Of a stretch of 49,795 bases of DNA, positions 1 through 49,795 are shown piece after piece. Below the pieces are notes generated by a model. It made no database searches and had not been told where the DNA came from. It worked only from the letters and a program-made list of their open reading frames with translations. The position numbers and the translations under genes were made by a program. The DNA lies in NCBI GenBank assembly GCA_015065425.1, contig SVQH01000021.1, positions 1-49,795 of the forward strand, read 5' to 3'. How positions within the stretch are numbered: the stretch's first letter is position 1; every line of letters starts with the position of its first letter. Source of the stretch: Oscillospiraceae bacterium. Lineage in GTDB: Bacteria; Bacillota; Clostridia; Oscillospirales; Acutalibacteraceae.

Positions 1-28
1 GGTAAAGTGAACGCCGCCGTTGTTATTG

Positions 29-949
29 TTATCCTAATACATATTTTTTGAAATCTGCTGTCAGTTCATACATCTGGCGTATCTCAGCCTGTCTGTTACC
101 CGTAAATTCTGCTTTGTTTCTTACACGGCTGTCAATGTTGATGTCAAGTCCTTCAAGAGACAAATAATACTTCGCATTGACAGGATAGCACTGACATTCC
201 GCAACTGAAAAGAATCCTGCAAAATTCTGTAATTTCTGTGCTTTTTCGGGGTCGCTATCATATATCTTGCAAAGTTCAGCATATATTTCGGGATGGAAGT
301 TTGCCATAACCCCTGAAAATCCGGAACAACCGAGTCTGAGTGAATCAAGCAATATTGCAGAGTTTGCATTATAGATTTTCAATGATGAGCCTTTTACTGC
401 ATCAAGCTTATCCTTTATCATTCCGATATCACAGCAGGTGTCTTTGAGGAACTGATATCTGCCTGTTTCTGCCATTTTTTTGAGAATATATGGGGAGAGT
501 ACCCGTTTATAGGGATAAGGACATTCATAAACTCCTAAACCTATTTCAGGGAGACCGTCGGCAACATATTCCATGTTTTTAAGAAGGATATCATCGCTTT
601 CATCCGCTTTTGCAAAACGGTTTGCAATGAAAACATAGGCATCAATGCCGCATTCTATGTATTTATTTGCTTCATATATCTGTGTGTCAAGGTCATCTGC
701 CGTATGTCCGCTTGCAACTATAGTGAGGTCTTTAGGCTTGTGTGCCATTATAAATTTCAGCAGTTCAAGTTTTTCTTCAAAAGAGAGAAAAAATATTTCA
801 CTTGACTGACAAATGGCAAAGATGCCGTCAACGCCGCGTTCGCAATACCAGTTTATCAACTGTTCAACTGCATTATAATCGATTTTGTTATCGGTAGTAT
901 ACGGAGTTATCATTGTGGGATAAACACCGTTGGGAATGGTTTTTATCAT
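29..949 (-). CDS. DapA-family (dihydrodipicolinate synthase/N-acetylneuraminate lyase superfamily) aldolase
   Basis: A 306-residue TIM-barrel class I aldolase of the DapA superfamily, which makes or breaks C-C bonds next to a pyruvate-like carbonyl through a lysine Schiff base. The expected Lys is at residue 169 (FLKDT) and the active-site Tyr at 141 (VYECP). The substrate-carboxylate loop, usually GTTGE, reads CQSSE at about residues 48-51, so this is probably not true DHDPS. The substrate is unknown; sugar-acid or sialic-acid-type aldolases are alternatives. The start is supported by AAGGAG about 10 bases upstream. It is transcribed divergently from the HAD phosphatase gene. The window edge hides what lies downstream. 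Confidence 0.85.
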   Translation of the reverse strand: MIKTIPNGVYPTMITPYTTDNKIDYNAVEQLINWYCERGVDGIFAICQSSEIFFLSFEEKLELLKFIMAHKPKDLTIVASGHTADDLDTQIYEANKYIECGIDAYVFIANRFAKADESDDILLKNMEYVADGLPEIGLGVYECPYPYKRVLSPYILKKMAETGRYQFLKDTCCDIGMIKDKLDAVKGSSLKIYNANSAILLDSLRLGCSGFSGVMANFHPEIYAELCKIYDSDPEKAQKLQNFAGFFSVAECQCYPVNAKYYLSLEGLDINIDSRVRNKAEFTGNRQAEIRQMYELTADFKKYVLG

Positions 950-980
950 TCTTAAAATCTCCTTTATTTGTTGTAATTTT

Positions 981-1008
981 AGTATATATAAAATTTTTCT
1001 TTTGTCAA
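981..1008 (-). promoter_or_regulatory. Sigma-A-type promoter for the DapA-family gene
   Basis: Read on the minus strand, TTGACA (1003-1008) and TATACT (981-986) are separated by 16 bases and lie just upstream of the aldolase gene. Confidence 0.6.
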
Positions 1009-1013
1009 CAATA

Positions 1014-1042
1014 TTGAAAAATCTTTTGCATAGTGATACACT
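1014..1042 (+). promoter_or_regulatory. Sigma-A-type promoter for the HAD phosphatase
   Basis: TTGAAA (1014-1019), a 17-base spacer and TACACT (1037-1042). Transcription would start only a few bases before the GGTGAT ribosome binding site of the gene at 1059. It is back-to-back with the minus-strand promoter at 981-1008. Confidence 0.5.
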
Positions 1043-1058
1043 TTAACACGGTGATATA

Positions 1059-1871
1059 ATGGGAATTTTTGATAATGTTTTACTTTTATCTGATTTTGAC
1101 GGAACTCTTACCGGAAGCAGCGGTTGCCTTGTGCAGAGAAACCTCGATGCCGTAAGGTATTTTATTGCCGAAGGCGGCAGATTTTCTGTTTCAACAGGCA
1201 GAACGAAAATCGGTTTTCATAAATACTCTCCGGAATATATCAACGCCCCCGTGATACTCGGAAACGGTGCTATGGCATTTGATTATGAAAAAGGGGAAGC
1301 GGTTTTTGTGAATGCAATTACAGAGAAGAATATTCCCGTATTGAATCGGATTATTGCAGATAATCCGTGGATTTGTATGGAATTGTATTCCGTTGATGAT
1401 ACGGCGTATGTTATAAATATAAATCCTGCCAGTAAACGGCATTTTGAAAATCTCGGAATTGATTCTTACCGGGCGATAACTGAACTTACATCTGAAATGT
1501 TCCCTATGGTAAAAATCATGCTGAGTGCAGGAGAAAGAAGTGAAGAGATACAGAATTATCTGAGAAGCATTCCTCTCGGAGAAATGAAATTTATACCGTG
1601 TGCGGGCTCTTTTGTTGAAATACTTGCACAAAGTGCGGGGAAGGGCAATGCACTTTATCAGACAGCAGATTATCTCCTGATTGACAGGAAAAATGCGTTT
1701 GCAGTCGGAGACGGTTCAAACGATGTTGATATGATAGAGACAGCTTCTGTGGGTTTTGTGCCTTCAAGCGGCGACAGAATTGCACTCAATATTGCAGATG
1801 TTATTGTCTGTTCTTCCGATGAAGGAGCAGTTGCTGACGTTGTGTATTATTTAGCTGATAAGTTCAATTAA
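1059..1871 (+). CDS. Cof-type HAD-superfamily phosphatase
   Basis: A 270-residue HAD hydrolase of the Cof/type IIB group, typically sugar-phosphate or cofactor phosphatases in the cytoplasm. The nucleophile motif is SDFDGTLT with Asp12 and Asp14. A conserved Lys precedes the last motif (GKGNAL), and the acidic motif GDGSNDVDMIE is near residue 217. The length fits the family. The stop lies four bases inside the 3' end of the convergent oxidoreductase at 1868. The substrate cannot be told from sequence. The neighbours (aldolase and sugar dehydrogenase-type genes) suggest a sugar or sugar-acid phosphate, which is inference. Confidence 0.88.
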   Translation: MGIFDNVLLLSDFDGTLTGSSGCLVQRNLDAVRYFIAEGGRFSVSTGRTKIGFHKYSPEYINAPVILGNGAMAFDYEKGEAVFVNAITEKNIPVLNRIIADNPWICMELYSVDDTAYVININPASKRHFENLGIDSYRAITELTSEMFPMVKIMLSAGERSEEIQNYLRSIPLGEMKFIPCAGSFVEILAQSAGKGNALYQTADYLLIDRKNAFAVGDGSNDVDMIETASVGFVPSSGDRIALNIADVIVCSSDEGAVADVVYYLADKFN

Positions 1872-2845
1872 AAAAGAAAACCGTCATTTTTGCGGATAAC
1901 ATCGCACATTTCTCTTACTGTAAGTGCAGTGTTTTTTGCGAAAAAGTATTTTTCCGAGTAAATATCACTTGATTCACATAATCCAAGAAAAAGGCTGATT
2001 TCTCCGCTCATAATTTCATCTCTTGAGACATCTTCGGGAATAAGCATTTCAATATTGTCTTTATGTCTGAAATAAAGTCCCGAAAGCTGAGAAACGGATG
2101 AAAACATGAATGTACCGTTGTCTCCGATTATTTCAGAATATGAATATGTCTGACCGACTTTTGAATAATTCAGAGTGACGATTTTATCTTTATAGCAAAG
2201 TATTGAGCTTCCTGCTGCATCACAGCCGTTGGGAAGCATTACACTGTCGGATATTATTTTTTCAGGCATACCGAAAAGTCCTGCCGCAAGATAAAGATTG
2301 TATACACCAATATCCATAAGGCAACCTGTATGCATTCCGGGATTGAATATATTCGGATTCTCTCCGTTAATATAGAGCGGGTATTTGGAGGACAGTTGAT
2401 AAAAGTCAAAATGTGCCGACCTGATTTTTCCGAGAAGGTCAATTTTTTCAGAAATAAGCCTGAAGCCTTCTGTGTTTACGGTCATGATAGCTTCCGTATA
2501 TATAAGGGAGTTTTTTTCTGCAAGTGCATACAGCTCTTCCATTTGTGCTTTTGTAGTTGTTGCAGGTTTTTCACATATAACATTTTTTCCGTGTTCAAGA
2601 AAGAATCTGCTTTGTTCGTAATGGCAGACATTAGGACTTGCAATGTATACCGCTTCAATATTTTTATCATCTGCCATCGCACTAAGTTCGGTATAGTAAA
2701 CTGCGACGCCGTGCTTTTGAGCAAATTCACGTGCTTTTTTTTCGTTTCTTGAATAGACTGCATATAAATCCATATTTTTAACAGTTTTCGATGAGGATAT
2801 AAAACTTTCCGTAATCCAGGATGTTCCTATTGTTGCATATTTCAT
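1868..2845 (-). CDS. Gfo/Idh/MocA-family NAD(P)-dependent oxidoreductase (first copy)
   Basis: A 325-residue oxidoreductase with an N-terminal Rossmann fold (IGTSWITESF, residues 6-15) and the family's catalytic EKP motif at residues 92-94, followed by the C-terminal alpha/beta substrate domain. Members oxidise or epimerise sugars, inositols or related polyols. The first glycine motif is GTSWIT rather than GxGxxG, which is common in the family. The ribosome binding site CGGAG sits 8 bases before the start. It converges with the HAD phosphatase and diverges from the GNAT gene. It is a paralogue of the gene at 4356 but not a close copy. Confidence 0.85.
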   Translation of the reverse strand: MKYATIGTSWITESFISSSKTVKNMDLYAVYSRNEKKAREFAQKHGVAVYYTELSAMADDKNIEAVYIASPNVCHYEQSRFFLEHGKNVICEKPATTTKAQMEELYALAEKNSLIYTEAIMTVNTEGFRLISEKIDLLGKIRSAHFDFYQLSSKYPLYINGENPNIFNPGMHTGCLMDIGVYNLYLAAGLFGMPEKIISDSVMLPNGCDAAGSSILCYKDKIVTLNYSKVGQTYSYSEIIGDNGTFMFSSVSQLSGLYFRHKDNIEMLIPEDVSRDEIMSGEISLFLGLCESSDIYSEKYFFAKNTALTVREMCDVIRKNDGFLF

Positions 2846-2911
2846 ATTTGTATCTCCGTTGGATTTTTTCTTGAATATAACATATTTTTTTACAAATTAA
2901 CATAGTTTAGG

Positions 2912-2940
2912 TAGACTTTTTTGAAAATAAATTATATAAT
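2912..2940 (+). promoter_or_regulatory. Possible promoter for the GNAT-IMPase-oxidoreductase operon
   Basis: TAGACT (2912-2917), a 17-base spacer and a perfect TATAAT (2935-2940), about 30 bases before the GNAT start. The -35 box is weak. Confidence 0.4.
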
Positions 2941-2969
2941 TATAAAAACTTGAATTTTGAGGTGAAATT

Positions 2970-3533
2970 ATGCCTTCTGTCAGACCTTATAAAGAAAAAG
3001 ATAAAGAACGGGTACAGCAGATATGTCTTGCAAATGCAGGATGTCTCGGTTCTCCCGAAGATACTCAGAAATATATTCTGATTATGTATTGCAACTATTA
3101 TATCGAGCAGGAACCGGGTAACTGCTTTGTTGCCGTGAATGACGATGATGAAGCAGTCGGATATATAATCTGCAGCGAAAATTATGATACTTATGAAAGA
3201 GTTTTCACTGAATTATATCTTAATCAGTGTGCAGCCATAAGCCCTCAAAGATATGTTGAGGCAAAACTGGATCTTCTTTCACATTCCATGTTCAAAAATC
3301 AGTATCCTGCACATTTTCATATTGATATAGATGATAATTATCAGCGAATGGGCGTGGGTTCTTTGCTGATAAGCACTCTTAAGGCTCATCTCAGAAAAAA
3401 GAATGTTATGAATATGATGATGGTCTGCGGAGAAGATAATGAAAATGCCAAGAGTTTTTACAGAAAAAACGGCTTCAAGGATCTTCTTACCACAAAAATG
3501 GGACATGCAATGGCACTGGAGTTTGAAGAATGA
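2970..3533 (+). CDS. GNAT-family N-acetyltransferase
   Basis: A 187-residue GNAT acyl-CoA transferase. The acetyl-CoA binding motif A is at about residues 126-137 (YQRMGVGSLLIS, the R/Q-x-x-G-x-G/A pattern). It is followed by motif B residues ending in FYRKNGF, which are typical of the fold's last strands. The acceptor is unknown. The stop overlaps the start of the IMPase gene (ATGA), so the two are probably translationally coupled. AGGTG supports the ATG at 2970. Confidence 0.85.
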   Translation: MPSVRPYKEKDKERVQQICLANAGCLGSPEDTQKYILIMYCNYYIEQEPGNCFVAVNDDDEAVGYIICSENYDTYERVFTELYLNQCAAISPQRYVEAKLDLLSHSMFKNQYPAHFHIDIDDNYQRMGVGSLLISTLKAHLRKKNVMNMMMVCGEDNENAKSFYRKNGFKDLLTTKMGHAMALEFEE

Positions 3534-4336
3534 TGAATGCTTTGAGTTTTGAATTTTCTGATTATCTTGTTGAGCTTATCCGCAGCTGCGGTGAGTATAT
3601 GCTCAGTGCGGGAGATGTTGAAGACGAGAAGGGAAACATAAAAGCCAAAAGCGGCGATGCTGATTTTGTTACGGTATTTGATGAAGGTGTTCAACAGAAG
3701 CTTATAAACGGAATTAAGGATAAACTTCCCGATGCAGAGTTTTTTGCTGAAGAAAAGGACAATTTTGCAGAAGACACAAAAAAGGGAATATGTTTCGTTA
3801 TTGACCCTATTGACGGCACAACAAATTTTATTCACTCTCTTAATGCATCAGCCATTTCCGTTGCAATGCTTGTTGACGGTGAAATTGTTCTGGGAATTAT
3901 ATATGACCCATACCGTGATGAACTTTTTTCAGCAAAAAAAGGCAAAGGTGCTTACTGTAATGCTGAAAAAATAAGTGTTTCATCAAGAAGCTTGGGTGAT
4001 TCTCTCATCTCTTTCGGTACTACGCCTTATAAGAAAAAAGAGTATGCCGGAAAGGGTTTTTCCGTTGCGGAAAACATTTTCCGTAATTGTGCAGATATCA
4101 GACGAAGCGGCAGTGCAGCCATTGATATGGCTAATGTTGCCTGCGGAAGGCTCGACGGATTTTTTGAGTGTGTTTTGTCACCGTGGGATTATGCCGCAGG
4201 TTCTTTGATTGTCCGTGAAGCAGGTGGAAAAGTAACGGATTTTGACGGAAATGAACTCACCTTTTCAGAACCGTCTTCTTTGCTTTGTTCAAATAATACA
4301 GTTCATGATAAGCTTACAGCTTTGATTAATAAATAA
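3530..4336 (+). CDS. Inositol monophosphatase family protein
   Basis: A 268-residue Mg-dependent, Li-sensitive-type phosphatase of the IMPase/SuhB superfamily. Metal ligands are visible as FFAEE (Glu74/75), IDPIDGTTN (Asp92, Asp95, Thr97) and WDYAAG near residue 219. Substrates in the family include inositol phosphates, sugar bisphosphates and 3'-phosphoadenosine phosphate; nothing here picks one. The start overlaps the GNAT stop as ATGA. A second ATG follows immediately at 3533. The gene is 19 bases upstream of another Gfo/Idh/MocA gene, so a polyol or inositol-like pathway is a reasonable guess. Confidence 0.88.
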   Translation: MMNALSFEFSDYLVELIRSCGEYMLSAGDVEDEKGNIKAKSGDADFVTVFDEGVQQKLINGIKDKLPDAEFFAEEKDNFAEDTKKGICFVIDPIDGTTNFIHSLNASAISVAMLVDGEIVLGIIYDPYRDELFSAKKGKGAYCNAEKISVSSRSLGDSLISFGTTPYKKKEYAGKGFSVAENIFRNCADIRRSGSAAIDMANVACGRLDGFFECVLSPWDYAAGSLIVREAGGKVTDFDGNELTFSEPSSLLCSNNTVHDKLTALINK

Positions 4337-4355
4337 TTTTTCGGAGGAAAATTTT

Positions 4356-5510
4356 ATGGCAGATAATATTCTTGACCGTTTCAAGGACGGTTCACAGGAA
4401 GAAAAGGTTATTGATACCGCAAAGAAAGTCAAGGTTGGTATCATCGGTACCGGCTGGATAGCTGAAGCACATGTTGAAAATTATCTTAAGTGTCCCGATG
4501 TTGAAATTGTTGCTGCAGCAGACCTTGTTCCCGGTAAAGCAGAAAAATTCTGCAAAGCCAACGGTATCGAAGGGGTTCGCCTTTATCCCGACCACAAATC
4601 AATGATAGATGCAGAGGAGCTTGATGCAGTAAGCGTTTGTACTTACAACAGAACTCATGCCGAGTGTACAATCTATGCACTCGAACACGGTATAAATGTG
4701 CTTCTTGAAAAGCCCATGTGTGTTACACTTGAAGAGGCAGTAGAAATCTGTCGTGCTGAAAAGAAGAGCGGTAAAATACTTTCCATCGGTTTCCAGCCCA
4801 GATTTGATGAAAATATGAAAATGGTAAAGAAGATAGTTGAATCAGGCGAACTCGGTGATGTTTATTACATCCAGACGGGCGGCGGCAGAAGAAGAGGTAT
4901 TCCCACTCCTTACGGTACCAGCTTTATTGAGGATAAAACAGCAGGTATCGGTGCACTTGCCGATATCGGTTGTTATTCACTTGATATGGTTCTTAATGCC
5001 GTCGGATATCCCAAGCCCCTCACTGTTTCAGGCTATACTTCCGCATTTTTCGGAAAGGACCCCGCTACATTCCCCGGTCATCCCGAATATGCAGAGCTTT
5101 TCGGAGTTGACGATTTCGCAGCAGCATTTGTAAGACTTGAAGGCGGAATCATTCTCGATTTCCGTATTTCATGGGCTATGAATCTTGATACTCCCGGCGA
5201 TACCATTATTCTCGGTACAAAAGCAGGTCTTCGTATCCCGTCAACAGAATGCTGGAACGGAAGCATTGGCGGACCTCTCAAAATATACAGAACTATCGCA
5301 GGTAGTGATGTTGAAACTGTTGTTCCCGAAAGAAATAACAGTCAGGACAACTTCTACAGTAAAATCCGTCTGTTTATTGATGCTGTCAAGGAAGGCGGAT
5401 GTGCTCCCGTACCTTCAAGTCAGATTATCTACAATCAGGCTATAATTGACGGTATTTCAAGATCTGCAAAGTGTGGCAGAGAAGTTACCGTAGAAATTCC
5501 CGAAATATAA
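4356..5510 (+). CDS. Gfo/Idh/MocA-family NAD(P)-dependent oxidoreductase (second copy)
   Basis: A 384-residue dehydrogenase with a 25-residue N-terminal extension before the Rossmann motif (GIIGTGWIAEAH, about residues 28-39). The EKP catalytic motif is at 118-120, and the C-terminal substrate domain contains a GCYSLDM segment. A clear GGAGG ribosome binding site precedes ATG 4356. Codon choice (many CCC, GGT and CTT codons) looks more expression-adapted than in the neighbouring paralogue at 1868. It is third in the operon after the GNAT and IMPase genes, and rimM follows after only 3 bases. Confidence 0.87.
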   Translation: MADNILDRFKDGSQEEKVIDTAKKVKVGIIGTGWIAEAHVENYLKCPDVEIVAAADLVPGKAEKFCKANGIEGVRLYPDHKSMIDAEELDAVSVCTYNRTHAECTIYALEHGINVLLEKPMCVTLEEAVEICRAEKKSGKILSIGFQPRFDENMKMVKKIVESGELGDVYYIQTGGGRRRGIPTPYGTSFIEDKTAGIGALADIGCYSLDMVLNAVGYPKPLTVSGYTSAFFGKDPATFPGHPEYAELFGVDDFAAAFVRLEGGIILDFRISWAMNLDTPGDTIILGTKAGLRIPSTECWNGSIGGPLKIYRTIAGSDVETVVPERNNSQDNFYSKIRLFIDAVKEGGCAPVPSSQIIYNQAIIDGISRSAKCGREVTVEIPEI

Positions 5511-5513
5511 GTT

Positions 5514-6032
5514 ATGAAGAAAGATTATCTTGAACTTGGTCAGATAGTCGGAACTCACGGAATCAGAGGGGAAATCCGCATCAATCCTTGGTGCGATTCC
5601 CCTGATTTTGTCAAAGGGTTCAGGACTGTTTATTTTGACGATAAAGGACAAAAAGAAATAAAAGTAGTCTCAGGGCGTCCGCACGGCAACATAATACTTA
5701 TGAAGCTTGAGGGAATTGAAAGCATAGAGGCGGCTGAAAAACTGCGTAACAGAATTCTTTACATCAGGTCTTCCGATGTTAAGCTGCCTGTGGGTACATG
5801 GTTCATTGAAGAACTTATAGGATGTGATGCACTTGATTCCGACGATTTGCATAAGTACGGCACCATAACAGATGTTTCTCAGACAGGAGCGAATGATGTG
5901 TGGCACATCACAGATGACAGCGGTACAGAATATCTGATTCCTGCCATAAAAGATGTTGTTATTGATGTTGACGTTGCCGAAAACAAGGCATTAATAAGAC
6001 CGTTGAAAGGAATATTTGACGATGCGGATTGA
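5514..6032 (+). CDS. rimM: Ribosome maturation factor RimM
   Basis: A 172-residue 30S maturation factor that helps assemble the 3' domain of 16S rRNA and binds S19. The N-terminal beta-barrel motif LGQIVGTHGIRGE is at residues 7-19, and the C-terminal PRC-barrel carries IPAIKDVV near residue 142. Length is standard. It starts 3 bases after the oxidoreductase stop with only a weak ribosome binding site, and it overlaps trmD by 11 bases. rimM-trmD order is conserved in bacteria, although rpsP and rplS, the usual flanking genes, are absent here. Confidence 0.95.
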   Translation: MKKDYLELGQIVGTHGIRGEIRINPWCDSPDFVKGFRTVYFDDKGQKEIKVVSGRPHGNIILMKLEGIESIEAAEKLRNRILYIRSSDVKLPVGTWFIEELIGCDALDSDDLHKYGTITDVSQTGANDVWHITDDSGTEYLIPAIKDVVIDVDVAENKALIRPLKGIFDDAD

Positions 6033-6762
6033 TATCCTTACTCTTTTCCCTGATATGTGCCGCTGTGTATATTCCGAAAGTATAATCGGACGGGCAGTTT
6101 CAAACGGCTTTCTTGAGGTATATTCGCATAATATCAGAGATTATTCAAAAGATAAACATAACCGTGTTGATGATACACCCTATGGCGGCGGAATGGGAAT
6201 GCTTATGCAGGCTCAACCTATATATGACTGTTATTCCGCTGTTTGCAATGATATCGGGACAAAACCTCATCTGATATATATGTCTCCTCAGGGAAAGGTG
6301 CTTAATCAGGAAAAAGTCAAAGAACTTTCTTCTTATGATAATATTGCCATTCTCTGCGGACACTATGAGGGAATTGATGAAAGAGTTCTTGAGGAAATAG
6401 TCGATGAGGAGATATCCATCGGGGATTATGTGCTTACGGGCGGCGAGCTTCCTGCGTTGGTGCTTCTTGACAGTGTTGCAAGAATGCTTGACGGAGTTCT
6501 TCCCAATGAAGAGGCTTTTTCTCTTGAAAGTCATTACAACGGACTGCTTGAGCATCCTCAATACACGAAACCCTTTGAATGGAACTCAAAAACGGTGCCG
6601 GAGGTTCTTGTTTCCGGTCATCACGCAAATATTGAAAAATGGAAGCATGAACAGTCACTTATCCGTACAGCACAGAGAAGACCTGATATGCTTGATAAGG
6701 CAAATTTGACAGAAAAGGACAAATTGTTTTTGAAGTCATTGCAAAATAAGGAGAAAAATTAG
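6022..6762 (+). CDS. trmD: tRNA (guanine37-N1)-methyltransferase TrmD
   Basis: A 246-residue SPOUT-class enzyme that makes m1G37 in tRNA from S-adenosylmethionine. Signature segments are the N-terminal MRIDILTLFPDM, the GGGMGMLM loop, CGHYEGIDERV, and the trefoil-knot segment GDYVLTGGE. The ATG at 6022 is chosen over a TTG at 6016 because it begins the conserved N-terminus and has AAGGAA about 9 bases upstream, inside rimM. Its start overlaps the rimM end. Confidence 0.96.
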   Translation: MRIDILTLFPDMCRCVYSESIIGRAVSNGFLEVYSHNIRDYSKDKHNRVDDTPYGGGMGMLMQAQPIYDCYSAVCNDIGTKPHLIYMSPQGKVLNQEKVKELSSYDNIAILCGHYEGIDERVLEEIVDEEISIGDYVLTGGELPALVLLDSVARMLDGVLPNEEAFSLESHYNGLLEHPQYTKPFEWNSKTVPEVLVSGHHANIEKWKHEQSLIRTAQRRPDMLDKANLTEKDKLFLKSLQNKEKN

Positions 6763-6803
6763 ATTATTTGCTGTAAATGAGTTTATTATTGTGGTAAACT
6801 TGC

Positions 6804-6840
6804 ACAAAACAGCATTAAAGTTTTTGTTCTGTTTTAGTTT
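6804..6840 (+). terminator. Possible terminator after trmD
   Basis: ACAAAACAG and CTGTTTT arms are followed by AGTTTTT. The loop is long and the stem weak, so this is only a candidate. Confidence 0.3.
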
Positions 6841-6875
6841 TTCAAACGAATTGTTTTTTTGTTTGATTATTTTGA

Positions 6876-6903
6876 TTGACTGCTTTTAAGTTTGTGCTAT
6901 AAT
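6876..6903 (+). promoter_or_regulatory. Promoter of the HPr gene
   Basis: TTGACT (6876-6881), a 16-base spacer and TATAAT (6898-6903). It lies about 37 bases upstream of the HPr start and downstream of trmD, so HPr has its own transcript. Confidence 0.7.
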
Positions 6904-6939
6904 ATATTATAAATTAGTTTTCCGAGAGGGGATTATAAT

Positions 6940-7203
6940 ATGATCACTAAGGACATCACCGTGCAGAATCAGGTTGGTCTTCATGCAAGACCCGCTACTT
7001 TCTTTATTCAGAGAGCAAACGAGTTCAAATCAGCCATCTGGGTTGAAAAAGAAGAACGCAGAGCAAATGCCAAGAGCCTTCTCGGCGTACTTTCTCTCGG
7101 AATTACAGGCGGTACTGAAATCAGAATTATTGCTGACGGTCAGGATGAAGCTGATGCAGTTGCTGCTCTTGAAAAGCTCGTTATTTCCGGCTTTACAGAG
7201 TAA
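6940..7203 (+). CDS. HPr-family phosphocarrier protein
   Basis: An 87-residue HPr-type protein. His15 in GLHARPA is the site phosphorylated by enzyme I in the sugar phosphotransferase system. Ser46 in AKSLLGVL is the site of HPr kinase/phosphorylase in Firmicutes, where P-Ser-HPr is the corepressor of catabolite control. Both sites being intact supports a true HPr rather than a Crh-like protein, which lacks the histidine. It has a GAGAGGGG ribosome binding site, its own promoter and its own terminator. No ptsI is in the window, so whether it serves transport or regulation is not settled here. Confidence 0.92.
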   Translation: MITKDITVQNQVGLHARPATFFIQRANEFKSAIWVEKEERRANAKSLLGVLSLGITGGTEIRIIADGQDEADAVAALEKLVISGFTE

Positions 7204-7222
7204 TATTGAATTTGTGCGTTGG

Positions 7223-7254
7223 GTGTATCGGGTTACCGGTACACTTTTTTCTTT
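7223..7254 (+). terminator. Rho-independent terminator of the HPr gene
   Basis: A stem of GTGTA-TCGG with CCGG-TACAC around GTTA is followed by TTTTTTCTTTT. It separates HPr from uvrC. Confidence 0.8.
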
Positions 7255-7273
7255 TATCGGGAGCTGATAAATT

Positions 7274-9100
7274 TTGAAAAAATTAGAAGAATTAAGAAAA
7301 AAAGCCGGAGCTTTGCCTGAACGCCCCGGAGTTTATATAATGAAAAACAGTTCAGGTGAGATTATTTATATAGGTAAGGCAAAGGTGCTTAAAAACCGTG
7401 TTAGTCAGTATTTCGGTTCGCAGAACAAGCATTCTTCAAAAGTACTGAGAATGGTTGAAAATGTTCACGATTTTGACTATATAATGGTATCATCGGAATT
7501 TGAAGCTCTTGTACTTGAATGCAGCCTTATTAAAGAGTATATGCCGAAGTATAACATTCTTCTGAAGGATGACAAAGGTTATTCTTATGTCAGAATAACG
7601 GAAAAAGACGGATGGAAGAGTATTGCCTCAGTGCTTCAGAAAGATGATGACTCAGCCGTATATTACGGCCCGTATACCTATTCTGACAGTGTTTCCGAGG
7701 CTGTAAGGGAAGCTGTTGATATATATAAGCTTCCTCACTGTGGTAAAAAATTCCCCCGGGACATAAGCAAAAAAAACCGTCCTTGTCTTAATTACCACAT
7801 AAAACTGTGTTCAGGAGCCTGTGCCGGTAAGATATCTGAAGAAGAAAATAATTCAAATGTCGATGATGCTCTTGAACTTGTACTCGGCGGCAAGAAAAAA
7901 ATCACGGATAAACTCAAAGAGGAGATGCAGGAGGCGTCCGATGCACTTGAGTTTGAGAGAGCAGCCAAAATCAGAGACAAGCTCCGTTCAATAGAACGGG
8001 TATCAAAAAAACAGCATGTTGTTGCTTTGAAATGTCCCGATCAGGATGTTTTCGGAATTGAAAGCATTGATGAAAAAACCTGTATAAATGTGTTGAATAT
8101 AAGAGGCGGTACAATAGTAAAAACGGATAATTTTATTGTTGATAAGCCCGACAGCACGGAAGAAGAGTATATTTCTCTTATTGCCGCTTATTATTCCTCA
8201 AGAGATGATTATCCCGACAGAATCTGCATAGATTTTGATTTTTCCGACCAATCCTTTATATATGAGTATCTTAACCGTTTGTCAGGTAAAAAAATAAATG
8301 TTATGAATCCGAAAGCAGGAGAGAGCTTTACTCTTCTTGAAATGGCAAAACGGAATGCTTCCGAAAAACTTTCACGTGTTTTGTCTTATAATGATAAGAA
8401 AAAAGCAGTTCTTTATGAATTGAAAGAACTATTAGGACTTCAGGAGTTCCCGTCTGTCATTGAGGCTTATGATATATCAAACATGAACGGAAGTGAAAAT
8501 GTCGGAGGAATGATAGTCTATATCAACGGAAGACCTTCCAAAAAGAACTACAGAAAATTTATGATAAAATCTTTTGAAGGGCAGGATGACTTCCGTTCTC
8601 TTGCAGAAGTCCTCACAAGAAGAATAGGTGAGTATCATATAAATAAAGATGTTCCCGAAGGATTCGGACTGAAGCCTGATCTTATTCTTCTTGACGGCGG
8701 TGCAGGTCAGGTAAGTGCGGTTAAAGCCGTTCTTGAAGAGAGAGATTTTGATGTGCCTCTTTTCGGAATGGTGAAGGACGGAAAACATCGCACGAGAGCT
8801 ATTACTACCGGCGGAAAAGAAATTACCATAAACGACAACAGAAGTGTGTTCAGTTTTATATCGGAAATTCAGGAAGAGGTACACCGATACGCAATAGGCT
8901 ATCACCGTACTTTGAAAAAAAAGAATACTTTTGTATCAGAACTGACGCTTATACCCGGTGTCGGTGAAAAGAAAGCAAAAAATCTCATGACTGCTTTCAG
9001 AAACATTGAGAATATAAAAAAGGCTGATATAGATGAACTTTGCAAGGTTCCGGGTATAAACGAAAAACAGGCACAGATTATTTTTGACTATTTCAGGTAA
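7274..9100 (+). CDS. uvrC: Excinuclease ABC subunit C
   Basis: A 608-residue UvrC, which makes both incisions in nucleotide excision repair. In order it has a GIY-YIG nuclease domain (about 12-90, PGVYIMKN and IYIGKA), a UvrB-binding UVR motif (about 210-240, LEFERAAKIRDKL), the RNase H-like 5' nuclease domain (about 370-530, AYDISNMNGS and LLDGGAGQ) and paired helix-hairpin-helix motifs at the end (LIPGVGEKKA, VPGINEKQA). Length is typical. The start is TTG, supported by GGGAG 10 bases upstream and by the conserved N-terminus. Confidence 0.97.
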   Translation: MKKLEELRKKAGALPERPGVYIMKNSSGEIIYIGKAKVLKNRVSQYFGSQNKHSSKVLRMVENVHDFDYIMVSSEFEALVLECSLIKEYMPKYNILLKDDKGYSYVRITEKDGWKSIASVLQKDDDSAVYYGPYTYSDSVSEAVREAVDIYKLPHCGKKFPRDISKKNRPCLNYHIKLCSGACAGKISEEENNSNVDDALELVLGGKKKITDKLKEEMQEASDALEFERAAKIRDKLRSIERVSKKQHVVALKCPDQDVFGIESIDEKTCINVLNIRGGTIVKTDNFIVDKPDSTEEEYISLIAAYYSSRDDYPDRICIDFDFSDQSFIYEYLNRLSGKKINVMNPKAGESFTLLEMAKRNASEKLSRVLSYNDKKKAVLYELKELLGLQEFPSVIEAYDISNMNGSENVGGMIVYINGRPSKKNYRKFMIKSFEGQDDFRSLAEVLTRRIGEYHINKDVPEGFGLKPDLILLDGGAGQVSAVKAVLEERDFDVPLFGMVKDGKHRTRAITTGGKEITINDNRSVFSFISEIQEEVHRYAIGYHRTLKKKNTFVSELTLIPGVGEKKAKNLMTAFRNIENIKKADIDELCKVPGINEKQAQIIFDYFR

Positions 9101-9146
9101 AATACCTTAATAAATGTCTTATTATAAGATTATTTGAAAATAACAG

Positions 9147-9176
9147 TTGACAAAAGCATGGGTTTAGTGTGATAAT
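9147..9176 (+). promoter_or_regulatory. Promoter of the rsmD-coaD operon
   Basis: A perfect TTGACA (9147-9152) and GATAAT (9171-9176) with an 18-base spacer, 30 bases upstream of the rsmD start. Confidence 0.65.
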
Positions 9177-9205
9177 ATATTGTAAATAGATTAATGGAGC
9201 ATATT

Positions 9206-9757
9206 ATGCGAGTAATTACCGGAACTGCACGCGGAAGAAGACTTATATCCCCTGAAGGTTATGATGTCCGTCCCACAACAGATAAAGTCAAGGAGTCAAT
9301 CTTCAATATCATTCAGTTTGATGTTTCCGGCTCTGTTGTTCTTGATTTGTTTTCAGGCAGCGGACAGCTTGGAATAGAAGCTATCAGCCGTGGTGCCGAA
9401 AAAGCAGTTTTTGTTGATTCGTCAAAAAAATCACTTGCAACAGTAAAAGCAAATATAGATATCTGCAAGTTTACCTCTATGGCTAAAACGGTTTTTTCTG
9501 ATGCGTTTTCATTTCTTCAGATGACCGATGAGAAGTTTGATATAGTTTTTCTTGATCCGCCATATCACAACGGACTTTGTAATAAAGCTCTTGAAATGCT
9601 TCCTCAGGTTCTCAATGAAAATGCTGTCGTCATTTGTGAAACTCAGAATGATGAAGAATTACCTGAAAGTGTCGGCTGTCTTGTGCTTGACAGAGTGTAT
9701 GAGTATTCTGCAATAAAACTTTCGGTATACCGTTACGGCTCTCAGAACGGAGAGTGA
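9206..9757 (+). CDS. rsmD: 16S rRNA (guanine966-N2)-methyltransferase RsmD
   Basis: A 183-residue class I SAM methyltransferase acting on the small-subunit rRNA. The SAM-binding motif is LDLFSGSGQLGIEA, and the catalytic N-methyltransferase motif is LDPPYHNG. The start is placed at ATG 9206: GGAG at 9196-9199 sits 6 bases upstream of it, whereas an in-frame ATG at 9194 overlaps that same ribosome binding site, and homologues begin MRVITG. coaD follows 4 bases after the stop, the usual rsmD-coaD arrangement. Confidence 0.95.
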   Translation: MRVITGTARGRRLISPEGYDVRPTTDKVKESIFNIIQFDVSGSVVLDLFSGSGQLGIEAISRGAEKAVFVDSSKKSLATVKANIDICKFTSMAKTVFSDAFSFLQMTDEKFDIVFLDPPYHNGLCNKALEMLPQVLNENAVVICETQNDEELPESVGCLVLDRVYEYSAIKLSVYRYGSQNGE

Positions 9758-9761
9758 CAAA

Positions 9762-10250
9762 ATGAATTCAATAGCAATTTGTCCCGGCAGTTTTGACCCT
9801 ATTACTGTCGGACATATAGATATTATTTCAAGAACAGCAAAAATGTTCAGCAAGGTCATTGTCGTTGTGATGATAAACAGAAATAAGTCGGGCGGGCTTT
9901 TTACACCTGAGGAAAGAGTTGATTTTATCAAACGCTGTACCGCTGATATTCCCAATGTTGAGGTGGAATATCACGACGGACTTCTTGCTGATTATGCTCT
10001 GCAAAAAGGTGCTGTTGCAATAGTCAAGGGATTAAGAGTATTGTCTGATTATGAAGATGAATTCAAACAGGCTCTTACAAATAAAAAACTTGCAAAAAAC
10101 ATTGAAACCATTTTTATGGTCACCGATACCGAGTATATGTTCTTAAGTTCCAGTGTTGTAAAAGAAATATGCAGTTTCGGCGGCGATATAAGTGATTTTG
10201 TTCCCAAGGAAATAAAACAAGATATTATAGACAGAATAAGAGAAAGGTGA
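9762..10250 (+). CDS. coaD: Phosphopantetheine adenylyltransferase
   Basis: A 162-residue nucleotidyltransferase that converts 4'-phosphopantetheine and ATP to dephospho-CoA, the penultimate step of coenzyme A synthesis. It has the N-terminal CPGSFDPITVGHIDII segment with the T/HxGH-type motif, a KGLR loop, and the C-terminal SSSVVKEI motif. Length and motifs are canonical. It is co-transcribed with rsmD and followed 7 bases later by a coiled-coil gene. Confidence 0.97.
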   Translation: MNSIAICPGSFDPITVGHIDIISRTAKMFSKVIVVVMINRNKSGGLFTPEERVDFIKRCTADIPNVEVEYHDGLLADYALQKGAVAIVKGLRVLSDYEDEFKQALTNKKLAKNIETIFMVTDTEYMFLSSSVVKEICSFGGDISDFVPKEIKQDIIDRIRER

Positions 10251-10257
10251 GAAATTT

Positions 10258-10809
10258 ATGAACATTGACGATTTAATCAATCAGATTGAGGACATTATCG
10301 AAGAAGGTAAGCACCCCTTCGGCGGCAGTAAGGTAAAGGTCGACGGAGACGCTATCCGTTCCATCCTCAGCGATCTTCGTGTGGGGCTTCCTGATGAAGT
10401 TATCAAGGCAAGACAGATTGCTTCTGAAAGAAAGGCTATTCTTTCTCAGGCAAATGATACTGCTGAAGTTAAAATCAGACAGGCAGAAGCTCAGGCACGC
10501 AAGCTTGTTGAAGAGCATGAAATTACCAAGCAGGCTGAACTCAATGCTGCTGAAATAATTGCAGAAGCAAAAAATCAGGCTGCAGATATCATTGAAAAAG
10601 CTAAAGCAAATTCCAATGAGATTGTTGACAATGCTCAGAAATGGGCAAGTGATCTCAGAAGCAGTGCAAGCAGCTTCGTTGAAACTATCATGAGTGAAAG
10701 TGACGATATTCTTGCTCAGAGTATTGAAGATTTCACAAAGAGTCTCAATAAAGTAAGAATTGCAAATCAGCAGCTTAAAAGTGTTACCGTAAAAAAATCG
10801 GTTCAGTAA
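10258..10809 (+). CDS. Coiled-coil protein with ATP synthase b-like/DivIVA-like helix
   Basis: A 183-residue protein that is mostly one long Ala/Glu/Gln-rich helix (about residues 75-140, heptad-like repeats such as IRQAEAQARK and IIAEAKNQAADIIEKA). It has a short acidic N-terminal segment (MNIDDLINQIEDIIEE). It has no transmembrane segment or catalytic motif. Proteins like this sit directly after coaD in many Clostridia and are labelled ATPase or V-type ATP synthase subunit by similarity of the coiled coil alone. A structural, DivIVA-like or cell-division role is possible but unproven. AAGGTGAG precedes the start. Confidence 0.7.
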   Translation: MNIDDLINQIEDIIEEGKHPFGGSKVKVDGDAIRSILSDLRVGLPDEVIKARQIASERKAILSQANDTAEVKIRQAEAQARKLVEEHEITKQAELNAAEIIAEAKNQAADIIEKAKANSNEIVDNAQKWASDLRSSASSFVETIMSESDDILAQSIEDFTKSLNKVRIANQQLKSVTVKKSVQ

Positions 10810-10830
10810 AATATGAATTAAAAAACGATG

Positions 10831-10852
10831 CCTCGCATATTTATGTGCGAGG
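10831..10852 (+). promoter_or_regulatory. Hairpin covering the ribosome binding site of the DUF4830-like gene
   Basis: CCTCGCA (10831-10837) pairs with TGCGAGG (10846-10852) across an 8-base loop. The 3' arm contains GAGG of the GAGGTG ribosome binding site for the GTG start at 10862. A poor T-tract (TGTTTGTTTG) follows, so it may act as a weak terminator, a translational brake, or both. Confidence 0.5.
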
Positions 10853-10861
10853 TGTTTGTTT

Positions 10862-11323
10862 GTGCGTGTAGTAAGTTTCAGATATCCGAGAAATGCCGTT
10901 ACCGATATTTTGCTGTGTATCATTTTTTCTTTTCTGATAATCCTTCTTGTTACGAGCGGAGAAAGAGTGGGGAAGGTCGAATGTAACAGCCCATCACTTG
11001 ATGTTGCCTCAGAGTTCCTTTCTTCCTTCGGCTGGAGTGTTAATGATTCTTCTGTTATCTGTGAAACAGTTATGATTTCAAAGGATTCAGGAGAAGTGTT
11101 TTCAGATTATAATGAACTGCAGAAAGAACAGGGGTTTGATCTTTTACCTTATTGCGGTAAAGAGGTTATTAAATGCACATACGAGGTGTTGAATTTTCCC
11201 GGATATGAAAACAAAGACGGAATATATTCCACCGTGTATATGTATGACGGGCTAATAATCGCGGCAGATATTTATTCCGCCGCCATAGACGGATTTATTC
11301 AGGGAGTTAAAAATAATGGGTGA
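10862..11323 (+). CDS. DUF4830-like single-pass membrane protein
   Basis: About 153 residues with one N-terminal membrane segment (ILLCIIFSFLIILLVTS, near residues 15-35). An outside domain of about 115 residues follows, containing ASEFLSSFGW and ending in IQGVKNNG, a pattern I associate with the DUF4830 family of Clostridia. Function is unknown. The start is uncertain: GTG 10862 has GAGGTG 8 bases upstream, while a TTG at 10856 would leave too short a gap. It overlaps the pseudouridine synthase start by 8 bases, so the two are probably coupled. Confidence 0.65.
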   Translation: MRVVSFRYPRNAVTDILLCIIFSFLIILLVTSGERVGKVECNSPSLDVASEFLSSFGWSVNDSSVICETVMISKDSGEVFSDYNELQKEQGFDLLPYCGKEVIKCTYEVLNFPGYENKDGIYSTVYMYDGLIIAADIYSAAIDGFIQGVKNNG

Positions 11324-12044
11324 CAATGTCAGACTTGATAAATATTTGTCTTCACAACTTAATGTTTCAAGAAACGATGCCAAAAAGCTTCTGCGGGGCG
11401 GGAGTGTTACCGTTAACGGAACCGTAACAAAAAAAGGTGATGTCAGTGTTAAACCTTATGAGGATACTGTTGCCGTTTCAGGGCATACTCTTGAATATAA
11501 AAAATATATTTATATTATGCAGCACAAGCCAAAAGGAGTTGTGTCTGCTTCTGTTTCTCCCTCAGACGTGACAGTTATCGATATTCTTCCTGAAGAGCTC
11601 AGAAGAAGCGGTCTTTTTCCCGCAGGAAGACTTGATAAGGATACGACAGGTTTTGTTCTGATAACCGATGACGGTGAGTTTGCACATAACATATTGTCCC
11701 CGTCACATCATGTGGAGAAGACTTATCTTGCCGAGACAGGCGAAATTCTTACCGATGACGATATTAAGCGGTTCCTTGACGGTATGAAAGTGGGAGAGGA
11801 TGTTTTCAGACCTGCAGGTATAAAATTTATGGAAAAACATGGTGATAATTATGTTTATGAGGTAAAAATATGCGAGGGCAGATACCATCAGATAAGAAGA
11901 ATGTTTGCTTCTTGCGGAAAACCTCTGTTGGAACTCAGCCGCATAAAAATCGGAGAGCTGAGTCTTTCTGAAGACTTATTGCCCGGTCAAAGCAGAGAAA
12001 TCAGTCCGGATGAACTGAAAAAAATCAGAGAAAAATCGCTTTAA
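11316..12044 (+). CDS. RsuA/RluB-family pseudouridine synthase
   Basis: A 242-residue rRNA pseudouridine synthase. It has an N-terminal S4 RNA-binding domain (VRLDKYLSSQLNVSRNDAKKL, split here as two overlapping parts of residues 5-25). The catalytic motif GRLDKDTTGF near residue 103 carries the essential Asp. The C-terminal motif is RYHQIRRMFA. The length and the single S4 domain fit RsuA (16S U516) best, but members acting on 23S rRNA are similar. It starts inside the previous gene. A strong terminator follows. Confidence 0.9.
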   Translation: MGDNVRLDKYLSSQLNVSRNDAKKLLRGGSVTVNGTVTKKGDVSVKPYEDTVAVSGHTLEYKKYIYIMQHKPKGVVSASVSPSDVTVIDILPEELRRSGLFPAGRLDKDTTGFVLITDDGEFAHNILSPSHHVEKTYLAETGEILTDDDIKRFLDGMKVGEDVFRPAGIKFMEKHGDNYVYEVKICEGRYHQIRRMFASCGKPLLELSRIKIGELSLSEDLLPGQSREISPDELKKIREKSL

Positions 12045-12059
12045 TGCATTAAATTGGTG

Positions 12060-12118
12060 GAAATACACAACAGCCGTTTTTTACAAAAAAACAGACGGCA
12101 TGTTGTGTATTTTTTTGT
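12060..12118 (+). terminator. Rho-independent terminator after the pseudouridine synthase
   Basis: Long inverted repeat: AAATACACAACA plus GCCGT pair with ACGGC plus TGTTGTGTATTT, followed by a T-run. The only flaw is one unpaired A in the stem. Confidence 0.85.
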
Positions 12119-12188
12119 GTTTTGGCAGCAAAACTTACTGAAATGAATAAAAAATATAAAATAAATTTGTAATATTTTCTGAAATCTC

Positions 12189-12217
12189 TTGCAATATTCG
12201 AGCTGAATGTGTATAAT
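12189..12217 (+). promoter_or_regulatory. Promoter of the CdaR-type regulator
   Basis: TTGCAA (12189-12194), a 17-base spacer and TATAAT (12212-12217), about 80 bases before the gene. Confidence 0.6.
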
Positions 12218-12295
12218 ACTTTTGATAAATGTTGTCATTTTGTATAAATGGTATTTTATGTATATTATATTCAATGATTTGAAAGGATGAAAAAT

Positions 12296-13381
12296 ATGTC
12301 AAACCGTCTTTTTCAGAGCGTAATTCACCAGATGAAGGATGCAGTAGGAAGGGTCATAGGTGTCATTGATGAAAGCGGAACCGTAGTTGCATGTACTGAA
12401 CTTACAAAAATCGGCGATGTTGTTAACATCGGTATTGCTGAGGTGTTTTCTTCCAACACAACCGTAAGTATCAGCGGTAATACTTATAAGGCTTTCGGTT
12501 CACCCATGCAGCCTGAGTATACTGTTTTTGTGGAAGGAAACGATGCTCTTGCAGAAAAGTATGTTTCCATTCTTGCAGTTTCTCTTTCAAGCATAAAGCA
12601 GTATTATGATGAAAAATATGACAGGGGTAATTTTATTAAAAATGTAATGCTGGATAATATTCTCCCCGGTGATATTTATCTTAAGGCACGTGAGCTTCAT
12701 TTCAATAATGATTCTGTCCGTGTTGTATTTCTTGTCCGTTTTGCAGAAATTTGCGAGTCTTCAATGTTTGATACCATTCAGTCTCTTTTCCCCGACAAAA
12801 ACAAGGATTTTGTTATAAGTGTAAATGAAACTGATGTTGCGATTATCAAGGATATTGCTGCTGCTACCGACTCTAAGGACCTTGAAAAACTTGCCCGTTC
12901 CGTTATTGATGCTCTCGGCTCGGATGCAGCTTCTCAGGCTGTTGTCGGCATAGGCACGGCGGTTAAGAGTATCAAAGATCTTGCAAAGTCATTCAAGGAA
13001 GCTCAGGTAGCACTTGAAGTGGGTAAAGTATTCGATACGGAAAAGGTTATCATAAGCTGTGAAAATCTCGGTATCGCAAGACTTATTTATCAGCTTCCCA
13101 CAACTCTTTGTGATATGTTCCTTAAGGAAGTTTTCAAGGTAGGCTCCATTGATAACCTTGATCATGAAACTCTTTTTACCATTCAGAAATTCTTTGAAAA
13201 TAATCTGAATGTTTCTGAAACATCAAGAAAGCTTTTTGTACATAGAAATACTCTTGTTTACAGACTTGAAAAAATCAGAAAGCTTACAGGTCTTGACCTC
13301 AGAGAATTTGATGATGCCATTGTGTTTAAGGTTGCACTTATGGTCAAGAAATATCTTGATTCATCACCTATCAAGTTCTGA
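12296..13381 (+). CDS. CdaR/PucR-type helix-turn-helix regulator
   Basis: A 361-residue protein whose last 60 residues are a PucR-type HTH (LNVSETSRKLFVHRNTLVYR), as in the sugar-diacid regulator CdaR and PucR. The middle resembles the GGDEF-like CdaR/PucR regulatory domain. The N-terminal part (RVIGVIDESGTVVACTEL) may be a sensory domain; its ligand is unknown. GAAAGGA lies 8 bases before ATG 12296. The alternative ATG at 12287 overlaps that site. It has its own promoter. ftsE lies 53 bases downstream with no terminator between, so read-through into the ftsEX operon is possible. Confidence 0.8.
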   Translation: MSNRLFQSVIHQMKDAVGRVIGVIDESGTVVACTELTKIGDVVNIGIAEVFSSNTTVSISGNTYKAFGSPMQPEYTVFVEGNDALAEKYVSILAVSLSSIKQYYDEKYDRGNFIKNVMLDNILPGDIYLKARELHFNNDSVRVVFLVRFAEICESSMFDTIQSLFPDKNKDFVISVNETDVAIIKDIAAATDSKDLEKLARSVIDALGSDAASQAVVGIGTAVKSIKDLAKSFKEAQVALEVGKVFDTEKVIISCENLGIARLIYQLPTTLCDMFLKEVFKVGSIDNLDHETLFTIQKFFENNLNVSETSRKLFVHRNTLVYRLEKIRKLTGLDLREFDDAIVFKVALMVKKYLDSSPIKF

Positions 13382-13434
13382 TTATAGACTTTTTTAAGTT
13401 TTGATTGATAAATTATATAAAAAAGGATTTCAAT

Positions 13435-14286
13435 ATGATAGATTTTTCAAATGTGTCAAAGACATATCCTAACGGCACAAAAGCACTCAATAATTGCAAT
13501 ATTCATATAGACCGCGGAGAATTTGTTTTTATTGTAGGTTCCTCCGGTGCAGGTAAGAGCACGTTTCTTAAAATGATAATGAGAGAAGAAGTGCCTTCTG
13601 AAGGAAAGATTGTTGTTGACGGTGTTGAACTCAATAAACTCAAAGCAAGTAAAATTCCTTACTACCGCAGAAAACTGGGAATTGTTTTTCAGGACTTCCG
13701 TCTTATCCCGAACAGAACGGTTTATGATAATGTTGCTTTTGCCATGCATGTTATAGGTGCAAAAAACAAGGATATTTCCCGCCGTGTTGCTTATGCCCTC
13801 AGCCTTGTAGGTCTCAGTGTAAAAGCAAAGTGTTATCCCCATGAGCTTTCAGGCGGAGAACAGCAGCGTGTTGCTCTTGCAAGAGCTCTTGTAAATCATG
13901 CTGATATTATTGTTGCCGATGAGCCCACCGGAAATATCGACCCCGAAATGTCCCGTGATATTGTCAATCTTCTCAATCACATCAATGCAAATAATAATAC
14001 GACAGTTATTATGGTTACTCATGAAGTCGATTTGGTAAAGCAGTACAATAAGCGTATAATTACAATTAAAAACGGTACTGTGATAAGTGATACTGCTCAT
14101 CCCGAAATTGTTGTTGAGGATATACCCGAGAGAGTGGAAACAGCTCCGACTGCATATTATGAAGCACCTCTCGAGGATGATGATATTGAAAGATTTATTC
14201 AGAATTACGGTAAGAACACCGAGGAAAGTGTAAACACCGAGGAAAGTGCTGCATCCGAAAAGTCTGAATCATCTGACAGTATCTAA
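13435..14286 (+). CDS. ftsE: Cell-division ATP-binding protein FtsE
   Basis: A 283-residue ABC ATPase that with FtsX controls peptidoglycan hydrolases at the septum or sidewall. Motifs are Walker A GSSGAGKSTF, signature LSGGEQQRVA, and Walker B IIVADEPTGNID with the D-loop following. Typical FtsE is about 228 residues. This one carries an extra acidic tail of about 50 residues containing the repeat NTEESVNTEESAASEKSES. AAAGGA is 7 bases before ATG 13435. An upstream in-frame start at 13405 lacks such a site and would precede the conserved MIDFSNVSKTYPNG beginning. It is followed by ftsX. Confidence 0.95.
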   Translation: MIDFSNVSKTYPNGTKALNNCNIHIDRGEFVFIVGSSGAGKSTFLKMIMREEVPSEGKIVVDGVELNKLKASKIPYYRRKLGIVFQDFRLIPNRTVYDNVAFAMHVIGAKNKDISRRVAYALSLVGLSVKAKCYPHELSGGEQQRVALARALVNHADIIVADEPTGNIDPEMSRDIVNLLNHINANNNTTVIMVTHEVDLVKQYNKRIITIKNGTVISDTAHPEIVVEDIPERVETAPTAYYEAPLEDDDIERFIQNYGKNTEESVNTEESAASEKSESSDSI

Positions 14287-14309
14287 GCAAAATAACGAAA
14301 GGTTAATTT

Positions 14310-15230
14310 ATGAAAAACAGGAATATCAGATACCTTACCCGTGAAGGTATAAAAAATATCGGAATCAACCGACTTATGTCGGTCGCTTCCATTGCAGTTC
14401 TGATGTCTTGCCTTGTTATTATAGGCTTCGCATTATTGCTGTTTTTTAACGTAGACTCTTTATTAAGACATATAGAAGATCAGAATGTTGTTATGGCATT
14501 TTGTGAAGTAGGTGCAGATGACGGAGTTGTTGAGCTTACCGAATCTCTTATAGGTGAACTCGATAATATTGAGTCATGTGAATACATTTCAAAGCAGGAG
14601 GCTTATGATGCAGTAGTTTCCTCTCTCGGGGATGATGCCGATCTTCTTAAAAATGCATCTTCTGATTTTCTGCCTGACGGTTTTCGTATCATTATTGATG
14701 ATATGTCACGTTTCTCGGAAACTGTTGCGGCGATTAATGCCATTCAGTCTATAGACAGTGTTCAACAGAATTCAGATCTTGCTGAAAAATTTCAGGAGAT
14801 GAGAACTGCTGTCACATATATAAGCATCGGAATTATCATAGTGCTCTTTATCGTTTCGATGTTTATTATTGCAAATACTATAAGAATTACCATGTTCTCA
14901 AGAAAGCTTGAGATAAGTATTATGAAGGCTGTTGGTGCAACAAACTGGTTTATCCGTTGGCCTTTCCTGATTGAAGGTGTCTTCCTCGGGCTTATATCGG
15001 CAGTGTTGTCTTTCTTTGTACTTGCTCTGCTTTATAATCTTTCAGGTGGGGCATTCGCGTCTATTTTTGAAATTCTCGGTAATACTATAGTTAACTTCTG
15101 GGAATATGCTCTTCCCATATTCGGCGGATTTGTTCTTATAAGCGTATTCACAGGCAGTGTCGGAAGTCTTATTTCCATGCGTAAATATCTTAAGGAACAG
15201 GGGAGTGTAGAACTTGATGACCATCACTAA
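14310..15230 (+). CDS. ftsX: Cell-division protein FtsX
   Basis: A 306-residue membrane partner of FtsE. One membrane helix near residues 23-48 precedes an outside domain (about 50-165). That is followed by three more helices (about 175-197, 225-250 and 268-290), the standard four-helix permease topology. The cytoplasmic coupling segment FSRKLEISIMKAVGATNWFI is conserved. The stop lies 14 bases inside the M23 hydrolase gene, so the transmembrane signalling protein and its presumed effector are translationally coupled. Confidence 0.95.
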   Translation: MKNRNIRYLTREGIKNIGINRLMSVASIAVLMSCLVIIGFALLLFFNVDSLLRHIEDQNVVMAFCEVGADDGVVELTESLIGELDNIESCEYISKQEAYDAVVSSLGDDADLLKNASSDFLPDGFRIIIDDMSRFSETVAAINAIQSIDSVQQNSDLAEKFQEMRTAVTYISIGIIIVLFIVSMFIIANTIRITMFSRKLEISIMKAVGATNWFIRWPFLIEGVFLGLISAVLSFFVLALLYNLSGGAFASIFEILGNTIVNFWEYALPIFGGFVLISVFTGSVGSLISMRKYLKEQGSVELDDHH

Positions 15231-16557
15231 TATCGTTGAACGCTCAAAAAAGCTTCTTTCTCTTTGCCTGTGCCTTCTGCTTGTATATGTCGGTACGGTT
15301 GAGATATATGCAGTAACGGAAAGTGAGCAGCAGAAGATTGATGAATATAAAAAACAGCAGGCTGAGCTTCAGGAGAAAATTGATGCAGCTCAGGTTGAAA
15401 TTGATAAATTAAAAGAAAATATTGCCGATAAAGAAGAATATGCAGGAACTCTTGCCGTTCAGATTGAAAATTATCAGGCACAGATAGATGTTCTCAATGT
15501 CAGCATTGATGAACTTGAATCCCAAAAGGCGGTAATTCAGGAAAAAATCGATACTCTCAATGATGAAATATCAGCTATTGAAGCAGATATAGAAGAAAAT
15601 GCCGCAGAAATCAAACGAACAGAAGAAGAGATTGCTCATATTTATGAAGAATTTCAGGACAGGCTTCGTGAAGTTTATGTAAACGGAAAAACCTCCGATC
15701 TTGAACTTTTGCTTGACCTTGATAAGAGTGAAGATTTTTCTACATATCTCATCATAATGGAACTGTCACAGCGTCTTGCAAAGCGTGATGAGGATATTGT
15801 CAATACACTTAATAATGATATTACAAAGCTTGATATGCTCAATGCTCAGTATGAAACAATGATTGCCGAAATTGAAGTAAAAAAAGCTGAACATCAGAGT
15901 AAGGTTGATGAACTTGATGAAAAAGAACAAGAAATAGTTGATGCAAGAAGTAAGCTTGAATCTTCTCAGCAGGAACTTGTAACATTGCAGGAAGAAGCAT
16001 ATCTGTATATCAAACAGCTTAATGCTGAAAGTGCAACTTATCAGAAGCTTGTAGAGAGCTATGAAGCTGATATCAAGGCATTTGAGGATAAGATAGATAC
16101 AATCATAAACGGTGCTTCAAAGGGAGACGGAAATGTAAATTCTGTTCCCGGCGGATTTATCTGGCCCTTGCAGTACAGTGATGTTTATGTTTCATCCTCA
16201 TACGGATACAGATATGACCCGATTTCCGGTGTGTATAAGCTTCACGGCGGAACTGACACCTGTTGCTGGAGTGGCACTTACGGTAAAGCTGTCCGTGCAT
16301 CAGCCCCGGGTACGGTTATTATTTCTACATATCATTCATCCTACGGTTATTACGTAGGTATTGATCACGGCAACGGTATTGTAACTATCTATGCACACAA
16401 CAGTGTTCTTAATGTATCTGTCGGTCAGTCTGTTAAGCAGGGTGATATTGTTGCTTATGCAGGCTCAACGGGATATTCCACAGGTGCCCACTGTCATTTT
16501 GAAGTTCGCGTTAACGGAACCCGTGTAAATCCGCAGGGATATGCTTCATTGCCCTAA
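15217..16557 (+). CDS. Coiled-coil M23 murein hydrolase (FtsEX effector)
   Basis: A 446-residue secreted peptidoglycan hydrolase. It has an N-terminal signal or membrane segment (about 12-30) and a long coiled coil (about 36-295). The C-terminal LytM/M23 domain (about 320-440) has the zinc ligands HGGTD, YAH and HCH all present, so it should be an active endopeptidase, unlike E. coli EnvC. Architecture and position match EnvC/PcsB-type proteins driven by FtsEX. ATG 15217 is used. A TTG one codon upstream has better spacing from GGGGAG (8 versus 11 bases) and cannot be excluded. Confidence 0.92.
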   Translation: MTITNIVERSKKLLSLCLCLLLVYVGTVEIYAVTESEQQKIDEYKKQQAELQEKIDAAQVEIDKLKENIADKEEYAGTLAVQIENYQAQIDVLNVSIDELESQKAVIQEKIDTLNDEISAIEADIEENAAEIKRTEEEIAHIYEEFQDRLREVYVNGKTSDLELLLDLDKSEDFSTYLIIMELSQRLAKRDEDIVNTLNNDITKLDMLNAQYETMIAEIEVKKAEHQSKVDELDEKEQEIVDARSKLESSQQELVTLQEEAYLYIKQLNAESATYQKLVESYEADIKAFEDKIDTIINGASKGDGNVNSVPGGFIWPLQYSDVYVSSSYGYRYDPISGVYKLHGGTDTCCWSGTYGKAVRASAPGTVIISTYHSSYGYYVGIDHGNGIVTIYAHNSVLNVSVGQSVKQGDIVAYAGSTGYSTGAHCHFEVRVNGTRVNPQGYASLP

Positions 16558-16576
16558 TTCGGAGAGTTGAACAGAC

Positions 16577-17794
16577 ATGAGTAAAAAAATACCAATCGGA
16601 ATAACTGTTGCACTGCTTGTTATTGCAATAGTTGCATCATCAGCAGCGACATTTTTTACTGTGATTCATCGCTATAATGAACTTCTTGTCGATCTTCCTC
16701 AGAAATCTGAACAGTATATCAGACTTTCTGATGTTGATGAGCTTGTCAGAAGGGAATATTTCGGAAGAGTGGATTCTGAAAAAATAGATGAAAGCCTCGC
16801 AAGAGGTTATCTCAGCGGACTCGGTGACAGCTATTGTTATTATATAGCTCCTGATGAATATGAGAATTATACCAATCTCATTAAGGGAAAACTTCCCGGT
16901 GTCGGTATTACTGCATATTTTGATATGGATACGTCACTCCTTCTGATAAGTGATGTTGATAAAGGTTCTCCTGCAGAAATTGCAGGGATTTCCAAAGACA
17001 TGTATATAACCGCAGTCAACGGAAAAGAAGTAACCATTGAAGAGCATGAAGAGCTTTTGTCGCTGATGAGTGATAAATATGAAGGTGAAGTCAGGATAAC
17101 TTATACCGATTTACCTGAAATTGATGAAACTGATCTGAAAGAGGTAAAACTTTCTTGCGGGTATATTGATGTCTCTTGTGATTACAGTCATGATGGTAAT
17201 ATCGGATATATAAGAATTTCATCTTTTTACGAGAATACCGTGGATGTTTTCAGAAGTGCTGTAAGTTATATGCAGGAAAATACTGTTACGTCGGTAATTC
17301 TTGATCTGAGAAACAGTTCAGGTGTTGATTTGGATGTCGCGGCAGAAATAATAGATGTAATCGTTCCTGTCGGAAACGAGGGTACAGGTGCCATTTTTAC
17401 TGCACAGAATGCAGACGGAGAAATTGTGAAACAAGTTTCTTCAGATGCATCTTCTCTCAACATGTCTTTTGTAGTGCTTGTAAATGACCGTACAGAGTGT
17501 GCTGCAGAGCTTGTTGCCTGTGACCTCAGAGATTTTGGTAAGGCAGTTCTTTTTGGAGAGCCTACTTCAGGACACGGTACTCTTCAGCAGATTTTCACTC
17601 TTGAAGACGGAGGAGCTGTTACTCTTACGGTTGCTGAAATAAAACCTTATATCAGTGAAAGTTTTGATGAAAAGGGAGTAAGTCCCGATGTTGAAATATT
17701 GACAACAGAGGCATTCAAGAACCGTATAGGTCAGATGGACCTTGAAGATGATGAGCAATATCAACGTGCATATTCTTATCTTTCAGGGAAATAA
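16577..17794 (+). CDS. S41-family (CtpA/CtpB-like) protease homologue with Cys/His in the catalytic positions
   Basis: A 405-residue C-terminal-processing-protease homologue with an N-terminal membrane anchor (about 7-30), a PDZ domain (about 105-175) and an S41 domain (about 200-380). In active family members the core is a Ser (pattern SASE) and a Lys 25 residues later (TFGKG). Here the aligned positions are Cys308 (ECAAE) and His333 (SGHGTLQ), while the assisting Gln337 is kept. It could be a Cys-His protease or an inactive scaffold. GGAGAG precedes the start. Bacillus carries ctpB just after ftsEX, so the order is conserved. Confidence 0.88.
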   Translation: MSKKIPIGITVALLVIAIVASSAATFFTVIHRYNELLVDLPQKSEQYIRLSDVDELVRREYFGRVDSEKIDESLARGYLSGLGDSYCYYIAPDEYENYTNLIKGKLPGVGITAYFDMDTSLLLISDVDKGSPAEIAGISKDMYITAVNGKEVTIEEHEELLSLMSDKYEGEVRITYTDLPEIDETDLKEVKLSCGYIDVSCDYSHDGNIGYIRISSFYENTVDVFRSAVSYMQENTVTSVILDLRNSSGVDLDVAAEIIDVIVPVGNEGTGAIFTAQNADGEIVKQVSSDASSLNMSFVVLVNDRTECAAELVACDLRDFGKAVLFGEPTSGHGTLQQIFTLEDGGAVTLTVAEIKPYISESFDEKGVSPDVEILTTEAFKNRIGQMDLEDDEQYQRAYSYLSGK

Positions 17795-17807
17795 TATAAT
17801 TAGAAGT

Positions 17808-17840
17808 AAAAGGGAGATGCGATATGGCACCTCCCTTTTT
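17808..17840 (+). terminator. Terminator of the ftsEX operon
   Basis: AAAAGGGAG and CTCCCTTTTT form a stem followed by T residues, 13 bases after the S41 gene. It may also serve the convergent comEA-like gene. Confidence 0.75.
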
Positions 17841-17934
17841 GCTGTTAAAAACACAAATTTTTTCAAAATAATGTTATCTGAATTCTGACCTGAAGAAAGA
17901 AATTTATTGAAGTTACTTGGCATTTTGTAAGAAT

Positions 17935-18411
17935 TTATTCATTTTTTTGAGTGGCTTCATCAGGTATACTGACTGTGACATATTCCTCTAATATTTCAAA
18001 AATGTCATCACCGATTCCTTTTATATTTTTCAGTTCATCAATGCTTGTAAAATATCCGTTTTGCTCACGGTAGTCATATATCGCCTGTGCTTTTACCGTA
18101 CCAATTCCCGGAAGCTGAGTAAATTCAGACATTTCAGCTTTGTTGATATCAATGATAAGTTTTTCGGTTGTATTCTCAACAGATATAAAAAGTCCGGTGT
18201 TTTCATAAAAGTCAGAAATAAGCTCCCTGTTGCGATATTCAAAAAATCTTATTCCGATGAAGAAAAGTAAAATAACAAAAACAAGGGCAGCAAGAATTCG
18301 TACTACGACATCATTGCTGAGTTTATCTTCCGTTTCAATTTCCTTATCAGTATCGACTTTTGCTTTTTCTTTGTTCTTAGTATCCGTTTTTTTCAGTTTT
18401 TCTTTAATCAT
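17935..18411 (-). CDS. ComEA-like helix-hairpin-helix DNA-binding protein
   Basis: A 158-residue protein with a charged cytosolic N-terminus (about 1-32) and one membrane helix (VRILAALVFVILLFFIGIRF, about 37-56). The outside C-terminal ComEA-type HhH domain (about 90-150) contains INKAEMSEFTQLPGIG and LKNIKGIGDDIFE. ComEA binds incoming DNA during transformation. No other competence genes (comEC, comGA) are in the window and the SLBB domain of full ComEA is missing, so a DNA-uptake role is unproven. The start overlaps the upstream metallophosphoesterase stop as ATGA. Confidence 0.85.
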   Translation of the reverse strand: MIKEKLKKTDTKNKEKAKVDTDKEIETEDKLSNDVVVRILAALVFVILLFFIGIRFFEYRNRELISDFYENTGLFISVENTTEKLIIDINKAEMSEFTQLPGIGTVKAQAIYDYREQNGYFTSIDELKNIKGIGDDIFEILEEYVTVSIPDEATQKNE

Positions 18412-19550
18412 TTTTTCTTAAGCTTTTTTACAATTCCAATAAGAAGAGCAGGAACAACGATGGGAGCTGTGTATTTTAATACTTCTTTTGCCACATCAAG
18501 TTTAACACTTGTTCTGTCTCGAAGTATCTTTTCAGTACCGGAGATGGAAAGACAGTCATCTCCTATGAGTTCTCTGTAATATATCATTTTTGTGTATATG
18601 CTTTCAGGTTCATTCTCTTGAATATCGATAATTCTTACACCCTGCATAAGTCCGTCTCCGTAAGGACGGAAACCTGAAGTTTTGCACTGACCGAGAATTA
18701 TACCGTCAACTTCTCCTACAAAGTCATTCATGTGGTCATGACCGAAAAATGCAGCAACAACATCACCTGTTTTCTTCCAAGAAGCAAACTGTCCGCTGTT
18801 GTAACCGGAAGTACAGGGTGCTTCGCCCATGTAGCCTGTGGCTTTACTTTTATCAAGAGTGTAGAATTTTCCTTTTTGTTCATTTTGTCCCGTTACTCCG
18901 TCAGCTATCATGCTGAGAAAGGAGCGTTCTTTCAGCAGTTTGAATTCTTCCGGCACGGGAATGTGCTGTATTACTATTGAAGGTACGGTAGTTCCGTTTT
19001 TTTCCTTAAGAAGAGCAGCCTGTTCTTCATACCATCTGATTTGCTCGGGCTTTACAAAATCATAATAGCTGTAGTACTCAGGCAGTGCACCTGAACCTGA
19101 ATACATCAGCCAGAAATTGAAAACATCCTTTGAATCATCGGAGGCTCTGAGAGTTACCTTGTAATCACCGTAAGAATTTACTTCATCTTTCTCGGGAAGA
19201 ATACAGCCGGGAAGTTGTCTGTAAATATCATATTGCACTTCCATTTCATTGACCTCGCATTCAAGGTCATGATTGCCGAGAACAAATGCAAAGGGAATGT
19301 TGTTTTCCGCATAAGGCTTTGTTATGCGTAAAAGAACTTTTTTCAGTTCTTCCGTATTTTTGCCGGATGCATTATCACCCATCAGTATAACAAGATCAGG
19401 CTTCAATTCTTTGACTGCGGCATATTGCAGTGCAAGATAATCTGAAATTATTGCTTTATCCCTGTCTGTTGTATCTGACGGTTTTTCGTGAGGATCTCCC
19501 ACAAGCATTATCCTGAATTTTTTGTTGTTAAATTTTAGTGTATTTTTCAT
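18408..19550 (-). CDS. Calcineurin-like metallophosphoesterase with C-terminal hydrophobic tail
   Basis: A 380-residue metallophosphoesterase with all the two-metal motifs: VGDPHE near residue 17, MGDNAS, GNHDLE, IQHIP and FGHDHMND. It ends in a hydrophobic stretch plus basic residues (IVVPALLIGIVKKLKKK), which suggests a membrane-anchored cytosolic enzyme. Substrate is unknown; the size and spacing resemble family members acting on phosphomono- or diesters. AAGGAAG precedes the start. It overlaps the comEA-like gene downstream. Confidence 0.85.
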   Translation of the reverse strand: MKNTLKFNNKKFRIMLVGDPHEKPSDTTDRDKAIISDYLALQYAAVKELKPDLVILMGDNASGKNTEELKKVLLRITKPYAENNIPFAFVLGNHDLECEVNEMEVQYDIYRQLPGCILPEKDEVNSYGDYKVTLRASDDSKDVFNFWLMYSGSGALPEYYSYYDFVKPEQIRWYEEQAALLKEKNGTTVPSIVIQHIPVPEEFKLLKERSFLSMIADGVTGQNEQKGKFYTLDKSKATGYMGEAPCTSGYNSGQFASWKKTGDVVAAFFGHDHMNDFVGEVDGIILGQCKTSGFRPYGDGLMQGVRIIDIQENEPESIYTKMIYYRELIGDDCLSISGTEKILRDRTSVKLDVAKEVLKYTAPIVVPALLIGIVKKLKKK

Positions 19551-19626
19551 AATGTTCTTCCTTGTTTTTGTATATCAAAAAATCTTCAGTTAATAATAAT
19601 AGGGAAAAAGAAAAGGAGGGACTAAA

Positions 19627-19842
19627 ATGCTTGATAAAATAGCTTTATTGCTTGTAATTATCGGTGCGATAAATTGGGGCTCAATAGGTCTTTTCCAATT
19701 TGACATTGTCGGCTGGATTTTCGGTGGACAAGGTGCAATAGTCAGCCGAATAATTTTTACGGTAGTAGCTTTAGCGGGTATATGGTGCATTTCAATGCTT
19801 TTCAGAGAAAACGAAGTACTCGTCGATAATAAGGATATGTAA
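19627..19842 (+). CDS. DUF378 small membrane protein
   Basis: A 71-residue protein with two membrane helices (about 5-30 and 38-60) and the family pattern AINWGSIGLFQFDIV. This matches DUF378, small inner-membrane proteins of unknown function (often YuzA-like). AAAAGGAGGG is 7 bases upstream of ATG 19627. It is a single gene between the minus-strand metallophosphoesterase and metK. Confidence 0.85.
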   Translation: MLDKIALLLVIIGAINWGSIGLFQFDIVGWIFGGQGAIVSRIIFTVVALAGIWCISMLFRENEVLVDNKDM

Positions 19843-19858
19843 AAATCATATAAGATAT

Positions 19859-19890
19859 AAGGCTTGGTAACAGAAAAGTTATCAAGCCTT
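19859..19890. terminator. Bidirectional terminator between the DUF378 gene and metK
   Basis: AAGGCTTGGTAAC pairs with GTTATCAAGCCTT (one G-T position) and is followed on the plus strand by GTCATTTTTT. The stem faces both convergent genes. Confidence 0.8.
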
Positions 19891-19901
19891 GTCATTTTTT
19901 G

Positions 19902-21083
19902 TTATCTTACTGCTTCTTTGAGCTCTTCTGTTTTGTCGATTTTTTCCCATGTAAGGTCAAGATCTGTTCTTCCGATATGACCGTATGCTGCAATGTTATG
20001 ATAAATGGGTTTTCTGAGATCAAGTCTGTCGATTATTGCGGCAGGTCTGAGATCAAAAACTTTATTTACAGCTTCTGCAAGTTTCTCATTAGAAACAGTA
20101 CCCGTACCGTAAGTGTCAACAAGAACTGAAACGGGTTTTGCAACACCTATGGCATAAGCAAGTTCCACCTGACAGCGTTTTGCAAGTCCCGCAGCAACGA
20201 TATTTTTGGCAACATGTCTTGCCGCATAAGCAGCAGAACGGTCAACCTTTGTGGGATCTTTACCCGAGAAAGCACCGCCGCCGTGACAAGCGTATCCGCC
20301 GTAAGTGTCAACGATAATTTTTCTTCCCGTAAGACCGCTGTCGCCCTCGGGGCCGCCTGTTACGAATCTGCCTGTGGGATTAACAAAGAATCTTGTATTT
20401 TCATCTATGTATGAAGGGTCTATAGTAGGAAGAATGACCTTTTCTATCATATCTTTTCTGATTGTTTCAAGCTCAGCATAAGCCTTATGCTGAGTAGAAA
20501 TAACAACAGTATCAACTCTTATGGGTTTGTTGTCTTCATATTCAACCGTTACCTGAGTTTTTCCGTCGGGGCGAAGATAATCAAGAGTTCCGTCTTTTCT
20601 TACTTCTGAAAGCTTTTTTGCAAGTTTATGTGCAAGGGTTATGGGAAGAGGCATAAGTTCAGGCGTTTCGTCACATGCATAACCGAACATCATTCCCTGA
20701 TCGCCTGCACCGTGAAGATTGTAATCATCGTTTTCTCCGCTTTTAAGTTCAAGTGAACGGCTAACACCCATGTCAATGTCGGGAGACTGCTTGTCAATTG
20801 TTGTAAGCACAGCACAGGTATTTCCGTCAAAGCCCGCATCGGGAGAATTGAAGCCTGTGTCACAGATAGCTTTTCTGACAATGGCAGGTATATCAACATT
20901 TGCTTTTGTTGTTATCTCGCCCATAACGAGAGCCATACCTGTTGTGCATATTGATTCACATGCAACTCTTGAATAAGGGTCCTGTGCAAGTAATGCATCA
21001 AGAACCGCATCCGAAATCTGGTCGCAGACCTTATCGGGATGTCCTTCTGTTACTGATTCTGATGTAAAAAAGTGTTTTGCCAT
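19902..21083 (-). CDS. metK: S-adenosylmethionine synthetase
   Basis: A 393-residue MetK, which makes S-adenosylmethionine from methionine and ATP in the cytoplasm. Signatures are [17 protein letters not shown] at the start, the [12 protein letters not shown] hexapeptide region and [16 protein letters not shown]. The start is taken as the ATG at 21083 (MAKHFF), which has GGAGG 8 bases upstream; a start 15 bases further up would include the ribosome binding site. A SAM-I riboswitch with a terminator precedes it, so expression should drop when SAM is plentiful. Confidence 0.98.
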
Positions 21084-21096
21084 AATTGGTTCCTCC

Positions 21097-21228
21097 AAAA
21101 AAAATACTCACGGTAACCCGCGAGTATAATACTACCTTATCTCTCGGCGTATAACCGCGGATTTGGCACCTTGCATAAGCAGGTTGCCGGGCTTCACAGG
21201 GCCGTTCCCTCTGCCACTCTTCATAAGG
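21097..21228 (-). promoter_or_regulatory. SAM-I (S-box) riboswitch with terminator upstream of metK
   Basis: On the minus strand the aptamer runs from 21228 to 21135. The P1 arms CCTTAT and ATAAGG enclose the conserved core AAGAGTGGCAGAGGGA, the GAAGCCCGGCAACC stem and AAGGTGCCAAATCC. The expression platform is a terminator at 21105-21126 (TACTCGCGGGTTACCGTGAGTA) followed by eight T residues and then the metK ribosome binding site. In the S-box family, bound SAM favours the terminator. Confidence 0.95.
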
Positions 21229-21245
21229 ATTATGAATTTAAATAT

Positions 21246-21274
21246 ATTATATTACAAAATATTATTGTTGTCAA
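21246..21274 (-). promoter_or_regulatory. Promoter of the metK transcript
   Basis: Consensus TTGACA (21269-21274) and TATAAT (21246-21251) with a 17-base spacer on the minus strand. The predicted start is about 10 bases before the riboswitch. Confidence 0.85.
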
Positions 21275-21285
21275 CAAAATAATAA

Positions 21286-21855
21286 TTATTTGCGAAGTAA
21301 TAAGTCTGATTTTGTCAGTATCTTTTTAAGAGCAGGGTATAAGGCTACTGTAATGACAGAATTTATCACACCTTTAAGAATATTAAAAGGCAGAATTGCA
21401 GGAAGGATAAGTTCTATAACTGCCTCTACCGGTACAGACATATAAATGGGAGTAAAAATAAGATTAAGAGGTATCATTACAAGAGAAAGTGCAGCCGTAG
21501 CAGTTATAACAGCTACAATGAGCCTTTTTATGCTGTCAGAATGTCTCATGAACAGATAAACTATTAATACATAACAACCTGTTGAAAGAATGTGCATCAC
21601 AAAGCCGGGCCAGTTACTTGAAGCACTGACTGTAAGTGATTGCACGGCAGAAACAAACAAAAGGACTGCCATTCCGTGAGGATATCCGATGAACAACGTG
21701 CTGAGTATTACCGGAAGGTCGCCCATATCATATTCGAGAAAGTTTGCAGAGGGGAGAAGCGGCACTCTCACAAGAAACATCAGCACAACGGCCAAAGCAC
21801 TCATCATCCCTGTCGTTACCATTCTCAATAAAGTTTTATTTTTTTGTTTTTCCAT
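21286..21855 (-). CDS. ribU: Riboflavin ECF transporter S component RibU
   Basis: A 189-residue integral membrane protein with about six helices, typical of ECF-transporter substrate-binding S components. The N-terminal helix carries the AxxxA-type pattern (MMSALAVVLMFLV), and the FMN riboswitch immediately upstream identifies the substrate as riboflavin or FMN. It would work with the shared EcfA/A'/T module, not in this window. The start codon ATG at 21855 directly follows a run of T, and the only ribosome binding site is GGGGTG within a hairpin arm. Confidence 0.92.
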   Translation of the reverse strand: MEKQKNKTLLRMVTTGMMSALAVVLMFLVRVPLLPSANFLEYDMGDLPVILSTLFIGYPHGMAVLLFVSAVQSLTVSASSNWPGFVMHILSTGCYVLIVYLFMRHSDSIKRLIVAVITATAALSLVMIPLNLIFTPIYMSVPVEAVIELILPAILPFNILKGVINSVITVALYPALKKILTKSDLLLRK

Positions 21856-22015
<160 letters not shown>

Positions 22016-22027
22016 ATTTGTAAATTT

Positions 22028-22055
22028 ATTATATCACGGATAGTTGATTTGTCAA
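22028..22055 (-). promoter_or_regulatory. Promoter of the ribU transcript
   Basis: TTGACA (22050-22055) and TATAAT (22028-22033) with a 16-base spacer on the minus strand, just upstream of the FMN riboswitch. Confidence 0.75.
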
Positions 22056-22072
22056 CAGAAATTTTATATAAT
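22044..22072 (+). promoter_or_regulatory. Promoter of the WYL-regulator operon
   Basis: TTGATT (22044-22049), a 17-base spacer and TATAAT (22067-22072). Its -35 box lies inside the spacer next to the -35 box of the opposing ribU promoter, so the two promoters overlap. Confidence 0.65.
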
Positions 22073-22100
22073 ACAAGTAACGGAGAAGGAGATGAAAGGT

Positions 22101-23099
22101 ATGGCAGGAAAAAAAGACTCAAAACTTAAAATTCTGTATCTTAAGGAAATACTTGAAAAATATTCTGATGAAGATAATATACTTAATGCTGCAGATATTG
22201 CTGAGTATCTTATGCAATACGGTATTGAATGTGAGAGAAAATCAATATATAAAGACATTGAAATTCTTATAGATTACGGCATGGATATTATAAAAACCAC
22301 TAAACCAAAAGGGTATTTCCTCGCATCAAGAGAATTTGAACCTGCTGAAATCAGACTTATCAATGATGCTGTTCAGGCTGCTAATTTCATTTCAAAAAAA
22401 AAGACATTACAGCTTCTTGATAAAACGGACAGATTTTCAAGTACTTATCAGTCAAAGCGTCTGAGAAAACAGGTCTTTATTGACAACAGGAACAAATGTA
22501 AAAATGAAGAAATTTTTTATAATATTAATTCCCTTGATGATGCAATAAAAAGCGAAAAGAAAGTAAAACTTACTTATACCCGCAGAAAACTCGACAATAA
22601 ATTCACTGCTTCAAACGAAAAGAAGGAGTTTATCCTGAGTCCTTATGCTCTTATATGGTCAAATGACCATTATTATCTTGTTGCAAACAATGAAAAATAT
22701 GATAATCTCATGAATATAAGAATCGACAGAATAAGAAATGTTGAGGTTCTTGAGGTGCCTTCAAGGCATTTTTCGGAAGTTTCCGAATATAAACATTCCT
22801 TTGATTCTGCAGACTATGTTTCAAGAACCTTCAATATGTTCAGCGGAAAACCTGAGTGCACTGAGCTTCGTTGTAAAACAGAGATTCTTGAAGAGATGCT
22901 TGACCGATTCGGAGAAAAGGTCTCTATTAAAAAGGGTGACGAAGGCTGGTTTTATATTCATGACGATGTGTGCATAAATGACGGTTTCGCTTCATGGGTA
23001 ATGCAGTTCGGGGACAGCATAGAGGTTATGTACCCCGAAGAACTGAGAAACATGATAAAAGAAAAATCTGAAAAAATAATGAAGCTTTACCGTAAATAA
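22101..23099 (+). CDS. WYL-domain transcriptional regulator
   Basis: A 332-residue regulator with an N-terminal winged helix (about 5-70, ADIAEYLMQYGIECERKSIYKDIEIL) and a WYL domain (about 150-250, with LSPYALIWSNDHYYLVA and IRIDRIRNVEVL), plus a C-terminal WCX-like region. WYL domains are thought to bind nucleic-acid or nucleotide ligands. GGAG at 22088-22091 lies 9 bases before ATG 22101; the in-frame ATG at 22092 is too close to it. It is the first gene of an operon with a PPTase-like gene and a GH35 glycosidase, and may regulate that operon or the divergent ribU. Confidence 0.88.
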   Translation: MAGKKDSKLKILYLKEILEKYSDEDNILNAADIAEYLMQYGIECERKSIYKDIEILIDYGMDIIKTTKPKGYFLASREFEPAEIRLINDAVQAANFISKKKTLQLLDKTDRFSSTYQSKRLRKQVFIDNRNKCKNEEIFYNINSLDDAIKSEKKVKLTYTRRKLDNKFTASNEKKEFILSPYALIWSNDHYYLVANNEKYDNLMNIRIDRIRNVEVLEVPSRHFSEVSEYKHSFDSADYVSRTFNMFSGKPECTELRCKTEILEEMLDRFGEKVSIKKGDEGWFYIHDDVCINDGFASWVMQFGDSIEVMYPEELRNMIKEKSEKIMKLYRK

Positions 23100-23113
23100 A
23101 TGGTGGTGATAAA

Positions 23114-23773
23114 TTGATTTATAAAATTATTGATATAAACTCTCTGGATGAACAAATGACGGCAAAGTATTTTCCTATGTTGACTCCTTTAAGACAGAAG
23201 AAGATAGTCTCCATGAAAACTTCAGAAGAGCGATCTCTTGCTTTTTGCAGTGAAATACTTGCAAGGCAGTGTCTCAGCGAACTTTGTGATGCTCCGGAGT
23301 TTTCTTTTACACTTTTACTTAATCCGAATGCAAAAAGTGTTGTCGGAAATTTTGATGCCGAAATAAGTATTGCTTCTGAGGGAGATATCGTGGCATGTGC
23401 CGTTTCGGAGAACTTTGTGGGAATATGTGTTCATCCTCTTAAACCGTTTACTTTCAAAGATGCACAGAACAAGTTTTCCGATGTTGAGATCAGGGCGGTT
23501 TTTGCTGAATCTTCATATTCATTCGGTGAACTTATAAATCTTACGGAATGTAATGAAAAAAGCGTAATAAGAGCTTATGCTCTGATGTCAACTCTTAAAG
23601 AAGCGTATTTTTTTGCATCGGGAAGAGGTATAAGAAACGACAGGAAAATAACACTTTTTGAGTTTGACGGTAATACTGTCAGATGCACAGACGATGATTA
23701 TATTATATCGGAATCATTTATTGATGATGTGACGGGATATGCAATATCAGTTGTAGAGAGGTATAAAAAATGA
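23114..23773 (+). CDS. 4'-phosphopantetheinyl transferase-like protein with altered metal site
   Basis: A 219-residue protein resembling Sfp-type PPTases, which attach 4'-phosphopantetheine to carrier proteins. The C-terminal motif STLKEAYFFASGRG (about 159-172) matches WxxKEAxxKxxGxG. The first motif, normally GIDxE with Mg ligands Asp and Glu, reads GICVH (Cys105, His107), and the motif-3 Trp is Ser. Activity is therefore doubtful, or the metal differs. The start is TTG with GGTGGTGAT upstream. The stop overlaps the GH35 start as ATGA. No polyketide or peptide synthase is nearby. Confidence 0.7.
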   Translation: MIYKIIDINSLDEQMTAKYFPMLTPLRQKKIVSMKTSEERSLAFCSEILARQCLSELCDAPEFSFTLLLNPNAKSVVGNFDAEISIASEGDIVACAVSENFVGICVHPLKPFTFKDAQNKFSDVEIRAVFAESSYSFGELINLTECNEKSVIRAYALMSTLKEAYFFASGRGIRNDRKITLFEFDGNTVRCTDDDYIISESFIDDVTGYAISVVERYKK

Positions 23774-25521
23774 ATAAATTTCTTATTGGTAAAAAAGATT
23801 TTTTACATAACGGAGAACCTGTAAGAATTGTTGCAGGTGCAATGCATTACTTCAGAGTTCCGAGAGAATACTGGCGTGACCGCCTTTTGAAAATAAAGGC
23901 TTGCGGTTTTAATACCATTGAAACTTATGCTGCATGGAACATGCATGAACCCCGTGAAGGTGAGTTTGATTTTTCGGGAATGCTTGATCTTAAAGCATAT
24001 CTTGAACTTGTCAATGAACTCGGAATGTTTGCCATTGTAAGACCGGGACCCTACATTTGCTCCGAATGGGAATTCGGTGGTTTCCCTTGGTGGCTTCTTC
24101 GATATGATGACATTGAGCTTCGCTGCATGAATAAAACATATCTTGAGAAGGTTGATGCTTATTTCGATAAGATTATTCCGATAATTGCTGAGTGTCAGAT
24201 TGATAACGGCGGCAGTGTTATTATGGTTCAGGTTGAAAATGAATACGGTAGCTACGGCGATGACAGTGAATATATACGTTATATTGCAGCAGGACTTCGT
24301 TCACGAGGAATAACCTGTGAGCTGTTTACTTCTGACGGTGATTGCGATATGATGCTTACAGGAGGAACAGTACCTGAGATTTTCAAAACATGTAATTTTG
24401 GTTCAAGGGCAGAGAAGGCATTTGAAGCGTTGAGAAAATTCCAGCCGGAAGGTCCTCTTATGTGCACTGAGTTCTGGAACGGATGGTTTGACCATTGGGA
24501 AGAAAAGCATCATTCCAGAGATGTAAAAGATGCTGTAAATTGCTTTGATGAGGTGTTATCATGCGGCGGCAGCATATCTGTATATATGATGCACGGAGGA
24601 ACCAACTTCGGTTTTATGAATGGTGCAAATTGTACCGATAAAGAATATCAGCCCACGGTAAACAGTTACGACGACGATGCTCCCATTAATGAATACGGAG
24701 GTCTCACTCCCAAATATTATGAATTCAAGAAGGTGCTTGAAAAATACGGTTATACTTGCGATATTGAGGTTTGTGAACCTGAATGTGTTTCTTATGGCAG
24801 CATAGCACTCAATGAGAAGGCATATTTATTTGATTTTATAAATGATTTTTCAGATAAATATCAGGATGTATTACCGAGAACCATGGAAAAACTCGGACAA
24901 GGCTATGGATATACGTTATATGAAACATTTGTCAGAGGTCCGAGAGAAGGCGATAAGCTTACTGTAGTTGCTCATGACAGGGCTTATGTATATATTGATG
25001 GTGTGTTCAAAGGTATTTATTATAGAAACAGTAAAAGGAAACTGAAAATCAATATACCCGCTGAAGGAATTAAACTGAGTATAATTGTTGAGAATATGGG
25101 ACGAATCAACTACGGTCCGTATCTTAAAGATTATAAAGGAATAGTTGCCCCTGTAAGATTGGGAAATCAGCTTCTCTTCCATTGGGATATGTATACGCTG
25201 CCGTTTGATGATCTTTCCTGTCTTGCATTTGAAAGAGACATCAAGCCGAAGTTTAATAAGAAGCCTGTGTTCCTTAAAGGATATCTTAATATATCAGATG
25301 AACCTAAGGATACTTTTGTGTATTTACCTTCATTCAAAAAAGGGCTTATATGGATAAACGGTAAATTGCTTTCACGGTATTGGGAAAAAGGTCCTCAGCT
25401 TACAGCTTATCTTCCTACTCCCATGTTGAAGAAGGGTAGTAATGAAGTGATTGTGCTTGAGTTTGAAGGTTACAAAAAGAATGTCGCAGAGTTTCTTGAT
25501 AAGCCGATTCTTGATAAATAA
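23770..25521 (+). CDS. GH35 beta-galactosidase
   Basis: A 583-residue glycoside hydrolase family 35 enzyme, which removes terminal beta-galactose. The N-terminal TIM barrel has the family pattern GFNTIETYAAWNMHEP. The acid/base is Glu158 in QVENEYGS and the nucleophile Glu234 in CTEFWNGW. Beta-sandwich domains follow to the end. There is no signal peptide, so it should act on imported oligosaccharides. Its start overlaps the PPTase-like stop. It ends before a strong bidirectional terminator. Confidence 0.94.
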   Translation: MNKFLIGKKDFLHNGEPVRIVAGAMHYFRVPREYWRDRLLKIKACGFNTIETYAAWNMHEPREGEFDFSGMLDLKAYLELVNELGMFAIVRPGPYICSEWEFGGFPWWLLRYDDIELRCMNKTYLEKVDAYFDKIIPIIAECQIDNGGSVIMVQVENEYGSYGDDSEYIRYIAAGLRSRGITCELFTSDGDCDMMLTGGTVPEIFKTCNFGSRAEKAFEALRKFQPEGPLMCTEFWNGWFDHWEEKHHSRDVKDAVNCFDEVLSCGGSISVYMMHGGTNFGFMNGANCTDKEYQPTVNSYDDDAPINEYGGLTPKYYEFKKVLEKYGYTCDIEVCEPECVSYGSIALNEKAYLFDFINDFSDKYQDVLPRTMEKLGQGYGYTLYETFVRGPREGDKLTVVAHDRAYVYIDGVFKGIYYRNSKRKLKINIPAEGIKLSIIVENMGRINYGPYLKDYKGIVAPVRLGNQLLFHWDMYTLPFDDLSCLAFERDIKPKFNKKPVFLKGYLNISDEPKDTFVYLPSFKKGLIWINGKLLSRYWEKGPQLTAYLPTPMLKKGSNEVIVLEFEGYKKNVAEFLDKPILDK

Positions 25522-25551
25522 ATTTTATAAAACAAAGATAATTATAACCGA

Positions 25552-25601
25552 CATAACAAAAATGCTTCCGCCATAACAGCGAAAGCATTTTTTTTGTTAT
25601 G
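25552..25601. terminator. Bidirectional terminator between the GH35 gene and the parvulin gene
   Basis: CATAACAAAAATGCTT pairs with AAGCATTTTTTTTGTTATG around a loop that itself has a CCGC/GCG stem. T-runs occur on both strands. Confidence 0.85.
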
Positions 25602-25615
25602 TTTATAAACTTTGA

Positions 25616-27427
25616 TTAATGGTCGTGACCGTCGTGTGAAGAAGCAGCAGCAGAATTCTTCTTGATAGTTTTTTCAAGTTCGGCAACTGCAAAACCGAAG
25701 AATGCTTTTTCTTCACCTGAGCCTGAGATTTCTTCAGTAAGTTCTTCTGAGAGTGCTTCAAACTTTTCAGCACCGAGAGCTGCTCTGACATCTGTCTTCC
25801 ATGCGGGTTCATCGTGCTGTTTTACAAAGTACATGATATGCCAACCATAATTTGTCATAACGAGGTCAACATCTCCGGCTTTGCGTCCTTCCTCATAAAC
25901 CCAATTTTCAAAAGGTTCAACCATCTTACCTCTTTCAATGGATTCATAGAGACCGCCGCCAGCTGTCTGTTCGCCTATGGAACCTGTATCAGCACTGTAT
26001 TCTTCAGCGAGTGCAGCAAATGAATCTTCTGTCTTTTCGCCGCTCATATATTTGTCATAAATGTCGCGTGCCTGCTTGTAAGCTTCTGTTACAAGTTCAA
26101 TGGAATAACCTGTTCCTTCGTTGGTGATTTCAAGTTCTTCTTCTGTAAGAGCTGTTTCTACTTCTACATCGTCTTTCTTTTCTGTATCAACAGTGTTGCC
26201 CTCGGCTGCACCGAGAGTAGCAGCAACTTCATCAAAGGAAACAAGGATATGACGGGCATCTACAAGAGCTTCTTCGTTTCTGTACATGGGCTTGATTATA
26301 TAGATAACATATACATAATCATCAGTTGTGAACATATTTTTGTCGCCTGTTGCTCTGTCTTCAGCATAGAGCCATTCAGCTACGTTGCTTCCGATGTTTG
26401 TTTCTACAACAGATTTTTTGATAGATTTTGCAAGAGTAGCGGAACCGTCCTTGAATGTTTCCTTGTCCTCTTCTTCTGCGTATTCATAAGCAAGGTCCAT
26501 GAAAGAATCTTCATCAGTAATTCTGTCGAGCATTTCTTTTGCAAGAAGTTCTGTCTCTGTAGGATCTTTTTCAACAGTTTCAGCAACGGTTGTTTCTTCT
26601 TCAGCAACGGTTGTTTCTTCTGTTGTTTCACCTTCTGCAGTTGTTGTTTCATCTGCAGTTGTTGTGGTTTCGGTTTCAGTCTCAGTTGTCTTTTCATCTG
26701 CGGGAACTTCAAAACCGAAAAGACGGATATCTACAGACTGATAAGCTGCAGGATCTTCTGCGTAAGCACTTTCAAGTTCCTCGTCTGTAATCTCAGCATA
26801 ACACTTGCTTTCAAGATTTTCAACATACTGAGCTACGAGTAACTGCTCTGTAAGAAGCTGTTTGAAAACTTTTTCTGTAAGACCTTTACCGTAAGCAAGG
26901 CTTACATATCTTGAGAAAGAATAGCGATACTGATCGGCATAAGTTTGAATCTGTGAAACTATTTCAGAAAGTTCCTGTTCATGTTCAGCTGAAAGGACTA
27001 CGCCTTCTTCTTCACATTTTGCAAGATAATAATTGGATGACTCAATGGATTCAAGTGTCTGCTTCTTGAAGAGATCCGCATAGGAAATCTGACCGTCTTC
27101 GCCGTCATCAATTTTATCTGTAAGTTTAATGGAAGAGTTGCTGTTGAAATATGTGTTGCTTACAGAATTATAGAAATAACTGTATTCAGCAACAGTGTAA
27201 GTTCTTCCGTTTACTTCCAGTGCAGGTAATAATCTGTGAGGAACTTCAAGCTTGAAAACAAGGAAAACAGCAAGAGCAACTACTACCAAAACGAGTAAAA
27301 CGCTGATAACGGTTGAAGCGAGCTTTGTTGAGTCGAAAGTTTTCTTTGAAGCTTTCTTTGCATTTTTAGCAAGTCTTTCTTTTCTTTCGGCACGATAATC
27401 TTGTGCCTTAGCATCATTTTTTGCCAT
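25616..27427 (-). CDS. Membrane-anchored parvulin-type peptidyl-prolyl isomerase (PrsA/SurA-like)
   Basis: A 603-residue foldase for secreted proteins. A charged N-terminus precedes one membrane helix (about 40-62, SVLLVLVVVALAVFLVF). A SurA N-like helical domain follows, then a Thr/Glu-rich linker of about 60 residues (about 250-310, repeats of ETTV/TTTAE). The C-terminal parvulin domain contains DARHILVSF, EYSADTG, GGGLYESIERGKMV and GWHIMYF, with about 45 extra residues after the first strand. There is no lipobox Cys. It ends HDGHDH. AGGTG lies about 8 bases before ATG 27427; a start 18 bases upstream is less likely. Confidence 0.88.
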   Translation of the reverse strand: MAKNDAKAQDYRAERKERLAKNAKKASKKTFDSTKLASTVISVLLVLVVVALAVFLVFKLEVPHRLLPALEVNGRTYTVAEYSYFYNSVSNTYFNSNSSIKLTDKIDDGEDGQISYADLFKKQTLESIESSNYYLAKCEEEGVVLSAEHEQELSEIVSQIQTYADQYRYSFSRYVSLAYGKGLTEKVFKQLLTEQLLVAQYVENLESKCYAEITDEELESAYAEDPAAYQSVDIRLFGFEVPADEKTTETETETTTTADETTTAEGETTEETTVAEEETTVAETVEKDPTETELLAKEMLDRITDEDSFMDLAYEYAEEEDKETFKDGSATLAKSIKKSVVETNIGSNVAEWLYAEDRATGDKNMFTTDDYVYVIYIIKPMYRNEEALVDARHILVSFDEVAATLGAAEGNTVDTEKKDDVEVETALTEEELEITNEGTGYSIELVTEAYKQARDIYDKYMSGEKTEDSFAALAEEYSADTGSIGEQTAGGGLYESIERGKMVEPFENWVYEEGRKAGDVDLVMTNYGWHIMYFVKQHDEPAWKTDVRAALGAEKFEALSEELTEEISGSGEEKAFFGFAVAELEKTIKKNSAAASSHDGHDH

Positions 27428-27483
27428 AAATAAAGCACCTTTCAATTATGTTTAATCGGGGCGGATAAAACCACTCAAAGCAC

Positions 27484-27512
27484 ATTATATAATAAATAAT
27501 AAAAAAGTACAA
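27484..27512 (-). promoter_or_regulatory. Promoter of the parvulin gene
   Basis: TTGTAC (27507-27512) and TATAAT (27484-27489) with a 17-base spacer on the minus strand. Confidence 0.6.
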
Positions 27513-27585
27513 GTACTAAGATTAAAAAAAGTAAACAAAATTTCATGTCAAAATAAGTCATAGTTTGGAAATTCAATAACATGAT

Positions 27586-27620
27586 AAAAGACAGGCATTT
27601 TTTTTGTTGCCTGCCTTTTG
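27586..27620 (-). terminator. Terminator after the GH36 gene
   Basis: AAAAGGCAGGCA and TGCCTGTCTTTT on the minus strand form a stem with one mismatch, ending in TTTT. Confidence 0.7.
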
Positions 27621-27630
27621 TTATAAAATA

Positions 27631-29280
27631 TTATTTGTTTACGGTACCTTTTTTGATGTTGAAGGAAAAAGTGGATTCTTTGCCGTCTTTTTCGGTGATG
27701 AGTACAATATTGTCTTTGTCGGTATATTCAGCAAACAATATTTTTTCATCTGTTTTTCTAAAGAAGTTTATAAGATGCTTTCTTTGCTCTGCATCGTAAT
27801 CACCTGCATTATCCGATATAAAAAGAACATTACCGCAGAGATTGTTTATTTTTGCAAGAAGAAGTTTCTGTTCTTCTGTAAATTTAAGATTATTCTTTCT
27901 GAGGAAGAAAACATCCGGGTCATTCATGAATGCTCTTCCGTTGAGATGACGTCTGAAAATTGAATTGTTGATGGCATGCTGAGCACTGAGGATTTCATTT
28001 GAAACATTAAGATGGTTATAGATTTTTCCTTTATATGTAAGGTCTACGTCACAGCTGATTCGACAGGCATCCACATAACCGAAACATGTACTCATGGGAA
28101 CACCGCAGCCGAGAAGCAGTTTGTCTCCGACCAATTCCCTGAGAAGAACCATGGCATCATGCATGATTTCACCACGGCATTTGCCGTTTCTCGGAAGAAT
28201 GCACTGACTGTAAAGGAAGTCAAGCTTTACCATATCAAATTTCCATTCATTGAGAACAGTATCAAAGACTTGCTTAAGATAAGCTCTTACTTCGTCATTA
28301 TAAATGTCAAGTATATATGCACCGCCCCATGCAAGAACGCCCTGATAGGGTTTTCCGTTTTCATCCTGTACGAGCCAGTCAGGATGTTCTTTTGCCGTTC
28401 TTGAGATTTTCTGACAGCTGAAGGGTGCAAGCCAGATACCTGCTTTATAGCCTTTGTCGTGTATCTTTTCAGCAATATATCCCATGCCGTGAGGGAATCT
28501 CGAAGGATTGGGATCAAGCCAGTCTCCGACGAAAGTTTCATATCCGTCATCTATCTGGAATATTGACACATCCTCCTTTGCAAAATCAAGACCGTTGAGG
28601 TCACGGAGAATGATTTCTTCGTTGATATCCTGGAAATAATTATACCATGAAGTGTATCCGCTCATTGTTCCGAAGCGTGTTTCGGGCATTTTTCTCATGC
28701 CGAAATATTTGTCGAAAACCTCTTCATATCCGCCTTCAAAGTAAACGATATCAAAAACTTTCCATGCTGTTGTGACAAATTTTCCGAGTGCATCCTTTCT
28801 GTAGGAGAAATAATTGTCCTTCATCCTGACTTTGAAGAATGTATAACCTGTATCATCAGCCAGAGAGCCCCACAGTCTGACATTGTCACCGTTTCTTACA
28901 TAAGTGTATCCGTGGCTGTGGAATTCGCCGGGTTTTTCTGAATAATCGGTGATTCGTTCGTCACTTGTCATGGATGCAATATATTTGAGTTTCTTGTTGA
29001 TGTTTGCGAGTTTGATAGTTCCCTTGAGAATGTCATCTTCAGACATTTCTTTTGAAACTGTCCATGACTGGTATCCTGCATTAAAGAATTTGTCGCCCTT
29101 TTTGAATTCATAAGGCATTTCAACATAAAAATCTACAAGTTCAAATGTCTTTTTAGGATTGAGTGTTACGGTAAAACGTTCTTTTGTGTCAAGAATGCTG
29201 AGGGAATAAAAACTGTTTTCGGTTTCATTTGTTGTTACAATTTTATTTCCGGCTTTGTATTTTATTACAAATTTTTTCAT
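27631..29280 (-). CDS. GH36-type alpha-galactosidase
   Basis: A 549-residue family GH36 glycosidase, which removes alpha-galactose from raffinose-type or similar sugars. An N-terminal beta-sandwich is followed by the TIM barrel with WLDPNPSRFPHGM, GYKAGIWLAPF, the nucleophile segment MVKLDFLYS and the acid/base segment CRISCDVD. It is shorter than the 700-residue enzymes, like other clostridial members. There is no signal peptide. The start is the ATG at 29280: AAGGAG lies 9 bases upstream, whereas the ATG at 29289 touches it. It follows the HAD gene by about 20 bases in the same operon. Confidence 0.9.
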   Translation of the reverse strand: MKKFVIKYKAGNKIVTTNETENSFYSLSILDTKERFTVTLNPKKTFELVDFYVEMPYEFKKGDKFFNAGYQSWTVSKEMSEDDILKGTIKLANINKKLKYIASMTSDERITDYSEKPGEFHSHGYTYVRNGDNVRLWGSLADDTGYTFFKVRMKDNYFSYRKDALGKFVTTAWKVFDIVYFEGGYEEVFDKYFGMRKMPETRFGTMSGYTSWYNYFQDINEEIILRDLNGLDFAKEDVSIFQIDDGYETFVGDWLDPNPSRFPHGMGYIAEKIHDKGYKAGIWLAPFSCQKISRTAKEHPDWLVQDENGKPYQGVLAWGGAYILDIYNDEVRAYLKQVFDTVLNEWKFDMVKLDFLYSQCILPRNGKCRGEIMHDAMVLLRELVGDKLLLGCGVPMSTCFGYVDACRISCDVDLTYKGKIYNHLNVSNEILSAQHAINNSIFRRHLNGRAFMNDPDVFFLRKNNLKFTEEQKLLLAKINNLCGNVLFISDNAGDYDAEQRKHLINFFRKTDEKILFAEYTDKDNIVLITEKDGKESTFSFNIKKGTVNK

Positions 29281-29299
29281 CGTCTGCATCTCCTTGTAA

Positions 29300-30148
29300 T
29301 TAATTATTAAACAAATGATTTATTATTTCTTCAGTGTTATGAAAATCGGGAATAACTGCATGTGCACCTGCAGCAAGAAGCTTTTCTCGTTTCAGAGGAT
29401 TTATTCCCTTTTGTTCCTTTTCGTCCGTTGCAACCGCCACAGCATAACCTCCGACGTTTTTTACAAGCTCAATTTCAACAAATCCGTCACCGAAAGAGAG
29501 CAGTTCTTCACCTTTGACATTGTTTTCGCTCAGAAGTCTTTTAATTACCAATTCTTTTGAACATTGCTGAGCGTGCTCGTCTCTTGCCCCGAAAATATTA
29601 TTGCCGAAGTATTTGTCAAGTCCGAGTAGCTTTGCTTCCTCTATGACCTGAGGCTCATCGGTACCGCTTGCACAGAATATTTCAACGCCCTGTTTTTTAA
29701 GAGCTTCAAGAAAACTTATACTTCCTCTTACAAGAAGTGCTTCGGATGAGATGCTTTTATCTGCAAGAGCATTTCTTCTGCCTTCAATTCTTATGAAGAG
29801 ACGGCGTAAGTACTCATTTTTATAATCCATTGCTTCTTTTGCACAGCCACCTCGTTTTTCAATTTCAATTTTAAGTTGCATACATTGAAAAATTGTTTGC
29901 TTTCCTGTAAGGTTGTCCACAAAATCTGTTACAAGAGCAATTATTTCATCTTCGCTTTCAGTGTGATTCGGAAGGGAAGTTATAAATTCTTCACAGAAAT
30001 AAGGAATCATAACTTCCTGCCAGCCTTCTCTGATAAGACTCAGTGTTCCGTCAAAATCAAAAAGTGCGATTCTGAATTTTCTGCCCTCTCCCACAGGCGA
30101 TATGACTTCAAGTGAAGGGCTTTGGAAGTTAACATCTTTTTCTTTCAT
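29300..30148 (-). CDS. HAD-superfamily hydrolase
   Basis: A 282-residue HAD phosphatase with the nucleophile motif FDFDGTLS near residues 30-37, a helical cap, a Ser motif (CASGTDEPQV) and the acidic motif SFGDGFVEIE. The first 25 residues are an extension ahead of the domain. The substrate is unknown. It has a good ribosome binding site (GGAGGTAACCG before ATG) and is the first gene of a two-gene operon with the GH36 enzyme, which hints at sugar phosphate turnover. Confidence 0.83.
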   Translation of the reverse strand: MKEKDVNFQSPSLEVISPVGEGRKFRIALFDFDGTLSLIREGWQEVMIPYFCEEFITSLPNHTESEDEIIALVTDFVDNLTGKQTIFQCMQLKIEIEKRGGCAKEAMDYKNEYLRRLFIRIEGRRNALADKSISSEALLVRGSISFLEALKKQGVEIFCASGTDEPQVIEEAKLLGLDKYFGNNIFGARDEHAQQCSKELVIKRLLSENNVKGEELLSFGDGFVEIELVKNVGGYAVAVATDEKEQKGINPLKREKLLAAGAHAVIPDFHNTEEIINHLFNN

Positions 30149-30177
30149 TCGGTTACCTCCGTAATTTAATTACATCT

Positions 30178-30207
30178 ATTATATATTGTTCACAGTCGGC
30201 ATTTCAA
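30178..30207 (-). promoter_or_regulatory. Promoter of the HAD-GH36 operon
   Basis: TTGAAA (30202-30207) and TATAAT (30178-30183) with an 18-base spacer on the minus strand, divergent from metF. Confidence 0.55.
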
Positions 30208-30238
30208 GTCTTATTTTAATAATTAAGTGAGATAGGAC

Positions 30239-30267
30239 TTGAAAAACATAATAAAAATTACTATAAT
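30239..30267 (+). promoter_or_regulatory. Promoter of the metF-metH operon
   Basis: TTGAAA (30239-30244), a 17-base spacer and TATAAT (30262-30267). The expected start of transcription is only about 13 bases before the metF start, leaving no room for a SAM or cobalamin riboswitch. Confidence 0.75.
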
Positions 30268-30286
30268 TTACGAAGGTGATGATATT

Positions 30287-31168
30287 ATGAAACTTAGTGA
30301 GATATTAAAAACTGATAATTTGTCTCTGTCTTATGAAGTTTTTCCCCCGAAGACAGACAGTTCGTTTGACAGCGTTCAGAATGCTGTTTTTGAAATTGCA
30401 AAGCTTAAGCCTTCTTTTATGAGTGTAACTTATGGTGCAGGCGGCGGTACAAGTAAATATACTCTCGATATTGCAAAAAATATAAAAGCCCTTCACGGTG
30501 TGGAATCTCTTGCACATCTTACCTGTGTATCCTCAACAAAGGAAACAGTCAGAGCACAGATAGAGAATATACATAATGCCGGTATTGAAAATATAATGGC
30601 ACTCAGAGGAGATATTCCCGAAAGCATGAAAAATGCAGACAGAAGCAGATGGGACTATAATTTTGCCATTGATCTTGTCCGTGATATAAAAGAAAGCGGA
30701 TATGATTTTTGTGTAGGCGGTGCTTGTTATCCTGAAATTCATCCTGAAAGCTTCAACAGAAAAACAGATATTGCGTATCTTAAAGAAAAAGTTGATGCAG
30801 GCTGTGATTTTCTTACCACTCAGATGTTTTTTGATAATAATATTCTGTATAATTTCTTATATAAAATCCGTGAAGCAGGTATTACTGTTCCCGTTGTTCC
30901 CGGCATTATGCCCATAACAAATGCAAATCAGATAAAGAGAGCTATTCAGCTTTCAGATTCTCACATTCCTCAGAGATTTATGGCACTTGTTGATATGTTC
31001 GGCTCTTCTCCATCTGCAATGCTTCAGTGCGGTATTGCTTATGCAACAGACCAGATAATAGATCTTTACGCGAACGGTATAACCAATGTTCACGTTTATT
31101 CTATGAATAATCCGTTTGTGGCACTGAAAATTCATAATAATCTTTCGGAGGTTGTAAGTAATGGCTGA
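30287..31168 (+). CDS. metF: Methylenetetrahydrofolate reductase
   Basis: A 293-residue FAD-dependent MetF that reduces 5,10-methylene- to 5-methyl-tetrahydrofolate, the methyl donor for methionine synthase. Conserved segments are LSYEVFPPKTD, TYGAGGGTS, ALRGDIP, and QMFFDN followed by VPGIMPI. ATG 30287 has AAGGTGAT 6 bases upstream. An upstream in-frame TTG at 30239 is the promoter's -35 box, not a start. The gene overlaps the next one by 8 bases. Confidence 0.96.
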   Translation: MKLSEILKTDNLSLSYEVFPPKTDSSFDSVQNAVFEIAKLKPSFMSVTYGAGGGTSKYTLDIAKNIKALHGVESLAHLTCVSSTKETVRAQIENIHNAGIENIMALRGDIPESMKNADRSRWDYNFAIDLVRDIKESGYDFCVGGACYPEIHPESFNRKTDIAYLKEKVDAGCDFLTTQMFFDNNILYNFLYKIREAGITVPVVPGIMPITNANQIKRAIQLSDSHIPQRFMALVDMFGSSPSAMLQCGIAYATDQIIDLYANGITNVHVYSMNNPFVALKIHNNLSEVVSNG

Positions 31169-31760
31169 GCCGATACTTATGAATTCTGTCCGTTTGCCCG
31201 ACGTTTCTTACAGAGAAGTACGCAGATATATGCACAGCGATAATTCGGACAGTGTAAACAGCCTTATTGAAAAAGTTTGTGCTGATGTGCTACCGATACT
31301 TTCTCCGAAGGTATGTTTTTCGGTTTTCGATATCACTTTGACAGATTGCAGGGTATGTTCGACAGATTTTGTGTTTGAGTCTGAAAAACTTGTAAAGTCT
31401 CTTAAAAACTCTCATAAGGCAGTTCTTTTTTCTGCGACACTGGGAATTGCTCTTGACAGGCTTATCGCCAGGTACAGAGTATCCGAGCCTGCTGCTGCGG
31501 TCTGTGCCCATGCACTCGGGGCGGAAAGGGTAGAGGCTTTATGTGATGAATTTTGTAAGATTATAAGACTTCAGGCAGAAAGTAAAGGTCAGTGTTTAAC
31601 TCCGAGATTCAGTCCGGGGTACGGAGACTTTGATATAATTAATCAGAAATTATTCTGTGAACTTCTCTCATTGAATAAAAATCTCGGAATATGTCTCAGT
31701 GACAGTTGTCTTATGACCCCTTCAAAATCTGTTACTGCCGTATTCGGAATCAGATATTAA
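31161..31760 (+). CDS. Stand-alone cobalamin-dependent methionine synthase activation domain
   Basis: A 199-residue protein equivalent to the C-terminal activation domain of MetH, which binds SAM and re-methylates oxidised cobalamin during reductive reactivation. The MetH-activation-like core is seen in SATLGIALDRLIARY, HALGAERVEALCDEF and RFSPGYGDFDI, a variant of the RxxxGY SAM-binding motif. It lies between metF and a metH that lacks this domain, so the two chains should act together. The start overlaps metF; the downstream metH starts 12 bases after the stop. Confidence 0.88.
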   Translation: MAEPILMNSVRLPDVSYREVRRYMHSDNSDSVNSLIEKVCADVLPILSPKVCFSVFDITLTDCRVCSTDFVFESEKLVKSLKNSHKAVLFSATLGIALDRLIARYRVSEPAAAVCAHALGAERVEALCDEFCKIIRLQAESKGQCLTPRFSPGYGDFDIINQKLFCELLSLNKNLGICLSDSCLMTPSKSVTAVFGIRY

Positions 31761-31772
31761 GGATTTATGGTT

Positions 31773-34154
31773 ATGAATATAAAAGAGTTTATTAAAAATA
31801 ATATTTTATTATTGGACGGCGGAATGGGAACCATGCTTCAGAAAGAGGGGCTTTCCGCGGGGGAATGTTCAGAAGAGTGGAATATTTCTCATCCGCAGAC
31901 AGTAACAGCAATACATAAGGCTTATTTTGATGCAGGAAGCAATGTTGTAAGCACCAATACTTTCGGAGTAAATGCGTTGAAATATTCTGATGAAAAGCTC
32001 CGTGAGCTTATTCATGCTGCTGTGGATAACTGCAGAAAAGCGGCAAATACTTCTGAAGGTGCACAGGAAAAATATATTGCCTTTGATATCGGACCTACGG
32101 GAAAGCTTCTGAAGCCTTACGGTGAACTTGATTTTAATGATGCTGTTGAAATATTTGCGAAGAATGTAAAAATTGCCGCTGAATGCAGTGTTGATCTTAT
32201 TTTTATAGAAACAATGAATGATTCTTATGAAACCAAGGCGGCACTTCTTGCAGCTAAGGAAAATTGTGACCTTCCCGTTTTTGTTTCAAATGCATATTCC
32301 ATGGACGGAAAACTGGTTACGGGTGCTACTCCCGCTGCCATGGCTTCCATGCTTTGCAGTATGGGTGCCGATGCTGTCGGTGCAAACTGTTCATTCGGTC
32401 CGACACAGACCTTGAATGTTATAAAAGAGCTTCTGGATTTTTCAACTGTTCCCGTAATTATGAAACCGAATGCGGGGCTTCCTTCTTTTGAAAACGGTAA
32501 AACGGCTTATGATGTAAACGCTTCGCAATTTGCAGAGGATATAAAACAGGCGTTGATTGAAGGTGTACGCATTGTCGGCGGTTGTTGCGGTACCACTCCG
32601 GAATTTATTTCCTGTGTGCGAAAAGTAATTGACAATATGCAGCCTGTAAAAAGATGCATTGAAAAAAAGACTGTTATTTCATCATATACCCATGCCGTAC
32701 AATTCGGAAAAGCTCCGATACTTATAGGCGAAAGAATAAATCCTACCGGTAAAAAACGCTTCAGACAGGCACTTGTTGAAAACGATATTGATTATATTCT
32801 AAAAGAAGGTATATCTCAGCAGGAAAAAGGTGTTCAGGTACTCGATGTTAATGTCGGTCTTGCAGGTATTGATGAAGCTTCAATGCTTGAGAGAGTTGTA
32901 AAAGAACTTCAGGCAGTTTCCGACCTGCCTTTGCAGCTTGATTCATCGGATCCTTCAGCTCTTGAAAGAGCAATGAGAATATACAACGGCAAGCCTCTTA
33001 TTAATTCAGTCAACGGAAAAGAAAGTTCTATGAAAGCAGTTTTTCCGCTTGTAAAAAAATACGGCGGAACACTTATTGCACTTACTCTTGATGAAAACGG
33101 AATTCCTGAAACACCCGAAGGCAGATTGGCTATTGCTGTAAGAATTGTAAATGAAGCTGAAAAGTACGGTATCGGAAGAGAAGACATAATTTTTGATACT
33201 CTTACGATGACTGTCAGCACGGATAAAAATGCCGCTTTGACTACTCTTGAAAGCGTACGCCTTATATCTGAAAAACTCGGTTGCAGGACTTCTCTCGGCG
33301 TTTCAAATGTTTCATTCGGGCTACCTGCAAGGGAAATGCTGAACAGCACATTTTTTAATATGGCTCTCATGAGCGGTCTTGATGCTGCCATTGTCAATCC
33401 TTATTCCGATATGATGATGAATGTATATCATTCTTATTGTGCCCTGAACGGTAATGATGATAATTTTGAAAAGTATATTGCTTTTGCTCAGAACAGGGAA
33501 GCTGTTAAAGAGGCAGTTTCTGAAGAAAAAAAAGATAACGACCTTATTGATGCTGTTTTCAGAGGCAGAAAGGAACAGGCGGGCATAGTCGCAGAGGAGC
33601 TCTGTGCGGTATGCAGCGGTATCGATATTATAAATAACTATATTATTCCGGCTTTGGACAAAACGGGAGTTGCGTTTGAAAAAGGAGTAATGTTTTTACC
33701 CCAGCTGCTTATGAGTGCTGAGGCTGCCTCTGCAGCGTTTGAATCAGTAAAGAAGCATACAAAAGGAAATTCCGATGAAAAGTGTACCGTTGTTCTTGCG
33801 AGCGTCAGAGGTGATATTCATGATATCGGGAAAAATATTGTTAAACTGCTTCTTCAGAATTATGGTTTTGATGTAATAGACCTTGGTAAAGATGTATCTC
33901 CGTCTGTCGTTGCTGAAGCTGTAAAGAGGGTAAACGCTCCTCTCGCAGGCCTCAGTGCACTGATGACTACAACTCTTGACGCCATGAAGGAAACTGTTGA
34001 GCTTATAAAGAAAACTGTTCCTTCCTGCAAGGTTTTTGTCGGTGGTGCCGTTGTTACGGAGGAATATGCCGATTCTATAGGTGCAGATAAATATACAAAA
34101 GATGCAATGAGTTCCGTAAGATATGCTGATGAGATCTATGGGAGCATTAAATAG
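31773..34154 (+). CDS. metH: Cobalamin-dependent methionine synthase lacking the activation domain
   Basis: A 793-residue three-module MetH. The homocysteine domain (about 1-290) has LLDGGMGTML, zinc ligand Cys in GANCSFGP and the GGCCGTTPE pair. The pterin-binding domain (about 305-560) has GERINPTGKKRF and LDVNVG. The cobalamin-binding cap and Rossmann domain (about 590-793) has DIHDIGKN, with Asp681 and the cobalt-ligand His683. Full-length MetH is about 1200 residues; the missing activation domain is the gene just upstream. ATG 31773 is preferred to ATG 31767 because AAGGA is 9 bases before it. Confidence 0.95.
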   Translation: MNIKEFIKNNILLLDGGMGTMLQKEGLSAGECSEEWNISHPQTVTAIHKAYFDAGSNVVSTNTFGVNALKYSDEKLRELIHAAVDNCRKAANTSEGAQEKYIAFDIGPTGKLLKPYGELDFNDAVEIFAKNVKIAAECSVDLIFIETMNDSYETKAALLAAKENCDLPVFVSNAYSMDGKLVTGATPAAMASMLCSMGADAVGANCSFGPTQTLNVIKELLDFSTVPVIMKPNAGLPSFENGKTAYDVNASQFAEDIKQALIEGVRIVGGCCGTTPEFISCVRKVIDNMQPVKRCIEKKTVISSYTHAVQFGKAPILIGERINPTGKKRFRQALVENDIDYILKEGISQQEKGVQVLDVNVGLAGIDEASMLERVVKELQAVSDLPLQLDSSDPSALERAMRIYNGKPLINSVNGKESSMKAVFPLVKKYGGTLIALTLDENGIPETPEGRLAIAVRIVNEAEKYGIGREDIIFDTLTMTVSTDKNAALTTLESVRLISEKLGCRTSLGVSNVSFGLPAREMLNSTFFNMALMSGLDAAIVNPYSDMMMNVYHSYCALNGNDDNFEKYIAFAQNREAVKEAVSEEKKDNDLIDAVFRGRKEQAGIVAEELCAVCSGIDIINNYIIPALDKTGVAFEKGVMFLPQLLMSAEAASAAFESVKKHTKGNSDEKCTVVLASVRGDIHDIGKNIVKLLLQNYGFDVIDLGKDVSPSVVAEAVKRVNAPLAGLSALMTTTLDAMKETVELIKKTVPSCKVFVGGAVVTEEYADSIGADKYTKDAMSSVRYADEIYGSIK

Positions 34155-34198
34155 ACCGATACTTTTGAAGTCAGAATCTGAATCATAAACTAAAAGAT

Positions 34199-34232
34199 AA
34201 AGAGCCGGTTTGCTGACCGACTCTTTGTTTTT
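34199..34232. terminator. Terminator between metH and the YjdF-like gene
   Basis: AAAGAG-C-CGGT pairs with ACCG-A-CTCTTT and is followed by GTTTTTA. It lies between convergent genes and touches the stop of the minus-strand gene. Confidence 0.75.
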
Positions 34233-35016
34233 ATACAGAGTATTCTTTTGTTCCGTTTTCTGCATGATATTTTTCTATCATTGCATTTACGTTTCCTTTG
34301 CCTTTGTGTCTGTAAGGAATAATACATAAAACGGCATACATTATAAATGCACCTATAAAGTTCAGGACAATGTCTCCCATGGTATCCATCAGAGCAAATC
34401 TCATTATGTTTTCGCCGATGGGGAAGAGGTGGAAGATTTTTTCGGGATCTCCTTCGGCTATTGCAAGTGCATTTTCATAACTCCAGTGCTGTGCATCGCC
34501 GCCGAAAAACTGATCGTAAGTAAACTCGAAAAGCTCCCAACCGCTTGATAAAACAAAACCTATTCCGAGGGCTGTAAGATTTGCAATCTGATGGGGGCAG
34601 GTCTTTTTGAGCTTTAACTGAATTGCAGAAATGAATTCATAACCGATATATACACCCTCCGCAGTGCCGAGAGCGTGAAGAACCTTATCATAACCGGGAA
34701 GTGTATAATAGAAATTCAGATATGCACCGCCGAAAGAACCGAGGAAAAATCCGAGTGCAGTGATATTCTGAAAACGCGGTGACAAAAGTCTGAGAGTTGA
34801 ATTTTTGGGCATAAGCTGACATATTTCATAAGCAAACATACCAACAAGGTTTGCTGTCATCTGAAGCGGCTGACTGCTTCCGAGATACTCATCACCGAAA
34901 ATCAGTGATTCAACGATTCCGTATATCATTAAAGCTCTTAATATCCACCAATAAATGAGTTCAGCTTTAGAACAGTTTTTTACTATGTTGTTTACATAAG
35001 TTTTTATATGATTCAT
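34231..35016 (-). CDS. YjdF/DUF2238-like integral membrane protein
   Basis: A 261-residue protein with about six membrane helices. Features like the YjdF/DUF2238 family are a conserved DKVLHALGTAEGVYIGYE segment, GWELFEFTYDQFFGGD and DTMGDIVLNFIGA. Its function is unknown; acidic residues within helices suggest an enzyme or metal-linked role in the family, which is inference. ATG 35016 has AAGGAG about 10 bases upstream. Starts further up, including 35091, would put the ribosome binding site inside the gene. Confidence 0.7.
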   Translation of the reverse strand: MNHIKTYVNNIVKNCSKAELIYWWILRALMIYGIVESLIFGDEYLGSSQPLQMTANLVGMFAYEICQLMPKNSTLRLLSPRFQNITALGFFLGSFGGAYLNFYYTLPGYDKVLHALGTAEGVYIGYEFISAIQLKLKKTCPHQIANLTALGIGFVLSSGWELFEFTYDQFFGGDAQHWSYENALAIAEGDPEKIFHLFPIGENIMRFALMDTMGDIVLNFIGAFIMYAVLCIIPYRHKGKGNVNAMIEKYHAENGTKEYSV

Positions 35017-35271
35017 GTTATTTTCATCTCCTTGCGACATAATATAACATTCAAATCGGATGCTATAATTCTTTATTGGAATAAAAAACATTAATTTTTA
35101 AATAAATTTATTTTCAATATATATTGTACCATTACGTTAAAAACGGAATATATATTGTAGTTAATAAAATTTTCATAAATATTTGTTGATGTTATTAAAA
35201 TTGTCATTGAATCATAAAATATTAAATAAATTATGGTGAAAATGCACAAAAGAAAAAAATATATTTGATGA

Positions 35272-35296
35272 ATATGTAAATTGACTATTTACATAT
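35272..35296 (+). promoter_or_regulatory. Operator-like palindrome spanning the -35 box
   Basis: ATATGTAAA (35272-35280) and TTTACATAT (35288-35296) are a perfect inverted repeat. The 7 bases between them, TTGACTA, contain the -35 hexamer, so a protein bound here would block RNA polymerase. Confidence 0.55.
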
Positions 35297-35309
35297 TTAG
35301 GAATAAAAT
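35281..35309 (+). promoter_or_regulatory. Promoter of the secreted-protein gene
   Basis: TTGACT (35281-35286), a 17-base spacer and TAAAAT (35304-35309), followed by a leader of about 37 bases. Confidence 0.65.
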
Positions 35310-35356
35310 ATTTACAGATAATTTTTGTTATCTATATAACACAAAGGAGTGTCTTT

Positions 35357-37075
35357 ATGAAAAAAACCACTAAGATTCTTGCTGTACTTCTTGCTATGAT
35401 TATGGCATGTTCTTGCCTTTCAGTTGTGGCTTTTGCAGAAGAAGTTGACGACTATGACAAGAGAGTTGACGGCTGGAATGCAAATTATGACCTTTTCCTC
35501 GATCATCTGTTTGATGATGCAAGTTTCACAAGCTGGAACTATGTTGATATCAATGAAAAAGCTATGACTGATACAATGGCAGTCTGGACAGCTTTTGCAC
35601 TTTATGATGAAGCATGGAGAAACTATGCTACTCATCACATCAGCATTGAACAGGCTGAACTTATCCTCCTTGCTCTTATTGAGAAGGTTGATTATGAATT
35701 CGATGACGGTTATGTTGATGAATTTGTTGATGTTCTTGAACTTTCTCAGGATGCACAGGACCTTGTTGAAAAAGCAGGCGATATCATTAAGAATGATGCT
35801 TTTACAAAGGTTCTTGAATCCGAAGCATGGGGAACAACCTGGCAGGTAATCGGTGACGTTACAAAAATTGCTCACTCATACCAGACACGCAGGGATCAGT
35901 TTATTGAAGAGTATTCAAGAGTTCTCTCTGTTCAGCTTGCAAACCAGTATTATCTTGACCTGCTTCAGTACATAGCTGATACGACACCCTATGCTATTCT
36001 CAAGCAGGCAGCAAAGAATCTTATCGCCGACATGAACGCAAATGTTCAGACTTGTGTTGTTGAGGTTCTTAAGGATGCTGTTATGGACAATGTTTCTCTC
36101 GGTATCGACAGACTTATTGAGCTTGCTATGAACTCAAATGTTTATACTGCAACTGTTCTTGAAATTTATGATGCCATCGTAAGTGTTGCTGATTTCCTTT
36201 GGAATACAAATGAAGTATATCCTCACATGGAAACAGTTCTTGCAGCTTACTACTTCCAGGATGCAGCATCTGACTGGGCAGCAGAAGCTTATTATCAGGA
36301 AGAAGCTGAAAAGTCTTTCTTCGCTATTGACCTTCTTATGACAACAAGAAAGGTTTGTGAACAGGCTCTTGTTAACTTTAAGAATGCTGAAAACGGCGGT
36401 GCTGTAGGCAGAGTTAAGAATCAGCTTCACGGTACTCTTTGCGAAGATACATTAGTAAACATTGCAGGTCTTGACATTATGAGAAGCATGATGTTCGATC
36501 TTGAGCCTTCAGAATTCAAGGTTATCACAGATTCTCTCTATGTATACTGTCCCGTATCAGTAGATCTTCTTGATGCTGATAACAATACTCTTTTCACTGT
36601 TGCTGACGGTGCAGAAACTCTTATAAGCAATGAATACGGCGTATTTAAGACCATCTACTCCGATTTTGGTGAAGATTATCTTAAGGTAGCATATCTCTAT
36701 GACGGTTATCGTGTAAGACTTACCGGTAACAACAACGGTTACGTAACTCTTATTCATAAAGAACTTCTTGATGACGGTTCAGTTAATGACTGGTCATTCA
36801 CAGACGTAGAAGTTACAAAGAGCACAAGACTCTTATTTGATACAGAAGTTGAAGGAACTCCTACTTATTCATATTCCAACGGCTCTGCCGTTCAGGTCGT
36901 CAACTTCAATGATACATTTATTCCTTCTGAATATCCTGAATATACTGCAAAGGACGTAGTTGATGCAGGTGGCGAAATCATCAAGGATGAAGCAAAGTCC
37001 ATCTGGGATAAGATCGTTGAATTCTTCGAGAAGATCGGTCAGTGGTTCAGAGACCTCTTTGGTATCAAAGACTAA
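35357..37075 (+). CDS. Secreted protein of unknown function
   Basis: A 572-residue exported protein I cannot assign to a family. The N-terminal signal peptide is MKKTTKILAVLLAMIMACSC to about residue 27, with cleavage expected after VVAFA. The mature chain is acidic and mainly helical to about residue 390 (many Tyr, Asp and Ala), then looks beta-rich (390-530). The last 25 residues form an aromatic amphipathic helix (FFEKIGQWFRDLFG). Similar tails end many extracellular proteins of Ruminococcaceae; a membrane-surface role is a guess. It is a single gene with an excellent AAAGGAG site, a palindrome at its promoter and a terminator. Confidence 0.75.
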   Translation: MKKTTKILAVLLAMIMACSCLSVVAFAEEVDDYDKRVDGWNANYDLFLDHLFDDASFTSWNYVDINEKAMTDTMAVWTAFALYDEAWRNYATHHISIEQAELILLALIEKVDYEFDDGYVDEFVDVLELSQDAQDLVEKAGDIIKNDAFTKVLESEAWGTTWQVIGDVTKIAHSYQTRRDQFIEEYSRVLSVQLANQYYLDLLQYIADTTPYAILKQAAKNLIADMNANVQTCVVEVLKDAVMDNVSLGIDRLIELAMNSNVYTATVLEIYDAIVSVADFLWNTNEVYPHMETVLAAYYFQDAASDWAAEAYYQEEAEKSFFAIDLLMTTRKVCEQALVNFKNAENGGAVGRVKNQLHGTLCEDTLVNIAGLDIMRSMMFDLEPSEFKVITDSLYVYCPVSVDLLDADNNTLFTVADGAETLISNEYGVFKTIYSDFGEDYLKVAYLYDGYRVRLTGNNNGYVTLIHKELLDDGSVNDWSFTDVEVTKSTRLLFDTEVEGTPTYSYSNGSAVQVVNFNDTFIPSEYPEYTAKDVVDAGGEIIKDEAKSIWDKIVEFFEKIGQWFRDLFGIKD

Positions 37076-37089
37076 TCTTTTATGTGTCT

Positions 37090-37118
37090 GAGGCAATCGG
37101 AAGATTGCCTCTTTTTTT
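37090..37118 (+). terminator. Terminator of the secreted-protein gene
   Basis: GAGGCAATC and GATTGCCTC around GGAA, followed by seven T residues. Confidence 0.92.
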
Positions 37119-37137
37119 GTGTTTCTGTGCTAAAATA

Positions 37138-37166
37138 TTGATTTAATATGTTTACGGTGATATAAT
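37138..37166 (+). promoter_or_regulatory. Promoter of the 37195 metallophosphoesterase operon
   Basis: TTGATT (37138-37143), a 17-base spacer and TATAAT (37161-37166), 28 bases before the gene. Confidence 0.7.
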
Positions 37167-37194
37167 CTACTCAGTAATTAAAAGGAGAATTTAT

Positions 37195-38394
37195 ATGGAT
37201 TTTTTACCTAAACTCAGATTTATTGTTACAAGTGACATTCATTATAAGATTGACAGCAATGTAGAAAAAGAACGTTTTGAAAAAGGCATGAAAATGGCTT
37301 ATGCTTATGCTGAAAAAAGTTCTTATAAAAAGATTGATGCTTTCTTTGCAGTCGGTGATTTTGCTAACAGCGGAAGTGAAGCAGAAATGCTTAAGTTCAA
37401 AGCCTCGCTTGATTCTGTGATAAAACCTGAAACAAAGATTAATCTTATGCTTGCCAGCCATGAGTTCCACAGTGAAGGCGGTCAGGAAGGTGCTTACAAA
37501 CGTCTTAAAGAAATATATAATGTTGAAGCTGATGATTATTTTGAGTTGAACGGGTGTCCCTTTATTTGCATTTCCACTGAAGACGGTTGCAGAATAAAAG
37601 AAAAGAAGCAGGAATGGCTCACCGGTTGTCTTAAAGACGCAGTTTCCAAGGAAAGAAAAAGACCGATTTTTGTTTTTCAGCATCCGCACCTCACAGATAC
37701 CGTTTACGGCAGTATAAACTGGGGCGATGATGATATAATTGCAATCCTTACCGATTACCCACAGGTTATTGATTTTTCCGGACATTCTCATGCTCCGATA
37801 AATGATCCCCGCAGCATTCATCAGAAATTTTTTACTTCCCTTGGTACAGGCTCTGTGTCGTATTTTGAACTTGATGAATTTGATTTTATGTATGGTACAA
37901 TTCCTCCTGATTGCAAGAAATGTGCTCAATATTACATCGTTGAAGTGGATGATAATAATGCTGTAAGAATCATGCCTGTAGATATTCTCAGCGGAAATTT
38001 CTTCCATTCCGGATATTATATAAAAACTCCGTGGGAGCCTGAGAGCTTCGTTTATACGGATGCCAGAGCAGCAAAGGAGGCGGCACCGTATTTTGACGGT
38101 ACCTTCAGATGCAGCATTAAAAAAATTGAGGATAAACTCAATATTATGTTTTCACAGGCAAAAACCGATGATTACCGTGTGGACAGCTATTCTGTTGTTA
38201 TAAGAAGTGCCGATACAAATAATGTATTGCTTCAGAAAAAGGTAAGTTCTTCATATTATATATATAACATGCCTGAATATATCAGATTTGATATAGATTT
38301 TCCTTATGAAAAGGGAGATTATATTGCCGAAATCTATGCAAACGGATTTTGGTTTGCAAAATCTGATAAAATTTGCGTGTCCTTCAGTGTCTGA
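37195..38394 (+). CDS. Calcineurin-like metallophosphoesterase with altered metal motif
   Basis: A 399-residue protein with an N-terminal metallophosphoesterase domain (about 8-250) and a C-terminal beta-rich domain (about 280-399). Motifs are TSDIHYK, VGDFANSG, ASHEFHS, FQHPHLTD and SGHSHAPI. The third motif is normally GNHE/D, so the metal-ligand Asn is replaced by Ser here, which may reduce activity or change the metal site. There is no signal peptide. It is only distantly similar to the metallophosphoesterase at 18408. AAAAGGAG precedes the start. The AlaX-type gene starts 8 bases after the stop. Confidence 0.8.
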   Translation: MDFLPKLRFIVTSDIHYKIDSNVEKERFEKGMKMAYAYAEKSSYKKIDAFFAVGDFANSGSEAEMLKFKASLDSVIKPETKINLMLASHEFHSEGGQEGAYKRLKEIYNVEADDYFELNGCPFICISTEDGCRIKEKKQEWLTGCLKDAVSKERKRPIFVFQHPHLTDTVYGSINWGDDDIIAILTDYPQVIDFSGHSHAPINDPRSIHQKFFTSLGTGSVSYFELDEFDFMYGTIPPDCKKCAQYYIVEVDDNNAVRIMPVDILSGNFFHSGYYIKTPWEPESFVYTDARAAKEAAPYFDGTFRCSIKKIEDKLNIMFSQAKTDDYRVDSYSVVIRSADTNNVLLQKKVSSSYYIYNMPEYIRFDIDFPYEKGDYIAEIYANGFWFAKSDKICVSFSV

Positions 38395-38402
38395 GGTGTG
38401 AA

Positions 38403-39581
38403 ATGACAGAAAAACTATATTATGCAGACAGTCATATCTTTGATTTTGATGCAAAAATTCTGGAAATAACTGAAACTGAAAGAGGATATGCCATTGTTCT
38501 TGATAAAACAGCATTTTTCCCTGAAGGCGGCGGACAAAAGGCTGATGAAGGAATTATAGATTCCTGCGATATTTATGATGTGTATGAAAAAGATGACATA
38601 ATATATCATTTGACAAAAAAGATTTGTGATGCCAATGTGGGTGATACAGTGCATTGCAGGCTGAATGCTTCTTTGCGTTTTGCCCGTATGCAGGCTCATT
38701 CCGGGGAGCACATTGTTTCAGGTATTGCTCATAATCTTTTCGGCGTTTCAAATGTCGGCTTCCATTTTGACGGACTGGTTATGACCGTTGATTTTGATAT
38801 GCCTCTTACAAAAGAACAGATAGCTCAGATAGAATTTGATGCAAATGAGTGTGTATATGCGTGTCTTCCCGTAACTGCCCGTTTGTACGACAGAGAAGAA
38901 TTACAAAAAATATCTTTCAGAAGTAAACTTGATTTCCCTGGACCTGCCCGAATTGTAGAGATTGAAGGAATTGATAAATGTGCGTGCTGTGCTCCTCATG
39001 TCACATCAACGGGTGAAATAGGATGCATAAAAATACTGTCTTGTATAAGTCACCGAGGCGGAGTAAGAATCACTCTTATTTGCGGCATTGAAGCCTATCG
39101 GGATTATTGCAGTAAATACCGACAAACCCTCAATATTTCTTCGCTTCTTTGTGCTAAGCATGATGAAACAGATATTGCAGTAAATAAACTTCTTCAAACA
39201 AATCAGGAACTCAGAAACACTGTTTCGGAGCTGAAAACAAAATATCTTAAATATATTGCTGATTCAGTTTGTGCTGCCCCGTTTGTTTTTGCGGTTTTTC
39301 CGGATATCAGGGGCGGTGATCTCAGAGAACTTTGTAATATGCTTTCTGAGAAGGCAGAATATGCGGTTATTCTGCTTTCGGGAGATGATTCTTCATCTTA
39401 TTCATACTGCATTTATTCTGATAAACTGAACTTATCGGCATTCGTTTTTGATTTTAATTCATTGTTTAACGGAACAGGTGGAGGAAGAGGAACGCTGATG
39501 CAAGGTAAAATCAGAGGAAACGTTGAAGATATAAGAAAATTTGTTGACGATTTGAAGGTGGAAAAATATGAGAATGCGTAA
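38403..39581 (+). CDS. Alanyl-tRNA editing protein (AlaX-type) with DHHA1 domain
   Basis: A 392-residue trans-editing protein that hydrolyses Ser- or Gly-mischarged tRNA-Ala. The editing domain has zinc ligands in HSGEH (about residues 100-104) and in the CAPH motif near 200. A helical linker follows, then a C-terminal DHHA1 domain (GTGGGRGTLMQG). It lacks the aminoacylation catalytic core of full AlaRS. ATG 38403 has GAGGTG 5 bases upstream. The stop overlaps trmB by 14 bases. Confidence 0.9.
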   Translation: MTEKLYYADSHIFDFDAKILEITETERGYAIVLDKTAFFPEGGGQKADEGIIDSCDIYDVYEKDDIIYHLTKKICDANVGDTVHCRLNASLRFARMQAHSGEHIVSGIAHNLFGVSNVGFHFDGLVMTVDFDMPLTKEQIAQIEFDANECVYACLPVTARLYDREELQKISFRSKLDFPGPARIVEIEGIDKCACCAPHVTSTGEIGCIKILSCISHRGGVRITLICGIEAYRDYCSKYRQTLNISSLLCAKHDETDIAVNKLLQTNQELRNTVSELKTKYLKYIADSVCAAPFVFAVFPDIRGGDLRELCNMLSEKAEYAVILLSGDDSSSYSYCIYSDKLNLSAFVFDFNSLFNGTGGGRGTLMQGKIRGNVEDIRKFVDDLKVEKYENA

Positions 39582-40233
39582 AAAGAAGCATCTTGATGAG
39601 AGACTGTCTCAGTTCAGTAATCTCGTTGATATTGCTCCCGTAACAGAAGATTACAGAAAAGTTGTTGAAAAAAAAGAGTATATTGATTTTTCAGAGTATT
39701 TCGGTAACAGTAACCCGTTGCAGATGGAGATAGGTTGTGGTAAAGGACAGTTTATTTTTGAACTTGCCAGCAGAAATCCGGATATAAATTACATAGCAGT
39801 TGAAGTAAACAGAAATGTTATCTGTGATGCCTGTAAAAAAGCACAGGACGGAAATATTAACAATGTCGTTTTTATGCACTGCGGTGCAGAAGTTCTGAAT
39901 AAATACATAACCCCCGGTTCTATAGGACGGATTTATCTGAATTTTTCGTGTCCGTTTCCAAAAAAGGCTTATGAAAATCGCAGACTTACCTATATAAGAT
40001 TTCTTGATATATACCGTGAAATTCTTGCAGATGATGCGGAAATACATCAGAAGACGGACAATATGCATTTCTTTGAGTTTTCCATTGAACAGTTTACTGC
40101 AGGCGGATATAAGCTTAAAAATGTATCGTTGGATCTTCACAACAGTAGTTTTGAAGGTAATATTATTACTGAATATGAACATCGGTTTTCCTCTCAGGGA
40201 ATGCCTATTTACAGACTTGAAGCATATAAATAA
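39568..40233 (+). CDS. trmB: tRNA (guanine46-N7)-methyltransferase TrmB, atypical catalytic motif
   Basis: A 221-residue class I methyltransferase that makes m7G46 in tRNA. The SAM motif EIGCGKGQFIFELA and the motif QKTDN are intact. The segment usually NFSDPWPKKRHxKRR reads NFSCPFPKKAYENRR. The conserved Asp is Cys, Trp is Phe, and Arg-His and one Lys are replaced. Enough is kept to assign the family, but efficiency or site preference may differ. AAGGTGG is 6 bases before ATG 39568. Translational coupling with the AlaX-type gene is likely from the overlap. Confidence 0.87.
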   Translation: MRMRKKKHLDERLSQFSNLVDIAPVTEDYRKVVEKKEYIDFSEYFGNSNPLQMEIGCGKGQFIFELASRNPDINYIAVEVNRNVICDACKKAQDGNINNVVFMHCGAEVLNKYITPGSIGRIYLNFSCPFPKKAYENRRLTYIRFLDIYREILADDAEIHQKTDNMHFFEFSIEQFTAGGYKLKNVSLDLHNSSFEGNIITEYEHRFSSQGMPIYRLEAYK

Positions 40234-40239
40234 TAATTG

Positions 40240-40274
40240 TCACGCTGAGGATTTTTCTTGGCGTGATTTTTTTT
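40240..40274 (+). terminator. Terminator after trmB
   Basis: TCACGC and GCGTGA arms around a 15-base loop, followed by TTTTTTTT. Confidence 0.75.
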
Positions 40275-40296
40275 GTAATAAACGGGACATGTGTTA

Positions 40297-40304
40297 CATA
40301 GTAT
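40297..40304 (+). promoter_or_regulatory. Possible sporulation-sigma -10 element before the SPOCS gene
   Basis: CATAGTAT resembles the sigma-E-type -10 (CATACAnT, 6 of 8), and no sigma-A promoter is visible. The -35 is not clear. This is a weak call that leans on the gene's function. Confidence 0.25.
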
Positions 40305-40334
40305 TAATTGAAATATGTTTTGGGAGTGTATAAC

Positions 40335-41846
40335 ATGAATATTGAAAATAAGACAGTTAAAACCTTTAAAACGCCGATTAGTGTAAATTCTCAGCAGAGT
40401 GTCGAACAGGAATTCATACTTCCGGATTATTACGGTGATATAAGTAAGATACTTAAATGCTCACTTGTCCCCAATTATGACAATGTTTCAGTATCAGGTG
40501 ATAAAATCAGTATTTCGGGTACCTGCCGTCTTCTTCTTGTATATTACGGAGAGGATAAAAAGCTTTATAGTTACTCAAATGATATAGCTTATACAAAAAT
40601 GATGCAGTGCAGCGGCATTGAAGCAGGGGATTGTGTCAGTGTAAATGTGAAGCTTTTATCAGAGAATTGCCGTGCTCTCGGACCGAAAAGAATTGAGGTC
40701 AGAGGCATGGTGCATCTGAATGCACTTGTATACGGAGTAAAAGCAATAAATATTGTATCGGATATTACAGATAACAATATTGAAATAAGAAGCACTTCCG
40801 ATTATGTGTTTATTCCTTCTTGCTGTGTTCAAAGGGATTTCTCTCTTGAAGAAAATGCAGAACTTAGCATTAAGGGAAGTACCTGTGAGGTAATTCATAC
40901 AGAGGACAGACTTATAATCAGTGAGATGAAGTCTATAGACAATAAAGTTTATATGAAAGGTGAACTTTTTGTCGAAGTAATCTACATTGATGATGAAGGC
41001 GATACCGGAAAGCGTTCATTTTCGTTGCCGGTATCTGAAGTCGTAGATGCTTATGAAGCATGTGAAGATGATATATGCTGTCTTACTGATGTTTATACTG
41101 TTGTAAATACCGTGATAAAAGATAGTGTGTCGAATGAAAAAGCCCTTTCTTTGACTGCAAAAATAAATTTTGTTCTTGTTGCGGGAAAGCAGTGTGAGCT
41201 TTCTTGTATATCTGATTTATATTCAACAGGAGACGGCATAAATACTGTTTTTGAAGAAGTTGAATTCAGAAAAGAAATGAAAATCAATGAAAAAACATTT
41301 ACTGTTAATTATGAAACGGATGTTTTTGAGGAAGATATAGCCGGTATCGGTGACAGTTTTATTGAAAATCTTCAAATTATTACGGAAAAGAAGGAAAACG
41401 GATTTGTATTAGTTGTAAATGCAAATTGTAATGCACTTCTTAATCTTTCTGAAGGTATGCACAGCTTTATTACAAGAAAATGTAACGAGGAATATGTTCC
41501 TGAAATTAATGAAAATGTTGAAAATATATTGATAACCGATGCAAAAATTCTGAGCGTAATGGCAATAAGACAAGCTGATAATAAAATTAAATTTACTTTT
41601 GATGTTTGTGTTAAATATCATGAAGCAATCAAATGTAAAGTAAAAACTTTGTCAAAGATATCTCCCTGTGAAGCAGAAAGCTTTGCAAAAGAAAAAGGTA
41701 TTGTTCTGTATTATGCAAAGAAAAATGAAAGTCTGTGGGAAATAGGAAAGGAAAACAGAGCGTCACAGAGCTTTATCAGAAGCATAAACGGGATTGAAGA
41801 AGATATACTTACCGAAGACCGTGTCCTTGTTTTTCCTGAACTTTAA
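40335..41846 (+). CDS. SPOCS (DUF3794)-LysM protein, SipL-like
   Basis: A 503-residue protein with repeated SPOCS/DUF3794 modules (the first with ILPDYYGDISKILK, residues 26-39, and others near 190-300 and 320-430) and a C-terminal LysM domain (about 455-503, YYAKKNESLWEIG, VLVFPEL). This matches SipL of Clostridioides difficile, which binds the coat morphogen SpoIVA during spore coat assembly. It has no signal peptide, as expected for a mother-cell protein. ATG 40335 has GGGAGTG 6 bases upstream. It suggests the organism forms spores or descends from spore formers. Confidence 0.85.
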   Translation: MNIENKTVKTFKTPISVNSQQSVEQEFILPDYYGDISKILKCSLVPNYDNVSVSGDKISISGTCRLLLVYYGEDKKLYSYSNDIAYTKMMQCSGIEAGDCVSVNVKLLSENCRALGPKRIEVRGMVHLNALVYGVKAINIVSDITDNNIEIRSTSDYVFIPSCCVQRDFSLEENAELSIKGSTCEVIHTEDRLIISEMKSIDNKVYMKGELFVEVIYIDDEGDTGKRSFSLPVSEVVDAYEACEDDICCLTDVYTVVNTVIKDSVSNEKALSLTAKINFVLVAGKQCELSCISDLYSTGDGINTVFEEVEFRKEMKINEKTFTVNYETDVFEEDIAGIGDSFIENLQIITEKKENGFVLVVNANCNALLNLSEGMHSFITRKCNEEYVPEINENVENILITDAKILSVMAIRQADNKIKFTFDVCVKYHEAIKCKVKTLSKISPCEAESFAKEKGIVLYYAKKNESLWEIGKENRASQSFIRSINGIEEDILTEDRVLVFPEL

Positions 41847-41855
41847 TATTTGTTC

Positions 41856-41884
41856 TTGATTTATTTTTTGTGTTGGTATATAGT
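41856..41884 (+). promoter_or_regulatory. Promoter of sdaA
   Basis: TTGATT (41856-41861), a 17-base spacer and TATAGT (41879-41884), about 30 bases before the gene. Confidence 0.6.
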
Positions 41885-41914
41885 TATGACGGAATAAACA
41901 ACAGGAGATAAGTC

Positions 41915-43141
41915 ATGGATAAAAAATTTTCAGACAGTGGGATGGAATCGTTGAGAGAACTCTATAAAATCGGTGTAGGTCCATCAAGCTCACATACGAT
42001 GGGACCTGAAAGAGCAGCAAAAATTATTTCTCTTAAACACCCGGATGCGGATAAGTATTCTGTAACTTTGTACGGGTCACTTGCAAAAACGGGCATCGGA
42101 CACAGAACTGACTATATAATCCGTAAAACGCTGTCAGAAGATAAGACAGAAATTATATTTAATGAAGAAAAATATGATTTGCCGCATCCCAATACCATGC
42201 ATTTTTCAGTTATCAAAAATGAAGCTGTAATAGCAGATTATACGGTTTACAGTATCGGCGGCGGAGCCATAAGATTTGAAGGTGAAGCTGTAAGCTCACC
42301 TGTAAGACCATATAAATTGTCTACCTTTTCTGAAATATCAGATTATTGCAGGAAGCACGACAAGAGATTATGGCAATATGTAGAAGAAGTTGAGGGCTTT
42401 GAAATCTGGGATTTCCTTCAGACTGTCTGGGATTGTATGAAAAATTCTGTTAAGGAAGGTATTTCTTCAGAGGGAGAGATATTCGGCGGACTTCATGTTC
42501 AACGTAAGGCAAAACAGCTTTACAATTACAGACACATGGATGAACTTGCAGAGACCAAAGAAAACCGTCTTGTGTGTTCCTATGCTTTTGCCGTTAGTGA
42601 ACAGAATGCTTCCTGTGACGGTAAAATTGTAACTGCTCCTACCTGCGGTGCAAGCGGTGTTGTTCCTGCAGTGCTGAAATATACTCAGGATAAGAAAAAA
42701 CTTTCTGACTCGGATATTCTGCGTGCTCTTGCCACAGGAGGACTTATAGGGAATATTATAAAAACCAATGCATCCATAAGCGGTGCTGAGGCGGGGTGTC
42801 AGGCTGAAATAGGAAGTGCCTGTTCAATGGCTGCAGCGGCTCTTGGAGAATTGTATGAAATGGATATTGATCAGATTGAGTACGCTGCAGAGGTTGCAAT
42901 GGAGCATCATCTCGGACTTACTTGTGACCCTGTAAGGGGGCTTGTGCAGATTCCTTGTATTGAACGCAATGCCGTTGCTGCAATGAGAGCCATAAATGCT
43001 GTTAATCTTGCCAATTTCCTTGCAGGTTCAAGAAAGATATCTTTTGACCTCGTAGTTAAAACGATGTATGAAACAGGAAGAGATTTACACAACAGATACC
43101 GTGAGACAAGCGAAGGCGGTCTCGCAAAACTTTATAATTAA
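41915..43141 (+). CDS. sdaA: L-serine dehydratase (single-chain, iron-sulfur type)
   Basis: A 408-residue L-serine ammonia-lyase that deaminates serine to pyruvate with a 4Fe-4S cluster. The N-terminal beta domain has GPSSSHTMGPERA, and the C-terminal alpha domain has APTCGASGVVPAVL, AGCQAEIGSACSM and QIPCIERNA with the cluster cysteines. Many Firmicutes split this enzyme into two chains; here both domains are fused as in E. coli SdaA. AGGAG precedes ATG 41915. It is a single gene with its own promoter and terminator. Confidence 0.93.
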   Translation: MDKKFSDSGMESLRELYKIGVGPSSSHTMGPERAAKIISLKHPDADKYSVTLYGSLAKTGIGHRTDYIIRKTLSEDKTEIIFNEEKYDLPHPNTMHFSVIKNEAVIADYTVYSIGGGAIRFEGEAVSSPVRPYKLSTFSEISDYCRKHDKRLWQYVEEVEGFEIWDFLQTVWDCMKNSVKEGISSEGEIFGGLHVQRKAKQLYNYRHMDELAETKENRLVCSYAFAVSEQNASCDGKIVTAPTCGASGVVPAVLKYTQDKKKLSDSDILRALATGGLIGNIIKTNASISGAEAGCQAEIGSACSMAAAALGELYEMDIDQIEYAAEVAMEHHLGLTCDPVRGLVQIPCIERNAVAAMRAINAVNLANFLAGSRKISFDLVVKTMYETGRDLHNRYRETSEGGLAKLYN

Positions 43142-43147
43142 AACAAA

Positions 43148-43180
43148 TGCGGAGTTTTCAATCTCCGTATTTTTTTTTGC
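43148..43180 (+). terminator. Terminator of sdaA
   Basis: TGCGGAG and CTCCGTA arms around an 8-base loop, followed by nine T residues. Confidence 0.85.
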
Positions 43181-43198
43181 GATTTTTTATTTTAGGTA

Positions 43199-43226
43199 TT
43201 GTATTATTTTATTTTAGTGGTAAAAT
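43199..43226 (+). promoter_or_regulatory. Possible promoter of the CobW pair
   Basis: TTGTAT (43199-43204), a 16-base spacer and TAAAAT (43221-43226). No palindrome like a Zur box is visible nearby. Confidence 0.45.
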
Positions 43227-43258
43227 TATATAGATATACTAATAAAAGGAAGATGAAT

Positions 43259-44368
43259 ATGACAAAAATAGATGTTTACTCGGGTTTTCTCGGTGCTGGT
43301 AAAACTACTCTTATAAAAAGACTTATCTCAGATTGTTATAATGGTGAAAAGCTTGTACTTATTGAAAATGAATTCGGTGAGATAGGAATTGATGGCGGTT
43401 TTTTGCAGGATGCAGGTATAGAAATTACTGAAATGAATTCCGGATGTATCTGCTGCAGTCTTGTAGGCGATTTCAGAACTGCTCTGTCCAAGGTAATTGA
43501 CGAATATACTCCCGACAGAATTCTTATTGAACCATCAGGTGTCGGAAAACTTTCTGATGTAATAAGAGCAGTAGAAAGTATAGCAGGAGAAAATATAATT
43601 CTCAATGCGTTCACAACTGTGGTCGATGCAGGAAAATGCAAGATGTATATGAAAAACTTCGGTGAGTTTTTCAATGATCAGATTGAACACGCAGGGACTA
43701 TAATAATGAGTCATGCAGACACTGTAAAGGCAGACAAACTCAGCACAGCAGTAGAACTTGTAAGAGAGAAGAATCCCTCTGCCGTAATCGTTACTACTCC
43801 TGTCAGCGAACTTTCTGCAGATGCACTTGTAAGTGCCATTGAGAGAAAAGATACACTTGAAGCGGTTATGGAAGCTATGCATCACGAGCATGAACATCAT
43901 CACCATCACCATCACGACCACGATGAAAACTGTGATTGCGGCTGTCACGACCATGAGCATCACCACCATCACGACCATGATGAGGATTGTGATTGCGGAT
44001 GCCATGACCATGAGCACCACCACCATGACCATGATGAGAACTGTGGTTGCGGCTGCCATGACCATGAACATCACCACCACCATCATCATGCTGATGAAGT
44101 TTTTGTCAGCTGCGGAAGAGAAACTACCGTTAAGTTTACTGCAGAAAGAATATCGGAAATTCTTGATTCTTTCTGTGATGAGGAAAAATTTGGTATTGTG
44201 CTCCGTGCAAAGGGTATTGTAGATTCTGTTGACGGAAATTGGATACATTTTGACTATACGCCCGGTGAGAGCGATGTAAGAACAGGCAGTGCAGGTATAA
44301 TCGGACGAATTTGTGTTATTGGTTCAGGTCTCAATGAAAAAGCTGTTGAAGAAGCATTCGGAATATAA
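43259..44368 (+). CDS. CobW-family GTPase (metallochaperone-like) with long His/Cys repeat
   Basis: A 369-residue G3E GTPase. Walker A GFLGAGKTTLI is near residues 7-17, the metal-binding GCICC motif is at about 63-67, and the C-terminal CobW-C domain is about residues 283-369. Residues 208-277 are a metal-binding reservoir of four units built on HDHExxHHHH with three DENCDCGC-type cysteine segments. The family delivers zinc or other metals to client enzymes under GTP control. ATG 43259 has AAAGGAAG about 7 bases upstream. The second CobW gene follows after 14 bases. Confidence 0.92.
   Translation: MTKIDVYSGFLGAGKTTLIKRLISDCYNGEKLVLIENEFGEIGIDGGFLQDAGIEITEMNSGCICCSLVGDFRTALSKVIDEYTPDRILIEPSGVGKLSDVIRAVESIAGENIILNAFTTVVDAGKCKMYMKNFGEFFNDQIEHAGTIIMSHADTVKADKLSTAVELVREKNPSAVIVTTPVSELSADALVSAIERKDTLEAVMEAMHHEHEHHHHHHHDHDENCDCGCHDHEHHHHHDHDEDCDCGCHDHEHHHHDHDENCGCGCHDHEHHHHHHHADEVFVSCGRETTVKFTAERISEILDSFCDEEKFGIVLRAKGIVDSVDGNWIHFDYTPGESDVRTGSAGIIGRICVIGSGLNEKAVEEAFGI
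43880..44089 (+). repeat. In-frame His/Cys-coding tandem repeat
   Basis: Three diverged copies of a unit about 55-65 bases long, rich in CAT/CAC and GAC/GAT codons, with a partial fourth. Each full unit encodes a His cluster followed by DHDE-C-x-CGC. Copy number could vary between strains by slippage or recombination. Confidence 0.85.
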
Positions 44369-44382
44369 AAGGGGATGAAAAA

Positions 44383-45324
44383 ATGGCAATTCCTGTTTAT
44401 TTATTTACGGGTTTTCTTGAATCCGGTAAAACAACATTTATTCAGGATACACTTGAAGATAAAAGATTCAATTCAGGAGAAAGAACTCTTCTTCTTGTGT
44501 GTGAAGAGGGCGAGGAGGAATACGAACCGCTTAAATTCAGCGGAAAAAATGTATGTATCCATACGATAGATTCAGTGGATGAACTTGATGAAAATAAACT
44601 GCAGGAAATGGTAAAGTCTTTTAAGGCAGAAAGAGTTCTCGTCGAATATAACGGAATGTGGCTGATACAGAATTTTTATGATAATATGCCCGAAGATTGG
44701 GTTCCGTATCAGAATATGCTGTTTTTTGATACCAATACTTTTCTCAGCTACAATGCAAATATGAGAAGTCTTGTTGTTGATAAGCTTTCCGATTGTGATG
44801 TCTGTGTTTTTAACAGAATTGAAAAAGGCTTTGATACCATGGAGCTTCACAAGATAGTAAGGGCATCTTCAAGAAGAACCAACATTTTATATGAATATGC
44901 AGACGGCACTCTTGTTCCCGACGAAATTGAAGATCCGCTGCCTTTTGATATCAATGCTCCCGTAATCAACATTGAAGACAGGGATTTTGCATTGTTTTAC
45001 AGAGATCTTACTGAAGAAATGAAAAAATATAAAGGAAAAACCGTAAGATTCAAAGCACTTGCAGCAACTGACCCTAAGTTTCCCGATAAGACATGTGCTC
45101 TCGGAAGACACATTATGACGTGCTGTGCTGATGATATACAGTATTGCGGGCTTGTTTCCAAAGTAAAAGATGTAGGTATGGTACAGAATGCTTCATGGTA
45201 CATTGTCACTGCAGAAGTAGATATCCGTTTTTCAAGGCTTTACGGAAAAAAAGGACCTGTGTTCAATGTAAAAAGTCTTGTTGATGCCGAACCTCCTGAA
45301 GAACAGATTGCAACATTTTATTGA
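44383..45324 (+). CDS. CobW-like GTPase fused to a YcgQ/TIGR03943-like C-terminal domain
   Basis: A 313-residue protein. The N-terminal half is a CobW-type P-loop domain (Walker A GFLESGKTTFI, residues 9-19; NRIEKG as the guanine-specificity-like motif near 145), but the GCxCC metal motif is absent. The C-terminal part (about 205-313) has KYKGKTVRFKALA, FPDKTCALGRHIMTCCADD and WYIVTAEVDI. This closely resembles the soluble end of the YcgQ/TIGR03943 family, which in Bacillus belongs to the zinc-starvation response. It is paired with the previous CobW, so a metal-trafficking role is likely but unproven. Confidence 0.82.
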   Translation: MAIPVYLFTGFLESGKTTFIQDTLEDKRFNSGERTLLLVCEEGEEEYEPLKFSGKNVCIHTIDSVDELDENKLQEMVKSFKAERVLVEYNGMWLIQNFYDNMPEDWVPYQNMLFFDTNTFLSYNANMRSLVVDKLSDCDVCVFNRIEKGFDTMELHKIVRASSRRTNILYEYADGTLVPDEIEDPLPFDINAPVINIEDRDFALFYRDLTEEMKKYKGKTVRFKALAATDPKFPDKTCALGRHIMTCCADDIQYCGLVSKVKDVGMVQNASWYIVTAEVDIRFSRLYGKKGPVFNVKSLVDAEPPEEQIATFY

Positions 45325-45338
45325 TAAGGAGAATAATT

Positions 45339-47060
45339 ATGAATATTCCGAGATGTGAACATCCCAAACCTCAGTTTGAGAGAGAAAAATGGCTTAATCT
45401 TAACGGACAGTGGGATTTTTGTATAGATAACGGCAGAAGCGGTACTGCAAGAAAGTTTTATGAGAGTGCTGACGCTTTTGACAAAAAAATTACGGTTCCT
45501 TTCTGTGTAGAATCGGCACTTTCGGGTGTTGGTTGTAAAGATTTTATGTACGGAGTGTGGTACAGACGTACCTTTACTCTTGATGAAAACAGTGTAAGCG
45601 GAAGAACGGTCATACACGTCGGTGCAGCGGACTTCAGAACGGTTGTATATATCAACGGAAAAAAAGCAGGTACGCATGAAGGCGGTTATGTATCATTCAG
45701 CTTTGATATTACCGCTCTTGTTGTTTCAGGTGAAAATGTTATAACCGTATACTGCGAAGATGATACAAGAAATCCCATGATTCCAAGGGGAAAACAGAGC
45801 GAAGAATATTATTCACACGATTGTGATTATACAAGAACTACAGGTATATGGCAGACTGTATGGCTTGAGTTTACCCCTTCAAGCTATATAAAAAGCTTCA
45901 GATTTTATCCCGATTACAGAAACGGAACTCTTGCTGTCACGGGTGAAGTTGTCGGAACAGAGAAATTTAATGCTGTTGCATTATATGATGGCAGGGAAGT
46001 GGCAGAAGCTGTTATTCCTGATTGCTCAGGAGCTTTTGCTTTTACTTTGGAACTTAGTGAAATTCATCTTTGGGAAGTCGGAAACGGCAGACTTTATGAT
46101 ATTGAACTCACTTTCGGTGATGACAAGGTAATGAGTTATTTCGGTCTGCGTAACATCGGCTTTGACGGATATAAGTTCATGCTCAACGGAAAATCAGTTT
46201 TCCAGAGACTTGTGCTTGACCAGGGCTTTTATCCCGACGGAATTTATACAGCCCCCTCAGATGCTGCACTTCTTGCCGATATTAAAATGTCACAAAAATG
46301 TGGCTTTAACGGTGCAAGACTTCACGAAAAGGTTTTTGAGGAGAGATTTCTTTATCACTGTGATAAGGAAGGATATCTTGTATGGGGAGAATATCCCAAC
46401 TGGGGACTTGATCACACAAGACCCGAAGCTGTTTATACTTTCCTTCCTGAGTGGTTGTCTGAAATAGACCGTGACTTTAATCATCCTTCAATAATAGGCT
46501 GGTGTCCTTTCAATGAAACATGGGATATGAACGGAAGAAAGCAATATGACGGACTTCTCAGCCTTGTTTACAAGGCGACAAAAACGGCAGACAAAACACG
46601 TCCGTGCATTGATACGAGTGGTAATTTCCATGTTGAAACAGATATTTTTGATCTTCATGATTATGAACAGAATGTTGACCTTTTCAAAAAGAATAATGAT
46701 ATTATCATTGAAACAGGAATTCCCTTTGACAGGTTCACTGACAGGCAGGAATACAAACAGGGAATGCCCGTATTTATCAGTGAATACGGCGGCATAAAAT
46801 GGAGCCCTGTTTCAGGTAATTCCCGTGATGTTTCATGGGGTTACGGCAACGCACCCACAAGCGAAGAGGAATTCAAGGAGAGATATAAAGGTCTTACAGA
46901 TGCACTTCTTGACAATCCTTGTCTGTTTGGTTTCTGTTATACTCAGCTTACTGATGTCGAGCAGGAACAGAACGGCGTATTTACTTATGACAGAAAAGAA
47001 AAATTCCCTTCAGAATTTTTCCGTTCCGTAAATTCACGGAAAGCTGCTGTCGAGGATTAA
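45339..47060 (+). CDS. GH2-family glycosidase (beta-galactosidase/beta-glucuronidase type)
   Basis: A 573-residue GH2 enzyme. The N-terminal sugar-binding jelly roll has WLNLNGQWDF and the immunoglobulin-like domain follows. The TIM barrel has acid/base Glu393 in FNETW and nucleophile Glu482 in ISEYGG. It is short for GH2 because the C-terminal domains are missing, similar to some clostridial enzymes. There is no signal peptide. ATG 45339 has AAGGAG 8 bases upstream; an ATA/ATG-less extension to 45321 is unlikely. It starts 14 bases after the CobW fusion, so the operon may run on, although the functions seem unrelated. Confidence 0.9.
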   Translation: MNIPRCEHPKPQFEREKWLNLNGQWDFCIDNGRSGTARKFYESADAFDKKITVPFCVESALSGVGCKDFMYGVWYRRTFTLDENSVSGRTVIHVGAADFRTVVYINGKKAGTHEGGYVSFSFDITALVVSGENVITVYCEDDTRNPMIPRGKQSEEYYSHDCDYTRTTGIWQTVWLEFTPSSYIKSFRFYPDYRNGTLAVTGEVVGTEKFNAVALYDGREVAEAVIPDCSGAFAFTLELSEIHLWEVGNGRLYDIELTFGDDKVMSYFGLRNIGFDGYKFMLNGKSVFQRLVLDQGFYPDGIYTAPSDAALLADIKMSQKCGFNGARLHEKVFEERFLYHCDKEGYLVWGEYPNWGLDHTRPEAVYTFLPEWLSEIDRDFNHPSIIGWCPFNETWDMNGRKQYDGLLSLVYKATKTADKTRPCIDTSGNFHVETDIFDLHDYEQNVDLFKKNNDIIIETGIPFDRFTDRQEYKQGMPVFISEYGGIKWSPVSGNSRDVSWGYGNAPTSEEEFKERYKGLTDALLDNPCLFGFCYTQLTDVEQEQNGVFTYDRKEKFPSEFFRSVNSRKAAVED

Positions 47061-47156
47061 TGTTTAAGAGTCTTTAAAGGTTATTGGATATACTAAAATT
47101 ATCAGGAATATTTTTCCTGAGTCCCCCTTTCTCTTAATCATATTGTAAGTAATTAC

Positions 47157-47193
47157 GACAGAGGCTTCGGAACAATGCTCCGGAGCTTTTGTC
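47157..47193 (+). promoter_or_regulatory. 15-base-pair hairpin upstream of htpG
   Basis: Bases 47157-47171 pair along their full length with 47179-47193 when G-T pairs are allowed, around the loop ACAATGC. It ends 25 bases before the htpG start. It may be the GH2 terminator (T-tract is short) or a 5'-UTR structure of htpG. Confidence 0.45.
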
Positions 47194-47218
47194 TATAAAA
47201 TTATAGGAAGTTGATGAA

Positions 47219-49090
47219 ATGAAAACAAAGCAGTTCAAAGCAGAATCAAAAAAGCTTCTTGATCTTATGATCAACTCAATTTACACGCATAAAGAAATTT
47301 TCCTCAGAGAGTTAATTTCAAATGCCAGTGATGCTATCGACAAACTTTATTTCAGATCTCTTACTGATGATAAAGTAGGTCTCGGAAAAGATGATTTTTG
47401 CATCAGAATTACTCCCGATAAAGAAAGCAGAACACTTACAATTTCTGATAACGGTATCGGTATGACGGCAGAAGAACTTGAAAATAATCTCGGTGTCATT
47501 GCAAAAAGCGGTTCTCAGAAATTCAAAGCCGAAAATGCAGATGAAAATATTGATATTATCGGTCAGTTCGGTGTCGGTTTTTATTCAGCCTTTATGGTAA
47601 GCAAATGCGTAAAAGTCATAACAAAGGCTTACGGCAGTGATGAGGCTTTTTGTTGGGAATCAAAAGGTGCTGAGGGTTATACTGTTACTCCTGCTGAAAA
47701 AGACAGTGTCGGTACGGAAATTATCCTTTATGTAAGTGATAATACTGAAGAAGTAAATTATGATGAATTCCTCGATCAGTACAGGCTTTCCGCTCTTGTC
47801 AAAAAATATTCAAATTACATCCGTTATCCTATCAGAATGGAATTTGAAACAAAGGTTCCCTCAGAAGAAAATGAAGGAGAATATGAGACTGTAATCAAAG
47901 ACAGAACGCTCAACTCAATGATGCCTTTGTGGAAAAGAGCAAAAAATGAGATTTCTGACGAAGAATATAATTCTTTCTACAGAGATGTTTTCTATGATTA
48001 TGAAGAGCCCGTAAGAGTTATTCACTCAAAAACAGAAGGACAGGCTACTTATAACGCTCTTTTATATATTCCTTCTCATGCACCTTTTGATTATTATTCC
48101 AAGAATTACGAAAAAGGTCTTCAGCTCTTTTCAAAAGGTGTTCTTATTACGGAAAAGTGCAGTGAACTTCTGCCCGATTATTTTAATTTCGTTAAAGGTC
48201 TTGTTGACAGTGAAGATTTATCTCTCAATATTTCCCGTGAAATGCTGCAGCACGACCATCAGCTGAAGCTTATATCAAGAACTATTGAAAAGAAGATAAA
48301 GTCTGAACTTATAAAAATGCTGAACACGGACAGAGAAAAATATGAAAAGTTCTTTGAGGCTTTCGGAACTTCTCTTAAATTCGGTGTTTACAGTGATTAC
48401 GGTATGCACAAGGATGAACTTACCGACCTTCTTATTTTTAAGAGCTCAAAAGATAACAGCTGCGTTACACTTAAAGAATATGTTGATTCAATGCCGTCTG
48501 AGCAGAAGAGCATTTACTACGCTGCAGGTGAGACAGTTGACAGAATAGAAATGCTTCCTCAGGTTGAAAAGGTAAAAGACAAAGGCTTCGATATTCTTTA
48601 TCTTACCGATTATGTTGATGAATTTGCCGTGAAAACCATTATGGCTTATGAAGATAAGACTTTTGTCAACATTTGTGCTGATGAAGCAGACCTTGATACC
48701 GAGGAAGAGAAGAATGCTCTTAACACGGAAAACGAAGAGAATAAAGATATGTTTGATTTTATGAAAGAGTCTCTTTCAGGAGTTTCATCTGTTCGTTTTA
48801 CCAATAAACTCAAAAACCACCCTGTTTGTCTTACAAATGAGGGAGCCATTTCTGCTGAAATGGAAAAGGTTCTTAATTCCATGCCCGGTTCTGGCGGTGT
48901 GAAGGCTGAGTATGTTCTTGAAATAAATGTTTCTCACCCCATCGCTGAGAAACTTAAAGATTTGTATAATGATAACAAAGATAAGCTTTCCGATTATGCA
49001 AAGCTTCTTTATAATCAGGCAAGACTTATCGGCGGACTCACCATTAAAGATCCTGCAGAGTTTTCAAAACTTATATGTGACCTTATGTAA
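47219..49090 (+). CDS. htpG: Chaperone protein HtpG (bacterial Hsp90)
   Basis: A 623-residue Hsp90. The N-terminal GHKL ATPase has LRELISNASDAIDKL, ISDNGIGMT and GQFGVGFYSAFM. The middle domain has YIPSHAPFD and VDSEDLSLNISREMLQ, with the catalytic Arg region. The C-terminal dimerisation domain is about 500-623. Length and motifs are canonical. AGGAAG precedes ATG 47219. No CIRCE element is visible, consistent with htpG not being in the HrcA regulon in many Firmicutes. A strong terminator follows. Confidence 0.97.
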   Translation: MKTKQFKAESKKLLDLMINSIYTHKEIFLRELISNASDAIDKLYFRSLTDDKVGLGKDDFCIRITPDKESRTLTISDNGIGMTAEELENNLGVIAKSGSQKFKAENADENIDIIGQFGVGFYSAFMVSKCVKVITKAYGSDEAFCWESKGAEGYTVTPAEKDSVGTEIILYVSDNTEEVNYDEFLDQYRLSALVKKYSNYIRYPIRMEFETKVPSEENEGEYETVIKDRTLNSMMPLWKRAKNEISDEEYNSFYRDVFYDYEEPVRVIHSKTEGQATYNALLYIPSHAPFDYYSKNYEKGLQLFSKGVLITEKCSELLPDYFNFVKGLVDSEDLSLNISREMLQHDHQLKLISRTIEKKIKSELIKMLNTDREKYEKFFEAFGTSLKFGVYSDYGMHKDELTDLLIFKSSKDNSCVTLKEYVDSMPSEQKSIYYAAGETVDRIEMLPQVEKVKDKGFDILYLTDYVDEFAVKTIMAYEDKTFVNICADEADLDTEEEKNALNTENEENKDMFDFMKESLSGVSSVRFTNKLKNHPVCLTNEGAISAEMEKVLNSMPGSGGVKAEYVLEINVSHPIAEKLKDLYNDNKDKLSDYAKLLYNQARLIGGLTIKDPAEFSKLICDLM

Positions 49091-49093
49091 ATA

Positions 49094-49128
49094 CAGAAAA
49101 AGCTGCAGATACTGCGGCTTTTTTTCTG
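49094..49128 (+). terminator. Terminator of htpG
   Basis: CAGAAAAAGC-GCA and TGC-GCTTTTTTTCTG arms form a long stem with one mismatch around ATAC, with a run of T residues. Confidence 0.85.
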
Positions 49129-49150
49129 AAGAATATTTACAAGATTTGTG

Positions 49151-49179
49151 TTGATTTTTTTAATTTAATATGATAAAAT
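49151..49179 (+). promoter_or_regulatory. Promoter of the GtrA-like gene
   Basis: TTGATT (49151-49156), a 17-base spacer and TAAAAT (49174-49179), 30 bases before the gene. Confidence 0.6.
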
Positions 49180-49209
49180 TTTCCAAAAACAATTTGGAGT
49201 TGGTAAATT

Positions 49210-49761
49210 ATGAGTAAATTAAAAGAAATTGATAATAAGGCAGAAGGCAAAGGTTCACTTATTGTAACCGTGTGGCAGTTTGTTAAATTCATTTTTGTAA
49301 GTCTTCTTGCAATGCTTGTTCAGGTTCTTCTGACCAATGTTATTCCTCTCATTCCTGCAATTCAGGAAATGTATGCACAACCATTCAGTTTGTGGGTTCT
49401 TGAGTACCCTGTAAACTATAATGAATTAGGTGAAGTTATTTCAGGCGGTCTCGGTTATTGTATCGCGTTCAATGTTGCCAATATTATTGCACAGGTTGTT
49501 GCATTTTTCGTAAATAAAGAAAAAACATTTAACTCCGGTGCTAATATTGCAATAGCTCTTCCGATTTATATAGCATTCACAATCGGTCTTGTTTTCTTCT
49601 CTGCTTGGCTTTCTCCGACACTTAACACCCTTTTCCTTGGTTTTGGTTGGTCAGACGGACTTGCTCGTAATGCAGCAATGATGATTTGTTCGGCACTTCA
49701 GTTTTTCCTTTATTTCCCCGTTGATAAGATTCTTTTCCATAAAAAAAAGGAAGAAAAATAA
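49210..49761 (+). CDS. GtrA-like membrane protein
   Basis: A 183-residue integral membrane protein with four helices (about 20-48, 75-100, 112-135 and 150-172) and the pattern FVNKEKTFNS after the second helix, which is typical of the GtrA/DPMS family. Family members are linked to flipping or transfer of lipid-linked sugars for cell-surface polymers. It has no glycosyltransferase partner in the window. GGAG supports ATG 49210. It lies at the end of the window, so its downstream context is not seen. Confidence 0.75.
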   Translation: MSKLKEIDNKAEGKGSLIVTVWQFVKFIFVSLLAMLVQVLLTNVIPLIPAIQEMYAQPFSLWVLEYPVNYNELGEVISGGLGYCIAFNVANIIAQVVAFFVNKEKTFNSGANIAIALPIYIAFTIGLVFFSAWLSPTLNTLFLGFGWSDGLARNAAMMICSALQFFLYFPVDKILFHKKKEEK

Positions 49762-49795
49762 GATAAATCATATTATTTTAGGGACTGTATCAAAT

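Follow-up and report, generated by a model that had tools for sequence, protein, structure and literature searches.

The ftsEX operon of the window (the whole stretch of DNA that was analysed, 49,795 nucleotides) encodes a homologue of the S41 peptidases in which Cys308 and His333 occupy the positions of the catalytic Ser and Lys. This raises the question of whether the two residues form a replacement dyad that still cuts the product of a neighbouring gene, or whether catalysis has been lost and the protein is kept for another task.

The S41 gene of the window and its active-site positions

The operon runs on the plus strand and begins with ftsE (13405..14286; NCBIfam TIGR02673 FtsE, 281 bits against a cut-off of 264.85), which encodes the ATPase of the FtsEX complex, and ftsX (14310..15230; PF18075 and PF02687 above cut-off, and NF038347 FtsX_Gpos at 237 bits against 225), which encodes the membrane subunit. 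These are followed by the gene of an M23 cell-wall hydrolase (15214..16557; PF01551, 95.8 bits), the N-terminal part of which is similar to coiled-coil proteins and in which the zinc ligands H, D, H and H are all present, this protein being itself the reference row for the ligand columns. The S41 gene (16577..17794, plus strand) comes next and was assigned as a pseudoprotease from its open reading frame, its PF03572 match and the non-Ser/Lys state among its relatives; its intact frame of 405 amino acids rules out a broken gene. The NCBIfam and Pfam profiles thus bear out the neighbours named in an earlier, sequence-only reading of the locus, and the gene linkage expected of an FtsEX cofactor is found here, as a matter of role and not of homology. 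On the upstream side, ftsE is adjoined by a gene for a PucR/CdaR-type regulator (12287-13381), and many loci that lack the S41 gene carry an ORF of similar size in the same place. Directly 3′ of the S41 stop codon lies an inverted repeat (17808..17839, no strand assigned) that is terminator-like on the minus strand only, from a consensus scan that found 5 sites where shuffled sequence gave an expected 4.0; that it serves as a terminator for the plus strand too is a guess.

Membership of the protein in the S41 family and fold is clear from PF03572 Peptidase_S41 (residues 208-374; 102 bits against a cut-off of 24), yet its score against TIGR00225 prc, the C-terminal processing peptidase, is 169.9 bits and so below the curated cut-off of 218.6. 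A PDZ domain is present (residues 104-199; 16886..17173, plus strand), as in active S41A serine peptidases. Ahead of it, the AlphaFold2 model (mean pLDDT 90.5) places one long helix at residues 7-60 (16595..16756, plus strand), comprising a membrane segment and a juxtamembrane part, with the membrane assignment read from sequence and the helix from the model.

Active-site positions were set by phmmer alignment to Pseudomonas aeruginosa CtpA, entry 7rqh, which is an S302A mutant. Cys308 (TGT; 17498..17500, plus strand) pairs with the mutated catalytic Ser (Ala in that entry), and His333 (CAC; 17573..17575, plus strand) with the Lys 25 residues further. The alignment therefore confirms what had been aligned by eye, namely that both catalytic positions are changed while the 25-residue spacing and Gln337 (17585..17587, plus strand) are kept. 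Another Ser/Lys pair filling the site was considered, and the CtpA alignment does not support it.

Relatives were compared in a main set of 162 distinct proteins drawn from genus and family genomes and from a search of named genomes (the last run with an alignment as query, a single-protein query having given no match), with 65 Ser/Lys and 97 non-Ser/Lys members. In 102 of 106 Ser/Lys rows, positions 247, 249 and 250 hold the N-x-G-G loop, which lies near the S41 active site and presumably has an oxyanion role; the window protein has S247, G249 and V250, that is, S-S-G-V at residues 247-250 (17315..17326, plus strand), and N-G-G is retained in 29 of the 97 non-Ser/Lys rows. It also has an insertion at about residues 265-269 (17369..17383, plus strand) that is not seen in the Ser/Lys rows examined: across columns 264-271, all 106 Ser/Lys rows have just 2 or 3 positions filled, whereas 51 of the main set's 97 non-Ser/Lys proteins have between 5 and 8 of the 8 filled, and 40 of these have every one. 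Of the features of an active S41A peptidase, the catalytic Ser, the catalytic Lys and the N-x-G-G loop are all missing from the window protein, and its death as an S41 enzyme is, by alignment, well supported.

Cys308 and His333 among relatives and the loss of Ser/Lys

A Cys-His dyad, which would make the protein a cysteine peptidase with the M23 hydrolase as its substrate, had been proposed in the sequence-only reading; the two residues are chemically suitable, their spacing and Gln337 are kept, and the AlphaFold2 model is confident. In the three nearest relatives, position 308 is moreover Ser, Cys and Ser, but their pairs at 308/333 are S/N (57% identical to the window protein), C/R (51%) and S/Y (50%), so that 333 is Asn, Arg or Tyr. 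The genus sample comprised 26 genomes, 19 with an S41 match and 7 without, and gave 17 proteins readable at both positions. Eight pair types were found among these (C/H in the window, S/N, C/R and S/Y once each; G/E four times, G/H twice, G/N four times and G/V three times), Lys occurring in none of the 17; the 13 proteins besides the window's and its three nearest relatives' always have Gly308, with Glu, His, Asn or Val at 333. Gly is likewise the residue at 308 in 88 of the 97 non-Ser/Lys proteins of the main set, of which 8 have G/K, and C/H is found in one of the 162 proteins, that of the window. With order-level loci added, His333 appears in 9 of 111 non-Ser/Lys rows, partnered by Cys in the window only and by Gly or Ala in the other eight. 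A clade conserving the Cys/His pair was sought among the 162 relatives and the order-level loci, and none was found.

With the pair varying freely in close relatives, an outcome that the sequence-only reading had itself named as counting against the idea, and the N-x-G-G loop altered to S-x-G-V, the dyad is rejected as a likely reading, and a working cysteine peptidase appears very improbable. Nor does the argument hold that mere loss would not be expected to yield exactly Cys and His. Since the window's subclade has the codons TGT/CAC, AGT/AAT, TGT/CGC and TCT/TAT at 308/333, the changes amount to short mutational steps, the window's TGT and CAC being one or two base changes from AGT, TCT and GGT and from AAT, TAT and CGC in relatives; His333, moreover, is found in eight other rows. 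Cys308/His333 most likely represents drift in a site that was already dead. Two further pairs at these positions stand apart: an S41 protein of family f26 (L248, 1033-2304, minus strand) has C/K with the loop N-S-L, a Cys-Lys and not a Cys-His state, and L225 (1483-2709) has L/K although the three rows that share its four-row clade are all Ser/Lys, which may reflect a recent loss or a sequence error.

Beyond the family, a class-wide search was evaluated for the best-scoring 30 loci of 136 genomes with a match. Two of these were the window and one member of its family; the 28 new ones, of which 26 lie beyond the order, were all Ser/Lys, and Ser/Lys is thus the wider state at this position of the ftsEX operon. 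On a 213-row quick tree, built without bootstraps and with the two catalytic columns removed, the distribution of Ser/Lys and non-Ser/Lys needs seven changes, six of them forced by starred branches, which suggests that Ser/Lys was lost repeatedly. A family-only quick tree, also without bootstraps, needs four changes (three forced), and when outgroups are included the 97 non-Ser/Lys rows fall in a single, poorly supported clade (SH-aLRT 23); within the window's family there may have been one or several losses of the dyad. The window falls among non-Ser/Lys rows, and of the 16 rows in its surrounding clade the 12 that lie outside its four-member Ser/Cys group all have Gly308; its Cys308 therefore probably arose when the site was already dead.

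The S41 gene is itself dispensable in part of this range. Its upstream neighbours are regular where it occurs: in 67 of 80 named S41 loci, FtsE, FtsX and M23 hits lie upstream, and 12 of the other 13 have less than 2.3 kb of upstream sequence. The remaining locus (L093), with a Ser/Lys S41 gene and 6 kb upstream that contain no FtsE, FtsX or M23 hit, is the sole such case among the 80. A PF03572 match was found in 93 of 150 family genomes and FtsX in 137; 57 genomes had no S41 match, or 47 when the count is confined to the 115 with a completeness of 90% or more. From genomes of this kind 20 loci were fetched (15 from the family, 5 from the genus), and in 18 of them ftsE, ftsX and the M23 gene are still in order, so the S41 protein cannot be essential there. 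A remnant of the S41 gene was looked for after the M23 gene, and no S41 profile hit was obtained in the 20 loci.

Several single loci differ in other ways. In two S41-less genus members (L193 and L195) spoIIGA is the next gene after M23, with a sigma-factor gene also downstream of M23 in L193, and two S41-less loci (L200 and L206) have three successive M23 hits after ftsX. One genus member has an in-frame TAA inside its ftsX match (G007:C32:56625-57539). An S41 locus from a record named Alistipes (L063) groups with Ruminococcus rows, and the label is probably wrong.

Selection and the shift of constraint

The frequent absence of an S41 match, which extends to 7 of the 26 genus genomes, and the persistence of ftsE-ftsX-M23 in 18 of 20 loci after the S41 gene is gone would suit a decaying leftover that has no present function and is heading for deletion. 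The dN/dS values speak against it. Four close pairs of non-Ser/Lys genes gave 0.057, 0.061, 0.099 and 0.105, as low as the 0.027-0.204 of 20 partly overlapping Ser/Lys pairs; the window protein itself, the nearest relative of which is 57% identical, has no close pair and is outside this comparison. Close pairs of non-Ser/Lys genes are under purifying selection.

Where that selection acts was examined by column entropy. In non-Ser/Lys rows, position 333 heads the 25 sites that have relaxed most, a list that also holds 307, 249, 247, 337, 334 and 250, whereas 11 of the 20 most tightened sites fall within residues 4-12 and 40-63. With FtsX as a clock (105 FtsX proteins, 52 of them from Ser/Lys loci), pairs were compared in bins at 30-45% FtsX identity; because the same genomes recur from pair to pair, these comparisons are not independent. 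Identity of the peptidase core was 0.44-0.46 among Ser/Lys and 0.32-0.35 among non-Ser/Lys proteins, that of the PDZ domain was about level (0.31-0.32 and 0.29-0.30, respectively), and that of residues 1-48 was 0.20-0.21 versus 0.32-0.35; at 65-80% FtsX identity, the N-terminal gap is narrower (0.65 versus 0.69). Constraint in the non-Ser/Lys proteins has shifted away from the peptidase core and towards the N-terminal helix with its membrane and juxtamembrane parts, the helix of residues 7-60 falling within the stretch of raised constraint. An N-terminus more conserved than that of Ser/Lys proteins is again not what a leftover would show, and decay without function seems quite unlikely. The N-terminal region has a motif, [RK]43 with [YF]47, carried in the main set by 78 of 94 non-Ser/Lys rows and 25 of 59 scorable Ser/Lys rows; since some Ser/Lys proteins have it too, we take it to reflect an earlier function that outlasted catalysis.

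An independent comparison is offered by family f10, which belongs to the order of the window. Each genome there supplies both of the copies compared, so that divergence time is controlled. In all 11 loci fetched (L241-L246, L255 and L261-L264), two S41 genes stand in tandem, the first without and the second with Ser/Lys. Upstream, ftsE and ftsX were seen at 10 of these loci and M23 gave a hit at 9; one contig begins at the S41 genes. The pairs at 308/333 of the first copy are D/I (two), D/K (three) and D/V, G/V, G/I, D/M, G/N and G/A (one each). Over 55 genome pairs, the mean identity of the first 45 positions was 0.59 in the pseudo copy versus 0.25 in the active copy, and that of the core 0.58 versus 0.59; the N-terminus was better conserved in the pseudo copy in 55 of 55 pairs, the core in 25 of 55, and five disjoint genome pairs all agree on the N-terminal difference. 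The N-terminal sequence of f10 differs in its details from that of the window's family, as none of the seven pseudo copies aligned has [RK]43 with [YF]47, or indeed [RK]43 at all. The retention of a dead copy next to an active one at all 11 loci is a further point against a leftover.

Such tandem pairs could also suggest that the dead protein regulates an active S41 protease through mixed oligomers. The window genome (95% complete), however, gave a single S41 match and no active S41 partner was found in it, and 87 of the 93 family genomes with S41 have exactly one match; for the window protein this reading is hardly credible. The f10 pairs appear instead to split two roles between two genes, which makes the split directly testable. 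A tentative wider reading, which we would put somewhat short of even odds, is that the S41 protein of ftsEX operons has two separable jobs, cutting and a non-proteolytic task in which the N-terminal membrane helix links the protein to FtsX; f10 would divide them between a pseudoprotease with a conserved helix and a protease with a drifting N-terminus, and the window's clade would keep the second alone, with some relatives then losing the PDZ domain and eight loci a zinc ligand of M23.

The PDZ losses concern seven of the 97 non-Ser/Lys proteins (L168, L183 and L187-L191), which retain four or fewer PDZ-region residues and have profile matches on both flanks of the missing domain; a reduction to so few residues is seen in no Ser/Lys protein of the 64 on the tree, and two more non-Ser/Lys proteins are partial. 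They bear on a further alternative, in which the dead protease grips C-termini, for example that of the M23 protein, through its PDZ domain and groove in the manner of a substrate trap. The window protein has the domain, but its loss elsewhere and the presence of catalytic-pocket columns among the most relaxed sites make sequestration led by the PDZ domain unlikely. As for the hydrolase, its first zinc-ligand His is kept in all 78 M23 proteins of Ser/Lys loci and in 83 of 91 of non-Ser/Lys loci; in the other eight (L032-L037, L040 and L041) it is replaced by Thr in seven and Asn in one, and both enzymes of these operons look dead.

A proposed cofactor role and known systems

The window protein belongs to a large set of ftsEX-operon pseudoproteases, and the reading we favour, at a probability of about 0.62, is that it crosses the membrane once and serves the FtsEX-M23 hydrolase complex as a cofactor without proteolytic activity, with Cys308/His333 as drift. 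In the set, the Ser/Lys dyad is lost, position 333 varies without constraint and selection is retained between close pairs; the N-terminal membrane helix may dock on FtsX within the membrane, in the way suggested for SweD of Bacillus subtilis, and the PDZ-S41 body, lying outside the membrane near the M23 protein, could position or restrain the hydrolase without cutting it. A scaffold for the neighbouring hydrolase had been the other suggestion of the sequence-only reading, and it gains support from the shift of constraint to the membrane helix, the dead site and the selection that is kept, although the role itself is inferred. Against a cofactor stand the absence of the S41 gene from many relatives that have ftsEX, the seven non-Ser/Lys proteins lacking PDZ, an N-terminal motif that is not unique to dead proteins and is missing in that form from the f10 pseudo copies, and remnants of the site in some proteins (N-G-G in 29 of 97, G/K in 8 of 97 and D/K in 3 of 11 from f10). 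Taken together, the recurrence of S41 pseudoproteases in ftsEX operons of Clostridia, with a constrained helix and a lost site, points to a non-proteolytic role for S41 proteins within the FtsEX complex.

In the open-licence literature searched, no published account was found of an S41 pseudoprotease in an ftsEX operon or of a tandem dead-active pair. To our knowledge, the control of cell-wall hydrolases by FtsEX and its cofactors in Gram-positive bacteria is described in detail for a few models only. Both kinds of protein that the favoured reading combines are already known, namely non-proteolytic S41 folds and non-catalytic FtsEX regulators. IRBP (RBP3), the vertebrate retinoid carrier of the eye, is made of S41 domains and is non-proteolytic; it carries retinoids and has no link to FtsEX, whereas the window gene adjoins ftsEX. 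EnvC, the M23 domain of which is degenerate, is likewise described as a non-catalytic regulator in an FtsEX complex, but is an M23-type protein and not an S41 one.

Within S41, the window protein departs from CtpA and CtpB at the catalytic Ser, the catalytic Lys and the N-x-G-G loop, all of which are replaced. The CtpA-LbcA system of P. aeruginosa (PMC6050968) also has an S41 protein that targets M23 hydrolases of the cell wall; there, however, the S41 protein degrades its partner, and in the window protein the Ser/Lys machinery is gone. According to the same source, a dead CtpA mutant together with LbcA still captures the M23 hydrolase MepM, which by analogy would be a precedent for a dead S41 protein holding an M23 hydrolase. 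SweD and SweC, the cofactors of FtsEX-CwlO in B. subtilis, are non-enzymatic membrane proteins and resemble the window protein in proposed role only: they have cytoplasmic domains and no S41 fold, and homology is not claimed. Two-hybrid data (PMC6705773) suggest that SweD binds FtsX via its membrane segment, and SweD would thereby offer, by analogy, a precedent for the binding of FtsX through such a segment.
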